DNA of 64,000 nucleotides, taken from Cyanobium sp. Morenito 9A2. GTDB lineage: Bacteria > Cyanobacteriota > Cyanobacteriia > PCC-6307 > Cyanobiaceae. The stretch covers positions 62,001 through 126,000 of the forward strand of contig NZ_JAGQBJ010000008.1 of NCBI RefSeq assembly GCF_024345575.1, given 5' to 3'. Positions within the stretch are counted from its first letter, which is position 1. Every line of letters begins with the position of its first letter. This document shows positions 1-64,000 of this stretch, piece by piece. The position numbers were made by a program, and so were the translations under genes. The notes below the pieces were generated by a model that did no database searches, was not told the DNA's origin, and saw only the letters and a program-made list of their open reading frames with translations.

Positions 1-258
<258 letters not shown>

Positions 259-333
259 AGATCCGTGCCCACTGCTGCCAGCGCCCCTGTGGCGCTGCTT
301 AGGTTCGCCGGACTCCGACGGACCCTCCCCTCG

Positions 334-501
334 ATGGCAGTCACCAAGGAAGACGGCGGCAAGCTCAACGCCTTCGCCAAGGAACCGCCCATGCAGCTGA
401 TCGAAGCGGGCAGTGGGCTCAGTCGCCCGTCGCTTCTGCTGGTGATCGGCGGCGGACTGCTGGTGGCGGTCCTGGTGGCGCTGGCCTTCATGGTGAGCTG
501 A
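334..501 (+). CDS. Small one-helix membrane protein, Ssl1498-like
   Basis: This is a 55-residue protein. I chose the ATG at 334 over an upstream in-frame GTG at 265, because the recognisable part starts there with [20 protein letters not shown]. That opening resembles the cyanobacterial Ssl1498 family of light-harvesting-like small proteins, as I remember the family. Residues about 31-53 form one hydrophobic helix ([19 protein letters not shown]). A single-helix thylakoid protein linked to photosystem assembly is the family expectation; nothing in the sequence proves it. It lies 75 bases after thiG on the same strand, so co-transcription is possible. Confidence 0.6.
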
Positions 502-594
502 ACCCAGGGCAGGTTATGGGCCACACAGGATCCAGCGGAACGCCTGTAGTAGCTTCCCATCAGGGAGCAAGCGCTCGTTCTTGAGGTGTCAAGG

Positions 595-1791
595 GTGAAG
601 GTACTCGTACTTGGCGGCGACGGCTTTTGCGGCTGGCCCTGCGCGGTCAATCTTGCCGAGACCGGCCACGACGTGCTGATCGTCGACAACCTGAGCCGGC
701 GCAAGATCGACATCGACCTCGGGGTCGAATCGCTGACGCCGATCGCCACCATTCACGACCGTCTCAAGGCCTGGCGCGAGGTGGGCGGACGGCCGATCGA
801 CTTCGTTTCGATCGACATCGCCCGCAACTACGCCCGCCTGCTGGATCTGCTGCGCAACGAACGTCCCCAGGCGATCGTCCACTTCGCCGAGCAGCGGGCT
901 GCCCCGTACTCGATGAAGACGAGCACCACCAAGCGCTACACCGTCGACAACAACGTCAGCGGCACCAACAACCTGCTCTGCGCCATCGTCGAAAGCGGCA
1001 TCGAAACCCACATCGTCCACCTCGGAACGATGGGCGTCTACGGCTACGGCTCCCACCGGGGCGCCACCATTCCTGAGGGCTACCTCACCGTTGAAGTGCC
1101 CCAGCCCGATGGCAGCCGCTTCACCGAAAAGATCCTGCACCCCACCGATCCCGGCAGCGTTTATCACCTCACCAAGACGCTGGATCAGCTGCTCTTTTAT
1201 TACTACAACAAGAACGACGGTATCCGGGTCACCGATCTGCACCAGGGCATCGTCTGGGGCACCAACACCGAACTCACTGACCGCGATCCCCGGCTGGTCA
1301 ACCGTTTCGACTACGACGGCGACTACGGCACGGTGCTGAACCGCTTCCTGATTCAGGCGGCGATCGGTTATCCCCTCACCGTCCATGGCACCGGTGGCCA
1401 GACCCGCGCCTTCATCCACATCCGTGATTCGGTCAAGTGCGTTCAGCTGGCGATCGAAACGCCGCCCACGTCTGGTGAGAAGGTGCGGATCTTCAACCAG
1501 ATGACCGAAAGCCACCAGGTCAAGAATCTGGCCGAAAAAGTGGCCGCCCTGACGGGAGCCTCGATCAATTACCTGCCCAACCCCCGCAAGGAGGCAATCG
1601 AAAACGACCTTATCGTCGACAATCGCTGCCTGATCGATCTCGGCCTCAAGCCCACCACCCTCGATGGGGGCCTGCTCGCCGAAGTGGTGGATGTGGCCCG
1701 CCGCTGGGCCGACCGCTGCGACCGCTCGCGCATCCCCTGCGTTTCCGCCTGGACCAACTCCCAGGCCTCCGCCCTCAAGAGCCCGGTCTGA
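595..1791 (+). CDS. sqdB: UDP-sulfoquinovose synthase SqdB
   Basis: SqdB makes UDP-sulfoquinovose from UDP-glucose and sulfite, the head-group donor for the thylakoid sulfolipid SQDG. The 398-residue protein begins with the Rossmann motif [11 protein letters not shown], typical of SqdB rather than of generic epimerases. It has a YHLTK segment with the catalytic Tyr and Lys and the [10 protein letters not shown] loop. I prefer GTG 595 to GTG 586 because a GAGG at 584-587 sits 7 bases before 595 and would overlap the earlier start. sqdX follows 27 bases downstream, giving the two-gene sulfolipid operon known from cyanobacteria. Confidence 0.95.
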
Positions 1792-1818
1792 TCCAGCCCA
1801 TCCCCTCGAGCGGCACCC

Positions 1819-2961
1819 TTGAAGATCGCGCTGTTCACTGAGACTTTCCTGCCGAAGGTCGATGGCATCGTCACCCGTCTGAGCAAGACGATCGAGCACC
1901 TGGTAGCCGCCGGCGACGAGGTGCTGGTCTTCTGCCCTGAGGGTGCGCCGGAGCACTACATGGGAGCGCAGGTGATCGGGGTGCCGGCGATCCCCCTGCC
2001 GCTGTATCCGGAACTGAAGCTCGCCCTGCCTCGGTTGGCGGTGGCCGGTGCCCTCGACGCCTTCAAGCCTGATCTGGTTCATGTTGTCAACCCTGCAGTG
2101 CTGGGTCTCGGCGGGATCTACATGGCCCGTACCCGCCAGTTGCCGCTGGTGGCCAGCTACCACACCCATCTGCCCAAGTACCTGGAGCACTACGGCATCG
2201 GCCTGCTGGAACCCGTGCTCTGGGAGCTGCTCAAGGCCGCCCACAACCAGGCCCAGTTGAACCTTTGCACGTCCTCAGCGATGGTGCAGGAGCTGAGCGC
2301 CCGTGGCATCCGCCACACCGCCCTGTGGCAACGGGGCGTCGACACCGAGCTGTTCCGGCCCGAGTTGCGCTCCAAGGCCATGCGCCAGCAGCTGCTCGGC
2401 CCCCACGACGACCGCAACGCCCTGTTGCTCTATGTCGGTCGTCTGTCGGCGGAGAAACAGATCGAGCGCATCCGGCCGGTGCTCGAGGCCCTGCCCGATG
2501 CTCGCCTGGCCTTGGTGGGCGACGGTCCTCACCGGGAGCAACTGGAAAAGGTGTTCGCCGGCAGTGCCACCCATTTCCTCGGCTACCTGGGGGGGGAGGA
2601 GTTAGCGACGGCCTACGCCAGCGCCGATGCCTTCCTTTTCCCCTCCAGCACCGAAACCCTGGGGCTGGTGCTGCTGGAGGCGATGGCGGCCGGCTGTCCG
2701 GTGGTGGGTGCCGCCCGCGGCGGTGTTCCCGACATCGTCAGCGACGGAATCAACGGTTGCCTCTATGACCCGGATGAGCCCGCCAGCCTCACCGCCGCCA
2801 CCCAGAGGCTGCTGGGCAACCGAGATCAAAGGGAAGCCTTGCGTCTGGCCGCCCGCAGCGAGGCCGAGCGCTGGGGCTGGGCCGGCGCCACCGCCCAGCT
2901 GCGCCGTTTCTACCAGCAACTGATCAACCGCCAACTGCCTCAATTGCAACTGGTGGCCTGA
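1819..2961 (+). CDS. sqdX: Sulfoquinovosyldiacylglycerol synthase SqdX
   Basis: A GT4 glycosyltransferase of 380 residues that moves sulfoquinovose from its UDP carrier to diacylglycerol, the last step of SQDG synthesis at the membrane. The N-terminal domain opens with KIALFTETFLPKVDGI, the donor-side domain has YVGRLSAEKQIE, and the C-terminal E-x7-E region reads STETLGLVLLEAMAAG. Start is TTG 1819; no ATG or GTG lies close enough to keep the first strand. It follows sqdB in the same direction. The stop codon abuts the end of the convergent PBP2 gene with no spacer. Confidence 0.93.
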   Translation: MKIALFTETFLPKVDGIVTRLSKTIEHLVAAGDEVLVFCPEGAPEHYMGAQVIGVPAIPLPLYPELKLALPRLAVAGALDAFKPDLVHVVNPAVLGLGGIYMARTRQLPLVASYHTHLPKYLEHYGIGLLEPVLWELLKAAHNQAQLNLCTSSAMVQELSARGIRHTALWQRGVDTELFRPELRSKAMRQQLLGPHDDRNALLLYVGRLSAEKQIERIRPVLEALPDARLALVGDGPHREQLEKVFAGSATHFLGYLGGEELATAYASADAFLFPSSTETLGLVLLEAMAAGCPVVGAARGGVPDIVSDGINGCLYDPDEPASLTAATQRLLGNRDQREALRLAARSEAERWGWAGATAQLRRFYQQLINRQLPQLQLVA

Positions 2962-4731
2962 TCACTTGCCGGGCGCGCGTCCGGAATTGTTGGGCGATTC
3001 CTTGAACCAGGTGGTCATCAGCGCCTTCACCATCGGAGCGGCCACCGTGCCCCCATAGCCGCCGGAGTTCTCCCCGAAGGCCACGATCACCAGGGTGGGC
3101 TTGCCAGCGGGGGCATAGCCACCGAACCAGGCGTGATCGGGCCGGGGGGGGTCTTCACCAGTGCCGGTCTTGCCGGCGACGGGTGGCAGGCTGGGGTCGT
3201 TGAGGATCGTGGCGGTGCCAGCGGTGACCACCAGGCGCAGGCCCTTGCGCAGGGCCCGCAGGGTCCCGGGCTTGAGACCAATCCACTGGCGCGGGTAGTC
3301 GGCCTCCAACAGATGGGGCGTCACAAGCCAACCGCCATTGGCCACAGCGGCGTACAAGCGAGCCATCTGGATCGGGGTGACCTGCAGGGCCCCCTGACCA
3401 ATGGCGGAAGTGATCGTGTCGACGGAGGTCCACTCTTCTCCAAGCACCTTCTTCTTCCAGGCCCGATCTCCCAACAGGCCTGGGGTCTCTTCTTCCGACA
3501 GTTCAATGCCGGTGAGACTGCCGTAGCCGAGGCGCCGGGCGGCCTTGAACAGCTCTGAATCCTTGACCCTCAGGCCCACCTTGTAGAAAAAGCTGTTACT
3601 ACTCACCGCCAAGGCCATCGGAAAACCGATCGCACCGAAGCTGCCGTGGTCCTTGTAGCAGAGGCCATCCCAACAGAACGAGCTGGTGGTGGGCACGGTG
3701 GAGTTCTCATCGAACAGCCCCGATTCGATGCCCGCGATTGTGGTGACGATCTTGAAGGTGCTGGCCGGAGGGAAACCCTGGAAGGCGCGGTTCAACATCG
3801 GCGCTTCCGGGCGGTTGAGGTCGTTCCACTGGGCGGTGCTTGGTCCCGCTGAGAAGATGTTCGGATCGAAGTTGGGTCGGCTGGCCATGGCACGGACCGC
3901 GCCGGTTTGGGGATCGAGGGCGACGATCGCCCCTTTGCGTACCCCATTGAGGGCGCGTTCAGCCGCCTGCTGCAGCTCCAGATCGAGGGTCAGGCGCAAG
4001 TCCTTGCCGGCGCGGGCCTCCTTGTCGCCCAACACCCGCTGCACCTGCCCGGCGGCGTTCACCTCCAACTGCTGGCCCCCCCACTCGCCCCGAAGATGCG
4101 ACTCGAACACGCGTTCGAGACCACTGCGGCCGATGCGGTCCTGCACCCGGTAGCCCTTGGGCTCAAGCCGCTGATACTCCTCCTCGGTGATACCGCTGGT
4201 GTAGCCCAGCACGTGGGCCCCGAGGCTGCCCTGGGGGTAGGCCCGGAGGTAATCCACATCCACCTCGGCGCCTTCGAGGTTGATCGCCTGCTCGCGAAAG
4301 CGCAGCACCTGCAAGGGCTTGAGCGGACCTGCCAGTTCGATGCGGTAGCCGTAACCGGAGCCGGCAGCGCGACGCTTCTGGTCGAGTTGGGCCGCAGACA
4401 GCCCCAGCAGCCGCGCCAGACGATTCCGCAGCTCCGGCCAGTCGGCGTCATTGACCAGGCGCGGATGCAGATAAAGGTTGTAAGTCAGGCGGCTGGTGGC
4501 CAACACCTGACCGTTGCGGTCGAGCAGCCTGCCACGCATGGGATGGCGCGGGACCAAGCGAATGCGGTTCTGATCCGCCAGCACCCGGTTATCGGCTCCG
4601 TGAATCAATTGAAGCCAGACCAGCCGCGCTCCCATCGCAGCGCACAGCAAGAGCACCAAGCCCAGCAGCACAGCCGGCTGCTGGCGCATGCCGGAGTGGC
4701 GCGTCGAAGGCGTTGCGAACCCCCCCGCCAT
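2962..4731 (-). CDS. mrdA: Penicillin-binding protein 2 (peptidoglycan transpeptidase)
   Basis: A class B PBP of 589 residues that cross-links peptidoglycan during side-wall elongation. A short cytoplasmic start is followed by one membrane anchor at about residues 19-40. The dimerisation/pedestal domain starts with RGRLLDRNG. The transpeptidase domain has the SxxK motif at S324 (STFK), SSN in the segment VSSNSFF, and KTGTGE near residue 520. The gene starts 2 bases after the stop of an upstream 120-residue protein, so the pair is probably co-transcribed. The name follows the elongation-type PBP2 family; a division-specific FtsI role is less likely from the N-terminal architecture. Confidence 0.92.
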   Translation of the reverse strand: MAGGFATPSTRHSGMRQQPAVLLGLVLLLCAAMGARLVWLQLIHGADNRVLADQNRIRLVPRHPMRGRLLDRNGQVLATSRLTYNLYLHPRLVNDADWPELRNRLARLLGLSAAQLDQKRRAAGSGYGYRIELAGPLKPLQVLRFREQAINLEGAEVDVDYLRAYPQGSLGAHVLGYTSGITEEEYQRLEPKGYRVQDRIGRSGLERVFESHLRGEWGGQQLEVNAAGQVQRVLGDKEARAGKDLRLTLDLELQQAAERALNGVRKGAIVALDPQTGAVRAMASRPNFDPNIFSAGPSTAQWNDLNRPEAPMLNRAFQGFPPASTFKIVTTIAGIESGLFDENSTVPTTSSFCWDGLCYKDHGSFGAIGFPMALAVSSNSFFYKVGLRVKDSELFKAARRLGYGSLTGIELSEEETPGLLGDRAWKKKVLGEEWTSVDTITSAIGQGALQVTPIQMARLYAAVANGGWLVTPHLLEADYPRQWIGLKPGTLRALRKGLRLVVTAGTATILNDPSLPPVAGKTGTGEDPPRPDHAWFGGYAPAGKPTLVIVAFGENSGGYGGTVAAPMVKALMTTWFKESPNNSGRAPGK

Positions 4732-4733
4732 GG

Positions 4734-5096
4734 TCAGTTCCCGGCGTCCAGCCTGTGCTCCAACAGGTCCAGATGCTCGGTGATGCGCCCAAGCACCCGT
4801 TGGAGCTCCTCGGTGTCGGGGGATCCGGGGGGCCTCTCATTCGGCACATCGCGCACGGTGACCTTCAGCACCGGATTGCCCAAGCCAGGCTGCAGTCGAT
4901 CCAGGCGTTCACGCACCTGACGGGCGGCGGTATCCCCCTCCTGCTTGAGCTGATTGAGGGGGTCCGCGGAGGCGGTGAAAGCCTCGATCACATCACGGGG
5001 CCCGCCCTGGCGTGCCCGCTCCACCACGGCCATCCCCACGGGCAAGAGCTCCTGCATCAGCGCAAGCCGCAGGGCATCAAAGGGATCGCTGGCCAT
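4734..5096 (-). CDS. Unrecognised small protein upstream of PBP2
   Basis: I do not recognise a family with certainty. It has 120 residues, is soluble and helix-rich, with no signal peptide or membrane segment. The C-terminal third (TEELQRVLGRITEHLDLLEHRLD) has coiled-coil-like heptads. The start ATG and the 2-base gap to the PBP2 gene argue that it is a real, translationally coupled gene. The sequence around its start (ALRLALMQELLPVGMAVVERARQGG) looks like proteins I have seen in picocyanobacterial genomes only as conserved hypotheticals. A role in cell-wall synthesis would be a guess from position. Confidence 0.75.
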   Translation of the reverse strand: MASDPFDALRLALMQELLPVGMAVVERARQGGPRDVIEAFTASADPLNQLKQEGDTAARQVRERLDRLQPGLGNPVLKVTVRDVPNERPPGSPDTEELQRVLGRITEHLDLLEHRLDAGN

Positions 5097-5141
5097 GATG
5101 CCGAGATCGGTCAGAAAGATCCAGTCTGCCGCCGAATCGGC

Positions 5142-5750
5142 TCAGGACGTGCGCTGGATACCCGGCTGCACGATCTTGGTCCGGCAGAACTCCTGCGCGC
5201 CCAACCACCAGCCCCCGACGCCGATGATCACCAGCAGCGCTGTGAACGGCAGCAGGGCCTGGCGGGTGGTGTCCAGGGCGACCCATTCCCCCCAGCCCCG
5301 GAACAGTCGGTCCCGATCGAAGCGGCGCCGCTCCTGATTCAGCTGCTGCTGGCGGCGGCGCAGGGATTTCTGGACCCAGCGCTCAAAGGCCTTTTTCTTG
5401 GTGACAGCCATTTTGCGCTCCACCTCCAGCAGGTGGCCGGCACTGAGTTCGGGATTGAAGGTGCTGATCAGCTCCAGTGACTTGAGGAACATCTCCACGG
5501 CGCCATCCTTGATCTGGCGCTCGGACTCTTCCAGGTCCTCCCAAAGGAGTTCGGGATAGAAGCGCAGCCTGTTGGCCTCGATCTGCTCCTCCCCCAGCTG
5601 GCCAGGCTCCCTGAGCCAACGGTCCGTGTTGGCGTCGAAACGGCGCCAGTAAAGGAAGGGATTGAGGTAGATGGTCTTGCCGGCCAGCTGGATGCTGTCC
5701 TGCTGGAGTCGGCGCTGCAGTTGGACATCCAACTGAGGGGCGGCAGTCAC
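5142..5750 (-). CDS. Unrecognised membrane-anchored protein
   Basis: This 202-residue protein starts at GTG 5750. Residues 1-130 are charged and helical (WRRFDANTDRWLREPGQLG, then a long basic coiled-coil-like stretch with QKSLRRRQQQ and QERRRFDRDR). One membrane helix follows at about 165-185 (ALLPFTALLVIIGVGGWWLG), and a short tail has a Cys. The layout is a cytoplasmic helical domain anchored by one C-terminal helix. It sits between guaA and the 120-residue gene on the same strand. No enzyme motif is visible; I take it as a conserved cyanobacterial protein of unknown function. Confidence 0.75.
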   Translation of the reverse strand: MTAAPQLDVQLQRRLQQDSIQLAGKTIYLNPFLYWRRFDANTDRWLREPGQLGEEQIEANRLRFYPELLWEDLEESERQIKDGAVEMFLKSLELISTFNPELSAGHLLEVERKMAVTKKKAFERWVQKSLRRRQQQLNQERRRFDRDRLFRGWGEWVALDTTRQALLPFTALLVIIGVGGWWLGAQEFCRTKIVQPGIQRTS

Positions 5751-5823
5751 AGGTCCATGGCCGGGCGCCGATCGTATCGAAGGCCCGCCGGGCCCACCAG
5801 CCCCAAGGGGCTCACGTGATCCC

Positions 5824-7422
5824 TCATTCCCACTCGATCGTGCCCGGCGGTTTGCTGGTGATGTCCAACACCACCCGGTTCACCCCCTTCACCTCATTGA
5901 CGATGCGGTTGGAGATCGTCTCCAGCAGGTCATAGGGCAAACGCGACCAATCGGCGGTCATGCCGTCTTCTGAGGAGACGCAACGCACCACGATCGGAAA
6001 GGCATAGGTGCGCTTGTCGCCCATCACCCCGACGCTGCGCACCGGCAGCAACACGGCGAAGGCCTGCCAGATCTCGTTGTAGAGGCCCGCCTCCCTGACC
6101 TCTTCACGCACGATCAGATCGGCGTCGCGCAGGATGTTGAGCTTCTCCGCGCTCACCTCACCGAGGATGCGGATCGCCAGCCCCGGACCGGGGAAGGGGT
6201 GGCGCCCGACGATCTCCTGGGGCAGTCCGAGGCTGCGGCCCACCTTGCGCACCTCATCCTTGAACAGGCGCCTCAGGGGCTCCACGAGCTTGAACTGCAG
6301 GTCCTTGGGGAGACCCCCTACGTTGTGGTGGCTCTTGATCTTCACCGCCACGCGCTCGCCGGTCTTGGGATCGATGTTGGTGCCGGCGGACTCGATCACA
6401 TCGGGGTAAAGGGTGCCCTGGGCCAGATAGTCGAAGGGCCCGAGACGCTTGCTCTCCTCCTCGAACACCCGGATGAACTCGGTGCCGATGATCTTGCGCT
6501 TCTCCTCTGGGTCGGTAATACCAGCGAGCTTGCCAATGAAGCGCTCACGGGCATGGATGTACTCCACATTAATGTGGAAACGCTTATCAAAGAACTCCAC
6601 CAGGAACTCGGGCTCACCTTTGCGCATGAAGCCTTGGTCAATGAACATGCACGTCAGCTGATCACCGATCGCCTGGTGGAGCAAAAAAGCCAGGGTGGAG
6701 GAATCCACGCCGCCCGAAAGTGCCAGCAACACACGCTTGTCACCCACCTGCGCGCGCACGGAGGCCACCGCTTCATCAATGAACGCGCTCGTCGTCCAGT
6801 CGGGTTCGCAACCGCAGATGTGATAGACAAAATTGCGAATCAAGGCCATGCCAAAGCTGGAGTGCACCACCTCCGGGTGGAACTGCACCCCGTAGAGCCG
6901 GCGGCTGTGGTCGGCGACCGCAGCCTCGGGCGTGTTCTCGGTGCGGGCCAGACGCTCGAAGCCCTCCGGCAACCGCTGAACCGAATCCCCATGGCTCATC
7001 CACATCGTCGAGCCGCTCTCGACATTGGTGAGTAAATCGGTGGGGTCATCCACCACCAGCGGCGCTTTGCCGTACTCGCCGCGGCCGGCCGCCTCCACCA
7101 AGCCCCCCAGCTGCTGAACCATCAGCTGCATGCCGTAACAGACCCCCAGCACCGGGATCCCCAGTTCCCAGATCGCCGGATCGCACACCGGAGCGTCCTC
7201 GGCATAGACCGAGCTCGGCCCGCCGCTGAGGATGATTCCCTTCGGCGCCATCGCCCTGAGTTCCTCGGCCGTGGTGCTGTAGCCCAGCACGAGGGAGTAC
7301 ACCTCCGTTTCGCGCACCCGACGGGCGATCAGCTCCGAGTACTGGGAGCCGAAATCGAGGATGACAATGGCGGCGGGGCGCTGACCCTCCAGCGGCGCGT
7401 CGGGAGGCTGGGACTGGGACAT
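5824..7422 (-). CDS. guaA: GMP synthase (glutamine-hydrolysing)
   Basis: GuaA converts XMP to GMP with ATP and glutamine. The class I glutamine amidotransferase domain comes first: [12 protein letters not shown], nucleophile Cys95 in GVCYGMQL, and HPEVVHS near its end. The ATP-pyrophosphatase domain follows with the P-loop-like [11 protein letters not shown], then the dimerisation domain ending in KPPGTIEWE, the standard C-terminus. I chose ATG 7422 (532 residues) because the longer reading upstream adds a Pro/Arg-rich stretch foreign to the family. cbiD lies 49 bases upstream on the same strand. Confidence 0.96.
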
Positions 7423-7471
7423 ACGGCCGTTCACGGGGCCACCGTGCGGCGGCCACTTGGGTGGGGTCAAC

Positions 7472-8602
7472 CTAGGGCGCGAACTCTGGCGGCCCCAGGG
7501 GGCTGAACGCCTCCCAGAGCTGGGCTCCCCGGGGGCCAAGGGCGCTGATGCGCCGCCGGCGATCGAACAACACAGCTCCGATCAACAGCTCCAGGGCACC
7601 ATAGCGGGCGAGGTAGGCGGCGCTGCGCTGCTCGATGGCTTCAGCCATCCGCTGACGCAGGCGATCGGCCAGGGCGGGATCGTCGTCGGCCAGCATGGCC
7701 AGGGCCGCCTCCACGGTGGGGGCACCATGGAGCAGGCGCAGCGCCTTCCCCTGCAGCCCCTCCAGGGCCGCCAAGCTCGTTAGCACTTCAGCGCGGCCAT
7801 CCGCCAGGTGGTGATGGGTGTGAAAGATGCCGCCGGCCAGCTTGATCAGCTTGCCGTGGTAGCCGAACAGCAGCAGCCGCTTCACTCCCCCCTGGGCCGC
7901 AGCCACCAGCAGCGGACCGACCCAGTTGCCGGCCTTGAGCAACAGCGGCGCCGGCAGACCGAGGCGCGGGGCCAGATCAAGGCCGTTCTCTCCGATCACC
8001 AGCACCAGATCACCGCAAAAGTCGCTCTGGCGCGTTCGGGCCTCCAACTCCCGTAGGGAACGCTGGAGCTGATCGGGGTCGGCGCTGCGCTGCACCTCCG
8101 CCTGGGTGCCGATCAGGGCCAGGCCCTCCACCACCCCGAAGGCGGCATTGCTGGTGCGCTCGGCCAGGGCCCGACCGCTGGGAAAGACGATGCGCAGGCT
8201 GAGGCCCTGGTCCGAAGTCACCAGCGGCAGCAGGTTGACCTCCAGGAGCCTGCGGGCATAGGTGGACAGGCACAACTCCCGGCTCTGGGCATGGACCCCC
8301 AGGCCTTCACCGGCCTCCAGCTGCAACCCGTCGCTACCGGGTTCGCGCCAGCTGGCCAGCACCCAGATCACCAGACCGCGGGTGAGGTCGAGACCGTCAC
8401 CAGGGTCACAACGGGCCACCGCGAGGGCACCGGCTGGGCCAAGGGGTGCGGCCGCCACCACCGGCACTGAACGGACACCGGCAGGCTCCAGCAACTCAAG
8501 GGGCTGCTCGGCAGTGAAGGGCTCGCCCCGCAGGGCCCCCACGGCGGCCCGGGCCGCGGCAGCCACCCAGACCGGGAGCGTCCATCCACCAGGAGAACTC
8601 AT
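7472..8602 (-). CDS. cbiD: Cobalt-precorrin-5B (C1)-methyltransferase CbiD
   Basis: CbiD methylates C-1 of cobalt-precorrin-5B in the anaerobic (early cobalt) route to the corrin ring, used here presumably for pseudocobalamin. Family features are the N-terminal [17 protein letters not shown], the central [23 protein letters not shown], and [19 protein letters not shown]. The ATG at 8602 gives 376 residues and has an AGGAG about 8 bases upstream, which decides against the in-frame ATG at 8629. The gene is divergent from the aminotransferase at 8661, with 58 bases between the two starts. Confidence 0.92.
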
Positions 8603-8660
8603 AACCGTCTCCTTTTTAAGATCGGCCATTGCGCCGCCGCGCGCCCGCGCCCACCCCCCC

Positions 8661-9812
8661 ATGCAGGACAAGCTCACCCTGATGATCCCCGGCCCGACGC
8701 CGGTGCCGGAAACCGTCCTGCTGGCGATGGGCCGCCATCCGATCGGCCACCGCAGCGCCGACTTCCAGGCGATCGTCAAGCGCACCACGGCGCAGCTGAA
8801 GTGGCTCCATCAGACAAGTTCCGAAGTGCTGGTGCTGGCGGGCAGCGGCACCGCCGCCATGGAGGCCGGGATCATCAATGTGCTCAGCAAGGGCGATCGG
8901 GTGCTCTGTGGCGACAACGGCAAGTTCGGCGAGCGCTGGGTGAAGCTGGCCAGGGCTTACGGCCTGGATGTAGAGGTGATCAAGGCCGAGTGGGGCCAGC
9001 CCCTGGATCCTGAGGCCTTCCGCGTCGCCCTGGAAGCGGACACCGAAAAACGCTTCCGGGCGGTGATCCTGACCCACTCGGAAACCTCCACGGGGGTGAT
9101 CAACGACCTGGAAACCATTGCCCGTCATGTGAGGGCCCACGGCCAGGCCCTCAGCATCGCCGATTGCGTCACCAGCCTGGGGGCCACCAACGTGCCCGTC
9201 GATGCCTGGGGCCTGGATGTGGTGGGCTCCGGCTCCCAGAAGGGCTACATGATGCCCCCCGGCCTGGCCTTCGTGGCCATGGGCCCCCGGGCCTGGGAGG
9301 CCCACGAACGCTCGGACCTGCCGAAGTTCTACCTGGATCTGGGCAAATACAGAAAATCAGCCGCCGCCGACAGCAACCCGTTCACCCCGGCCGTGAACCT
9401 CTATTTCGCCCTGCAGGCCTCCCTGGAGATCATGCAAGCCGAAGGCATTGAGGCAATTTACGCCCGCCACGAACGGCATCGCCGGGCCACCACGGCGGCC
9501 ATGAAGGCGATCGGCCTGCCTCTCTATGCCGCCGCAGGTCACGGCAGCCCGGCGATCACTGCCGTGGCCACCGAGGGCCTCGATGCCGAGGTGCTCCGTA
9601 AGAAGGTGAAGGACCGCTACGACATCCTGCTGGCCGGCGGCCAGGACCATCTCAAGGGCAAGGTGTTTCGCATCGGCCACCTGGGCTTCGTCTGTGACCG
9701 CGACGTGCTCACCGCCGTCGCGGCGATCGAAGCCAGCCTGCAGGAGCTGGGCGCTTCGGTGAACCCCATGGGCGTGGGCGTGGCCGCCGCTGCGGCCGAG
9801 TTCGCCCTCTGA
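8661..9812 (+). CDS. Class V aminotransferase, serine/alanine-glyoxylate type
   Basis: A PLP enzyme of 384 residues. It opens with the family signature LMIPGPTPVPETVL and has GSGTAAMEA for cofactor phosphate binding and THSETSTG. The PLP lysine is K194 in GSGSQKGYMMPPG. Cyanobacterial members are annotated as serine-glyoxylate or alanine-glyoxylate aminotransferase and, in older entries, as the 42 kDa subunit of soluble hydrogenase. The sequence supports aminotransfer in glyoxylate or photorespiratory metabolism, not a hydrogenase. The last 20 residues are Ala-rich and probably not structured. Exact substrate pair is not decided by sequence. Confidence 0.88.
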   Translation: MQDKLTLMIPGPTPVPETVLLAMGRHPIGHRSADFQAIVKRTTAQLKWLHQTSSEVLVLAGSGTAAMEAGIINVLSKGDRVLCGDNGKFGERWVKLARAYGLDVEVIKAEWGQPLDPEAFRVALEADTEKRFRAVILTHSETSTGVINDLETIARHVRAHGQALSIADCVTSLGATNVPVDAWGLDVVGSGSQKGYMMPPGLAFVAMGPRAWEAHERSDLPKFYLDLGKYRKSAAADSNPFTPAVNLYFALQASLEIMQAEGIEAIYARHERHRRATTAAMKAIGLPLYAAAGHGSPAITAVATEGLDAEVLRKKVKDRYDILLAGGQDHLKGKVFRIGHLGFVCDRDVLTAVAAIEASLQELGASVNPMGVGVAAAAAEFAL

Positions 9813-9872
9813 GCCCAGAAGACTGGCAGGGGCTCCGTTATCGGGCCGGGCCCTTTGCTAACCTAACTGGGT

Positions 9873-9944
9873 GCGGGTGTAATTCAGTGGTAGAATGTCA
9901 GCTTCCCAAGCTGAACGTCGCCGGTTCGAGTCCGGTCACCCGCT
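9873..9944 (+). tRNA. tRNA-Gly (anticodon CCC)
   Basis: A complete cloverleaf can be drawn by eye. The acceptor stem is GCGGGTG (9873-9879) with CACCCGC (9937-9943). The D arm contains AGTGGTAGA. The anticodon stem is TCAGC/GCTGA around loop TTCCCAA, so the anticodon at 9905-9907 is CCC, reading GGG. The T arm is GCCGG-TTCGAGT-CCGGT with one G-T pair. The discriminator base is T and CCA is not encoded. GGG-reading tRNA-Gly(CCC) fits a GC-rich genome. Confidence 0.96.
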
Positions 9945-9952
9945 TGTAAACT

Positions 9953-10015
9953 TTTGAAATAGCTCTTCATCGCGGTATTCCAACCCATTGGAATGACTTA
10001 TGAAGCAGTTTCAAA
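9953..10015. other. AT-rich nested inverted repeat after tRNA-Gly
   Basis: Three nested complementary arms share one axis: TTTGAAA (9953-9959) with TTTCAAA (10009-10015), CTTCAT (9965-9970) with ATGAAG (10000-10005), and ATTCCAA (9977-9983) with TTGGAAT (9988-9994) around a CCCA loop. That is 20 base pairs in 63 bases, interrupted by unpaired bases on both sides. It begins 8 bases after the tRNA and lies in sequence of about 40 percent GC (24 of 60 bases in 9961-10020). It could be a terminator or processing signal for the tRNA transcript, an independent small RNA, or a miniature repeat. T-rich sequence follows on the plus strand but there is no clean U-tract. Confidence 0.5.
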
Positions 10016-10084
10016 TTCATTTGATTGTGTTGCTTGCCCCACGACCCTCCTCGCCGAGGCCTGGGACACATTCTTGGGCAGAAC

Positions 10085-10411
10085 TCAGGCGCGAGGCTTG
10101 ATCAGTTGAAGCACCTGGGGGCCCAGGCTCCCGGATCGACGCTCACAATCAAGCGACAAAAGGATGTGGCGCGCTGACTCGGCCAGATCGCCACGATCAG
10201 CGGCAGCTTCTGCGATCAACGCATGTTCCGAGGCCTGGTGGAGCAACGCGGATTTCTGTTCGTCGGACCCCGCTTGAATCCTTTGCTGGGCTTGCCGGGA
10301 TGACAACTGAAACGTGCTGGCCACTGCCGTGCCCTTAGGTGAATCAATTGTACTCCGGGGAGGAAAGATGACCAAGGGAGTCAACTGCGGGCTGGCATGA
10401 TCCTGGGCCAC
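10085..10411 (-). CDS. Unrecognised small soluble protein
   Basis: Starting from GTG 10411 this is 108 residues, with an internal GTG (the V of VASTFQLSSRQ) as a shorter alternative. The C-terminal 75 residues are helical (QAQQRIQAGSDEQKSALL, ASEHALIAEAAADRGD), a pattern like small helical-repeat proteins. No signal peptide, membrane helix or catalytic motif is visible. It lies 8 bases from the next small gene on the same strand, so the two are probably one unit. Function unknown. Confidence 0.55.
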   Translation of the reverse strand: MAQDHASPQLTPLVIFPPRSTIDSPKGTAVASTFQLSSRQAQQRIQAGSDEQKSALLHQASEHALIAEAAADRGDLAESARHILLSLDCERRSGSLGPQVLQLIKPRA

Positions 10412-10419
10412 CTGCTCTC

Positions 10420-10668
10420 TTAGGTGCCTGGTTCTTCGCGGTTCCCTCCAAGGGCCGCAATCTGAGCCCGAAGTTGATCGGAGCGATACTGATCCCCCCG
10501 GGTGATCGCCACAGCCAAAGCGAATTCAAGCTTTTCTAGCTGATGGCCCCCATCAAAAGAGGCCTCGGGTTGGCGACAGGCCGGGGTGCCGCCGGAGGCG
10601 GGGGAAGCGAAAGTTCTGTTACCGCTGTGAAGCCCGTTGGAGCTGCCCATGGTTCGCTTTCTTCTCAT
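10420..10668 (-). CDS. Unrecognised small protein
   Basis: 82 residues from ATG 10668; ATG 10650 would give 76. The first 40 residues are Ser/Gly-rich and low in structure. The second half (HQLEKLEFALAVAITRGDQY followed by RSDQLRAQIAALGG) reads as two amphipathic helices, which makes a real protein likely. It precedes the 108-residue gene by 8 bases. I know of no named family for it; short helical proteins of this look occur in picocyanobacterial genomes as conserved hypotheticals. Confidence 0.55.
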   Translation of the reverse strand: MRRKRTMGSSNGLHSGNRTFASPASGGTPACRQPEASFDGGHQLEKLEFALAVAITRGDQYRSDQLRAQIAALGGNREEPGT

Positions 10669-10689
10669 TCTGACACCCCAGGCCAGGGC

Positions 10690-11037
10690 CTAGGCGGCGT
10701 AGGCCTGCTCGCCATGGTCATCGCTGGGGCGCGCGATTGACTCCTGCCGCTCCCGACCCCTCTCCTGCCCGATCACCTGGGGATGAATGGCCTCCATGGG
10801 AGCCGGGGTGGGCAAGGCCGAGTCCTCCAGCAAGGCGCGGCAATCGACCAGCAAGCGCTCCACACTGTCGAGGGTCTCCAGCTCGTCAGCCCCAGGCAGG
10901 GCTCGGTGCTCCGCCTGCAGCTCCAGCCCAGCCAACCGCTGCTCCAAGCTCACGAGTCGGTGAGAGAGCGCCGTGACGGTGCGGGCCAGTTCCTCTGCCG
11001 TACGCGTGATCCGAAAAGAAACCGATTCGCTGGTCAT
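10690..11037 (-). CDS. Unrecognised coiled-coil protein
   Basis: I place the start at ATG 11037 (115 residues, MTSESVSFRITRTAEELART), because the upstream extension is Cys/Arg-rich and unlike coding sequence here. Residues about 10-45 form heptads (LARTVTALSHRLVSLEQRLAGLELQ), a probable coiled coil, followed by a second helix around SVERLLVDCRALLED. The tail is charged and likely disordered. It is the first of three small minus-strand genes and is divergent from the AbrB-type gene at 11132. Function unknown. Confidence 0.6.
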   Translation of the reverse strand: MTSESVSFRITRTAEELARTVTALSHRLVSLEQRLAGLELQAEHRALPGADELETLDSVERLLVDCRALLEDSALPTPAPMEAIHPQVIGQERGRERQESIARPSDDHGEQAYAA

Positions 11038-11131
11038 GGAGCGCCTGCAGCTGGGCCGATGAGAACACAGAACCATGCTGAGCTCAAGACCTCCCCCAGA
11101 CTGAGCGCCCCGGCTGCCACGCCGTAGCGCC

Positions 11132-11653
11132 ATGAGCACTCCGTTGAATCTGCTGATCTATCTCCTGGCGGGCCTCGGTGGCGGCCTGCTGGCCCTGCGC
11201 ACGGGCATCCCCGCCGCACCCTTGGCAGGGGCGTTGCTGGGGGCCGCTCTGGTGAGCATGACGGGTCGCCTCGATGTCGCCATCTGGCCTGCGGGCACCC
11301 GCACCGCACTGGAGATCGGCATTGGCACGGTGATCGGCACCGGCCTCACCGCCACGGCACTGACGGAATTGCGTCAGCTCTGGAAGCCAGCGATCGTGAT
11401 CACCGTCGCTCTGGTGGCCACTGGCCTGGTGGTGGGTCTTTTGTGCAGCCGGCTGTTGGGGCTCGATCCGACCGTGGCCCTGCTCGGGGCCGCCCCCGGC
11501 GGCATCAGCGGCATGAGCCTGGTGGGGGCGGAGTTCGGCGTTGGAGCGGCGGTGGCCACCCTGCATGCGGTGCGCCTGATCACCGTGCTGCTCGTACTGC
11601 CGATCACGGTGCGGTTCGTGCTGGCGTTCACAGCTGGTCACGCCTCAGGCTGA
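11132..11653 (+). CDS. AbrB-family membrane protein, half-size
   Basis: 173 residues with about five or six hydrophobic helices. The pattern LAGLGGGLLALRTGIPAAPLAGALLGAAL, then GAAPGGISGMSLVGAEFG and the closing helix LITVLLVLPITVRF, matches the membrane AbrB family (Pfam AbrB, once called putative ammonia monooxygenase), not the DNA-binding AbrB. Full-length members carry two such repeats in about 350 residues; this one has a single repeat, so it would have to dimerise. It is probably a transporter of unknown substrate. The reading frame is intact, so I do not call it a pseudogene. Confidence 0.75.
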   Translation: MSTPLNLLIYLLAGLGGGLLALRTGIPAAPLAGALLGAALVSMTGRLDVAIWPAGTRTALEIGIGTVIGTGLTATALTELRQLWKPAIVITVALVATGLVVGLLCSRLLGLDPTVALLGAAPGGISGMSLVGAEFGVGAAVATLHAVRLITVLLVLPITVRFVLAFTAGHASG

Positions 11654-11731
11654 TCCTGGAGGGGTGCCCCCCTCGACAGCTCCGGAGGGGTCGATACGTT
11701 GGCGACAATCCCTTCACGCCTTCCCAGGTCC

Positions 11732-12205
11732 ATGGCGAGCCGCCCTACCACTCCGTTCCGACGCGTCCTCGCGGCCAGGGCCCTCGCCGCTGTCTTGGGA
11801 TTGCTGGGCCTGCAGGCGGGTCCGGCCCCAGCCCAGACCCCAACCCAGGCGATCGTCGGCGACAGTGCCGGCGGCAAAGGAGCCCAGGTGTATTGCTTCA
11901 TGCGCGGCGCCGGCAACAACCATGAAGTGAGCTGGGTGGCTGCCTATGCCCTGATCAAGCGCCAGAGCGCCAGCCTGTTCAGAACCTCCCCCGAACACGC
12001 CGCCGTGATGATCACCGAGGCCGTGGTTCAGAACCCAGGCAATTACCCCGACTGCGGCCGCTACCTCGGATCCCTCTTCGAGAAATCCGCCACACCGCCA
12101 ACCACCAGCGGTTCCAGCGGCGACAGCCCCAGTCCCACGCCCATCACCCGCACCAGTGGCCCAGCGACCAGCGGCGCCCGCCAGGCCAACCGCTACAGCT
12201 ACTGA
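11732..12205 (+). CDS. Secreted small protein, function unknown
   Basis: 157 residues from ATG 11732, preceded by AGG at a short distance. An N-terminal signal peptide is clear: basic FRRVLAAR, a hydrophobic core LAAVLGLLGL, then a cleavage-type AQA region about residue 35. The mature domain contains two Cys (YCFMRGAGNN and PDCGRYLG) that could form a disulfide and a helix ASLFRTSPEHAAVMITEAVV. The last 40 residues are Ser/Thr/Pro-rich. I recognise this as a cyanobacterial DUF-type exported protein but cannot name it safely. Convergent with the helicase gene, 9 bases apart. Confidence 0.7.
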   Translation: MASRPTTPFRRVLAARALAAVLGLLGLQAGPAPAQTPTQAIVGDSAGGKGAQVYCFMRGAGNNHEVSWVAAYALIKRQSASLFRTSPEHAAVMITEAVVQNPGNYPDCGRYLGSLFEKSATPPTTSGSSGDSPSPTPITRTSGPATSGARQANRYSY

Positions 12206-12214
12206 ACCACCCAC

Positions 12215-13768
12215 TCACCAGTGCTGGAGCAGCTCCCGTGCCAGCCCGGGCAGGGCTTGGCGCTGCAGCACATCGTGGATGCGCACGGCTTTGGAGGCGA
12301 TCAGCCCATCGACGAACTGATCGGCAACGCCCAACTGCAGCCAATAGCAGGTCAGCCCACTTGTCATCCCCAAACGGTGGCAGCGATCTTCGGCCTGCTC
12401 GGCGTCCCCGGGGGTCCAGGGGCGCTCAATCAACACCACATGGCGGGCCCGGTGCAGGGTGAAACCAAGGCCGCCCGCCCCAAAGGTGGCGCTCAAGAGT
12501 CGCTGGGCGCCCGCCTGGAAGGCCTCCACCTGAAGCTGACGCTCCGCCGGTGGCTGGCGTCCGGTGAGCAGGGCACCGCCCAACTGAGCGTGCAACAACT
12601 CCGCTGTGGCCACAAAGGCGCTGAACACAAGCACCGATTCCCCCTGCCCAAGCAGCTCAGAAACCAACTCAGCAGCAGCCGGAAGCTTGTACTCGGAACC
12701 GATCTGGCGCAGGGCCGTCAGCACCGCCAGGGCCTCCGCATCCCGCCGCACCTCCCCCCGAGCAGCGCGGAGCCGGTAATCATCGACCTTGAGCTGTAGC
12801 CGGTGCTGAAAGCCACGCCCCTGCATCTCCGCAAGCTCCACCGCCACGAAGCGACGTTGCTTGGGGGGCAGATCGAGGCAGGCCTGTTTGGAGCGATGCA
12901 ACACCAGGGGTCGGATCAGACGCCGCAAGTCCGGCAACTGACTGGCCCCGAGAGCATGCCAATGGCGCACTCCCGCCGCTTCACGCCAGTGGCCATCGCA
13001 GAACTGCTCCTCGTACGCCCGCTGATCCAGCCCAAGGGGATGACCGATCGCCGCCAGCAGAGGAAACAGTTGGGCGGGCCGTCCGTTCTTCATCGGTGTG
13101 CCGCTGAGCAACCAGATCGCCCGCAGGCGCGGATGGCGGGCCAGGCGCAGGAACCGGCGCGTGCGCTGGGAGCTGAGGTTCTGTGCGTAGTGGGCCTCAT
13201 CGGCGATCAGCACCGTGCCCGCCGGCGGCAATTCAGCGGGCAAGCTTGACCAGCTGTGCAGGTCGAGCTCCAGGGGCACACCGGCCGCCTCCTGGCGCCA
13301 AAGCCCATGGAGACCCACCGGCGCAATCACCAGCACACGGCACCCGGTGGCCTGCGCCAGAACCCTTGCCGCCACCAGGGCGGTGAGGGTCTTGCCAAGG
13401 CCCATGGCATCGGCCAGCACGGCACCCCGACGGGCCAGCAGCCAACGCACACCCGTGCGCTGGTGGGCCAGCAGCGCACGGCCATCGGCCAAGGGGTCCC
13501 TCAGCCGGGCGGCGGCCACCAGCTCCCGCAGGGGCGGAAGCGGTGGAAGGGGCAGATCGAACCAGCTGAACCAGCGCGCAAGTTCGGGATCGAGACCGAA
13601 GCGCTGCCCCAACTGAGCCTGAAGGACCCGAGCCGCCTCCAGGGGGAACTCCCAGCAACCTCGCCGTGCCCGCCAGTGGCCCCGGGGCCGAATCGTCCGC
13701 AACTGGGCCTGGGTGACGGCATCGAAGGGCATCACCACCTCGATCAGGCCTGACGGCCCCAGACGCAT
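12215..13768 (-). CDS. SNF2-family helicase with HARP-like N-terminus (SMARCAL1-like)
   Basis: 517 residues from ATG 13768; a TTG at 13861 would add 31 unconserved residues. Residues about 12-50 (MPFDAVTQAQLRTIRPRGHW, then CWEFPLEAARVLQAQL) fit the HARP pattern of SMARCAL1-type annealing helicases. The SNF2 core has motif I DAMGLGKT, motif II DEAH, motif III LLSGTPMKNG, then the C-lobe with VLVFSAFVATAE, SATFGAGGLGFTLHRA and ERPWTPGDAEQAEDRCHRLG. Family role: ATP-driven rewinding or remodelling of DNA at forks or repair sites. An HNH nuclease is transcribed divergently next door. Confidence 0.88.
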   Translation of the reverse strand: MRLGPSGLIEVVMPFDAVTQAQLRTIRPRGHWRARRGCWEFPLEAARVLQAQLGQRFGLDPELARWFSWFDLPLPPLPPLRELVAAARLRDPLADGRALLAHQRTGVRWLLARRGAVLADAMGLGKTLTALVAARVLAQATGCRVLVIAPVGLHGLWRQEAAGVPLELDLHSWSSLPAELPPAGTVLIADEAHYAQNLSSQRTRRFLRLARHPRLRAIWLLSGTPMKNGRPAQLFPLLAAIGHPLGLDQRAYEEQFCDGHWREAAGVRHWHALGASQLPDLRRLIRPLVLHRSKQACLDLPPKQRRFVAVELAEMQGRGFQHRLQLKVDDYRLRAARGEVRRDAEALAVLTALRQIGSEYKLPAAAELVSELLGQGESVLVFSAFVATAELLHAQLGGALLTGRQPPAERQLQVEAFQAGAQRLLSATFGAGGLGFTLHRARHVVLIERPWTPGDAEQAEDRCHRLGMTSGLTCYWLQLGVADQFVDGLIASKAVRIHDVLQRQALPGLARELLQHW

Positions 13769-13991
13769 CAGGCAGCGCTGGCGTGCGGATGGCCTGGTTA
13801 CCGCACCACCGAGGCTTGGGCTTGGGACGCTGGTGGAGGCGCTCAGCGGACCTCCCGCCAATGGAGTTCAAACTCAATCTAAGTCCCCCTGAGCGGAAAA
13901 TCACGCCCCCCAGAAAACCGGAAAAGTGCAGCCTTCGACACATTGACAACCAAGTGACTGACGTCAAACTTCCCGCAACCGAGGCATGCCA

Positions 13992-14438
13992 ATGCACGCG
14001 AGGGATGGGGTTTTCCTTGAGGATCTCTGCCCAAAATTTCGTGTCAGACGTTGGCGACAATCACTTCATAAGTTTACTAATCAGAGTTGTATTTATTGCG
14101 GACACGCCTCCGAATCCATTGACCATGTTTTGCCCCGCAGCCGTGGCGGCTTGAGTGTCACAGAGAACTGTGTGCCGGCTTGCCTGGCCTGCAACGGCCA
14201 CAAAAGCGACGCCGATGCCTTCGAGTGGTACCGCCAGCAACGCTTCTACGATCCCCGCCGGGCCATGGCGATCAGGGCTTGGATGGACGGCGACCTGCGC
14301 CTGGCCCTGAGGCTGCTGCAATGGGCCACTCCCGGCGCAGGGGCAGCCTCGGCCGCCAAATCCAGCGCACCACCGCGGCCGCAGGGGGTTCGACCTCAGG
14401 CCACCGATCCTTCCGGCTGGATCTGGCAGGCGGCTTAA
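13992..14438 (+). CDS. HNH endonuclease-domain protein
   Basis: 148 residues. ATG 13992 is preferred to ATG 13986 because GAGG at 13981-13984 is 7 bases upstream of it. The core is a zinc-bound HNH fold: CIYCG, then SIDHVLPRSRGG with the catalytic His, then NCVPACLACNGHKSD with the second Cys pair and the Asn/His. After it comes a conserved-looking helix RFYDPRRAMAIRAWMDGD, then a Pro/Ala-rich tail. It could be a structure-specific nuclease; targets are unknown. It shares its upstream region with the SNF2 helicase, which is the reason to suspect a DNA repair partnership. Confidence 0.88.
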   Translation: MHARDGVFLEDLCPKFRVRRWRQSLHKFTNQSCIYCGHASESIDHVLPRSRGGLSVTENCVPACLACNGHKSDADAFEWYRQQRFYDPRRAMAIRAWMDGDLRLALRLLQWATPGAGAASAAKSSAPPRPQGVRPQATDPSGWIWQAA

Positions 14439-14439
14439 C

Positions 14440-14739
14440 TCACCAGACCCGGCAGGCGGCGGCACCGTTATGGCGCTGGCAAATCGAGGCCTGTTCGCCT
14501 GGTTGCTCTGGGGCCACCAAACAGGCCACCAGCGTAAGCACCAAGGCCAGGCCAAGGGCCGTGGTGCCAGTGCAGCTGAAGGCCTCCCGAAACGGACGGC
14601 GATGCTGCCGGGAACGGGGCTGACGACGACCCAGGGACCCAGCGGCCTGGCCGCCCCCAGGGCCGCGCAGGCGCGTCGCCGAGAGGCGTGGAGTAAGAAG
14701 ACAGGAGGCCGCCATGGCATCGGATCGCAACTGATACAT
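14440..14739 (-). CDS. Small single-helix protein, unrecognised
   Basis: 99 residues from ATG 14739, or 91 from ATG 14715. The N-terminal half is Arg/Gly-rich. One hydrophobic helix follows (ALGLALVLTLVACLVA), then a short tail ending in ICQRHNGAAACRVW, where two Cys could pair outside the cytoplasm. A compact Cys-containing end after a single helix looks selected rather than random, and it is the reason I keep it. It is convergent with the HNH gene (1 base apart) and divergent from the SDR gene. Function unknown; could be a spurious reading. Confidence 0.5.
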   Translation of the reverse strand: MYQLRSDAMAASCLLTPRLSATRLRGPGGGQAAGSLGRRQPRSRQHRRPFREAFSCTGTTALGLALVLTLVACLVAPEQPGEQASICQRHNGAAACRVW

Positions 14740-14747
14740 CTGTACTC

Positions 14748-15752
14748 ATGTCGGCTGACGCTGTCAACCCCCGCCCGGCACAGCCCGGGCTCTCCCCGGT
14801 CCCCAGGGACCTCCAAGCGGGCAAGCTTCTGGTCCTGGGCGGCGGCTACACCGGCGTACGCTTTGCCCGGGCCGTGGCCGCCCTGGGGGTACCCGTCAGC
14901 CTCACCCGCCGCCAGCCGGCTCCGCCGGAGCCCCTCACCGAACCCGGCCTCAGCTGGCAGACCTTTGACGGGACGCAGGGCCAGTTGCCGCCGGAATCGG
15001 CCCTGGCGGGCACCACCCACGTGCTCGTCACCATCCCCCCCGACGCCGATGGTCGCGATCCGGTGCTCACCTGGCTGGCCGCTCCCCTGGCCCGTTTGCC
15101 GCTGCGCTGGGTGGGCTATCTATCCACCACCGGGGTCTACGGCGACACCGGTGGGGCCTGGGTGGATGAACGCGCCCCCACCCCCCCCGGGCTCGGCCGC
15201 AGCCAAGCTCGGCTCAGCTGTGAAGACGCCTGGCGCGCCAGTGGGTTGCCGGTGCAGGTGTTTCGTCTGCCAGCGATCTACGGGCCCAAGCGTTCACCCT
15301 TCCGTGCCTTGGGCGAAGGAAAAGGGCGCTTGATCCACAAGACCGGCCAGGTGTTCTGCCGGATCCATGTCGATGACATCGTCGGGGGGCTGCTGCACTG
15401 CTTGAGCCTGGAGGCGAAGGATCGCCCGCCTCTGCTGAACCTCAGCGACGCTGCACCCTGCCCCTCCAGCGAAACCCTCGGCTACGCCGCCCACCTGCTG
15501 GGTTGCCCCCTGCCGGCGGTGCAACGTTTCAGCGACATCGCCGCAATGATGGGTCCGATGGCCAGGAGCTTCTGGCTGGAAAATCGACGGGTCAGCAACC
15601 ACAAGCTCTGCCAGGAGCTGGGTTATAGGTTGCGCTATCCCAGCTACCGCGAAGGCCTTCTCTCGATCCTGTTGGAGGAACGCCAATCGGAAGAACGCCC
15701 ACACCAGAGAGCCCTGACTGACACCCCATCAGCCACTGTTACTCGGCCTTGA
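14748..15752 (+). CDS. SDR-type NAD(P)-dependent epimerase/reductase (YeeZ-like)
   Basis: 334 residues. The Rossmann start KLLVLGGGYTGVRFARAVAALG binds NAD(P). Then come VGYLSTTGVYGDTGGAWVDE, a substrate segment, FRLPAIYGPKRSPFRALG, and FCRIHVDDIVGGLL, an arrangement seen in atypical short-chain dehydrogenases of the YeeZ type. The usual YxxxK catalytic pair is replaced by an SQARLSCEDA segment, as in that subgroup. Substrate unknown. The first 25 residues before the Rossmann strand are Pro-rich and an internal start is possible. It overlaps the end of the next minus-strand gene by 14 bases. Confidence 0.8.
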   Translation: MSADAVNPRPAQPGLSPVPRDLQAGKLLVLGGGYTGVRFARAVAALGVPVSLTRRQPAPPEPLTEPGLSWQTFDGTQGQLPPESALAGTTHVLVTIPPDADGRDPVLTWLAAPLARLPLRWVGYLSTTGVYGDTGGAWVDERAPTPPGLGRSQARLSCEDAWRASGLPVQVFRLPAIYGPKRSPFRALGEGKGRLIHKTGQVFCRIHVDDIVGGLLHCLSLEAKDRPPLLNLSDAAPCPSSETLGYAAHLLGCPLPAVQRFSDIAAMMGPMARSFWLENRRVSNHKLCQELGYRLRYPSYREGLLSILLEERQSEERPHQRALTDTPSATVTRP

Positions 15753-15951
15753 TCAGATCGCGAAAGCTTTTGTATTGGCCCGGAGGCGGGGTATCAGCTT
15801 GTTCCTTGGTTTTGTAAATATCTTGCGTCCAGTTCGAATCGGGAAGCTTCAGATCCCTGGCCACCCGATCCCAGTTGGCGACCACCCACTGCTTGTCCAA
15901 AGCCACTCCGACTCCGACCAGCAGTAGACCCAACAGGAGCCAACGAAACAT
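15739..15951 (-). CDS. Small membrane-anchored protein, unrecognised
   Basis: 70 residues starting MFRWLLLGLLLVGVGVALD, a membrane helix right at the N-terminus, then a soluble stretch ANWDRVARDLKLPDSNW and ending FRDLIKAE. The start ATG lies on the same CATG (15949-15952) as the ATG of pdxA on the other strand, so the two divergent genes overlap by 2 bases if both starts are right. A weak AGG is 8 to 10 bases upstream. The stop overlaps the end of the SDR gene by 14 bases. Function unknown. Confidence 0.65.
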   Translation of the reverse strand: MFRWLLLGLLLVGVGVALDKQWVVANWDRVARDLKLPDSNWTQDIYKTKEQADTPPPGQYKSFRDLIKAE

Positions 15952-16972
15952 GAACCGCCTGTCCACCACGCCCGACATTAACGCCAGACGAATCGCCATA
16001 TCAGTGGGCGATCCAGCTGGCATCGGCGCCGAAGTCACCCTTAAGGCCCTGCCCAGGCTCCATCACCTCAACCTTCACCCCGTGCTGGTGGGCTGCCGAC
16101 GCCATCTGAAGGAGTGCTTCCTGCGCTTGAGCCCCCTCAGCACCGAGCCTCTGATCGACCCCGAAACACTCGAAATCATTGACCTTCCTCTGCAGGAAAC
16201 GGTCCCAGCAGGTGAGGGAACCGCGATCAGCGGGCAGGCCAGTTTCCGCTGGCTGACCGTCGCCACCGAGCGCGTGCTCAGCGGAGATTGCCAGGCTCTG
16301 GTCACGGCGCCGATCGCCAAGCACGCCTGGCATGCCGCCGGCCATCGCTACCCCGGCCAGACCGAGCGGTTAGCAGAAATGTGTGGTGTGGCCGAAGCCT
16401 CGATGCTGTTTACGGCCCGCTCCCCCCATGGCCCCTGGCGGCTGAACACCCTGCTCGCCACCACCCACCTGCCCTTGGCCCAGGTGCCCGGCGCCCTGAA
16501 CCCCGGGCGGGTGACCGCGAAGCTCGAGGTGCTGCGCCAGTTCTGCCAGCGTTTCAACCCCACACCCCAGCTGCTGGTGGCCGGCTTGAACCCCCACGCG
16601 GGCGAGGCGGGCGCCCTGGGGGACGAAGAGGTGAGCTGGTTGATTCCGCTGCTCGAGCGTTGGCGCTCACAGCACCCGGAGGTGGACCTGATCGGACCCC
16701 TGCCGCCCGACACCTGCTGGCTGAGCGCCGCCGAGGCCTGGCACAGGGGCTCAGGCGGACCAGATGGATACCTGGCCTTATACCACGACCAAGGTTTGAT
16801 TCCCGTGAAGCTCCTGGCCTTCGACGCGGCGGTGAACACCAGCCTCGGCCTGCCATTCCTGCGCACCTCCCCCGACCACGGCACGGGCTTTTCCATCGCG
16901 GGTCAAGGTCTCGCTCGCCCCGAGAGCATGCAGGCGGCCCTGGAAACCGCCCTGGAACTCAGGCCGGCTTGA
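15950..16972 (+). CDS. pdxA: 4-hydroxythreonine-4-phosphate dehydrogenase PdxA
   Basis: PdxA oxidises 4-phospho-hydroxy-L-threonine in the DXP-dependent pyridoxal phosphate pathway. The 340-residue protein shows ISVGDPAGIGAEVTLKAL, the metal and substrate segment TAPIAKHAWHAAGHRYPGQT, GLNPHAGEAGALGDEE, GPLPPDT and the Asp/His metal region YHDQGLIPVKLL, ending with RTSPDHGTGF. ATG 15950 has AGGAG at 15934-15938, 11 bases upstream. It is divergent from the 70-residue membrane protein with overlapping start codons and convergent with accB, overlapping it by 14 bases. Confidence 0.95.
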   Translation: MNRLSTTPDINARRIAISVGDPAGIGAEVTLKALPRLHHLNLHPVLVGCRRHLKECFLRLSPLSTEPLIDPETLEIIDLPLQETVPAGEGTAISGQASFRWLTVATERVLSGDCQALVTAPIAKHAWHAAGHRYPGQTERLAEMCGVAEASMLFTARSPHGPWRLNTLLATTHLPLAQVPGALNPGRVTAKLEVLRQFCQRFNPTPQLLVAGLNPHAGEAGALGDEEVSWLIPLLERWRSQHPEVDLIGPLPPDTCWLSAAEAWHRGSGGPDGYLALYHDQGLIPVKLLAFDAAVNTSLGLPFLRTSPDHGTGFSIAGQGLARPESMQAALETALELRPA

Positions 16973-17447
16973 CCCGCATCAGCACCTGGCCAAACTCCAC
17001 CGGCGTGCCGTTGTCTAAAAGGATCTCCACCAGTTCACCGTTGAGTTCGCTTTCGAGCTCGTTCATCAACTTCATCGCTTCGAGGATGCAGACGGTCTGT
17101 CCGACGCTGATGCGCTGACCGACTTCAACGAAGTTGGCCTCACCTGGAGCTGAAGCCCGATAGAAGGTACCCACCATCGGGGCGGTGATCTCGAGCAGAT
17201 CCCCGCGCGCGGCCATCGCTGCGGGCGGAGCTGCCGATGGAACCGCCGCCGCCGGTACGGTGGCCGCCACCGCCGCAGGTGCGGCCGGGGCCAGGGGAGC
17301 TGCCTGCACCAGCGATACCGTCGGGGCTGCGGGCAGGTTGCGCCGCACCTCCAGCCGGAAATCGTCCCCTTCGAGCTTGAGTTCCTGGATGTCGCTGTCC
17401 CCCAGCAGGGCCAACAGCTTCTGAAGCTGATCGTGATCAAGCTGCAT
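16959..17447 (-). CDS. accB: Acetyl-CoA carboxylase biotin carboxyl carrier protein
   Basis: AccB carries CO2 on biotin between biotin carboxylase and carboxyltransferase in fatty acid synthesis. The 162-residue protein has an N-terminal helical region, an Ala/Pro-rich linker (about residues 50-80), and the biotinyl domain with the attachment site EAMKLMNE, biotin on K126. The SAPMVGTF-type opening of this domain is present as ITAPMVGTFY. It starts 9 bases after the end of efp on the same strand; the efp-accB pair is a linkage known in cyanobacteria and other bacteria. Confidence 0.96.
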   Translation of the reverse strand: MQLDHDQLQKLLALLGDSDIQELKLEGDDFRLEVRRNLPAAPTVSLVQAAPLAPAAPAAVAATVPAAAVPSAAPPAAMAARGDLLEITAPMVGTFYRASAPGEANFVEVGQRISVGQTVCILEAMKLMNELESELNGELVEILLDNGTPVEFGQVLMRVKPA

Positions 17448-17456
17448 GGCGACGCC

Positions 17457-18017
17457 TCAGGACTCCCGACCCAGATAACTGTCGGTGCGCGTATCAATCT
17501 TGATCTTTTCGCCGATTGTGATGAACAGCGGCACCATCACCTGGGCCCCCGTTTCGACGATCGCCGGCTTGGTGCCGCCTGTGGCGGTGTCACCCTTGAC
17601 GCCAGGATCGGTCTGGGTAATCTCAAGCACCACCGAATTGGGCAGTTCGACCTCCAGGGGCTTGCCGTTCCAGGAGACCACGCTCACGGACATGCCTTCT
17701 TTGAGGTACTTGCGGCTGTCGCCGATCTGCTTGGCCGTGAGCCGGGTCTCCTCGTAGGAGGCCATGTCCATGAAGACGTAGTCATCGCCTTCCATGTAGG
17801 TGTGCTCAAGGGTGGCCTTCTCCAGCAGGGCCTGGGGCATGGTCTCACCGGCCCGGAAGGTTTTTTCGACCACGCTCCCGCTCTGGACCCCCTTGAGCTT
17901 GGTGCGCACGAAGGCCGAACCCTTGCCGGGCTTGACGTGCAGGAACTCCACGACGCGCCAGACCTGGCCGTCCAGCTCGATCGTTGTACCGGTACGAAAG
18001 TCGTTGCTGGAGATCAT
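17457..18017 (-). CDS. efp: Translation elongation factor P
   Basis: EF-P binds between the P and E sites and rescues ribosomes stalled on polyproline. The length of 186 residues is standard. Domain I has the tip loop [16 protein letters not shown] with K32 at the position that is modified in many bacteria; the modifying enzyme is not in this window. Domains II and III follow, ending LGRES. It is upstream of accB in a two-gene unit and divergent from the cyclophilin gene with 66 bases between starts. Confidence 0.97.
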
Positions 18018-18083
18018 TCCGGCAGAACGGGTTAAGGCGGATTGTACGGCTGTGCCAGAGTCCAGTCAGAGGCTGGGTTCGCC

Positions 18084-19193
18084 ATGGGACAGGCAGTGGG
18101 ACGGGGCAAAGGGGGGAACGGCTCAGGAGCTGTCTCCTGGCTGCTGGCCTTGCTGATCGGCTGCCTGTTCAGTGTCGTGGCGGCCTCGCCCGCCCTGGCC
18201 GCCCTGCCCCCCGGCAATGCCGTCACCGACCCCGCGGCGCTGCTCCGGGATGCCCTGCCAGTGGATCAGCCCCAACTCAAGGACCTTCAGCACCGGCTGG
18301 AGAGCTCCAGCAACGATCTGCGCGCCAAGCGCTGGAGCGCCCTGGCCACCACGGTGCGCCGCGCCCAATCCCAGTTCAGTGGCCAGCGCGCGGCGATCCT
18401 CGCCAGCTACCCGGAAACCGAGCGGGCAGCGGCGGCGGCCCTGCTTGACCAATTGGATGGTCAGCTGCAAGCCCTGGCCGCCACCACCGAAACCCAGAAC
18501 CGGGACTCGTTTCTCGACGATCGCCGCCAGGCCCTGAGCACCATTGGCGCCGCAGAAGCGCTGCAGGTGGGGCCATTCCCATTCACGATCCCTGAGCAGT
18601 TCGCTGATCTGCCCCGCCTGCTGGGCCGCGCCACCGTGCGCCTGAGCACCACCAAGGGCGATCTGACCGCCGTGGTGGACGGCTACAACGCCCCGCTCAC
18701 CGCCGGCGCTTTTGTCGACCTGGTGCAACGGGGCTTCTACGACGGCCTGCCCTTCAACCGCGCCGAAGACTTCTACGTGCTCCAGACCGGCGATCCCGTT
18801 GGCCCCAGTGACGGCTTCCTCGATCCGGTGAGCAAGCAGCAACGCCGGGTTCCCCTTGAGATCAAAGTGCCCGGCGAGAGCGCGCCCTTCTATGACCAGA
18901 CCTTCGAGGAACTGGGCCTGTTCAAGGCGGCCCCCAGCCTGCCGTTCGCCACCAAGGGCACCCTGGGCTGGGCCCACTCCGACGCCGCCTTGGGCGACGG
19001 CTCCTCCCAGTTCTTCCTGTTCCTGTTCGAACCCGAACTCACCCCAGCGGGCCTGAACCTGATCGACGGCCGCTACGCCGCCTTCGGCTACGTGGTGGAC
19101 GGCTTCGATGTGCTCACCGAGCTCAGCGCCGATGACGGCATCGTCAAAGCCCAGGTGCTGGAAGGTGCTGAGAACCTGCGGGCCCATGGCTGA
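18084..19193 (+). CDS. Peptidyl-prolyl isomerase, TLP40/CYP38-like
   Basis: 369 residues from ATG 18084. A signal peptide (VSWLLALLIGCLFSVVAASPALA) targets it across the thylakoid or plasma membrane. Next comes a helical domain of about 150 residues (LQHRLESSSNDLRAKRWSAL), then the cyclophilin fold beginning TVRLSTTKGDLTAVVDGYNAP, with GFYDGLPFNRAEDFYVLQTG and GSSQFFLFLFEPEL. Helical domain plus cyclophilin is the architecture of CYP38/TLP40 and its cyanobacterial homologue, which assist photosystem II assembly. Several active-site residues of classical cyclophilins are changed, so isomerase activity is doubtful. Its stop overlaps thiL by 8 bases. Confidence 0.88.
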   Translation: MGQAVGRGKGGNGSGAVSWLLALLIGCLFSVVAASPALAALPPGNAVTDPAALLRDALPVDQPQLKDLQHRLESSSNDLRAKRWSALATTVRRAQSQFSGQRAAILASYPETERAAAAALLDQLDGQLQALAATTETQNRDSFLDDRRQALSTIGAAEALQVGPFPFTIPEQFADLPRLLGRATVRLSTTKGDLTAVVDGYNAPLTAGAFVDLVQRGFYDGLPFNRAEDFYVLQTGDPVGPSDGFLDPVSKQQRRVPLEIKVPGESAPFYDQTFEELGLFKAAPSLPFATKGTLGWAHSDAALGDGSSQFFLFLFEPELTPAGLNLIDGRYAAFGYVVDGFDVLTELSADDGIVKAQVLEGAENLRAHG

Positions 19194-20181
19194 GGCGGTC
19201 ACCCTGGCGGCGCTGGGGGAAACCGAACTGATCAGACGCCTGGAGGCCTACGCCCCCCCGGGCCAGTTCAACGATGACGCGGCGCTGCTGCAGGAGCATT
19301 CCGATCGGGTGCTGGTCATCACCAGCGACGTGCTGGTCGAGGGGGTGCACTTCAGCGATGCCACCATGGCCGGCGGCGATCTGGGCTGGCGAGCCGCTGC
19401 CGCCAACCTCTCTGATCTGGCGGCCATGGGCTGCCGCTCGGTGGTGGGTCTCACGGTGGCCCTGGTGGCCCCCGGCTCCACCCCCTGGAGCTGGGTGGAG
19501 GGGGTCTACGGGGGACTTGGGCAGGCCCTGGAGCGCTACGGGGGCCAACTGCTCGGGGGTGATTGCAGCGCTGGCGGCCAGCGGGCTCTGGCGATCACGG
19601 CCCTGGGACACCTGGGGCCCATGGGCCCGATCCGCCGCGGTGATGGCCGAGCCGGAGATCAGCTGGTGAGCACGGGAGACCATGGGCTCAGCCGCCTGGG
19701 CCTCGCGCTGCTGCTCGGCGAGACGTCCGAGGGCTCCCTCGCGGGCCATCAGTGCGCCCGGGCAATCCAGGCCCACCGCCGCCCCATGCCCCGTTTCGAC
19801 GCCGTCCAGGCCCTCGAGCGCAGCCGACCGCCCCAGCAGTCCTGGCGGGTGGGTGGCACCGACAGCAGCGATGGCCTCGCCGCCGCCGTGGCTCTGTTGG
19901 CCCGCGGCAGCGGCTGCACCGCCCTGCTGGAGCGGGGCGCCTTGCCGATTGATCCGGCCTTGGAGCCCCTGCCCCAGGCCGATCGCTGGTGCCTCGGGGG
20001 CGGCGAGGATTTCGAGCTTGTGCTGGCGCTGCCCCCAGCCTGGTGTGAGGCCTTCCTGGCAGCCCTGCCCGGCAGCGCGGCGATTGGCCGGCTCGCCGCA
20101 GGGCCCGTGGGCGTGATCTGGGCTGACACGGGTGAGGTCCTTGGAGCCGACCTCGGCTACAGCCACTTCAACGTCGACTGA
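19186..20181 (+). CDS. thiL: Thiamine-monophosphate kinase
   Basis: ThiL phosphorylates thiamine phosphate to the active diphosphate. The 331 residues show the PurM-like pattern: GQFNDDAALL near the start, ITSDVLVEGVHFS with metal-binding Asp, ANLSDLAAMG, GGDCSAGG, then GTDSSDGLAAAV and GGGEDFELVLALP. Start ATG 19186 overlaps the end of the cyclophilin gene, an arrangement that allows coupled translation; no other start fits the family N-terminus (LAALGETELIRRL). It completes a thiamine function in the window besides thiG. Confidence 0.94.
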   Translation: MAEAVTLAALGETELIRRLEAYAPPGQFNDDAALLQEHSDRVLVITSDVLVEGVHFSDATMAGGDLGWRAAAANLSDLAAMGCRSVVGLTVALVAPGSTPWSWVEGVYGGLGQALERYGGQLLGGDCSAGGQRALAITALGHLGPMGPIRRGDGRAGDQLVSTGDHGLSRLGLALLLGETSEGSLAGHQCARAIQAHRRPMPRFDAVQALERSRPPQQSWRVGGTDSSDGLAAAVALLARGSGCTALLERGALPIDPALEPLPQADRWCLGGGEDFELVLALPPAWCEAFLAALPGSAAIGRLAAGPVGVIWADTGEVLGADLGYSHFNVD

Positions 20182-20212
20182 CGGGGTGACCCCATGGGCC
20201 GCAGCCGCCATC

Positions 20213-20236
20213 AAAAAACCGCCCCCGAAAGGACGG
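20213..20236 (-). terminator. Intrinsic terminator of gap2
   Basis: Read on the minus strand, CCGTCC pairs with GGGCGG (one G-U pair) around a TTTCGG loop and is followed by six T residues (20218 down to 20213). It begins 29 bases after the gap2 stop codon. No similar structure serves thiL from the other side. This is the standard rho-independent layout. Confidence 0.75.
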
Positions 20237-20264
20237 CAAGAAGGAAGCAAAAACCAACCAAGGC

Positions 20265-21287
20265 TTACGTCCAGTTCTGGGAGACGACTTCGGCCAGGTC
20301 CACCACCCGCTGGCTGTAACCCCACTCGTTGTCGTACCAGGCGATCACCTTCACCATGTTGTCACCCATCACCAGGGTGAGATCGGAGTCAACGATCGCG
20401 GATTCGTCGGTGCCGGCATGGTCCGAGGAAACCAGGGGGAGATCCGTGTACTTGATGATCCCCTTCATGGCCCCCTCGGAGGCCGCCTTCAGCACAGCAT
20501 TCACTTCGGCCCGATCGGTGCTGCGACCCACTTCCAGCACCATGTCCACCACCGACACGTTGGGGGTGGGCACCCGCATGGCGATGCCGCTGAGCTTGCC
20601 CTTCATCGGGGGGTAAACCAAGGCCACGGCCTGGGCCGCACCGGTGCTGGTAGGGACGATGTTCACGGCAGCCGCGCGCGCTCGGCGCAGGTCGCGGTGG
20701 GAGGCATCAAGAATGCGCTGGTCACCGGTGTAGCTGTGGGTGGTGGTCATCGTGCCCTTGACGATGCCGAAGGTCTGGTCAAGAACCTTCACCAGCGGGG
20801 CCATGCAGTTGGTGGTGCAGCTGGCGTTGCTGAGGATGTTGAAATCCTCGTGGCGGTACTGATCAGCGTTGACCCCCACCACGAAGGTGCCCACACCGGC
20901 ACCCTTGCCGGGGGCGGTGAGGATCACCTTCTTGGCGCCCGCCTGCAGGTGCTTGCTGGCGCCCACGTCGTCATTGAAGACTCCCGTGGCCTCGATCACC
21001 AAATCGACACCCCACTCCTTCCAGGGGAGGTTCAGGGGATTGCGATCCGAGAAGCACTTGATGTTGCGTCCATTCACGACGAGGCTGTCGCTTGTGTGGC
21101 TCACCTCCGCATCGCGGATCCGACCCAGCATTGAATCGTACTGAAGCAAGTGGGCGTTGGTCCGGGGATCGGAGGTGTCGTTGAGCCCGACCACTTCAAT
21201 CCCCGTGTTCGCTCCGCGGCTCAGCCAACAGCGCATGAAATTGCGACCAATTCGACCGAATCCATTGATCGCAACGCGCAAGGTCAT
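20265..21287 (-). CDS. gap2: Glyceraldehyde-3-phosphate dehydrogenase, photosynthetic type
   Basis: 340 residues. NAD(P)-binding start [13 protein letters not shown], catalytic Cys157 in SNASCTTNC, and the substrate region [22 protein letters not shown]. The motif [10 protein letters not shown] after the second strand and the overall similarity to chloroplast GapA/B mark the Calvin-cycle type, which reduces 1,3-bisphosphoglycerate with NADPH or NADH; I call it gap2 on that basis, the sequence alone not proving cofactor use. It has its own terminator and is divergent from murC; 157 bases lie between the two starts. Confidence 0.94.
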
Positions 21288-21444
21288 GGCAGGGGAGGGG
21301 GAAACCCGCTAACACGGGTGTTTCGGCTGCGAATCATACAGAAATAGGGGTACCACCACCCACGGAACGCCACAGCCTGACAGATCTCGCCATGCGACAG
21401 CGGCTAGAGACAGGGGGGGCGTCCCGGCTTAGTTTCAGTCAGAC

Positions 21445-22899
21445 TTGGACTCGCCCTTGGGACCTGTGCTCGATCGTCAGCAACCTCTTCACTTCATCGG
21501 GGTTGGCGGGATCGGGATGTCGGCCCTGGCGGGAATCCTGGTGGATCGGGGCTTCAATGTCAGCGGCTCGGACCCCAAGGACAGCGCTGTGCTCCAGGAC
21601 CTGCGTCAGCGGGGGGTGCGCGTGTTTCGCCAGCAGAACGGCGCCACGATTGATGCCATCCGCAGTGGCATCTCAAGGTCTCCACTGGTGGTCATCAGCA
21701 CCGCCGTACCGGTGGCGAATTCCGAACTGGCCGCAGCCCGCTCCGCAGGCCTGGAGATCTGCCACCGCTCCGACGTGCTGGCGGCCCTGATCAACGCCCA
21801 ACCCTCGATCGCCATCGCCGGCAGCCACGGCAAGACGACCACCAGCACCCTGGTGGCCACGCTCTTACTGGCCACCGACCACGACCCCACTGCCGTCATC
21901 GGCGGCATCGTGCCCGCCTTCGGCAGCAATGGCCGCAACGGCGCCGGACGGCTGCTGGTGGCGGAAGCCGATGAGTCGGATGGCTCCCTGGTGAAGTTCC
22001 GGCCCAACCTCGGGGTGATCACCAACCTGGAGCTCGACCACACCGACCACTACCCCGACCTGGCGACCTTGATCGCCACCCTGCAGCGCTTCGCCAAGGG
22101 CTGCAAAACAGTTCTGGCCAACCACGACGATCCAATTCTGAGAGAGCACTTCCACGCCCAGGCCTGGTGGTCGGTGAGCCACAGCAACGGGGTGGACTTC
22201 GCCGCCCTTCCCCTGCGACTCGATGGAGACGGCACCGAAGTGGAATTCTTCGAGAAGGGCCTAAGCCTGGGCCGATTCATCCTGCCCTTGCCTGGCCTGC
22301 ACAACCTCAGCAACGCCGCCGCCGCCCTGGCCGCCTGTCGGCTGCAGGGGGTGTCCTTCGCCGAACTGAAGCAGGCCATTCAATCGCTGCAGCCCCCTGG
22401 CCGCCGCTTCGACTTCCGGGGCAACTGGCAGGGGCGCCAGGTGGTTGACGACTACGCCCATCACCCCAGCGAAGTGGGGGCCACCCTGGCCATGGCAAGG
22501 CTGATGGTGAACAGCGGCCGCAGCCCGCTACCCTTACCCCCCCGGCGGCTGGTGGCGGTGTTCCAGCCCCACCGCTACAGCCGCACCTCCGAGTTTCTCG
22601 AGGGCTTCGCTGAGGTGCTCTGCCAGGCCGATGCCGTGCTGCTGGCTCCGCTCTATGCCGCCGGCGAAGCCCCGATCAACGGCATCTCCAGCGAAGCGCT
22701 GGCCCACCGCATCGCCCAGCTCAAGCCGGAGCTGCCGGTGTGGGTGAGCCAGGATCTGGTCCACCTAGCCGAGCAGGTGAGCCGCCACAGTTGCGACGGC
22801 GATCTGGTGCTGGCCATGGGCGCCGGAGATGTCAATGCGCTCTGGGATCGCCTTCAGGCCCTGGAGAACCCCAACACCGCCCCGGCCCTGGCCGCCTGA
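21445..22899 (+). CDS. murC: UDP-N-acetylmuramate--L-alanine ligase
   Basis: MurC adds L-Ala to UDP-MurNAc in the cytoplasm. The 484 residues contain the UDP-binding loop [16 protein letters not shown], the ATP P-loop [31 protein letters not shown] and the C-terminal domain with [14 protein letters not shown] and FQPHRYSRT. Start is uncertain: TTG 21445 or GTG 21466, neither with a clear ribosome binding site. murB begins 3 bases after its stop, so murC-murB are one operon, with ebfC next. Confidence 0.96.
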
Positions 22900-22902
22900 G
22901 CG

Positions 22903-23805
22903 ATGACCACCGTTCTTCGACCCGTCGGCCTGAAAGCGGCCATCTCACTGGCGGAGTTCACCACCTGGAAGGTGGGAGGCCCCGCCCAATGGTTCGCTGA
23001 ACCTGAAACCGCCGCAGCATTGATCTCCCTGAGCCGCTGGGCCGTGGGCGAGGGCCTCGCACTCCAGCTGATCGGCGCCGGTTCCAATCTGTTGATCGAC
23101 GACGCGGGGCTCGCTGGCCTCACCCTCTGCAACCGCCGCCTCCAGGGCAGCGTGCTGGAGGCGCACTCCGGGTTGGTGGAGGCCCAGGCGGGTGAACCCA
23201 TTCCCACCCTGGCCCGCAAAGCCGCCCGCGCAGGCCTCAGCGGCCTGGAGTGGGCCGTGGGCATCCCCGGCACGGTGGGAGGTGCGGTGGTGATGAACGC
23301 CGGCGCCCAGGGGGGCTGCACGGCCGACTGGCTCGTGGAGGCGACCGTGCTCGACCCATGGGGCAACGGCGAGCCCTTCGTACTCAAGGCGGCGGAGTTG
23401 GACTTCGCCTACCGCCACAGCCGCCTGCAAGCGGAGCCCCTGCTGGTGCTATCGGCGCGCTTCCGGCTGGCGGCGGGCCATGACCCGGCGGAGATCAGCC
23501 GGCGAACCAGCGGCAACCTCCAGAGCCGCACCAGCAGCCAGCCCTATCAGCAACCCAGCTGCGGCAGTGTGTTCCGCAACCCGGAGCCACGAAAGGCGGG
23601 TCAGCTGATCGAGAACCTGGGCCTCAAGGGCACCCGCTTGGGCGGTGCCCAGGTCTCACCGCTGCACGCCAATTTCATCGTCAACACCGGCGGCGCCACG
23701 GCCGCGGAGATCGATGCACTGATCACCTTGGTGCAGGAGCGCGTGCAGGCCGCCCATGGGCTCTGGCTCCATCCCGAGGTGAAGCGACTGGGTCCAAGGA
23801 CCTAG
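22903..23805 (+). CDS. murB: UDP-N-acetylenolpyruvoylglucosamine reductase
   Basis: MurB reduces UDP-GlcNAc-enolpyruvate to UDP-MurNAc with NADPH and FAD. The 300-residue protein has [12 protein letters not shown], the FAD segments [17 protein letters not shown] and [19 protein letters not shown], the catalytic [19 protein letters not shown] (type I spacing) and the closing [17 protein letters not shown]. It starts 3 bases behind murC. The order murC-murB is common in cyanobacteria; the product of MurB is the substrate of MurC. Confidence 0.96.
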
Positions 23806-23831
23806 CCTGGGTGCAGTCCTGCACCACCCCC

Positions 23832-24167
23832 ATGTCCGGCTTCGGCCTTCCCAACTTCGGCCAGCTCACGGAAGCGTTCCGCAAGGCCCAGCAGATCCAG
23901 CAGGACGCCCAGAAACTGCAGGACGAACTGGATGCGCTTGAACTGGAGGGCAAAAGCCAGGATGGGCGCGCCAGCGTGTGGCTTTCGGGGAACCAGCAGC
24001 CGCTCAAGGTTCGTCTATCGCCCGAGCTGGTCAGCAACGGTGCCGAAGCGACCGAAGCGGCCACCTTCGAAGCCCTCAAGGCGGCCTACGAACTCTCCAC
24101 CACCACCATGAAAGAGCGGATGGAACAACTCACCGGCGGCCTCAACCTGCCGGGTTTCGGAGGCTGA
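23832..24167 (+). CDS. ebfC: YbaB/EbfC nucleoid-associated protein
   Basis: 111 residues from ATG 23832 (a GTG at 23811 is an alternative). The family shows a dimer of helix-strand-strand-strand-helix. Here the N-terminal helix is [22 protein letters not shown], the strands include [19 protein letters not shown] and the C-terminal helix is [21 protein letters not shown]. Members bind DNA and shape the nucleoid. It follows murB by 26 bases and overlaps the convergent rsgA gene by 26 bases. Confidence 0.9.
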
Positions 24168-25149
24168 TGTCCCCATCCTCCTGGTCGACTTCCTCCTGAA
24201 GCTGCTGTCGTTGGAGGCGGCGGGAAGCTCCAGGCCACTGGGTCCCAGGGACCGGGCGATCCCGGGGGCCCTCGACCCGGGCAAGGAGGTTCTCCAGGCA
24301 GTGGCTGTAAAGGCCAAAACGGTCCCAGTTCGCACCGACGGTGCAGCCGGGCTCCCCTTGGTGGAGACAATTGTTGAACCGACAAGGCTGCAGGGCCTGC
24401 GCTCTGCGGATTTCAGGAAACAGGCTTCCCAGGGCCAGGGGATCCCGGGGCAAATCCGGGCGGTTGAAGCCAGGGCTGTCCGCCACCAGCGCTCCCTCGG
24501 CCAGAGGGAACAGCTCCACGTGACGAGTGGTGTGGCGCCCCCGCTGCAACCGGCCTGACACAGCGGCCACGCGCAGCTGCAACGCCGGCACCAGGGCATT
24601 GAGCAAGCTGCTCTTGCCCACCCCCGATGGCCCGCAGAGCACGCTCAACCCGGGGGAGGAGAGCTGGGCCGCCAGCTCGCTCAAGCCCAGGCCACTCGGA
24701 CTGGATACGGCCAGCGCTGCGTACCCCCAACCCTCCAGCCGCCGAACCCAAGACTCCCGCTGCTCGGTGGGCACCAGATCGGCCTTGGAGAACACGACCT
24801 CCACCGGCTGGGCGCTGCGCTCGGCGGTGATCAGGAAACGGGTGAGCTGCAGCGGATCCAGGGCGGGCTGGGCCAGGGACACCACCACCACAATGCGACT
24901 GCAATTCGCCACCGCCGGCCGCGCCAGCAGGCTCTGACGCTCCCCCAGTTCAACGATGGCGCCGCGCCGCGCCAGCCAGTCGATCGCCTCCACGCGCACC
25001 CAGTCGCCCACGCAGATCTGCTCACCACGCTTGCCCAGTCGGGTGCGACGGATGCAGAGCAGACGCTGGACTCCGCCCGGGCCAGGCTCCTGGAGGTGCA
25101 CCTGGCAGAAGTTGGCCTGCAGGGCCACTACCCGGGCGTCAGCCGCCAT
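24142..25149 (-). CDS. rsgA: Ribosome biogenesis GTPase RsgA
   Basis: RsgA checks the decoding centre in 30S maturation. The 335-residue protein begins with an OB-fold ([17 protein letters not shown]), then the circularly permuted GTPase with motif G4 FSKADL before the P-loop [14 protein letters not shown] and G3 DSPGF. The zinc knuckle [14 protein letters not shown] follows at about 255-270. All four are diagnostic. The start ATG at 25149 lies inside the end of the TusA-like gene (11-base overlap), so it is part of the dnaJ-tusA-rsgA unit. Confidence 0.95.
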
Positions 25150-25366
25150 GGCGGCGGATCAGCAGGCGCACGGAACCATCGTCGTTCGCGCTCAGCTCCA
25201 CCCCATGACCCTCTGCTCGCAGCCCTTCAGCCACGAGGCGCTCGGGCTCCCCCCCGTCGAGGTCGACCTGCAGGCTGTCTCCGGCAGCAACGGCCTCAAG
25301 GGCCAACCGGGTGCGGATGAAATTGACCGGACAGGGGGTGCCCCGCAGGTCGAGAAGGTGCGTCAA
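25139..25366 (-). CDS. TusA/SirA-like sulfur-carrier family protein
   Basis: 75 residues with the hallmark [20 protein letters not shown]; the Cys of the CP motif is the persulfide carrier in TusA proteins. The fold is short beta-alpha-beta-alpha, and the C-terminus ends [10 protein letters not shown]. The start appears to be TTG 25366, overlapping the dnaJ stop as TTGA; no ATG or GTG precedes the motif. It lies between dnaJ and rsgA, and both overlaps suggest coupled translation. Whether it works in tRNA thiolation or in another sulfur relay cannot be told here. Confidence 0.85.
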
Positions 25367-26478
25367 CCGAACAGGCCGCCAAACAGGCCGCTTTTATGGG
25401 GATGGTCCTTGCTGGCATGGTGGCCCGCCAACTGATCGAGCAGGGAGCGCTCCTCACTGGAAAGCTTGGTGGGCAGCTTCACCTTGATCGTGAAGTGATG
25501 GTTGCCCCGGGCCACGGGATTGCCGAGCTTGGGCACCCCCTTGCCGGAGAGGGTGAGCACGGCCCCAGGCTGGGTGCCGGCAGGGATCTCGAGGGTTTCC
25601 GGCCCATCCACCGTTTCCACCTCGATGCGATCGCCCAGAATCGCCTGCAGATAGCTGACGTTCACCTCGGAGTGGATGTGGACGCCCTCCCGGCGCAGCT
25701 GGGGGTTGGCCTGGACAGTCAGGAAGACGTAGAGATCCCCGGCGGGTCCACCCCGCTGACCGGCGTTGCCCTCGCCCGCCACCCGCAGCCGGGTGCCTGA
25801 ATCGACCCCGGCGGGAATGTTCAAACGCAATTTCTTGCGCACCTGCTGCAAGCCCTGGCCGCCACAGGCTCCGCAGGGGTCAGCGATCACCTGACCGGTG
25901 CCCTCGCAGGTGGGACAGGGGGCCACCTGGGTGAAACTCCCGAAGGGGGTGCGGGTGGCCCGGCGCACCTGGCCGGCACCGTTGCACGTGCCACAGGTGG
26001 TGGGGCCACTGCCTGATTTCGCCCCTGAGCCACTACAGGTGGTGCAGGTCTCCAGATGGCGGATCTGCACCTCCCGCTCCTGGCCGAAGATCCCCTCCTT
26101 GAAACTGATCGTGAGATCGAGTCGTAGATCATCCCCCTGGCGGGGGCCACGACGGCGGGGACCGGCAGCTCCACCGCCACCACCGCCGAATCCACTGAAG
26201 AACGTCTCGAACAGGTCCGCAAACCCGCCCATGTCACCCATGTCGGGCGCCCCGCCAGCGCCCCCGAGACCCGCCTCACCGAACTGGTCGTAGCGGGCCC
26301 GGGTCTGAGGATCGCTGAGCACCTCATAGGCACGGCCGATCTCCTTGAAGCGATCCTCAGCGCCGGGATCCTTGTTGATGTCAGGGTGAAACTGGCGGGC
26401 CAGACGGCGGTAGGCCCGCTTGAGCGTCTCGGCGTCCGCCTCCCGCGGCACCCCAAGCAGGTCGTAATAGTCCGCCAT
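25363..26478 (-). CDS. dnaJ: Molecular chaperone DnaJ (type I)
   Basis: 371 residues. The J domain opens with [21 protein letters not shown] and has the HPD motif for stimulating DnaK. Then a Gly/Phe-rich segment ([20 protein letters not shown]), the zinc domain with four CxxCxGxG repeats ([32 protein letters not shown]), and the C-terminal substrate domains. grpE is 96 bases upstream on the same strand and the TusA-like gene overlaps downstream. No CIRCE operator (TTAGCACTC-type inverted repeat) is visible ahead of grpE or dnaJ. Confidence 0.96.
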
Positions 26479-26574
26479 CAGCCCTGTCAGTCGCTGCCAC
26501 CCTAAAACTGGCCCCCGGCCACCTCGAAGGGGTGAGAACCGACCCCCACGAATGCCCTGCGGGCCAGGCCAGGC

Positions 26575-27273
26575 TTACCCCCCCTGCCCCTCCTCGGCGG
26601 CAGGGCTGGGGGATGCGCCTGAGCCGGGACCCGGGCCCATCGACACCTTCACCAGCGCATGGCGCAGCACGCGGCCATCGAGGTGATAACCCCGCTGCAG
26701 CTCAGCGATCACCACATCTTCGGGGTGCTCCTCGCTGGGCTCCCGCAGCACCGCCTCATGCAAGCTGGGATCGAATGGCTCACCTTCCACCCGCATCGGC
26801 GACACCCCCAACTGCTTGAACACATCCACCAACTGCTTGTACAGCCCCTGGTAACTGCGGTGCAGGTTCTGGGCCTCCTCACCTTCGGGGTTGAGCTGCT
26901 GACGGGCCCGGTCGAAGTTGTCGACGACTGGGAGGATCTCGCTCAAGGTGGTGCAGGTGATCTGCGCGCGCAGGTCATCCTGGTCGCGGCTCTGGCGCTT
27001 GCGGAAGTTGTCGAAATCGGCAGCGATGCGCATGTACTGGCCGCGCAGGCTCTCGTTATCGGCCCTGAGGCGCTCCAGCTCGGCCTCGAGCCCACCCTTG
27101 GGATCGGGCTCCGCCGGGGGGACCGCTGGGGCGTCTCCAGGGGAATCGACGTCCCCTGCCAACGGCTGGCCGGCGTCAACCCGGAGCCCTGCGGCGCCGT
27201 CCACCAGGGGATCGGACGCGCCCTCAACGGCAGAGTTGGCCTGGGGAGTGAAAGGCGTGGCTTCGCCGCTCAT
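26575..27273 (-). CDS. grpE: Nucleotide exchange factor GrpE
   Basis: GrpE releases ADP from DnaK. The 232 residues start with an acidic, Pro/Ala-rich disordered tail of about 60, continue with a long helix ([20 protein letters not shown], then [13 protein letters not shown]) that forms the paired dimer stalk, and end in the beta domain ([33 protein letters not shown]). It is longer than the usual 190 or so because of both tails. It leads the grpE-dnaJ unit and is divergent from pilB with 100 bases between starts. Confidence 0.96.
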
Positions 27274-27317
27274 GCTGACTGAACCAGAATTCGGACTTAG
27301 ACATGTTGAACGTCAGA

Positions 27318-27366
27318 GTCCGCCTCCCACAAGCGGGGGAAGCCCACACCTCTGTCCGCCTCCCAC
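27318..27366. repeat. 13-bp direct repeat upstream of pilB
   Basis: The 13-mer GTCCGCCTCCCAC occurs twice, at 27318-27330 and 27354-27366, start-to-start 36 bases, which is close to three and a half helical turns. The second copy ends 7 bases before the pilB ATG at 27374, overlapping where a ribosome binding site would be. This is the grpE/pilB divergent intergenic region. It could be a protein-binding pair or a small duplication; no known cyanobacterial operator matches it to my knowledge. Confidence 0.6.
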
Positions 27367-27373
27367 CTGAGCC

Positions 27374-29215
27374 ATGACCCTCACCCCTGCCCGTCCCGTT
27401 CCCGCGGCGAAAACCACGGCCCAGCAGAGGCTGGAGGTCGAGTTGCTCATGGGGGAACAAGTGCTGCGTCCGGAGGTGCTGGGCCAGGGGAGCGGCGACG
27501 TCAGCTCCAACAGTTCCGTGCTCAGCCCCGAACGCTGTCGAGAACTGGGGTGCTTGGTGGTAGGCCGCGAAGGCAATCGCGTGACGATCGCGATCCCCAC
27601 GTTCTGGGGCCTGGAACAACGCCTGGCCCTGGGCGAAGAACTGTCTGAGAAGGGCCTGCAGACAGAATTGCGCATGGCGCTACAAGAGGAAATCGAGACC
27701 GCCCTCACCGGGAGGGGTTCGCTCACATCCGCCAGTGATTCGGGAGCCCCAATGGATGAACTGGACGATGGAGATGAAGAGGAAGAGGAAGACCTGCCGC
27801 CGCCGCGGCTCTCGCTGCTCGATGACCTCAACATTCCCGGACGGCTGGAGGAGTCCAAGGAGGAGGACACCAACAACATGGACCTCGAGTCCAGCATCAA
27901 CGCCTCCAATGCCTCACCGATCATCAGCCTGGTGGACAAGATCCTGATCCAGGCATTGAGCACAGGCACAAGTGACATACACGTGGAACCTCAGGAAGAT
28001 GGCCTGGTGATTCGCTTCCGCCAGGATGGGGTGTTGCAACAACTGGAAAAGCTTCCTAAAAACATTATCCCAGCGGTTACCTCGCGCCTCAAGATCATGT
28101 CCGATCTTGACATCGCCGAGCGTCGACTACCCCAGGATGGTCGTATTCGGCGCGTGTTCAGGGGACGAACCTTTGACCTTCGAGTCAGCACACTACCCAC
28201 CAAATACGGAGAGAAGGTGGTGATGCGTCTGCTGGACAGCGGAGCCACCCAATTGGGTCTCGACAAACTGATCACTGATCCTCTTGCCCTTGAAACCCTG
28301 CGTGACCTGGGCTCAAAACCCTTCGGGATGATTCTGGTCACCGGTCCTACTGGATCAGGTAAATCAACCACGCTCTATTCCCTCCTGGCCGAGCGCAACA
28401 GTCCAGACATCAACATCTCCACAGTCGAAGATCCCATCGAATACACCCTCAAAGGCATCACCCAAAGCCAGGTGAACCGGGACAAGGGCTTCGACTTCTC
28501 CATAGCCCTGCGCGCCTTCATGCGTCAGGATCCCGATGTGCTGCTGGTGGGGGAAACCAGGGATCTGGAAACGGCAAAAACCGCTATCGAAGCGGCCTTG
28601 ACTGGTCACCTGGTGCTGACCACCCTGCACTGCAACGACGCCCCGAGCGCGATCGCACGTCTTTCGGAGATGGGGGTGGAACCGTTCATGGTCAGCGCTT
28701 CCCTGCTCGGGATTGTCTCCCAACGACTGGTCCGACGGGTCTGCCCCAGCTGTCGCATTGAGTATCACCCCACCTCCCTGGAGCTGGGGCGCTTCGGACT
28801 GCTCAGCTCCTCTGAAGAGAACGTCACGTTCTTCAAGGCGAAGAAAACCCACCATGCCGGCAGTGGCATCTGCCCGACCTGCCAGGGCAGTGGCTACAAA
28901 GGCCGCATTGGTGTGTATGAAGTACTGCGCATCAATGAAAACCTGACCACCGCAATCGCCCAGCAATCCACCACCGATCAGATTCGTAAGATTGCAATCG
29001 AATCAGGTATGAAGACATTGCTCAGCTATGGTCTGGATCTGGTGCGCCAGGGGTACACAACACTTGAGGAGATTGAACGAATCATTCTCACCGATTCCGG
29101 CCTTGAGTCAGAACGCAGGGCGAGGGCCATTACCACAAGCACGTGCAGGGGCTGCGGCGCCGGTATGCGCGATGAGTGGCTTGAATGCCCCTACTGCCTG
29201 ACAGCTCGTATGTAG
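27374..29215 (+). CDS. pilB: Type IV pilus assembly ATPase PilB
   Basis: PilB is the hexameric extension motor of type IV pili, used for motility and DNA uptake. Of 613 residues, about 50-110 resemble a degenerate MshEN-type N-domain (LSPERCRELGCLVVGREGN). A run of acid residues follows (DELDDGDEEEEED). The ATPase core has GPTGSGKSTTLYSLL, the Asp box ISTVEDPIEY, the Walker B LVGETRDLETA and TTLHCNDAPSAIARL. The four-Cys zinc site CPSC...CPTC is normal for GspE/PilB. A further C-terminal ribbon, CRGCGAGMRDEWLECPYC, is an add-on I associate with cyanobacterial PilB. First gene of pilB-pilT-pilC. Confidence 0.93.
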   Translation: MTLTPARPVPAAKTTAQQRLEVELLMGEQVLRPEVLGQGSGDVSSNSSVLSPERCRELGCLVVGREGNRVTIAIPTFWGLEQRLALGEELSEKGLQTELRMALQEEIETALTGRGSLTSASDSGAPMDELDDGDEEEEEDLPPPRLSLLDDLNIPGRLEESKEEDTNNMDLESSINASNASPIISLVDKILIQALSTGTSDIHVEPQEDGLVIRFRQDGVLQQLEKLPKNIIPAVTSRLKIMSDLDIAERRLPQDGRIRRVFRGRTFDLRVSTLPTKYGEKVVMRLLDSGATQLGLDKLITDPLALETLRDLGSKPFGMILVTGPTGSGKSTTLYSLLAERNSPDINISTVEDPIEYTLKGITQSQVNRDKGFDFSIALRAFMRQDPDVLLVGETRDLETAKTAIEAALTGHLVLTTLHCNDAPSAIARLSEMGVEPFMVSASLLGIVSQRLVRRVCPSCRIEYHPTSLELGRFGLLSSSEENVTFFKAKKTHHAGSGICPTCQGSGYKGRIGVYEVLRINENLTTAIAQQSTTDQIRKIAIESGMKTLLSYGLDLVRQGYTTLEEIERIILTDSGLESERRARAITTSTCRGCGAGMRDEWLECPYCLTARM

Positions 29216-29267
29216 GGGTTGCTGATTCGCACCAAATCAAACAGAATAAGCGAAAGGCATTGTGGCC

Positions 29268-30347
29268 ATGGATCTCCTGATCGAAGACCTGATGATGAAA
29301 GTCGTCAAGGATGGTGGCAGCGACCTTCATCTCGCCGCCTACTGCCCTGCCTATGGCCGCTTCAACGGTCGACTTCTGCCAATCACGGAGGAGAAACTCA
29401 CCGAAGAAGACTGCAATCGTCTGATCTTTTCCCTGGTCAATAATTCCCAGCGCAAGCAGCTGGAGCAGAATTGGGAGCTTGACTGTTCCTACGGCCTCAA
29501 GGGAGTCGCACGATTCCGGGTGAATGTCTACCGCCAGCGAGGAACCTACGCGGCCTGTCTACGGGCCCTTGGCAACGACGTACCCAGCCTGGAGTCGCTC
29601 AACTTGCCACCCGTCGTTGAGGAGATGAGCCGCAAGCCCCGGGGCCTGGTACTGGTCACCGGACCCACTAGATCAGGGAAAACCACGACCCTGGCGGCGT
29701 TGCTCGATCACATCAACCACACCCGGGCTGAGCACATCATTACGGTCGAAGATCCGATCGAATTCACCTATAAAAATGACAAATCGCTGGTGCATCAGCG
29801 CCAGCTTCATGACGACACCAAGAGTTTTGCCAATGCCCTAAGAGCAGCCTTACGCGAAGACCCGGACGTGATCCTGGTTGGAGAAATGCGCGACTTGGAA
29901 ACAATTCAGCTGGCGATCACCGCCGCCGAAACGGGCCACTTGGTGTTTGGCACATTGCACACCAGTTCTGCCGCCCAGACCGTCGATCGCATGGTCGATG
30001 TGTTCCCCGCGGGCCAACAGACCCAGATCAGAGTGCAATTGAGCAACAGCTTGCTGGCCGTGTTCTCCCAGACACTCTGCCAACGCCTTGATCCCCAGCC
30101 AGGCCAGTTCGGTCGCGTGATGGCCCAGGAGATCATGATCAATACCCCCGCCATCGGGAACCTGATCCGTGAAGGCAAAACAGCCCAGATCTATTCCCAG
30201 ATCCAAACCGGGGGAACTTTCGGCATGATCACCTTGGAAAAAGCCCTGGCCGATATGGTGCTCAATGGCCAGATCAGCGCCAAGGAGGCCCTAGCCAAGG
30301 CCAGTAAGCCTGAGGAGCTGAATAGATTGCTCGAAAACAAGGTTTGA
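29268..30347 (+). CDS. pilT: Type IV pilus retraction ATPase PilT
   Basis: PilT depolymerises pili. ATG 29268 (359 residues) is preferred to GTG 29262 because AAAGG at 29253-29257 is spaced 10 bases. It has the N-terminal GGSDLHLAAYCPAYGRFNG, the Asp box ITVEDPIEFTYKN, Walker B ILVGEMRDLETIQLAI, and the His box GTLHTSSAAQTVDR. The motif EIMINTPAIGNLIREGK, like the conserved AIRNLIREGK of PilT, is near the C-terminus. The Walker A loop reads GPTRSGKTTT; the fourth residue is Arg135 where almost all family members have Gly, from AGA at 29670-29672. Otherwise intact. Confidence 0.92.
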   Translation: MDLLIEDLMMKVVKDGGSDLHLAAYCPAYGRFNGRLLPITEEKLTEEDCNRLIFSLVNNSQRKQLEQNWELDCSYGLKGVARFRVNVYRQRGTYAACLRALGNDVPSLESLNLPPVVEEMSRKPRGLVLVTGPTRSGKTTTLAALLDHINHTRAEHIITVEDPIEFTYKNDKSLVHQRQLHDDTKSFANALRAALREDPDVILVGEMRDLETIQLAITAAETGHLVFGTLHTSSAAQTVDRMVDVFPAGQQTQIRVQLSNSLLAVFSQTLCQRLDPQPGQFGRVMAQEIMINTPAIGNLIREGKTAQIYSQIQTGGTFGMITLEKALADMVLNGQISAKEALAKASKPEELNRLLENKV

Positions 30348-30376
30348 TCACCACCTGAACTGCTCAATCCACCGCC

Positions 30377-31642
30377 ATGCCCTCCTTCACCGCCACCTAC
30401 ACCAACGTCCTTGGGCTCACACGAAAAATCAAGCTCTCAGCGAGCGATTCCGCTGGAGCAAAGCGAAATCTTAGGCGTCGTGGAATATCTCCCAACACCT
30501 TAACTTTGACGGATGCCACGAAAACTGAGGCCGTTAAAGTCAGCAGCACCGATTCCAAGAAGAGTTCGCTGTTTACGATGGATCTCGGTGCTGCATTTGA
30601 AAAGGTTCCCGGCGTTAAGGACAAAGCCATTTTCGCCACCAAGCTCGGGGCGATGGTCGATGCGGGCGTTCCGATCGTGCGCAGCCTTGATCTCATGGCC
30701 AACCAGCAGAAATTGCCGATGTTCAAACGGGCCCTCAGTGAGATTAGTTCGGATGTAAACCAAGGGGCGAGCCTGGGTTCGTCGATGCGAAAGTTTCCAA
30801 AAATTTTCGACCGGCTGTTCGTGGCCATGGTGGAAGCCGGAGAGGCCGGTGGTGTGCTTGATGAAACCCTGCGCCGCTTGTCTATCCTTTTGGAGAACAT
30901 CGCCAAGCTTCAGAACCAGATCAAAGGAGCACTCAGCTACCCCATTGCTGTGTTTGTGATCGCCATCGGAGTCTTCCTGGGGATGACGATCTTTGTGATC
31001 CCGCAATTTGCAGATATTTTCAAGCAACTCGGTGCCGAGCTGCCCGCCTTTACCCAAGCCTTGGTAGATCTCAGCACCTTGTTGCGCTCTACCTTCTCAT
31101 TCTTTCTAGTAGGTGGAATCGTGCTGGCCGCATGGTTATTCCTACGTTTTTATGCCACTCCGGTGGGCAGGCGTAAAGTCGATGCTATCACGCTCAAGAT
31201 TCCCCTTTTTGGAGACCTGATCCAGAAAAGTTCCACCGCCCAGTTCTGCCGCGTCTACAGTTCCCTGAGCCGGGCCGGGGTACCAATCCTGTTATGCCTT
31301 GAGATAGTTCAGGAAACCTCCGGTAACTCGATTATTGCCGATGCCATCGGCGCTTCGAGAAAAGATGTACAGGAAGGCATCAACCTTAGCACCTCACTTA
31401 ATCGAAAAAACGTGTTTCCCGACATGGCGATGAGCATGCTCGCGATCGGAGAAGAAACTGGAGAAATGGATAAGATGCTCACCAAAGTAGCTGATTTCTA
31501 TGAAGATGAAGTCACAGCTACCACCAAAGCCCTCACAGCCTTAATCGAGCCATTCATGATCGTGATCGTCGGTGGAATGGTCGCTTCCATCTTGGTGGCC
31601 ATGTACCTACCGATGTTCGCCGTCTTCGACAAAATCCGCTGA
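30377..31642 (+). CDS. pilC: Type IV pilus inner-membrane platform protein PilC
   Basis: PilC sits in the cytoplasmic membrane and couples the PilB/PilT motors to pilin assembly. The 421 residues have an N-terminal soluble part, then two T2SSF domains. The first is around KLGAMVDAGVPIVRSLDLMA with the membrane helix GALSYPIAVFVIAIGVFLGM. The second is around RVYSSLSRAGVPILLCLEIV, ending in the helix FMIVIVGGMVASILVAMYLPMF and AVFDKIR. It is 29 bases after pilT. Base composition is well below the flanking genes. Its 3' end overlaps the convergent flavoprotein gene by 36 bases. Confidence 0.94.
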   Translation: MPSFTATYTNVLGLTRKIKLSASDSAGAKRNLRRRGISPNTLTLTDATKTEAVKVSSTDSKKSSLFTMDLGAAFEKVPGVKDKAIFATKLGAMVDAGVPIVRSLDLMANQQKLPMFKRALSEISSDVNQGASLGSSMRKFPKIFDRLFVAMVEAGEAGGVLDETLRRLSILLENIAKLQNQIKGALSYPIAVFVIAIGVFLGMTIFVIPQFADIFKQLGAELPAFTQALVDLSTLLRSTFSFFLVGGIVLAAWLFLRFYATPVGRRKVDAITLKIPLFGDLIQKSSTAQFCRVYSSLSRAGVPILLCLEIVQETSGNSIIADAIGASRKDVQEGINLSTSLNRKNVFPDMAMSMLAIGEETGEMDKMLTKVADFYEDEVTATTKALTALIEPFMIVIVGGMVASILVAMYLPMFAVFDKIR

Positions 31643-32890
31643 AGCCGCGATCGCCCGGCCCGCCAGCCAGCCCGAGGTCCAGCAGTGCTGGAAGTTGAAG
31701 CCGCCCGTGAGGCCATCCACATCCAGCAGTTCGCCGACAAAGTAGAGCCCGCTCTGCTTGCGGCTGGCCATGGTGGCCAGGTTCACTTCACCCAGGGGCA
31801 CACCACCTGCGGTGACGAACTCCTCCCCGAAGGGTCCACGGCCCCCCACCGTGTAGAGGCTTGATCGCAGGGCTTCGATCAACGCTTTCTGCTGGGGCCG
31901 CCGCAGCTCCGCCCAGCGACCGCTGGCCCCAATGCCGCCATCTGCCAGCAGATGCAGCCAGAGCCGGCGACTGAGCTCAGGCCAGGGTCGGCTACTGCCC
32001 AACTGACGACGGGCGTGATCACGACGAAGGTCCTCGAAAGCGGCCTCCAAATCCTGTTGACGGCGACCACCGCTCCAATCGACCCGCAGCTGGACGCGAT
32101 AGCCATGCTCCTTCATCGCCCGCGCCGCAAAAGCCGTCAAGCGGAGGGTGGCGGGGCCACTGAGACCCCAATGGGTCACCAGTACAGGCCCCTGCTGGCG
32201 AAAGCGTTCCCCAGGGAGCTCCAGCTGCAAGCCCACCGGATCCATCACCACCCCGGCCAACCCCTGCAAGGGGTTGGGCTTCAGCGCCAGGGTGAACAAC
32301 GAGGGCAGCGGCGGCACGACGGCATGACCCAGACTCGCCGCGATCTGGCGGCCGCTGGGGTGACCACCGGTGGCCAGCAGCAAGCGGCGGCAGTGCAACG
32401 CCCTGGCACCCTCGCTCGAGCGCAGACGCAGGGCGAAGCCCGCGGACTCAAGCGGCTCAGCCGTCTGCAGGGAAGCACCGGTGCGCAAGGTCACTCCCGC
32501 AGCCAGGGCCGCCTCCCGCAGGGTGGCCACCACGGAGCTGGAGCGATTACTGCGCGGGAAGAGGCGCCCGTCGGCCTCCTGCACCAGCTCCAGGCCGTGG
32601 GCCTTGAACCACTCGACGGCCTCAGTGGTGGCAAAACGGCTGAAGGGACCCAACAGGGCCCGGCCGCCGCGGGGGTAATGGCCTACCAGGTCGCGGGGAT
32701 CCCAACAGGCGTGGGTGACGTTGCAGCGGCCGCCGCCGCTGATCAGCACCTTGGCCAGGGGCGTGGGGGTGGCCTCTAGCAGCAGTACTCCCTTGAGGCC
32801 CGCCTCGGCGGCGCTGATCGCCGCCATGAACCCCGCCGCACCGCCACCGGCCACCACCAGAGGCCAGGGGGAGGAAGGCGCTAGAGCCAT
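31607..32890 (-). CDS. FAD-dependent oxidoreductase, HI0933/BaiN family
   Basis: 427 residues. The dinucleotide-binding start LVVAGGGAAGFMAAISAAEAG, ISGGGRCNVTHA and, near the end, TAGGVPLGEVNLATM and DVDGLTGGFNFQHCWTSGWLAGR are the marks of the HI0933/BaiN (YhiN) flavoprotein family, which has no settled physiological role. The domain order (FAD part, an inserted helical/barrel domain, FAD part) is as expected and the length is normal. It overlaps pilC at its 3' end and is divergent from dus; the ATG starts are 31 bases apart. Confidence 0.9.
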   Translation of the reverse strand: MALAPSSPWPLVVAGGGAAGFMAAISAAEAGLKGVLLLEATPTPLAKVLISGGGRCNVTHACWDPRDLVGHYPRGGRALLGPFSRFATTEAVEWFKAHGLELVQEADGRLFPRSNRSSSVVATLREAALAAGVTLRTGASLQTAEPLESAGFALRLRSSEGARALHCRRLLLATGGHPSGRQIAASLGHAVVPPLPSLFTLALKPNPLQGLAGVVMDPVGLQLELPGERFRQQGPVLVTHWGLSGPATLRLTAFAARAMKEHGYRVQLRVDWSGGRRQQDLEAAFEDLRRDHARRQLGSSRPWPELSRRLWLHLLADGGIGASGRWAELRRPQQKALIEALRSSLYTVGGRGPFGEEFVTAGGVPLGEVNLATMASRKQSGLYFVGELLDVDGLTGGFNFQHCWTSGWLAGRAIAASADFVEDGEHR

Positions 32891-32921
32891 GGGCGGGAAG
32901 GGCAGGGGGCAGCATGGGGCG

Positions 32922-33911
32922 ATGGATGACGTCTTCGCCGCCCATCGCTTCAGTGTGGCTCCGATGATGGACTACACCGATCGGCACTTCCGGGTGCTGA
33001 TGCGCCAGATCACGGGCCGCAGCCTGCTCTACACCGAGATGGTGGTGGCACAGGCCCTGCACCACGGCCGGCGGCCAATGCTCCTTGCCTTTGATCCCAG
33101 CGAAAAACCCCTGGCCCTGCAGGTGGGTGGCGACGATCCGGCCCTGCTGGCCCAGGCCGCCCGCCTCGCGGCCGAGTGGAACTACGACGAGATCAACCTC
33201 AATGTGGGCTGCCCGAGCGAGAAGGTGCAGAAGGGCCGCTTCGGCGCCTGCCTGATGGCAGACCCGGACCGGGTGGCCCACTGCGTGGCGGCGATGGCGG
33301 CCGCCGGGCCCCTGCCGGTGACCGTGAAGCACCGCATTGGTATCGACGCGCTCGATTCCTTCGAAGCCCTAGTCAGGTTCGTCGACTGCGTCGCCGCCGC
33401 CGGGGCCAGTCGCTTCAGCGTGCATGCCCGCAAAGCCTGGTTGAGTGGCCTCGACCCCAAGCAAAACCGCACCCTCCCTCCCTTGCGTCCAGAGCTGGTC
33501 CACCAGCTCAAATACGAACGGCCGACGCTGCGCATTGAACTCAACGGCGGTCTCCAGCATCTGGACGACTGCCTTCCCCACCTGCAACAACTCGACGGGG
33601 TGATGGTGGGCCGGGCTGTCTACGACCACCCCCTGCGCTGGAGACGCGTGGACCAGGACCTGTTCGGCCAGAGGGAGCAACCAGAAGCGACGGCCTCCTC
33701 CGTAGTGCGGGGGTTAATCCCCTACGCCGAGCGCTGGTGCACCAATGGCGGGCGGCTGTGGCCCATTGCCCGCCACCTGGTGCAGGTCGTGGAAGGGGTT
33801 CGCGGTGCCCGCCACTGGAGACGCCAGCTGGGGGAGGCGGCTGGAGCAAAAACAGCTGGACCAGAGGTGCTGGACGCCTCCGCCAGGCAGCTGGAGGATC
33901 AGGGCCTCTAA
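32922..33911 (+). CDS. dusA: tRNA-dihydrouridine synthase, DusA type
   Basis: Dus enzymes reduce uridines in the D-loop of tRNA with FMN and NADPH. ATG 32922 gives 329 residues and puts FSVAPMMDYTDRHFR at the expected N-terminal position. The family signature NLNVGCPSEKVQKGRFGACLM holds the catalytic Cys110 (the GAC cysteine), and VTVKHRIGID, FSVHARKAWLSGLDPKQNR and GVMVGRAVYDHPLRW complete the TIM barrel. Ordering of these motifs matches DusA rather than DusB or DusC. Longer readings upstream overlap the divergent flavoprotein gene and add Gly/Arg-rich residues, so I reject them. Confidence 0.92.
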   Translation: MDDVFAAHRFSVAPMMDYTDRHFRVLMRQITGRSLLYTEMVVAQALHHGRRPMLLAFDPSEKPLALQVGGDDPALLAQAARLAAEWNYDEINLNVGCPSEKVQKGRFGACLMADPDRVAHCVAAMAAAGPLPVTVKHRIGIDALDSFEALVRFVDCVAAAGASRFSVHARKAWLSGLDPKQNRTLPPLRPELVHQLKYERPTLRIELNGGLQHLDDCLPHLQQLDGVMVGRAVYDHPLRWRRVDQDLFGQREQPEATASSVVRGLIPYAERWCTNGGRLWPIARHLVQVVEGVRGARHWRRQLGEAAGAKTAGPEVLDASARQLEDQGL

Positions 33912-33975
33912 GCCAGGCAGGCCAGGACGTCTGAGGTTCTCGGAGCTGATTCAGAACGGAATGAGGAGGTTGGGT

Positions 33976-34536
33976 TCAGACCTCAGCGCCGCCGTAGCCA
34001 TCGTCGCCATAGCTGTCGCCACCTCCACCGGTGCTGCCACTGCGACGCCGGCGACTGCGACCCTCCTCGAAGCCTTCGGAGCCGCCGCCATAACTGCGAT
34101 CCTCCCAGCCGCTGGCACCGGAACCGCGCTCGGCCCCTCCACTGGAATCGGCCGGGGCGCCGTAACCACCAGCTCGAGGAGCACCACCTCCCCCGTAGCC
34201 CCCACCACCTCCGTAACTCCCTCCGCCGTAGCCGCCCCGCTCGGGGGGTCGACCGCCGCTGTAGCCCCCTTCCGAGCGCCTCGGCCCACCGCTGCCGCGG
34301 GGCTCAGCCTTGTTGATCCGCAGCGGACGACCCATCAGCTCAGCGCCTTGAAGCGCCTCGATCGCCCTGGTTTCAGCGGCGTCATCGGCAAGTTCCACGA
34401 AGGCAAACCCCCGCTTGCGACCGGTGTCACGCTCCAGGGGCAAGGAGCAATTGACCACATCACCAAAGGGGGCAAACAACTCCGCCACGTCTTCCTGCTC
34501 AGCGCGGAAGGGGAGGTTGCCGACAAAAATGCTCAC
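33976..34536 (-). CDS. RNA-binding protein Rbp: RRM plus Gly-rich tail
   Basis: From GTG 34536 it has 186 residues and opens with the typical cyanobacterial Rbp sequence MSIFVGNLPF. RNP2 is IFVGNL (3-8) and RNP1 is KRGFAFVE (41-48), followed by LMGRPLRINKAEP at the end of the RRM. The remaining half is a Gly/Tyr/Ser/Arg-rich low-complexity tail (repeats of GGYGGG type), which in this class helps bind RNA. Cold-induced Rbp proteins are known in cyanobacteria. A TTG upstream at 34578 is in frame but would add non-family residues. Convergent with dusA. Confidence 0.9.
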   Translation of the reverse strand: MSIFVGNLPFRAEQEDVAELFAPFGDVVNCSLPLERDTGRKRGFAFVELADDAAETRAIEALQGAELMGRPLRINKAEPRGSGGPRRSEGGYSGGRPPERGGYGGGSYGGGGGYGGGGAPRAGGYGAPADSSGGAERGSGASGWEDRSYGGGSEGFEEGRSRRRRSGSTGGGGDSYGDDGYGGAEV

Positions 34537-34543
34537 GGACGGA

Positions 34544-34579
34544 CTTGGGCCGAATGACCAGGACGGTGAAGAGCCCAAG
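34544..34579 (-). promoter_or_regulatory. Inverted repeat in the rbp leader
   Basis: CTTGGGC (34544-34550) and GCCCAAG (34573-34579) can pair as a 7-bp stem around a 22-base loop. The stem ends 7 bases before the GTG start of the rbp gene on the minus strand and would cover the place of the ribosome binding site, where no purine-rich Shine-Dalgarno is seen. A 5' leader structure in a cold-responsive RNA-binding gene is plausible, but a single 7-bp stem with a long loop may be chance. Confidence 0.3.
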
Positions 34580-34667
34580 CTTCGATCAAAGGATCAAAGC
34601 GGGGGCCGAGAACCAATCGAAGGTTAGTCCGAATCGGCGATCTGACCACGGTGCCTGGCCGAGACCT

Positions 34668-36098
<1,431 letters not shown>

Positions 36099-36149
36099 CA
36101 GGGCCGTTGAACAACCGCAATCGCACAGCTTGACACCCCAGGCCAGGGC

Positions 36150-37559
36150 TCAGTTCGGCAGGGCGGGCAGCGCCACCTCCTCCCGCACCTTCAACACCAC
36201 CATCGAGGCATCGTCCTCCAGATGGTGATCGGGGCCGACGAAGCGATCCAGGCGGCCGAAAAGTTGATCGAGAATTCCCTGGGCACCGATGCCGGAGCGG
36301 CAGGCGCTCTGCAGGGCGCGCATCAGCCGCTCCTCATCGAAGCGCTCTCCCGAAAACCCCGTGGCCTCGGTGACCCCATCGGTGTAATAAAGCAGCACGT
36401 CGCCAGGTTCCAGCACCAGCTGCTCGCAGCCGTAGTCGGCATCGGGCTGCAGACCGATCAGCAACCCCGGAGCATCCAGGCGATCGACGCTGTTGCGCTG
36501 CCGGCGCCAGATCAGGGGAGGATTGTGGGCGGCATTGGCGTAGCGCAGCAGGCGCGTCCGCGGGTCGTAGTCGGAATAGAACAGCGTGACGAACCGGTGG
36601 GAGTGGGCCAGGTCCTCCTGGGCCAGCTGGTTGAGGTCGTGGAGGATGCGATCCGGCGGCAGGCCGCTGAGCACCTCGGCCCGCAACATCCCCCGCAGAA
36701 GGGTCATCAGCAGGCTTGCGGGCACCCCCTTGCCCATCACATCCCCCATCACCAGGGCCCAGCGGCCCTGCTCGCGCCCGCGACCCACCAATTGGGGGCG
36801 GGTGGGGATGAAGTCGTAGTAGTCACCGCCCACCTGGAAGGCGGGGCGGCAACGGGCCGCCAACTCGACGCCCTCGATCACCGGGCAGTGGTCCGGCAGG
36901 AGCTGGGCCTGGATCTCGGCACCGGTGCTGAGCTGACGGTCCAGACGCTCGTGCAGGCGCCGGTCCTGCACCAGGGCTTCGCTCTCCAGGGCCACGCCGG
37001 TGAGATCGGCCACCAGTTGCAGGTGGCGGCGGTGCACATCGCTCCAGCAAAGGGCCTCCCTTGCACTGAACACATAGAGCCTTCCCCGCTGGCGGTTACG
37101 CGCCACCACGGAGGTGCCGAAAAAGAGCTGATCCTTGAGCAGTCGGCCCAGGTGCTGATCAAGCCGTTGGGCGACCTCCTCCTCGCCCGCCTCGATCGCC
37201 AGTTGGCGGTCCTCAAGCATCGCGAGCTGGCGCAACAGCTCAGTGGCGCGCCCAGGGGCGCTCACCTGCAGCTGCTCGCGCCAGAGGCGGCCATCACTGT
37301 GGAACACCACCAGCACGGCCCCCTCGGCCCCCACCAGCCTGGAGGCCACCAGGGGCACCAACTCCAGGAAGCGGTTGAGGTTGGTGTAACTCCGCAGGGC
37401 GAAGCCGAGGGAACTGAGCAGCTCCTGGTTACGGCGCTGCTCGCGGCTGAGGCTGTCGAGCAGTTGCCGTAACGAAGCGCCCACCGTCTGGGCTACCCCG
37501 GCCTGCTGCTGCGCCGCGGGGGGCGGGGGGGATCCGAAAGCGGGCGGCTGGCTGCTCAA
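36150..37559 (-). CDS. SpoIIE/RsbU-type PP2C protein phosphatase
   Basis: 469 residues. A GAF-like sensory part spans about residues 50-205 (RLVGAEGAVLVVFHSDGRLWR). Then the PPM phosphatase: RPAFQVGGDYYDFIPT, VMGDVMGKGVPASLLMTLLRGM, YANAAHNPPLIWRR, YTDGVTEATGFSGERF, and DDASMVVLKV at the end. The Asp residues of GGDYYD, GDVMGKG, TDGVTE and DDAS are the metal ligands. The family dephosphorylates anti-anti-sigma factors. No partner kinase or antagonist is nearby, so the target is open. It lies 51 bases upstream of argH. Confidence 0.9.
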   Translation of the reverse strand: MSSQPPAFGSPPPPAAQQQAGVAQTVGASLRQLLDSLSREQRRNQELLSSLGFALRSYTNLNRFLELVPLVASRLVGAEGAVLVVFHSDGRLWREQLQVSAPGRATELLRQLAMLEDRQLAIEAGEEEVAQRLDQHLGRLLKDQLFFGTSVVARNRQRGRLYVFSAREALCWSDVHRRHLQLVADLTGVALESEALVQDRRLHERLDRQLSTGAEIQAQLLPDHCPVIEGVELAARCRPAFQVGGDYYDFIPTRPQLVGRGREQGRWALVMGDVMGKGVPASLLMTLLRGMLRAEVLSGLPPDRILHDLNQLAQEDLAHSHRFVTLFYSDYDPRTRLLRYANAAHNPPLIWRRQRNSVDRLDAPGLLIGLQPDADYGCEQLVLEPGDVLLYYTDGVTEATGFSGERFDEERLMRALQSACRSGIGAQGILDQLFGRLDRFVGPDHHLEDDASMVVLKVREEVALPALPN

Positions 37560-37654
37560 CGGAGCGGCCGCAGAGGACCCGAAAGGTAGCAGCGATTCAG
37601 CGGTCGGACGGGGCGATGAAAACTGGAAGGGGTGGCTGCGCCCCGGAGGCAGGC

Positions 37655-39298
37655 TCAGGTGGCCAGCAGGGCTTCGACGAACTCGAAACTGTTGAAGGGA
37701 CGCAAATCGCGGATGGTTTCACCGGCGCCGATGAAACGGATGGGCAAGCCGGCCTCCGACGCCACCGCCACCGCCACCCCGCCCCGGGAACTGCCGTCGA
37801 GCTTGGTCAGCACCACGCCCGTGAGACCGGCGGCCTTGGCGAAGGCCATCGCCTGGCGCAGACCGTTCTGGCCCTGACTGGAATCAAGCACCAGCAAGGA
37901 TTCCACCGCCGCCTCCGGCGCCAATCGATCAACGATGCGCCTCACCTTGGCCAGCTCCTCCATCAGGTTGTGCTTGGTCTGCAACCGTCCGGCGGTGTCC
38001 ACCAGCACTAGATCGAGCCCCCTGGACTGGGCCGCCCCGATCGCATCAAAGACCACGGCGGCGGGATCAGCGTTGGCTGAGGCGTTGGCAATCACCGCCA
38101 CACCACTGCGCTCACCCCAGACCTTCACCTGCTCCACCGCCGCGGCCCGGAAGGTGTCGGCGGCGGCGATCAGGCAGGAGTAGCCGCTGCGCACCGCCAG
38201 ATGGGCCAGCTTGCCCAGGGTGGTGGTCTTGCCGACGCCGTTCACCCCCACCAGCAACCAGACGTTCAGGCGGCCCCGTGCGGGAGCCAGCAGGGACTGG
38301 CCGCTGGCCGTGATCGGCTCCTCCAGAAGTCCCTGGAGCTGCTGCTTGAGAAAGCGGATCCCCTCCGAGGGATCGACCACCTCCACGTTCAGGCGGCGGC
38401 GCAGGGCCTCGAGCACCTGATCGGTGGCCTTCACGCCCACATCGGCGCGCAGCAGCAGCGATTCGAGTTCATCGAGCACCTCCGGTCCCAGCGGGTCATC
38501 GCCGAAGGTTTCGAGCAGCTGGGACACCAGCCCCTGGCGGGTCTTCTCCATCCCCCGCCGCAGGCGCGAGAGCCAGTCGATTTCCTCCAGCGACACCTGG
38601 TCGACCCGGCGCCCCTGGGCCGCCAACACCTCCGCCGACCAGGTGAAGTCGGCGTCGAAGGCCCCCAGCTGGGGCTGATCCTCAAGGGTCGGCGCAGGGA
38701 CTGAACCCGACGCTGGGGCCTGGGCTGCAGCGGTCGGCGTCCCGGGGGCACGCTCCAGCAACGCCTCTTGGCGCTGACGACGCTCGGCCGCCGCCCGCTC
38801 GAGCAGGGACAGGCCCTGACCCATTGCCATTGGTTCTGGGGCGCCAGCATCTGTGGAGGAGCGCTCGGGGGGAGTCGGGACCGCTGCTTCGATGGCGCTC
38901 CGCCCCGGCGCCGGAGGCGCAGCCACGGTCGTAGCGGTGGCCGCCGCCGCTTGGCGCTCGGCCTCCTGCTTGTCCTTCAACCGGGCATAGGCCTCGCGGG
39001 CCCACTCCAGGGCCTCGTCGCGGGCCTGATCGGGGCTGACACCCCTGGGTGGTGGTGGCGGGAGTGGTGCGGAAAGGGCTGGACTGGGAGCGGGTGCCGT
39101 CGGTGAAGAGTCCCTGCCGGCCTCGCCATCGGGGGTTGAACCACCGGCGGGAGCAAGGGCTCCGGGGCTGGGGGGTTCAGCCGCAGGGGGGTCCGTGGCC
39201 GGGCGGGGGTCCGCAGGCGACTCGGGCCCGGGGGGGGGCACCCCGGCATCGCCCTCACTGGCCACACGACGGCCCCGCTGGAACCAGTTGAAGACCAT
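37655..39298 (-). CDS. ftsY: Signal recognition particle receptor FtsY
   Basis: FtsY docks SRP-ribosome complexes at the membrane. The 547 residues split into a long N-terminal A domain of about 235 residues, rich in Pro/Ala and with charged helices ([20 protein letters not shown]), and the NG domain: the N helix bundle, then G1 [37 protein letters not shown], and the closing [24 protein letters not shown] alone would be about 300 residues. It starts 3 bases after the nusB stop on the same strand, so nusB-ftsY are coupled. Confidence 0.95.
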
Positions 39299-39301
39299 CG
39301 C

Positions 39302-39916
39302 TCAGGAAACCGCCTGGGTGAACCGGCGCAACACGCCGTTGATCATGCGACGGCCCTGCTCGTCGCTGTAGCGATGGGCCAACTCCACGGCCTCGTTGCA
39401 GGCAACGGCCGGCGGCGTGCCGAAGGCCTCGATCTCCGCCGCCGCCAGACGCAGGATGTCCCGGTCGATGCGCGGCAGGCGGGTGAGCCGCCAACCCTCC
39501 ATCACCCCATCGAGGCGGGCATCGAGGGCCTCCCGGCGCTTGAGCACCGCCCTGGTGCGCTCCAAGGCGCCGCGCCGCACCTCCTCCTGGTCAGCCAGCA
39601 GCAACAGCCGGGGAATCTCCAGACTGGCGGAAAGCTGATTGAGCGCCAGCTCGGCCTGGGAAAGCCCCTGCTGCAGGTGGTCCCTGACCTGGGGCAGCCG
39701 CTCCGTGCCATCGAGAAGTTCACTGTCGAGCAGGTGTTGCTGGGCCTCCTGGAGGGCGCTGGCGGAACGATCGAGCGCCTCACGCACCAGCTGAGCCAAG
39801 CTAGCGATGGCCTGGTTGAGCAGACCATCGAGGGCCAGATCGGGAGCGGGAACGCGGTCGTTGGTCTGGCCCAGCATCAGCAGGGCCAGTTCTCTGGCGA
39901 CGGATCGACTCTGCAT
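39302..39916 (-). CDS. nusB: Transcription antitermination factor NusB
   Basis: NusB, with NusE, binds boxA RNA in rRNA antitermination. From ATG 39916 it has 204 residues, beginning MQSRSVARELALLMLGQ, which matches the family start SRRxARELALQxLYxxE. The C-terminal half keeps LPRIDRDILRLAAAEIEAFGTPPAVACNEAVELAHRY, the most conserved helix set. A roughly 60-residue insertion or spacer between (LLADQEEVRRGALERTRAVLK) makes it longer than the 140 of E. coli; cyanobacterial NusB are often long. An upstream ATG-like extension to 40078 is rejected as non-family. Confidence 0.93.
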   Translation of the reverse strand: MQSRSVARELALLMLGQTNDRVPAPDLALDGLLNQAIASLAQLVREALDRSASALQEAQQHLLDSELLDGTERLPQVRDHLQQGLSQAELALNQLSASLEIPRLLLLADQEEVRRGALERTRAVLKRREALDARLDGVMEGWRLTRLPRIDRDILRLAAAEIEAFGTPPAVACNEAVELAHRYSDEQGRRMINGVLRRFTQAVS

Positions 39917-39941
39917 GGGCACCTGAGCGGCCGGCCGAAGC

Positions 39942-40691
39942 TCAGGCCTTGTTGGGGGGGGACGTGGAGTAAGAGGGGGCGCGCAACTGGGCCAGGAGGC
40001 TGGAGAAACTACGGCTGGCCGGGGTTTCCCGCTCATCGGGGCTGACGATGCCGGCCGAGATGATCGTTCGGAAAGCATCCTCCACCGAGAGGTCGAGATC
40101 CTGAACGGCTGTTTCTGGGACCACGGCGTACCAGCCGGTGGTGGGGTTGGGGGCCGTGGGAATGAACACGCTCAGCATCGGCTGGGGAAAACCTGCCTGC
40201 ACCGTCGAACCGATCACACCGGTGACGAAACCGAGGGCGTAAAGACCTTCACGCGGATATTCCACCAGCACCACCCGCCGAAAGCGGCTGGAGTTGTCGC
40301 GCAGGAAGGTTTCCAGCAGCTGCTTAAGGGTCTTGTAGACGGAGCCCGCCAGAGGGATGCGCAGCAAGGTGCCCTCGCCGAACTCCAGCAGCCAGCGCCC
40401 GACGATGTTGCGGGCCATCAGGCCGATCAACAGGATCCCCAGCAAGGGCACCAGCAGGCCGACGCCGAGGTTGATCAGCTCCTGGAGCAGAGGGTTGAGC
40501 GTGTTGAACGGGTTGAACTGCTTGGGGATCGAGGTCAGGAACGCCAGCACGAAGCGACTGACCGTGGTGGCCAGCCAGATGGTGGTCGCCAGCGGGATGA
40601 CCACCAGCAGACCTGCGATCAGGTCGTTCTTAAGATCCTGCTGGAGCCTGCTGGGCAGCGGCTGATCGGTTCGGGGGCTGGTTGGAACCAA
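39942..40691 (-). CDS. DUF502-family membrane protein
   Basis: 249 residues from TTG 40691. Two membrane helices are clear: LIAGLLVVIPLATTIWLATT and LINLGVGLLVPLLGILLIGLMA. The soluble part follows the DUF502 pattern with GEGTLLRIPLAGSVYKTLKQ, then VEYPREGLYALGFVTG, and VFIPTAPNPTTGWYAVVPE. No catalytic residues are known in this family, which occurs in many bacteria and plants with no settled function. It lies 25 bases upstream of nusB on the same strand and may be co-transcribed. Confidence 0.88.
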   Translation of the reverse strand: MVPTSPRTDQPLPSRLQQDLKNDLIAGLLVVIPLATTIWLATTVSRFVLAFLTSIPKQFNPFNTLNPLLQELINLGVGLLVPLLGILLIGLMARNIVGRWLLEFGEGTLLRIPLAGSVYKTLKQLLETFLRDNSSRFRRVVLVEYPREGLYALGFVTGVIGSTVQAGFPQPMLSVFIPTAPNPTTGWYAVVPETAVQDLDLSVEDAFRTIISAGIVSPDERETPASRSFSSLLAQLRAPSYSTSPPNKA

Positions 40692-40743
40692 GTGGCGACC
40701 CGGCGGTCCGGCGGTCGTAGATCTACCTGCAACTTAGCCAGCC

Positions 40744-41397
40744 TCAGAGCGCCGAGGCGAGCGCCAGCAGGGTGAAGGCCACCGCCAGCACAAGGGCGGA
40801 GCCGGTGCCGCCATACCGACGCTGGTTGGTCGAGAGGTCGCGGGCCCGCTCGGCCTGCTGGATCTGTTTTTCCGCCTGCTGCAGGCGGCTTTCGAACTGC
40901 GTCTTCACCAACTGCAGTTTCTGCTCGGCCGTCCCGCCCGGAGGCAGCTGACCCGTCTGCTCCAACTGGGCCACGAGCTGCTGGATCGCCAGGGGGTTCT
41001 GCAACTGGGCACGGGCCGCCTGCACCTGGCTGCGCTGGGAGGCGAGCTGCTGCTCGGCCTGGTCGGCGAGGGCCCGATCACCGCTGATCGACACCGGCAC
41101 GGCCACCAGCAGGGCCACCGCCAGCACGGCGCTGATGCCCGTGACCAGCCAGCGCACGGGGGTGTGCCTCTCGTTGGGATGGTCCAGGCGAGAGGAGAGC
41201 AGGACGAGCAGCAAGCCCAGCAGAGCCAGGGGCGCCTGGCTCACGAGCCGCTCCACCAGCAACTGACGGAAGGCCTCCTCTCCCCAGGCCCAGGGGATCA
41301 ACGTGGCCGTGAGCTGCAGCAGGAGCAGCACCACGAGGGTGAGGCCAAGCCAGCGCACAACGGTGGAAAAGCGCCCGGAGGCGGCAAGGGTGGTCAC
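40744..41397 (-). CDS. HpsJ-like membrane coiled-coil protein
   Basis: 217 residues from GTG 41397; the reading further upstream runs into queG on the other strand. It starts with a hydrophobic helix (WLGLTLVVLLLLQLTATLIP), has a second (LALLGLLLVLLSSRL) and a third (LVTGISAVLAVALLVAVPVSI), then a long coiled coil of 100 or so residues (RALADQAEQQLASQRSQVQA) and a final helix. The layout resembles HpsJ-type proteins linked to cyanobacterial extracellular polysaccharide, but only by architecture and memory. Divergent from queG (31 bases). Confidence 0.65.
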   Translation of the reverse strand: MTTLAASGRFSTVVRWLGLTLVVLLLLQLTATLIPWAWGEEAFRQLLVERLVSQAPLALLGLLLVLLSSRLDHPNERHTPVRWLVTGISAVLAVALLVAVPVSISGDRALADQAEQQLASQRSQVQAARAQLQNPLAIQQLVAQLEQTGQLPPGGTAEQKLQLVKTQFESRLQQAEKQIQQAERARDLSTNQRRYGGTGSALVLAVAFTLLALASAL

Positions 41398-41428
41398 AGC
41401 AAGATGACGGTGTCGCGCAACTGTACGG

Positions 41429-42364
41429 GTGAGAACCGAGCTGGCCGAGCGGCTGAAACAGGAGGCGATGGGGCTGGGCTTCGCTCCGGTCGGCATCGCC
41501 GCCGTGCCCGGTGGCGGCCAGCTCCGCCTGCGCACCGCCGCCCTGGAGCGCTGGCTCCAGGCGGGCCACCAGGGCTCCATGGGTTGGATGGCTGACCCGC
41601 GCCGCGCCCGGGTGGAAACGCTGCTGGACGGTGTGCGCAGCCTGGTGGCGGTGGGGCTGAGCTACCACGTGGCGGCCGAGCGCGTCCCCGGCGCCCTGGC
41701 CATCGCCCGCTACGGCTGGGGTCGGGATTACCACCGGGTGATCGACGGGCGCCTTCGACAGCTGGGGCGCTGGCTGGAGGGTCAGGTGCCGTCCAGCCGC
41801 TGGCGCGTTTGCGTGGACAGCGCCCCGCTGCTCGACAAGGCCTGGGCCGAAGAGGCTGGGCTGGGCTGGATCGGCAAGAACGCCAACCTCATCCATCCCC
41901 AAAAGGGCTCCTGGCTGCTGCTGGGCCATCTACTCACCACCGTGGAGCTGCCGGCCGACCGTCCCGCCGAGCCCCTCTGCGGCAGCTGCAGCCGCTGCCT
42001 GGAGGCCTGCCCCACCGGGGCGATAAGTGAACCCTTCGTGGTCGATGCCCGGCGCTGCCTGGCCTTTCACACGATCGAAAGCCGTGAGCCCAGCCTGCCG
42101 GAGCCCATCAAGGCGGGCCTGGGCAACTGGGTGGCGGGCTGTGACATCTGCCAGGACGTCTGCCCCTGGAACGGGCCGAGGTTGGAGCCTTCCAAAGACC
42201 CCGATGTGCAGCCCCGGCCCTGGATGCTGGATCTGCGGGCGGAGGAAGCCCTGGGCTGGAACGATGCCGCCTGGGATGAACGGCTGCGGGCCTCGGCCCT
42301 GCGGCGCATCAAACCCTGGATGTGGCGCCGAAACATCAGAGCCACCCTGGGGCCGGGATCCTAG
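41429..42364 (+). CDS. queG: Epoxyqueuosine reductase QueG
   Basis: QueG reduces epoxyqueuosine to queuosine in tRNA wobble positions, using cobalamin and two [4Fe-4S] clusters. The 311 residues show YHVAAERVPGALAIARYGWGRDYH, VDSAPLLDKAWAEEAGLGWIGKN, then cluster ligands CGSCSRCLEACPTGAI and CDICQDVCPWN. Start is GTG 41429. The enzyme needs a cobalamin cofactor, for which cbiD at 7472 is one biosynthetic gene in the window. It precedes the TPR gene by 18 bases. Confidence 0.94.
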   Translation: MRTELAERLKQEAMGLGFAPVGIAAVPGGGQLRLRTAALERWLQAGHQGSMGWMADPRRARVETLLDGVRSLVAVGLSYHVAAERVPGALAIARYGWGRDYHRVIDGRLRQLGRWLEGQVPSSRWRVCVDSAPLLDKAWAEEAGLGWIGKNANLIHPQKGSWLLLGHLLTTVELPADRPAEPLCGSCSRCLEACPTGAISEPFVVDARRCLAFHTIESREPSLPEPIKAGLGNWVAGCDICQDVCPWNGPRLEPSKDPDVQPRPWMLDLRAEEALGWNDAAWDERLRASALRRIKPWMWRRNIRATLGPGS

Positions 42365-42382
42365 GCTGCTCCTTGATACCGG

Positions 42383-43297
42383 ATGACCTCAATGACCCCC
42401 CGCTGGTTGCGGTCCATGGTGGCCGCTCCTCTGGCGATTGGCCTGACAGCTGGAGGCCTCGTGGTGGGAACAGCCCCGGCGGCCCAGGCCCTGGTGCCCT
42501 ATGTCTACATCCCCCGCTCCCAGGAGCTGGAGGCTTCCGGACTGGGGATCGCCCAGGCGGCCACCCGCCTGTTGCGGCTGGGCCAGGCGGAAGATGCCGC
42601 CAAGTTGGCGGCCCTGACCGTGCAGCTGCTGCCCGCTGACCCCCGGGGATGGGTGCTGCTGGCGGAGGCGCAGTTGCGCAGCAACCAGACCAAGGAAGCC
42701 TCCAAAGCCCTGGCGCGGGCCAAACAACTGGACCCCCGCAACCCTGGCATCCTGTTCGCCCAGGGCTCCCTGGCCCTGCGGGATGGCCAGCCCCGACAGG
42801 CGATGACCTACCTGGAACAGGGTCTCAAGCTGGAGAGCAAGAACCCTGGTGCCTACTTCGATCTGGGCAACGCCCATCTCCTGTTGAACAACCCTTCCGC
42901 GGCCCTGAGCTCGTTCGAGAAGGCGGCATCCCTACGCAAGGGCTTCTGGGAAGCGATCAACAACCAGGCCCTGGTGCTGTTCGAGATGGGGCAAACGCGG
43001 GAGGCGATCGACCGCTGGCGGCAGGCCCTGCAGGTCAAGGCCAACGCCGCCGAACCCACCCTCGCCCTGGCCGCGGCCCTCCAGGGCGGCGGCCAGGGCG
43101 AAGAAGCGCTGCGGTTGGCCAAACAGGCCCTCGGCAGCGAACCCAACTACGTGCTGGAGTCGTACCAGAAGGAACAGCTCTGGGGCACCAAGTTGCGGGC
43201 CGCCACCCAGCGGCTGCTGGGTCGGCCTGAACTTAAACAGGCGGTGGACCGGGCCCTGGTGAATGCCAGCATGGGCAGCCCCGAAGCAAGCGAGTAG
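42383..43297 (+). CDS. Secreted TPR-repeat protein
   Basis: 304 residues. An N-terminal signal peptide (RSMVAAPLAIGLTAGGLVVG, cleavage near TAPAAQA) indicates export to the periplasm or thylakoid lumen. Five or so TPR units follow, e.g. LGIAQAATRLLRLGQAEDAA, PRGWVLLAEAQLRSNQTKEA, NPGAYFDLGNAHLLLNNPS and EAINNQALVLFEMGQTREA. A scaffold for complex assembly is the general role; no more specific one can be read. The C-terminal 70 residues are variable. It lies between queG and the topoisomerase gene on the same strand. Confidence 0.85.
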   Translation: MTSMTPRWLRSMVAAPLAIGLTAGGLVVGTAPAAQALVPYVYIPRSQELEASGLGIAQAATRLLRLGQAEDAAKLAALTVQLLPADPRGWVLLAEAQLRSNQTKEASKALARAKQLDPRNPGILFAQGSLALRDGQPRQAMTYLEQGLKLESKNPGAYFDLGNAHLLLNNPSAALSSFEKAASLRKGFWEAINNQALVLFEMGQTREAIDRWRQALQVKANAAEPTLALAAALQGGGQGEEALRLAKQALGSEPNYVLESYQKEQLWGTKLRAATQRLLGRPELKQAVDRALVNASMGSPEASE

Positions 43298-43374
43298 CGG
43301 GGCGGCAAGGCGCAGGGGGGGCTGGGGCGCCATCTGTAGGCTGAGCGCCTTCCGCCACCACAGCCCGAACCCGG

Positions 43375-45831
43375 ATGGCCGAGGAGCGCATCCAGCCAAT
43401 CGCCCTGCATCAGGAGATGCAGCGCTCTTACCTCGAGTACGCCATGAGCGTGATCGTGGGGCGGGCCCTGCCGGACGTGCGCGACGGTCTCAAGCCCGTG
43501 CAGCGGCGCATCCTGTTCGCGATGCACGAGCTGGGTCTCACCCCTGATCGGCCCTACCGCAAATGCGCGCGGGTGGTGGGGGATGTGCTGGGCAAGTACC
43601 ATCCCCACGGCGACCAGGCGGTCTATGACGCCCTGGTGCGGCTGGTGCAGACCTTCGCCAGTCGCCATCCTCTACTGGATGGCCATGGCAATTTCGGCTC
43701 CGTCGACGACGACCCGGCCGCCGCCATGCGTTACACGGAGACACGGCTCGCGCCGATCTCCCATGAGGCGCTGCTCGATGAAATCGGCAACGACACGGTT
43801 GATTTCGCCTCCAACTTCGATGGCTCCCAACAGGAGCCGACGGTGCTCCCCGCCCAGTTGCCCTTCCTGCTGCTGAACGGCTGCTCGGGCATCGCCGTGG
43901 GGATGGCCACCAACATCCCACCCCACAACCTCGGCGAGGTGGTGGATGCCCTGATCTCCCTGGTGCGCAAGCCCGACCTCAGCGACGACAAGCTGCTGGA
44001 GCTCGTGCCAGGCCCCGACTTTCCCACCGGAGGCGAGGTGCTCACCGGCAGCGGTGTGCGTGACACCTACCTGGGCGGCCGCGGCAGCATCCCCATGCGC
44101 GGGGTCGCCCACATCGAAGAAGTGCAGCCCGGCAAGGGCCGCCACCGTCGCGCCGCGGTTGTGATCACTGAGCTTCCCTATCAGCTGAGCAAGGCGGGCT
44201 GGATCGAGAAACTGGCCGAGCAGGTGAACGACGGCAAGATCGGCGGCATCGCCGACATCCGCGACGAAAGCGACCGCGACGGCATGCGCGTGGTGGTGGA
44301 GCTGCGCCGCGATGCCGAAGCCACGAACGTGCTCGGCGAACTGCAGCGCCGTACGGCATTGCAGAGCAACTTCGGCGCGATCCTGCTGGCCCTGGTGGAC
44401 GGCAAACCCCAGCAACTGAGCTTGCGCCAACTGCTGGAGCGGTTCCTGGAGTACCGCGAACACACCATGATCCGCCGCACCAACCACGCTCTCAAGCGCG
44501 CCGAAGACCGCCTGGAGGTGGTGGAGGGTCTGATCAAGGCCCTCGACGCCCTGCAACGGGTGATCGCCCTGATCCAGGCGGCCGCAGACGCGGCCTCAGC
44601 CCGGGCCAGCCTGCAGGTGCAGCTTGGCCTGAGCGAACGCCAGGCGGACGCCGTGCTCGCCATGCCCCTGCGACGGCTCACCAGCCTGGAACAAGACGGC
44701 CTGCGCAGCGAAGCCGAGGAGCTGCGGGGAGAGCGCACACGGCTGCGGGAGCTGCTCGACAACCGCGACAGCCTGCTGGAGGCCCTGGTCCGTGAGCTCA
44801 AGGCGCTCAGGAAGCGCTTTGCCACCCCCCGCCGCACCCGCCTGGTGGAGGGGGGCGATGCCCTGGTGGCCCAGCGGGCGGCGGCCGTGCGACCCAATGC
44901 CGAACGCCAGCGCCAACAGGCCTACGGGGCCCTGGCCAGTGATGGCCGGTTGGTGATCAGCGCCGATGGCCAGGTGAGGATCGTCGCCCCCCAGCTGCTG
45001 GGGCGCTTGCATTTGGACGAGCCCGTGGATCTGGGGGAACACCCGGCTCCGGCCCGTCTGATCCTGCCGATCGCAGGCCAACCCAGCCTGCTGGCCTTCA
45101 CCAGCAGCGGCCGAGCGGCCCTGCTGCGCTGGGAGTTTGCTGGCCAGCAAACGGGGAACCTTGAGAAATTCCTCCCCGAAAGCCTCGAGGGCGAACGCGT
45201 GGTGCAGGTGCTTCCCCTCGTGGGCGATGCCTCCCTCAGCCTGGGGCTGCTCAGCAGCGATGGCCGCTTCAAGCGCCTGCCGACGAGCGAATTCCAGGAG
45301 CTCTCCGGCCGGGCCGTCACGGTGCTCAAGCTTCGCGATGGCGTGGAGCTTCAGCGGGTGGTGACCTGCCGAGAAGGAGATGACCTGATCGTGGCCAGCA
45401 GCACCGGTCGGGTGCTGAAACTGGCGGTGAACGAAGTCAACCTGCCGCTGATGGGGCGCAGTGCCCAGGGGCCAGTGCTGATGCGCCTGCTGCCGGGTGA
45501 AACCGTGGTGGGCGCGGTGACCGCCGGAGCAAGCGACGACGTGCTACTCGCCAGCACCGGTGGACAGCTCAAGCGCCTGCGGGCCGGCGGCCTGCGCCGC
45601 TGCGAGCGGGGGGATCTGGGGCAGATCGGGCTGCGCTTCCAGGAGCGCAGCGATCAGTTGGTGGATCTCCAGGGACTGGGGTCGGGGCTGGTGAGCGTGC
45701 TGGTGGGCGACAAGCGCCATTTCCGGTTCAACGCCGACCAACTCGAAACCCAGGACGCCCCTGGCAGCGGTGAACATTATCCCCTGGGCGAGGGCGAACG
45801 CGTGAGGGAGCTCGTGCCCCTGATCCGCTGA
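43375..45831 (+). CDS. Type IIA DNA topoisomerase subunit A (GyrA/ParC)
   Basis: 818 residues. The breakage-reunion domain has [37 protein letters not shown] and the catalytic Tyr120 in AAMRYTE. The tower and coiled coil come next, then a six-bladed DNA-wrapping domain (blades such as [18 protein letters not shown] and [18 protein letters not shown]). The GyrA box QRRGGKG that allows gyrase to wrap DNA and introduce negative supercoils is not visible. This suggests the ParC-like or second GyrA-type subunit of cyanobacteria. Its partner GyrB/ParE is outside the window. It reads toward purF. Confidence 0.9.
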
Positions 45832-45918
45832 GACGATTCAACGGATTGGCCCCGGCGGTCCTCGTCCCACCCTGCCTAGAGGCTCACTCCTGAGGGCAGT
45901 GCAGCGCCCTGGGGCTGC

Positions 45919-47445
<1,527 letters not shown>

Positions 47446-47453
47446 AGTCTGCC

Positions 47454-49823
47454 TCAGCCCCGGGCACCGAGGCGCCGGGGAAGGGCCTGCTCGTAGCGTT
47501 CAGCCAGAGGGGCAAGGGCGCTGGTCAGCACCAGCTGATCCCCTCGGCTGAGGGTGAGCTGGGGCTCGGTGATCACCTGCCCCAGGCGCTCGGCCCAAGC
47601 CTGATCAGCCAAGGCACCGGCCCTCTCGAGGGCAGCCTGCCAAGGGCCTGTCCGGGACGCCGGCACCGACACCAACAGACGGGCGCCCCCCTCGGAAAAC
47701 AGCAACCGATCGAGCCGCACTTCCCCGGGAGGCAGTTGCACCGTGGCCCCCAGCCCCGAGGCGATCGAGGCTTCCGCCAGGGCCACCGCCAAGCCGCCAT
47801 CGGCCAGGTCGTGGGCGGAGGTCACCAGCCCTGAGGCGATCGCCAGGCGCAGGAACGCCTGCACCCGCACCTCCAGCTCCAGATCAGTGCGCGGTGGCCG
47901 ACCGGTGACCAGGCCGTGGATGCACTCCAGGTAACTGCTGCCCGCCAGCGACAGGCGCTCTTCGTTGGCGGCGGTTTCACAGATCGTTTCCAGGGGAACC
48001 CCCAGCAACCAGATCGCATCCCCAGGGGTACACCAGGCCAGACCGGTGACCTGGGCCAGGTCATGCACCAGACCCACCATGCCCACCACGGGCGTGGGGT
48101 GGATCGGCTGCATCTGTCCGTCGCTCAGCCGGGTCTCGTTGTAGAGGGAGACGTTGCCACCGGTCACGGGGGTGCCCAGGGCACGGCAGGCCTCCGCCAG
48201 GCCCCGGCAGGCCAGGGCCAGCTGCCAGTAGCCCCGGTCGGTGTCAGGGGAGGGGAAATTGAGGTTGTCGGTGACCGCCAGGGGCTCGGCGCCAACGCAG
48301 CTGAGGTTACGGGCCGCCTCCGCCACCGCGGCGATCGCGCCGCGCTCGGGATCAAGGGCCACCCAGCGATTCGGGCAATCCACCGTGGCCGCCACCCCGC
48401 GCGTCACTGCGGTGAGGGAGCCCTCCCCCTGCTGGGGACGCAGGCGCACCACGGCGGCATCGGCACCGCCAGGAGGCACCACGGTGTTGGCCTGCACCTG
48501 GTGGTCGTACTGGCGCCAGACCCAGCGCTTGCTGGCAATGGTGGGATCATCCAGCAGCTTCTCCAAGACGGCGGCCCAGCCCAGAGTTCCCTTGGCGATG
48601 GCGATGCCGTCGATGCTGGCCTCAGGAAGCTGATCCTCACGCCAGTGCCAGTGGGCGAGCAGATCGGCCGGTGGCTCGTTGATCAGCTCGTGGTGGTTGA
48701 TCGGGGTGTCATCGGCCAGGGCGTTGGCGGGCACCTCCGCCGCCACCTCGCCATGCTGAAGCACGCGCACGATCGGCTCGGCGAGCACCCGGCCCACCAC
48801 CGCGGCCTGGAGACCCCAGCGGCGGAAGCGCTCCATCAGAGGCTCCTCCCGCCCGGCCCGCACCACGAAGAGCATGCGTTCCTGGGACTCCGAAAGCAGG
48901 TACTCGTAGGCGCTCATACCGGCCTCTCGGGCAGGGACCCGATCGAGATCCAGCTCCACCCCCACCCCACCCTTGGCGGCCATCTCCGAACAACTGCAGG
49001 TCAACCCAGCGGCGCCCATGTCCTGGGCAGCCACCACATCACCGCTCTTGAACGCCTCCAGACAGGCCTCGATCAAGCCCTTTTCCAGGAACGGATCCCC
49101 CACCTGCACGGCAGGGCGGTCGTCGAGGGAGGCGGCGGTGAGCTCGGCGGAGGCAAAGCTGGCGCCACCCATGCCATCGCGGCCGGTGGTGCTGCCCACA
49201 TAAACCACCGGATTGCCGACGCCCTCGGCGCCGGAGCGCACGATCTCGGGCGTTTCCATCAACCCCAGAGCCATGGCGTTCACCAGCGGGTTGCCGCTGT
49301 AGCTGGGGTCGAAGGCGACCTCGCCGCCCACGGTGGGCACCCCAACACAGTTGCCGTAGTGGGCAATGCCGGCCACCACCCCCTCCATCAGACCCACGTT
49401 GCGCTCGTCTTCCAACGGGCCGAAGCGCAGGGCATTGAGCAGGGCGATCGGCCGCGCCCCCATGGTGAAGATGTCGCGCAGGATGCCGCCCACGCCCGTG
49501 GCCGCCCCCTGGAAGGGCTCCACGGCGGAGGGGTGGTTGTGGCTTTCGATCTTGAAGGCCAGGTGCTGACCCTCCCCCAGGTCCACCACGCCCGCGTTCT
49601 CCCCCGGTCCCACCAGGATGCGGGGCCCCTCGGTGGGAAAGCCCCGCAACAGGGGGCGCGAATTGCGGTAGCAGCAGTGCTCCGACCACATCACTCCGAA
49701 CATGCCCAATTCAGCGCGGTTGGGCGCCCGCCCGAGCCGACGGACGATCTCGTCGTAGTCAGCCTGGGAGAGCCCCTCCTTGCGCAGCGCCTCGGCAACG
49801 GAGAAGGTGGTGGTGGCAACCAC
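47454..49823 (-). CDS. purL: Phosphoribosylformylglycinamidine synthase subunit PurL
   Basis: The small-type PurL works with PurQ and PurS. From GTG 49823 it has 789 residues with two PurM-like halves: the first includes [51 protein letters not shown] and [20 protein letters not shown], the second [33 protein letters not shown] and [18 protein letters not shown]. Metal and phosphate motifs are complete. PurQ and PurS are not in the window. PurF follows 8 bases later in a purine pair. Confidence 0.96.
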
Positions 49824-49931
49824 GGCGGCACGCTCAAGTGCTGATCAGTCTGGCTGAGGGGGGTCAGGCGTTTCAGGATTCGGGCTTCCACCCGGCCCCA
49901 CCAGTGGATGGAGAACGACCTTTTGGAGCAC

Positions 49932-50807
49932 TCAGATCCAGGGATCTTCGTCGGGGCGGGGGGTCCGGCGGCGGCGGCGGACCGGCGGGGTCCAGGGTTC
50001 GTCGTCAACGGCGTCCTCGCCCACCGGGGGGCGCAGGCGCTCCCAGTCGTCGGAAGGTTCCGGCCTCCCCTCCCAGGCCTGCTCAGCCTCGAAGGCCTCC
50101 CATGGCTCCTGCCGTTGCTCGCGATCCAGCTCGTCTGGGATGGTCTCGCCCCTGGCGGGTTCGTCCCAGGGAGGTTCCTCCATCCAGCCCTCAAGCCGGT
50201 CCTCGAAACGGTCCCCCGCCTGCTGGAACTGATCCCGCAGCCGGGCGGTCTCCTGGCCCACCTGGGCCCGCCAGCGGCGGGAACGCTGCAGGAACTCCTG
50301 GCGCAGGCTGGCCTTGGCCAGGGGCAGGTCATCGAGGCCGCCCACGGCGCTCACCACCTGGCCGGGCTGCTGATCGACGATCCGATCAGGGGAAAGCCGC
50401 CAACGGCTACTGCCCGGCAGACGGGGATCGCTGCGGGACACCAGATAGTGCAGGATCCGTCCCGTGCGCAGCTCCACCGCCAGATCCACCAGGGTGCCGA
50501 GGGGATCCCCGGAACGCCCCATGAGCACCGCCTCCAGCAACGTCGGCAGCCGGGCCAGGGTGTCGGCGTCGGTGGCCGTCGACGGACCCTGCACCAGGGC
50601 CTCGTGCTCCCCCAGGCCGCGCAGTTGATTCAGCCGCCACACCATGGGGCGGGAGCCAAAGCCAACGGGCTTGCTCACCCAGCCCAACAGCCGATGCACG
50701 GGCGGATGCATCCAGCCCTGCTGCCCGGCGCCATGGTCGAGACCCTGATCACAGCGGACCCGCAGCCGAAGCAGATCACTGAGCAGCAGGTGCTCCGGCA
50801 GGGCCAC
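49932..50807 (-). CDS. PRC-barrel-domain protein between dnaN and purL
   Basis: 291 residues from GTG 50807. The N-terminal 150 or so residues read as two PRC-barrel-like units (LLSDLLRLRVRCDQGLDHGA and GDPLGTLVDLAVELRTGRIL), a fold linked to RNA processing and to photosynthetic reaction centres. The second half is charged and low-complexity (WMEEPPWDEPARGETIPDE) with a basic end RRRRRTPRPDED. Start lies 4 bases after the dnaN stop, so it is coupled with dnaN. I know it as a conserved neighbour of dnaN in marine picocyanobacteria; function unknown. Confidence 0.8.
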   Translation of the reverse strand: MALPEHLLLSDLLRLRVRCDQGLDHGAGQQGWMHPPVHRLLGWVSKPVGFGSRPMVWRLNQLRGLGEHEALVQGPSTATDADTLARLPTLLEAVLMGRSGDPLGTLVDLAVELRTGRILHYLVSRSDPRLPGSSRWRLSPDRIVDQQPGQVVSAVGGLDDLPLAKASLRQEFLQRSRRWRAQVGQETARLRDQFQQAGDRFEDRLEGWMEEPPWDEPARGETIPDELDREQRQEPWEAFEAEQAWEGRPEPSDDWERLRPPVGEDAVDDEPWTPPVRRRRRTPRPDEDPWI

Positions 50808-50811
50808 GGGC

Positions 50812-51963
50812 TCAGGTCCGAATCTGAATGGGCATCACCAGATAGGTGAAGGCCCCACCCTCCACCGGCGCCAGGACCGCGGGGGTGGTGGGAGCGTTCA
50901 CGCGCAACTCCACCCGTTCGGAGACGATCGCCTTGAGGCCCTCCAGGACATAGCGCACGTTGAAGGCGATCTGGATCGGCTCGCCGCTGATCACCGCCGC
51001 CAGGGCCTCTGAACCACTGCCCACGTCCTGGACATCGGCACTGATCGAGAGTTGGCCGCTGGCGGGGTCGCTGCTGAGCTTGACCACGTTGTTGTACTGG
51101 TCCGCCAGCACCGCCACGCGCTCGAGGGCGGCGATCAGGCCACGACGGTCGATCTCCAGCACGCGGTTGAAGCTGTCGGGGATGAGCTGGCGGTAATTGG
51201 GGTAGGTGCCATCGAGGCTGCGGCTGGTGACCACCTGGTCGCCCCAGAGGAACACCACCTGGCCGCGGTCGTAGAAAAGGTTGACCGGATCGGCGGACTG
51301 GCGCGCCGAGAGCAACCGCTCCAGCTCCCGCAGGGAGCGCGCGGGCACGGTCACAGCGAAGGGCTCCCCTTCTCCCGCTTCGGCAGCCGCCCCAGGCAAG
51401 GCGTTGGTCAAGCGCAGCACCGAGAGTCGGTGGCCGTCGGTGGCGGCGAACTCCAGATCGTTCCCCTCCAGGCTCAGGTGCACGCCCGTGAGCAGCTGCT
51501 TAGCCTCGTCGCCGCTGCTGGCGAACAGGGTGGCGCGCAGGCCCCGGACCAAGGCCTCGGCCTCGAGACGAATCGGCACGCCCGTTTGCAGCAGGGGCAG
51601 CTCAGGAAAATCCTCGGCAGCCAGACCGCGCACCTGATAGCTCCCGGAGAGGCTGGTGAGCTCCACCTGCTCGCTCTCCTCGAGGTTGACCAGGGTGATC
51701 GGGCTGTCACTGGCCTGGCGCGAGACGATTTCGCCGAACAGGCGTGCCGGCAGGGTGATGGCGCCGCTGGATTCCACCGAGGCCGGCAGGCTGGTTTGGA
51801 TGCCAAGACTGAGATCAAAGCCAGTAAGGCTCAAGCGACCGGTACCCGCATCCGCCGTCAACAGCACGTTGGCGAGCACGGGATGATTCGGTCGCGCGGA
51901 CACCGCCCGGCTCACCAGCTGGAGGCTGGCATTCAGTTCGGCCTGGGAGCAGACCAGCTTCAT
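50812..51963 (-). CDS. dnaN: DNA polymerase III sliding clamp (beta subunit)
   Basis: DnaN is the ring-shaped clamp that tethers the polymerase. ATG 51963 gives 383 residues: MKLVCSQAELNASLQLVSRA is the family start, and an ORF extension upstream is rejected. The three repeats are visible by FEFAATDGHRLSVLRL-type segments (LEFAATDGHRLSVLRLTNAL), LFASSGDEAKQLLTGVHLSL, and the C-terminal YLVMPIQIRT, ending in the clamp hydrophobic patch. It reads leftward from the candidate origin, as is usual in this group. Confidence 0.96.
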   Translation of the reverse strand: MKLVCSQAELNASLQLVSRAVSARPNHPVLANVLLTADAGTGRLSLTGFDLSLGIQTSLPASVESSGAITLPARLFGEIVSRQASDSPITLVNLEESEQVELTSLSGSYQVRGLAAEDFPELPLLQTGVPIRLEAEALVRGLRATLFASSGDEAKQLLTGVHLSLEGNDLEFAATDGHRLSVLRLTNALPGAAAEAGEGEPFAVTVPARSLRELERLLSARQSADPVNLFYDRGQVVFLWGDQVVTSRSLDGTYPNYRQLIPDSFNRVLEIDRRGLIAALERVAVLADQYNNVVKLSSDPASGQLSISADVQDVGSGSEALAAVISGEPIQIAFNVRYVLEGLKAIVSERVELRVNAPTTPAVLAPVEGGAFTYLVMPIQIRT

Positions 51964-52158
51964 CGGCGCAGACCCTGGGCTTGGAGAGAAGGATGGCCCA
52001 TCACGGGCGACACCACGCTTCCACAAGGCGTCGCGATCCGCAACGGTTCCTCGGACCTTCCGGCCTCCAGGTCCCGTTGGGGTGGCCTGATCAAGGACGT
52101 TCTACGGATCAAGAAAGGATTGAATCCAAGTAATCAAAAACTTCGTAGCCGTAGGGGC

Positions 52159-52176
52159 TGTGGAAATCGTGGAAAA
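52159..52176. promoter_or_regulatory. Two adjacent DnaA-box-like 9-mers
   Basis: On the minus strand the sequence reads TTTTCCACG then ATTTCCACA back to back (plus-strand positions 52168-52176 and 52159-52167). The cyanobacterial consensus DnaA box is TTTTCCACA, so each differs in one position. The two abut with no spacer. They follow the AT-rich stretch that ends about 52145. Binding is not shown. Confidence 0.45.
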
Positions 52177-52258
52177 GTCCGCAAAAGTCTTGCAAGAGAA
52201 TGGATCGTCATCGAGATTCGCTGGGGAGAGCGAGAGCGAGAGCCGTGATTTCGAGCTG

Positions 52259-52267
52259 TTTTCCACT
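52259..52267 (+). promoter_or_regulatory. DnaA-box-like 9-mer
   Basis: TTTTCCACT on the plus strand, one mismatch from TTTTCCACA. It lies 82 bases right of the tandem pair and has the opposite orientation. It is followed at once by the inverted repeat TTTCCCC-GGACT-GGGGAAA. Confidence 0.4.
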
Positions 52268-52440
52268 CTTTCCCCGGACTGGGGAAAAACAATGACCATC
52301 CATGACTCACCCCCGTCCGTGCTTTTCCCCGTTTCTGGCGCTCTTTTCCCCCGTTACCCCCTCGACCAGTTTCAGGAATGACTGGTCACCAACGGAGACC
52401 CGGACCGCTTCTTCCGGGGGCATGAGACGCTCCATGGGCC

Positions 52441-52467
52441 TAAAAAAACCGACCCTTGGGGTCGGTT
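52441..52467 (-). terminator. Intrinsic terminator of thrC
   Basis: On the minus strand AACCGACCC pairs with GGGTCGGTT (9 bp, 52447-52455 with 52459-52467) around a 3-base loop, followed by a run of seven or more T residues (52448 down to 52442). It lies 44 bases beyond the thrC stop. This is one of the clearest terminators in the window. Confidence 0.85.
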
Positions 52468-52510
52468 GCAGGGCTCCATCCCTGGGACGCGTCCGCCGCA
52501 GGGCGCGGTG

Positions 52511-53614
52511 TTAGAAGCCCATCACCTGGGCCACCGTGGCCAGGTCGGGATTCAGATCGGGGTGGAAGGCAGCATCGTTGTTCTCGATCGCGCAGGTGGG
52601 ATCCTTCAGACCATTGCCCGTGAGCACGCAGACCACCGTGGCCCCGGCCGGCACCACATCGGCCTGTTGCAGCAGCCCCGCCACCGAAGCGGCACTGGCG
52701 GGTTCACAGAACACACCCTCCTGGCTGCCCAGCAGTTTGTAGGCCTTCACGATTTCGGCGTCGGTCACGGCGTTGAAAGCGCCACCGCTCTCGCTACGCA
52801 CCTTCAGGGCCTTTTCCCGGTTGGCCGGGTTGCCGATCCGGATGGCCGTGGCGATGGTGTCCGGTTGCTCCACCGTGTGGCCCAGCACCAGCGGGGCGGA
52901 ACCGCTGGCCTGAAAGCCCATCATCCTGGGCAACTTGCGGCTCAGGCCCGCCTGGCGGTACTCCTGGAAGCCCATCCAGTAGGCGCTGATGTTGCCGGCG
53001 TTGCCCATGGGGATGCAGAGCCAGTCGGGGGCGTCACCAAGGGCATCCACCACCTCGAAGGCGGCGGTCTTCTGGCCTTGCAGGCGGTAGGGATTGAGCG
53101 AATTCACCAGGGTGACCGGGTAGCGCTCGGCCACCTCGCGCACGATCGTCAGGGCCTGGTCGAAATTGCCGCGCACCGCCAGCACCTCAGCGCCGTAGAG
53201 CAGGGCCTGGGCCAGTTTTCCCTGGGCCACGTAGCCGTCGGGGATCAGCACGAAGGCGCGCATGCCGGCCCGGCGGGCGTAGGCGGCCGCCGCCGCAGAG
53301 GTGTTCCCCGTGCTGGCGCAGATCACCGCGCTCGAGCCGGCCTCCTTGGCCTTGCTGATCGCCATGGTCATGCCCCGGTCCTTGAAGCTGCCGGTGGGAT
53401 TGAGACCGTCGTACTTGAGGAACACCTTCACGCCACGGCCGATGCGTTCGGCCACGGCGGGCGCCGGGATCAGCGGCGTGCCCCCCTCGCGCAGGGTGAT
53501 CACCGGGGTGCGCTCGGACACCGGCAACCAGCGCCGGTAGCCCTCGATCAGTCCGGGCCAATCCTGGAAGGCCGACTTTCTGCCCAGGTTGCGCAGGGAG
53601 GAAAGCAGCGGCAC
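52511..53614 (-). CDS. thrC: Threonine synthase
   Basis: ThrC converts O-phosphohomoserine to threonine with PLP. The 367-residue protein from GTG 53614 has GGTPLIPAPAV, the PLP lysine K78 in NPTGSFKDRGMT, the phosphate loop CASTGNTSAAAAAYARRAG and the serine-type segment MGNAGNISAYWMGFQE. This is the shorter, type of threonine synthase found in cyanobacteria and plants-type lineages, without the long N-terminal regulatory extension. It has its own terminator toward the origin region. Confidence 0.94.
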   Translation of the reverse strand: MPLLSSLRNLGRKSAFQDWPGLIEGYRRWLPVSERTPVITLREGGTPLIPAPAVAERIGRGVKVFLKYDGLNPTGSFKDRGMTMAISKAKEAGSSAVICASTGNTSAAAAAYARRAGMRAFVLIPDGYVAQGKLAQALLYGAEVLAVRGNFDQALTIVREVAERYPVTLVNSLNPYRLQGQKTAAFEVVDALGDAPDWLCIPMGNAGNISAYWMGFQEYRQAGLSRKLPRMMGFQASGSAPLVLGHTVEQPDTIATAIRIGNPANREKALKVRSESGGAFNAVTDAEIVKAYKLLGSQEGVFCEPASAASVAGLLQQADVVPAGATVVCVLTGNGLKDPTCAIENNDAAFHPDLNPDLATVAQVMGF

Positions 53615-53685
53615 AACGGCGGATGGGTGGATAGGCCGAATCTACGCTTCAGGGGCGTGAGCTCCCGTGGAGCTGTCTCTCAGTC

Positions 53686-54240
53686 TCAGGAGGGACCCTT
53701 CGAGGGACCCGGTGCCTTGAGGCCATCGAGGGGCGATTCCGAGAAGAAGCGCACCAACTCGGCGATTGAGCTGGCTTTGCTCACGGTGCTGAGCAGGGCA
53801 GGAAGGCTGATCGCCAGATCGTCGTTGGGGTAGGCGCGCAGGAAGGCGACGGCGGAAAGGCTGTCGCTGTTGTCCTTGAGCCCGATGATCGTGGCTGCCC
53901 GCAGGGCAGGAACCGCCACGCCCTTGGCGTTCAAGGGGTACACGATCGCCGAGACCCGGTTGAGCACCGCCTCACCGATACGGGTGTTGAGCAGTCGGCT
54001 GGTGAGCACCAGCGGCAGGCTGATCCGTTGGTTGAGAAGCTTCGCGACGTCCTGGGGTTTCTGCCTGCCCAGCCGCAACACATCCGCCAGCAGGCCCTCG
54101 GCCTGGCCGGTCTTGGCCAGCAACTCCAGATCAGCGACAGGGATCGAGCGCCGGAAGGCGCCACTCACGAACACCACCTGCTCGGCGGCCTGGGCACCCA
54201 GGGGCAGGGCGGTCAGGGCCAGGCCCAGCAGGGAACCCAT
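53686..54240 (-). CDS. Exported DUF1400-like protein without hydrolase domain
   Basis: 184 residues from ATG 54240. A signal peptide is clear (SLLGLALTALPLGAQAAEQ). The mature part resembles the N-terminal helical domain of cyanobacterial DUF1400-alpha/beta hydrolases: GAFRRSIPVADLELLAKTGQ, then LNQRISLPLVLTSRLLNTRI, VPALRAATIIGLKDNSDSL and AFLRAYPNDDLAISLPALLS. Compare 61020-62567, where the same order of motifs precedes a hydrolase domain. No GxSxG nucleophile is here. It lies downstream of the UbiB-type kinase on the same strand; 62 bases separate them. Confidence 0.7.
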   Translation of the reverse strand: MGSLLGLALTALPLGAQAAEQVVFVSGAFRRSIPVADLELLAKTGQAEGLLADVLRLGRQKPQDVAKLLNQRISLPLVLTSRLLNTRIGEAVLNRVSAIVYPLNAKGVAVPALRAATIIGLKDNSDSLSAVAFLRAYPNDDLAISLPALLSTVSKASSIAELVRFFSESPLDGLKAPGPSKGPS

Positions 54241-54302
54241 GGCCTTAAGGGGCTGTCGCAAGGTTGGACTCCATTCGTGGTCGAACTCTAGGAGGAGCAC
54301 TT

Positions 54303-56192
54303 TCAGCTGACGCCCACGCCCCTTCTGGTTTCCGGTGTCACAAGCACGTCGCGCAGCAGGCGTACCACTCCCCTCTCCGCCAGTCGGCGGGCGAGATCCA
54401 GTCCCATGCGCCGTAGATCCGGCTCCCGCAGCAACCGTGGCAGCCGGCTGAGCAGCAGCTGGGGATCGAAGCCGGGTAGCTCGCGCAGGATCGTCACCAG
54501 CCGTGCGACGGGCTCAAGGGAAAGAAGCTCAAGATCCTTGGCCGTGACCGGTTCAAGACCGCGAAGGCCGGGAGGTTGCAGCTGCCGCGGCAGCCGCTGA
54601 CCGAGCCGTTGCACGGTCTGCCAGCCGAACTCATCCATCTGCTCCACCGCCGCCTCCACCAGTTGCTCGCGCAGCATTCCACCCCCTGGGGAGAAGAGGA
54701 AATCGAGCACCTGATCAAGCAGGCCTTCCAGGTCGAGTTGATCCTGCAGCGAGGCGCTGGTGATCAGGTTGTCCAGGCGCTGCCAGCGGAATAGATCACC
54801 GTCGAAGAGCATGTCGCGCAGGCTCTCGCGCAACTCGGGATCGGGGTCCTCCATCAGCCGCCGGGCGAAGTAGGGGTAGGCGGCTCCAAGGATCTTGAAG
54901 CTGGGATCAACGCTCAGGGCAATGCCCTCAAGGGTGACCAGGGAACGGATGATCAGGGCGTAGTAGGGAGGAACCTGGAAGGGGAAGCGATACATCACCC
55001 CGGAAAGCTCATCCGTCACCGCCTTGAAATCCAGCCGGCTCACCCCCTGCTCGATCGCCTGGCCGAACACCGTTTCGAAGGCCGGCACGATCGGCTCGAG
55101 ATCCACGGTTTCGGCCAGGAAGCCGAGCTGAACGAAATCATGGGAGAGGGCGGAGAAGTTTCGGTTGACCAGGTGCACCACCGCCTGGATCAAGCCCGTT
55201 CGCGAGCTGCGGCTCACCGTGCTCATCATTCCGAAATCCAGGTAGGCCAGCCGTCCGTCCGCCAGGGCCAGCAGATTCCCCGGGTGGGGATCGGCGTGGA
55301 AGAAGCCGTGCTCCAGCAATTGCTGCAGGCTGCAGTTCACCCCCACCTGCACCATGTCATCAGGGTCGATGCCTAGGGCCTTGACCGCAGCGAGGTTGGT
55401 GAGTTTCACCCCATCGATCCACTCCATCGTCAGCACCCGTCGGCTGGTGGCCGCGCGGTGGATCAACGGCACGGCGATGCGGCGGTTGCTGCGGTGCAGG
55501 GCCGCGAAGCGCTCTGCGTTGGAGGCCTCATTGAGGTAATCCATCTCCTCGAACACCCGCTGACCGAGTTCGTCGATCAGGGCGACGAGATCGCTGCGGA
55601 TCAGGCCCACATAGCGGTTCAGCCAGGCGGCGATGTTGCGCACGATGTAGAGATCGAGCGTGATCTGCTCGCGCAGGCCAGGCCGCTGCACCTTCACAGC
55701 CACGGCGGCGCCGCCCTTGAGTACGCCTTTGTGCACCTGGCCCAGGGAGGCGGCGGAGATCGGCTCGCGATCGAGCTGGTCGTAGATCGCCTCCACCGGC
55801 TGACCCAGGTCCTCCTCGATGCAGGCCATCGCCAGGGTTGAATCGAAGCCGGGCAGTTGGTCCTGAAGCTGGGCCAGCTCCTCCAGCAGCATCGGCGGCA
55901 CGATGTCCGGCCGGGTGGAGAGGGCCTGACCGGCCTTGATGAACGCCGGCCCCAGCTGCACCAGGAGCTCGGCGCATTCCTTGGCCCGTCCCCGTGCGCG
56001 GGCGGGTCGGCTCAGTCGCCCGGTGGCCCGGTCGAACCCCACCCCCAGCAGATAGAGGCCGATCGGCACCAGTGTTTGCCACAGGCGGCGCAGCAAACGC
56101 TGCGGATGGCCGGAGTAAATGCGGCGGATCGTGGCCGGGTCGTAGCTGAGCAGACCGGCGGCTTCGATGAAATCGCCGCTCGAGCCGACCAT
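54303..56192 (-). CDS. ABC1/UbiB (AarF) atypical protein kinase
   Basis: 629 residues. The ABC1 kinase pattern is complete: KxGQ motif QLGPAFIKAGQALSTR, the Ala-rich loop PISAASLGQVHKGVLKGG, VAVKVQRPGL with the ATP-binding Lys, EMDYLNEASNAERF, VLTMEWIDGVKLT, the catalytic FFHADPHPGNLL and LDFGMMS. The last 200 residues form a helical extension typical for cyanobacterial and plastid members, which act in prenylquinone and lipid metabolism. Substrate unknown. The gene ends 62 bases before the DUF1400 start, and it is divergent from recN. Confidence 0.92.
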   Translation of the reverse strand: MVGSSGDFIEAAGLLSYDPATIRRIYSGHPQRLLRRLWQTLVPIGLYLLGVGFDRATGRLSRPARARGRAKECAELLVQLGPAFIKAGQALSTRPDIVPPMLLEELAQLQDQLPGFDSTLAMACIEEDLGQPVEAIYDQLDREPISAASLGQVHKGVLKGGAAVAVKVQRPGLREQITLDLYIVRNIAAWLNRYVGLIRSDLVALIDELGQRVFEEMDYLNEASNAERFAALHRSNRRIAVPLIHRAATSRRVLTMEWIDGVKLTNLAAVKALGIDPDDMVQVGVNCSLQQLLEHGFFHADPHPGNLLALADGRLAYLDFGMMSTVSRSSRTGLIQAVVHLVNRNFSALSHDFVQLGFLAETVDLEPIVPAFETVFGQAIEQGVSRLDFKAVTDELSGVMYRFPFQVPPYYALIIRSLVTLEGIALSVDPSFKILGAAYPYFARRLMEDPDPELRESLRDMLFDGDLFRWQRLDNLITSASLQDQLDLEGLLDQVLDFLFSPGGGMLREQLVEAAVEQMDEFGWQTVQRLGQRLPRQLQPPGLRGLEPVTAKDLELLSLEPVARLVTILRELPGFDPQLLLSRLPRLLREPDLRRMGLDLARRLAERGVVRLLRDVLVTPETRRGVGVS

Positions 56193-56266
56193 GGCAGGGA
56201 AACCGTTGTTCCCCTTCTAAACGAATCCCGCAGCCGCTACGGTCGGGCCGATGACCGGAGGCGGGT

Positions 56267-57958
56267 GTGCTCACGGGTCTGCGCCTGCACCAGATCGCCC
56301 TGATCGAGGCGCTCGAACTGAACTTCGAGCGGGGTTTCACCGTGCTCACCGGCGAAACGGGCGCGGGCAAGTCGATCCTGCTCGATGCCCTTGATGCCCT
56401 GCTCGGCGGTGGCCAGGGCAGCGCTGGGGTGCGGTTGCTGCGGCCGGGGAGTGAGCGCAGCACGATCGAGGCCAGCTTCAGCCTCAGTCCGCCGGTGGAG
56501 GCTTGGCTCCAGGCGCAGGAGCTGGAGGGCGCCGGCGACGAGGAGCTGGTGATCAGCCGGGAGTGGCGTCGCCTTGAGGAGCGCATCAGCAGCCGCAGCC
56601 GCTTGAATGGTGTGGTGGTCAGCCGGTCCCAGTTGCTGGAACTGCGGCCGCTGCTGCTGGAGCTCACGGTTCAGGGCCAGACCCAGCAGTTGGCGCGGCC
56701 CGGCCAGCAGCGCCGCTGGCTCGATCGCTTTGGCGGTGAGTCCCTGTGGGCGGCCCTGGAGCCCGCCCGCCAGGCCCAGCGGCTCTGGAAGCAGGCGGCG
56801 TTGGCCCTGGAGCGGGCCCGGGGCGAACGCGAGCGGCTGGAGCAGGAGCGCCAGGGTCGCCAGCGATTGCTGGATGAATGGGAGGCCGCCCGGCTGGAGG
56901 ATCCCTGCGAGCGCCAGGCCCTCGAAGCCGACCAGGACAGACTTGTGCACGGGGTGCGCCTCCAGGACGGGGTGATGGCCCTGATCGGTCGCCTGCAGGA
57001 GGGAGCCGACGGGACCCCATCGGTGCTCGATCATTTGGCCGCCTGTGAGCAGGAGCTGCAGTCGATGGTGGTGCTCGATGGAACGTTGCAGCCCCAGCTC
57101 CAGGCCCTGGGGGAGACCCTGGCCCAGGTACAGGATCTGGCGCGCGACCTGGATCGCTACGGCGCTGCCCTGGAGAGCGACCCCGAAACCCTCGCCACGC
57201 TCCAGGACCGCATCGCCCAGCTGCGCAGCCTGGAGCGGCGCCATGGCCTGGATCTGCCCGAGCTGATCGCCGAACGCGACCGCTTGCGGGAGCTGTTGGG
57301 TCCTGGTGGGGCCTCCGCTTCCCTTCCGGAGCTGGAGCGGGCCGAAGCCCAGGCCCGCCAGGGTCGTGAACGCCTGCATGGGCAGCTCAGTGCCCTGCGC
57401 CGTCAGGCGGCGGCCCGGTTGCAGGAGCAATTGATGGAGGCGCTGCGGCCCATGGGCCTGGCCCATGTGCGCTTTGCCGTGGCGGTGGAGCCCGCCCCCG
57501 CCAGCGATGACGGCGCCGATGCGGTGCAGTTCCTGTTCTCCGCCAACCCCGGCCAGCCCCTGGCGCCCCTGGCGGAGGTGGCTTCCGGCGGCGAAATGAG
57601 CCGCTTCCTGCTCGCCCTCAAGACCTGCCTGGCGGCCAGTGATCCTCACGTCACCCTGCTCTTCGACGAAATCGACGCCGGTGTCAGTGGCCGGGTCAGT
57701 GGCGCGATGGCCCAGTTGCTCCAGCGCCTGGCTACGCAGCGACAGGTCTTCTGTGTCACCCACCAGCCGCTGGTGGCCGCCGCCGCTGACCATCATTTCC
57801 GCGTCAGCAAGCAGGTGCTGGCCGGCCACACGCACACGGGAGTGTCCCACCTGCGGGACACTCAGGAGCGCCAGCGGGAACTGGCGGAATTGGCGGGGGG
57901 TGACAGCGGCGAGGCGCGCAGCTACGCCGCCAGCCTGCTGGAGAAGCGGGTGGCCTGA
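56267..57958 (+). CDS. recN: DNA repair protein RecN
   Basis: RecN is an SMC-like ATPase that helps join broken DNA ends. 563 residues from GTG 56267, which has GGAGG at 56256-56260. The Walker A is GETGAGKSILLDALDALLGG, the middle is a long coiled coil (ERARGERERLEQERQGRQRL), and the C-terminal part has the signature EVASGGEMSRFLLALKTCLA, Walker B LLFDEIDAGVSGRVS and VTHQPLVAAAADHHF. uvrA follows in the same direction, a second repair gene. Confidence 0.95.
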   Translation: MLTGLRLHQIALIEALELNFERGFTVLTGETGAGKSILLDALDALLGGGQGSAGVRLLRPGSERSTIEASFSLSPPVEAWLQAQELEGAGDEELVISREWRRLEERISSRSRLNGVVVSRSQLLELRPLLLELTVQGQTQQLARPGQQRRWLDRFGGESLWAALEPARQAQRLWKQAALALERARGERERLEQERQGRQRLLDEWEAARLEDPCERQALEADQDRLVHGVRLQDGVMALIGRLQEGADGTPSVLDHLAACEQELQSMVVLDGTLQPQLQALGETLAQVQDLARDLDRYGAALESDPETLATLQDRIAQLRSLERRHGLDLPELIAERDRLRELLGPGGASASLPELERAEAQARQGRERLHGQLSALRRQAAARLQEQLMEALRPMGLAHVRFAVAVEPAPASDDGADAVQFLFSANPGQPLAPLAEVASGGEMSRFLLALKTCLAASDPHVTLLFDEIDAGVSGRVSGAMAQLLQRLATQRQVFCVTHQPLVAAAADHHFRVSKQVLAGHTHTGVSHLRDTQERQRELAELAGGDSGEARSYAASLLEKRVA

Positions 57959-58009
57959 GCCACCCGCCGCCACGTCCTCCGTAGACTTCGCTGTTCTCGT
58001 GGTCAATGG

Positions 58010-61006
<2,997 letters not shown>

Positions 61007-61019
61007 AACCAGACCCCCC

Positions 61020-62567
61020 ATGACCCTGCTCCATCGCACCCACCGCGCCCTGGCGCTGGCCCTGGCATCGGGGGCCCTGCTGGCCGGCGCTGCCCAGCCG
61101 GCCCGGGCCCTGGAGGAGATCCAGCTGCGCATGCCGTTGCTGGACACCAACTTCAGCATCAAGCTCAGCGAGCTGAGGGATCCTGACCGGCTGTTCGCCG
61201 GCACCAGTGACCTGGCCCAGTTGAATCAGGCCACCAACGGCACCATCGGTCGCACGTTGGTGGAACTGCTCAATTCACCCCTTCCCCTGCAGACCAAGGC
61301 GGTGGTGACTGAGTCGGTGGGGTCTCCCTTGCTCTCCCAGGCCCTGTTGCTCGTGTCCGCCCTGATCGGTGTGGATGGCGTGCCGATCAACCTCACCAGC
61401 ATGGCCCTGGAGTCGGCGCTTCAGCAGGCGAGCGCCAAGGGCAATCTCACCATGCTCAACGTGCTTCAGGCGATGCCGGGGACGACCGCCTCGATCGACC
61501 TGGAGCGCGGGCTGTTCGCGCTCAAGCGCCTCGCCAGCCAGCAGCAGCCGGCCGATCGCCTGCTGGCGGCCCAGCCGGCGGGCACTGAGAGCCCGGCCCT
61601 CAGCAGGCCCGGCCCCCTGACCGTGCAGCGCCGTGAAACGATCCTCGCGGTGCCTTACCGGCCGGAGCCTCTGAGGCTCGTGGTGATCAGCCCCACCCAG
61701 GGGGCCAACGGCCGCCTGGTGCTGATTTCCCACGGTCTCTGGGATAGCCCTCGGAGCTTTGAGGGTTGGGCCCGTCACCTGGCCAGCCATGGCTACACCG
61801 TGCTGATGCCGTATCACCCCGGCAGCGATCAGAGTCAGCAACAGGCCATGCTCTCCGGCAAGGTTCCACCACCAGGCCCCGCCGAGTTACGGCGGCGGCC
61901 CATGGACATCACCGCCCTGATCGATGGGGCAGCCGCCGGAAAGCTGGGGTTACCCCCAGGCCTGAAGACCGATTCCGTGGTGGTGCTCGGCCAGTCCTGG
62001 GGGGCCACCACGGCGCTGCAGCTGGCGGGGGCAACCCCCAGTGCGGCTCTGCTGGAGAAGTTCTGCCGGGATGTGATGAACCCTTCCCGCAACCTCAGCT
62101 GGGTGTTGCAGTGCAGTTTCCTCAGCTCCGCCGATCGGGCTGGATTGAGCGATCCGCGTGTCAAGGCGGTGGTGGCGGTGAGCCCGCCGATGTCCCTGCT
62201 CTTTTCCGCTGGCGCGGCCAAAGCCATGAACGCCAGGGTGTTGCTGGTGAGTGGTAGCCGTGATTTCGTTGTCCCTGCGGGACCCGAAGCGATTGCTCCC
62301 ATGGCCGCTGAGGCCCGCGCCCTTGGTGGTGGTCACCGGCTGGTGCTGGCCAAGGGCGGCGATCACTTCAACCTGGGATCCCCTTACGCAGAGGCCGGCG
62401 GCCCGCTGCGGCGTCTGATTCTGGCCTGGGTGAACGGGACCTTTGCCGCCGGACCGGCCGCCGTTCCCGGTCCGGCGGCCCCGTCTCTGCTGCCGCCGGA
62501 TGGCTGGGGTGATGCCACCATTCCACTGGCCGATGTCACCGCTCAGCTCAAGGGTTGGAGCCCCTGA
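61020..62567 (+). CDS. Exported alpha/beta hydrolase with N-terminal DUF1400
   Basis: 515 residues from ATG 61020, 13 bases after uvrA. A signal peptide (ALALALASGALLAGAAQPARALE) leads to the periplasm. The DUF1400 helical domain covers about 30-190 (LPLLDTNFSIKLSEL-type region, LLNSPLPLQTKAVVTESV). The hydrolase domain starts near LVVISPTQGANGRLVLISHG, has the nucleophile elbow VVLGQSWGATTALQL, and a His near KGGDHFNLGSPY. Substrate unknown. The tail is Pro/Ala-rich. Confidence 0.85.
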   Translation: MTLLHRTHRALALALASGALLAGAAQPARALEEIQLRMPLLDTNFSIKLSELRDPDRLFAGTSDLAQLNQATNGTIGRTLVELLNSPLPLQTKAVVTESVGSPLLSQALLLVSALIGVDGVPINLTSMALESALQQASAKGNLTMLNVLQAMPGTTASIDLERGLFALKRLASQQQPADRLLAAQPAGTESPALSRPGPLTVQRRETILAVPYRPEPLRLVVISPTQGANGRLVLISHGLWDSPRSFEGWARHLASHGYTVLMPYHPGSDQSQQQAMLSGKVPPPGPAELRRRPMDITALIDGAAAGKLGLPPGLKTDSVVVLGQSWGATTALQLAGATPSAALLEKFCRDVMNPSRNLSWVLQCSFLSSADRAGLSDPRVKAVVAVSPPMSLLFSAGAAKAMNARVLLVSGSRDFVVPAGPEAIAPMAAEARALGGGHRLVLAKGGDHFNLGSPYAEAGGPLRRLILAWVNGTFAAGPAAVPGPAAPSLLPPDGWGDATIPLADVTAQLKGWSP

Positions 62568-62655
62568 GGGAGCCCATGCCTGATCGGGGCTGATGGGCTG
62601 AACCCGTCGCCTTGGCCAAACCCCGCTATCGATGGAGTGATGGCGCCGGCTTCGG

Positions 62656-64000
62656 GTGGGGCTCTACCTCCTACATCTTCATCTCCACGGTCTGTTTCGC
62701 GGCTGTGACCTGGAGTTGGGGCGGGATGCCGACACCGGCGGTCAGACCACCTACGTGCTCGAACTGGCGCAGGCTCTGGCCGCTCACTCGGAGGTGGAGC
62801 AGCTGGAGGTGGTCACCCGATTGATCGACGACCGTCGCCTGTCGGCGGACTACGCCCGACCGATCGAGGCTCTGGCGCCCGGTGCCTCGATCCTGCGCTT
62901 TCCCTGTGGCCCTAAGCGCTACCTGCGCAAGGAGCTGCTCTGGCCCCACCTCGACCAGCTGGCCGACACCCTGGTGGCCCATCTGGGCAGCGGGGCGCGT
63001 CACCCCGATTGGATCCATGCCCACTACGCCGACGCCGGTTACGTGGGGGCCCTCGTGAGCCGGCGGCTGGGCATCCCGCTGGTGTACACGGGTCACTCCC
63101 TGGGGCGGGAGAAACTGCGGCGGCTGTTGGCCAATGGTGCCGACCACGCGCAGATGGAGAAGCTCTACGCCATCAGCCGACGCATCGAGGCCGAAGAGCT
63201 GGCCCTGGCCCAAAGCCTGCTGGTGGTGACCAGCACCCGACAGGAAGCGGATCACCAGTACGGCCGCTATGGCCACTACCAGCCCGGGAGGGCGGAGGTG
63301 ATCCCGCCTGGAGTCGATCGGGACCGGTTTCATCCTGGTGGCCCCAGACGTCGCCCTGGCCTGGGCCTGCCCAGGGCCGTCGCCGTCCCCGACGCTGGGA
63401 GGGCCACCGATGCCGAAGCTGAGGTTGAGGAGCTGTTACGGCCGTTTTTGCGGGAACCCGAGCGCCCACCCCTGTTGACCATCTGCCGAGCCGACCGGCG
63501 TAAGAACATCCTGGCCCTGATCGAGGCCTTCGGCAGCTCGCCGGTCCTGCGGGAGCGCCACAACTTGGTCCTGGTGCTGGGGTGCCGTCAGGATCCCCGT
63601 CATCTGGAGAAGCAGCAGCGGGATCTGTTCCAGCAGGTGTTCGAGCTGATTGATCGCTTTGATCTCTACGGGCTGGTGGCCTACCCCAAACGCCACGGCT
63701 CCGTTCACATTCCCCACCTGTACCGCTGGGCGGCCCAGCGTCGCGGGGTGTTCGTCAACCCGGCTCTGACCGAACCCTTCGGGCTCACGCTGCTGGAGTC
63801 GGCGGCCTCAGGTCTGCCCGTGGTGGCCACCGACGATGGCGGGCCCCGGGAGATTGTGGCCCGTTGCCGCAATGGGCTGCTGGTGGATGTGAGCGACCTC
63901 CAGGGCCTGAGAAAAGCCCTAGAGCTGGCGATGGCCGATCCGGTCCGTTGGCACCGTTGGCGCGATCAGGGACTGGAGGCGGTGGGTCTTGAGTTCAGCT
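62656..64000 (+). CDS. Sucrose-phosphate synthase, N-terminal part (cut by window)
   Basis: Open from GTG 62656 to the end of the window, at least 448 residues, and runs off the end. An in-frame stop at 62638 leaves GTG 62656 as the only usable start. It begins GLYLLHLHLHGLFRGCDLEL and has the SPS signature GRDADTGGQTTYVLELAQAL, HAHYADAGYVGALVSRRLG, YTGHSLGREKLRRLL, and the GT4 donor region NPALTEPFGLTLLESAASG followed by PVVATDDGGPREIV. Role: UDP- or ADP-glucose plus fructose-6-phosphate to sucrose-phosphate, for compatible-solute sucrose. A C-terminal phosphatase domain may follow outside. Confidence 0.92.
   Translation, partial: MGLYLLHLHLHGLFRGCDLELGRDADTGGQTTYVLELAQALAAHSEVEQLEVVTRLIDDRRLSADYARPIEALAPGASILRFPCGPKRYLRKELLWPHLDQLADTLVAHLGSGARHPDWIHAHYADAGYVGALVSRRLGIPLVYTGHSLGREKLRRLLANGADHAQMEKLYAISRRIEAEELALAQSLLVVTSTRQEADHQYGRYGHYQPGRAEVIPPGVDRDRFHPGGPRRRPGLGLPRAVAVPDAGRATDAEAEVEELLRPFLREPERPPLLTICRADRRKNILALIEAFGSSPVLRERHNLVLVLGCRQDPRHLEKQQRDLFQQVFELIDRFDLYGLVAYPKRHGSVHIPHLYRWAAQRRGVFVNPALTEPFGLTLLESAASGLPVVATDDGGPREIVARCRNGLLVDVSDLQGLRKALELAMADPVRWHRWRDQGLEAVGLEFS

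Follow-up and report, generated by a model that had tools for sequence, protein, structure and literature searches.

The 547-bp gap between dnaN and thrC in this genome is very probably a DnaA-dependent chromosome origin of a known kind, as judged from comparative evidence, and we consider it highly likely that DnaA would open this oriC by means of a basal unwinding system (BUS), its cytosine-bearing DnaA-trios included. The type of origin itself is already known; what appears to be new is the natural occurrence of trios with cytosine in place of adenine, which are missed by the published rule of three consecutive NAN triplets. From the evidence described below, we infer that this is a starting point of replication, where DnaA attaches to the DNA and melts it, and that the trios with cytosine are functional.

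The window, that is, the whole stretch of 64,000 nucleotides that was analyzed, comprises bases 62001-126000 of contig C25 (144,921 bp) in a draft genome of 3.10 Mb and 26 contigs. The gap is intergenic and adjoins dnaN; its limits, as given in an earlier note on this DNA, are exact, running from the dnaN start codon at 51963 (minus strand) to the thrC stop codon, which begins at 52511. The features of the region are as follows (coordinates in the window, strand, feature and basis).

50812 to 51963, minus: dnaN, DNA polymerase III sliding clamp (Pfam PF00712/PF02767/PF02768; ATG aligned with relatives)
51964 to 52510, no strand: candidate oriC region, intergenic between dnaN (minus) and thrC (minus) (single match in the own genome)
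52018 to 52025, plus: DnaA-box-like CTTCCACA in the dnaN leader (comparison with relatives)
52111 to 52142, no strand: AT-rich block directly after the trios (8 G/C in 30)
52143 to 52154, minus: four DnaA-trios, written toward dnaN as CTA CGG CTA CGA (pattern and relatives)
52155 to 52158, minus: 4-nt GC-rich spacer GCCC (column profile over relatives)
52159 to 52167, minus: tandem DnaA boxes, downstream member, ATTTCCACA, directly adjoining the upstream one (column profile, 109 relatives)
52168 to 52176, minus: tandem DnaA boxes, upstream member, TTTTCCACG (column profile, 109 relatives)
52259 to 52267, plus: distal DnaA box TTTTCCACT (box search)
52280 to 52288, minus: distal DnaA box TTTTCCCCA, 112 nt upstream of the tandem pair (slot conserved in relatives)
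52323 to 52331, plus: distal DnaA box TTTTCCCCG (box search)
52344 to 52352, plus: distal DnaA box TTTTCCCCC (box search)
52447 to 52467, minus: intrinsic-terminator-like hairpin after thrC (sequence)

The hairpin at 52447-52467 would shield the origin from thrC transcription. The sole Rfam match in the gap fell below threshold, and an RNA element was rejected on this ground; a search of the gap for a promoter consensus found none, its strand folding was not unusual (z -1.5), and no plasmid match to it was found. The gap had been described as the only gene-free stretch above 300 bases, which holds for the gap itself but is doubtful as to uniqueness, because the segment at about 9945-10690 also lacks a Pfam-supported ORF. 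This segment lies next to tRNA-Gly(CCC) and holds one of the three most AT-rich 30-mers of the window. The divergent gene orientation reported around the gap was likewise found in large part: dnaN, purL and purF point leftward, recN and uvrA point rightward, and thrC, the DUF1400 gene and the ABC1 kinase gene are exceptions, to which gyrA (43375-45831, plus), lying left of the gap, has to be added, while the gene named "PRC" had no Pfam match. Elsewhere in the window, a block of type II/IV secretion-pilus genes at 27374-31642 (two T2SSE ATPases and T2SSF) has a GC content of about 0.56 compared with about 0.65-0.70 in the rest, which suggests a different origin or constraint.

The DnaA-box-like 9-mers pointed out earlier are present and strongly clustered, with six boxes, each within one mismatch of TTTTCC[A/C]CA, in the 194 bp at 52159-52352. 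The whole 145-kb contig contains 47 sites within one mismatch of this consensus, and its other 350-bp stretches hold at most two each; the cluster, which is of the TTTTCCACA type, is thus denser than expected by chance. Of 106 relatives, 100 have at least two distal boxes upstream. One slot, 110-119 bp ahead of the tandem pair, is favored, and a box in the same slot and orientation as TTTTCCCCA was seen 77 times among these relatives.

Read toward dnaN on the window minus strand, the central part of the gap has the order TTTTCCACG-ATTTCCACA-GCCC-CTA-CGG-CTA-CGA-AGTTTTTGATTACTTGGATTC. The two tandem boxes are co-oriented and abutting, and the 4-nt spacer places them within 16 nt of the trios, which is the layout of a BUS. 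The trio strand is the window plus strand (3'-GAT GCC GAT GCT-5'), on which the four middle bases are A, C, A and C. The AT-rich block that follows is a probable duplex unwinding element; the figure of 8 G/C in 30 at 52111-52140 is correct as first stated, and runs of this composition occur three times in the window, the other two near 9992 and 14059. The earlier note therefore had the right place but missed the unwinding module, its polarity and its unusual trios. A pattern combining boxes, spacer and trios matched the own genome once without mismatch, and each of the six other matches had two mismatches; a backward control pattern gave 17 matches at two mismatches and none at one mismatch.

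Next to consider is the conservation of this module in the family of relatives, presumably, judging by gene order, box type and genome sizes, the picocyanobacterial Synechococcus/Cyanobium/Prochlorococcus group. Almost all of the 115 family members carry this block some 130-220 bp ahead of dnaN, and conservation across the family extends to both the 9-mers and the AT-rich block, as the earlier note had required of a true origin. Because T or G in trio 2 scored slightly higher in the search for the trio register, the register was found again from the tandem boxes alone, with no trio information, and was identical in 110 of the 115 members; the five with a differing register were left out of the trio counts, which cover 78 GC-rich members. 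Of 21 cyanobacteria outside the family, 15 have a similarly scoring block before dnaN, and in each of them the middle base of trios 1-3 is T as written. Two family members stand apart. In L217 (genome G077), the module could not be placed at its usual position upstream of dnaN. L030 (genome G026), which has a long dnaN branch, shows no recognizable module upstream of dnaN and only one perfect box, near the end of a neighboring gene; its origin has possibly been lost or moved.

The trios themselves differ with base composition. AT-rich members mostly have CTA CTA CTA CTR, corresponding to canonical 3'-GAT-5' trios. In the GC-rich members, trio 1 is kept (middle T as written, which is A on the trio strand, in 77 of 78), whereas trios 2-4 vary by lineage, CTA CGA CTA CGG being the commonest form and CTA CGA CGA CGG, CTA CTA CGG CTG and others occurring as well. 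The middle bases of trios 2-4 in the 78 GC-rich members are, as written, G in 132 cases, T in 93, A in 5 and C in 4; in the sense of the trio strand, there are 132 changes from A to C and 9 to G or T among 234 cells. Of the 78 members, 69 carry only A or C, the amino-bearing bases allowed by the base-capture model, at all four middle positions of the trio strand, and so does the origin studied here. The published BUS rule, which asks for at least three consecutive 3'-NAN-5' trios within 16 nt of a box, passes over this origin and fails in 48 of 83 GC-rich relatives versus 1 of 32 AT-rich ones. The fewest middle-base changes on a dnaN tree were 0, 9, 8 and 11 for trios 1 to 4, respectively, numbers to be read with the fact that this was a quick tree with many weak forks and that related genomes are phylogenetically linked rather than independent.

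It appears to us fairly probable, from these comparisons, that GC-rich picocyanobacteria have repeatedly swapped the captured adenine of trios 2-4 for cytosine and for almost nothing else, with trio 1 staying A. The real trio code would then be an amino-group middle base (A or C), strictly A in trio 1, and many GC-rich origins scored as lacking a BUS would have one hidden from the NAN rule. A less likely, although serious, account is that the origin is real but its altered triplets reflect plain GC drift, with only trio 1, or trios 1 and 3, mattering and trios 2 and 4 having no function. This account fits the occurrence of the changes in GC-rich genomes and their absence or rarity in AT-rich ones, and the near-invariance of trio 1 agrees with the reported preference for the box-proximal trio (PMC8287927). 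However, drift should produce C and G equally often on the written strand. The T-rich DNA immediately downstream does show such a balance (G 189, C 216), and the 132 G and 4 C of trios 2-4 depart strongly from it (Fisher p ~1e-30); collapsed by genus, the counts are still G 38 versus C 4 as written (p 1.5e-8). Moreover, at the T positions of the boxes, drift goes the other way and favors C (29 C versus 8 G). This choice of G over C against a balanced downstream control indicates that GC pressure alone is no sufficient cause, while a mutational or dinucleotide bias beyond the reach of that control, for example one favoring CG, could contribute to the preference for cytosine.

The DnaA protein is in keeping with the exchange of adenine for cytosine. 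The dnaA gene is intact and located on a different contig (C20); its product has domains I, III and IV and is 61% identical to B. subtilis DnaA over 204 aligned positions of the AAA+ domain. It retains all seven residues named by Pelliciari et al. (2023), namely N187, I190, I193, R202, K222, E223 and E228. In the cryo-EM structure of B. subtilis DnaA on its BUS, two trio bases are captured between protomers, and the amino group of the middle adenine is bonded to Asn187 (PMC10721633). Cytosine, which also bears an amino group, can replace the middle adenine in strand separation, performs better in vivo than G or T and is the only substitute found to be tolerated there (PMC10721633); the same authors proposed from their mutants that the captured adenine can be exchanged for cytosine, and that DnaA proteins of other kinds might recognize various sequences (PMC10721633). 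BUS activity in vitro has been shown for the DnaA of Synechococcus elongatus among others (PMC8287927). On the simplest reading, this lineage may have let its trios drift to the other base accepted by the DnaA pocket, and the near-constancy of trio 1 points to a first capture step that would be less tolerant.

A further question is whether this well-ordered locus is in fact where replication starts. GC skew was examined in the complete relative G010, in forty 20-kb samples taken at even intervals. To one side of the region upstream of dnaN, most samples were negative (mean -0.026), and to the other most were positive (mean +0.028), a difference reached by none of 5000 permutations, and the cumulative skew was V-shaped with its minimum between the samples flanking the locus, where the earlier note had predicted it. 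In a second complete relative, G024, the skew was weak (permutation p 0.03) with the best split elsewhere, and this genome decides little. On the own contig, skew averaged -0.034 on the left side of the gap and +0.025 on its right side, and the step at the gap was the largest of 144 circular shifts, only the true position reaching it, although in this 26-contig draft the best single break falls at 35-39 kb of the window, about 13 kb left of the gap. The best-fitting break (35000-39000) is near an SRP54/ftsY-like gene and a nusB-like gene. It was rejected as a rival origin, as no box cluster is found there.

Three lines, namely the skew, the intact dnaA and the ordered conservation upstream of dnaN, agree, and on this agreement the origin proposed in the earlier note is upheld. 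An improbable alternative is that an ancestral origin has been kept as sequence but is unused, with replication, as in Synechocystis PCC 6803, beginning at another site or at many, so that the block would be a relic or serve only in dnaN regulation. Some cyanobacteria that carry dnaA indeed do not need DnaA, and independence from DnaA and oriC has been documented in several of them (PMC7198777); the weak skew of G024 also points in this direction. On the contrary, DnaA-independent species are reported to have irregular skew, while that of G010 is cleanly V-shaped with its minimum here, and a relic would lose the module order, spacing and constrained middle bases that are kept across most of the family. 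Very improbable is the view that the boxes serve transcription, with DnaA regulating dnaN and the gap being a long promoter region: it draws on the conserved box-like TGTGGAAG in the dnaN leader but leaves the fixed order of tandem boxes, spacer, trios and AT-rich block as well as the skew minimum unexplained, and such regulation may hold in addition to an origin role. Read toward dnaN, TGTGGAAG occurs in the leader of 58 of 83 GC-rich versus 2 of 32 AT-rich family members, in the GC-rich relatives 32-62 nt before the dnaN start codon, and is possibly a site of DnaA or promoter control of dnaN.

Returning to the preferred reading of a working DnaA-dependent origin, the following course of events is proposed. 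DnaA would bind the tandem boxes (52176-52159) via domain IV, aided by the distal cluster at 52259-52352, and a DnaA-ATP filament would grow from these boxes toward dnaN on the window plus strand. This filament would capture the trio bases at 52154-52143, with adenine in the middle of trios 1 and 3 and cytosine in place of adenine in the middle of trios 2 and 4, and the duplex would then melt into the AT-rich block at 52142-52111, where the helicase would be loaded. Selection may restrict the trio middles to A or C, bases whose exocyclic amino group could be bound by the DnaA asparagine equivalent to B. subtilis Asn187.

If so, the many separate A-to-C changes in the family would amount to a natural experiment on how DnaA recognizes single-stranded origin DNA. 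They would also imply a simple correction to programs that search for origins. In 15% of genomes no unwinding module was found, and for some of these the corrected search could bring one to light.

Compared with known systems, the locus resembles the oriC of Synechococcus elongatus PCC 7942 and the cyanobacterial origins of DoriC and Ori-Finder in lying directly upstream of dnaN, in its cluster of TTTTCCACA-type boxes and in its regular skew (PMC6323995, PMC4674748, PMC7198777), but differs from them in having no perfect TTTTCCACA box and in carrying C for A in trios 2 and 4. Origins adjacent to dnaN are listed for cyanobacteria in DoriC, and C-shifted boxes have already been noted for the GC-rich Cyanobium gracile (PMC6323995). 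L032, a relative outside the family with perfect boxes, has the canonical CTA TTA CTA CTG, unlike the present origin. With the B. subtilis BUS (DnaA-box 6/7, GC spacer and DnaA-trios), it shares two co-oriented boxes, a short GC-rich spacer, trios, AT-rich DNA and polarity toward dnaN, together with the conservation of all base-capture residues of DnaA; in contrast to B. subtilis, there are fewer than three consecutive trios with a middle adenine, A and C alternating, and dnaA is not adjacent but on a different contig. No description of natural origins with C-for-A trios was found in the literature searched, whose coverage was incomplete. A close counterpart is the origin that Pelliciari et al. 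(2023) engineered with A-to-C trios, in which a middle C in the DnaA-trios is reported as functional (PMC10721633); in that laboratory strain, trios 1-3 had all been altered, while the changes seen here arose naturally, affect trios 2-4 and leave trio 1 untouched.
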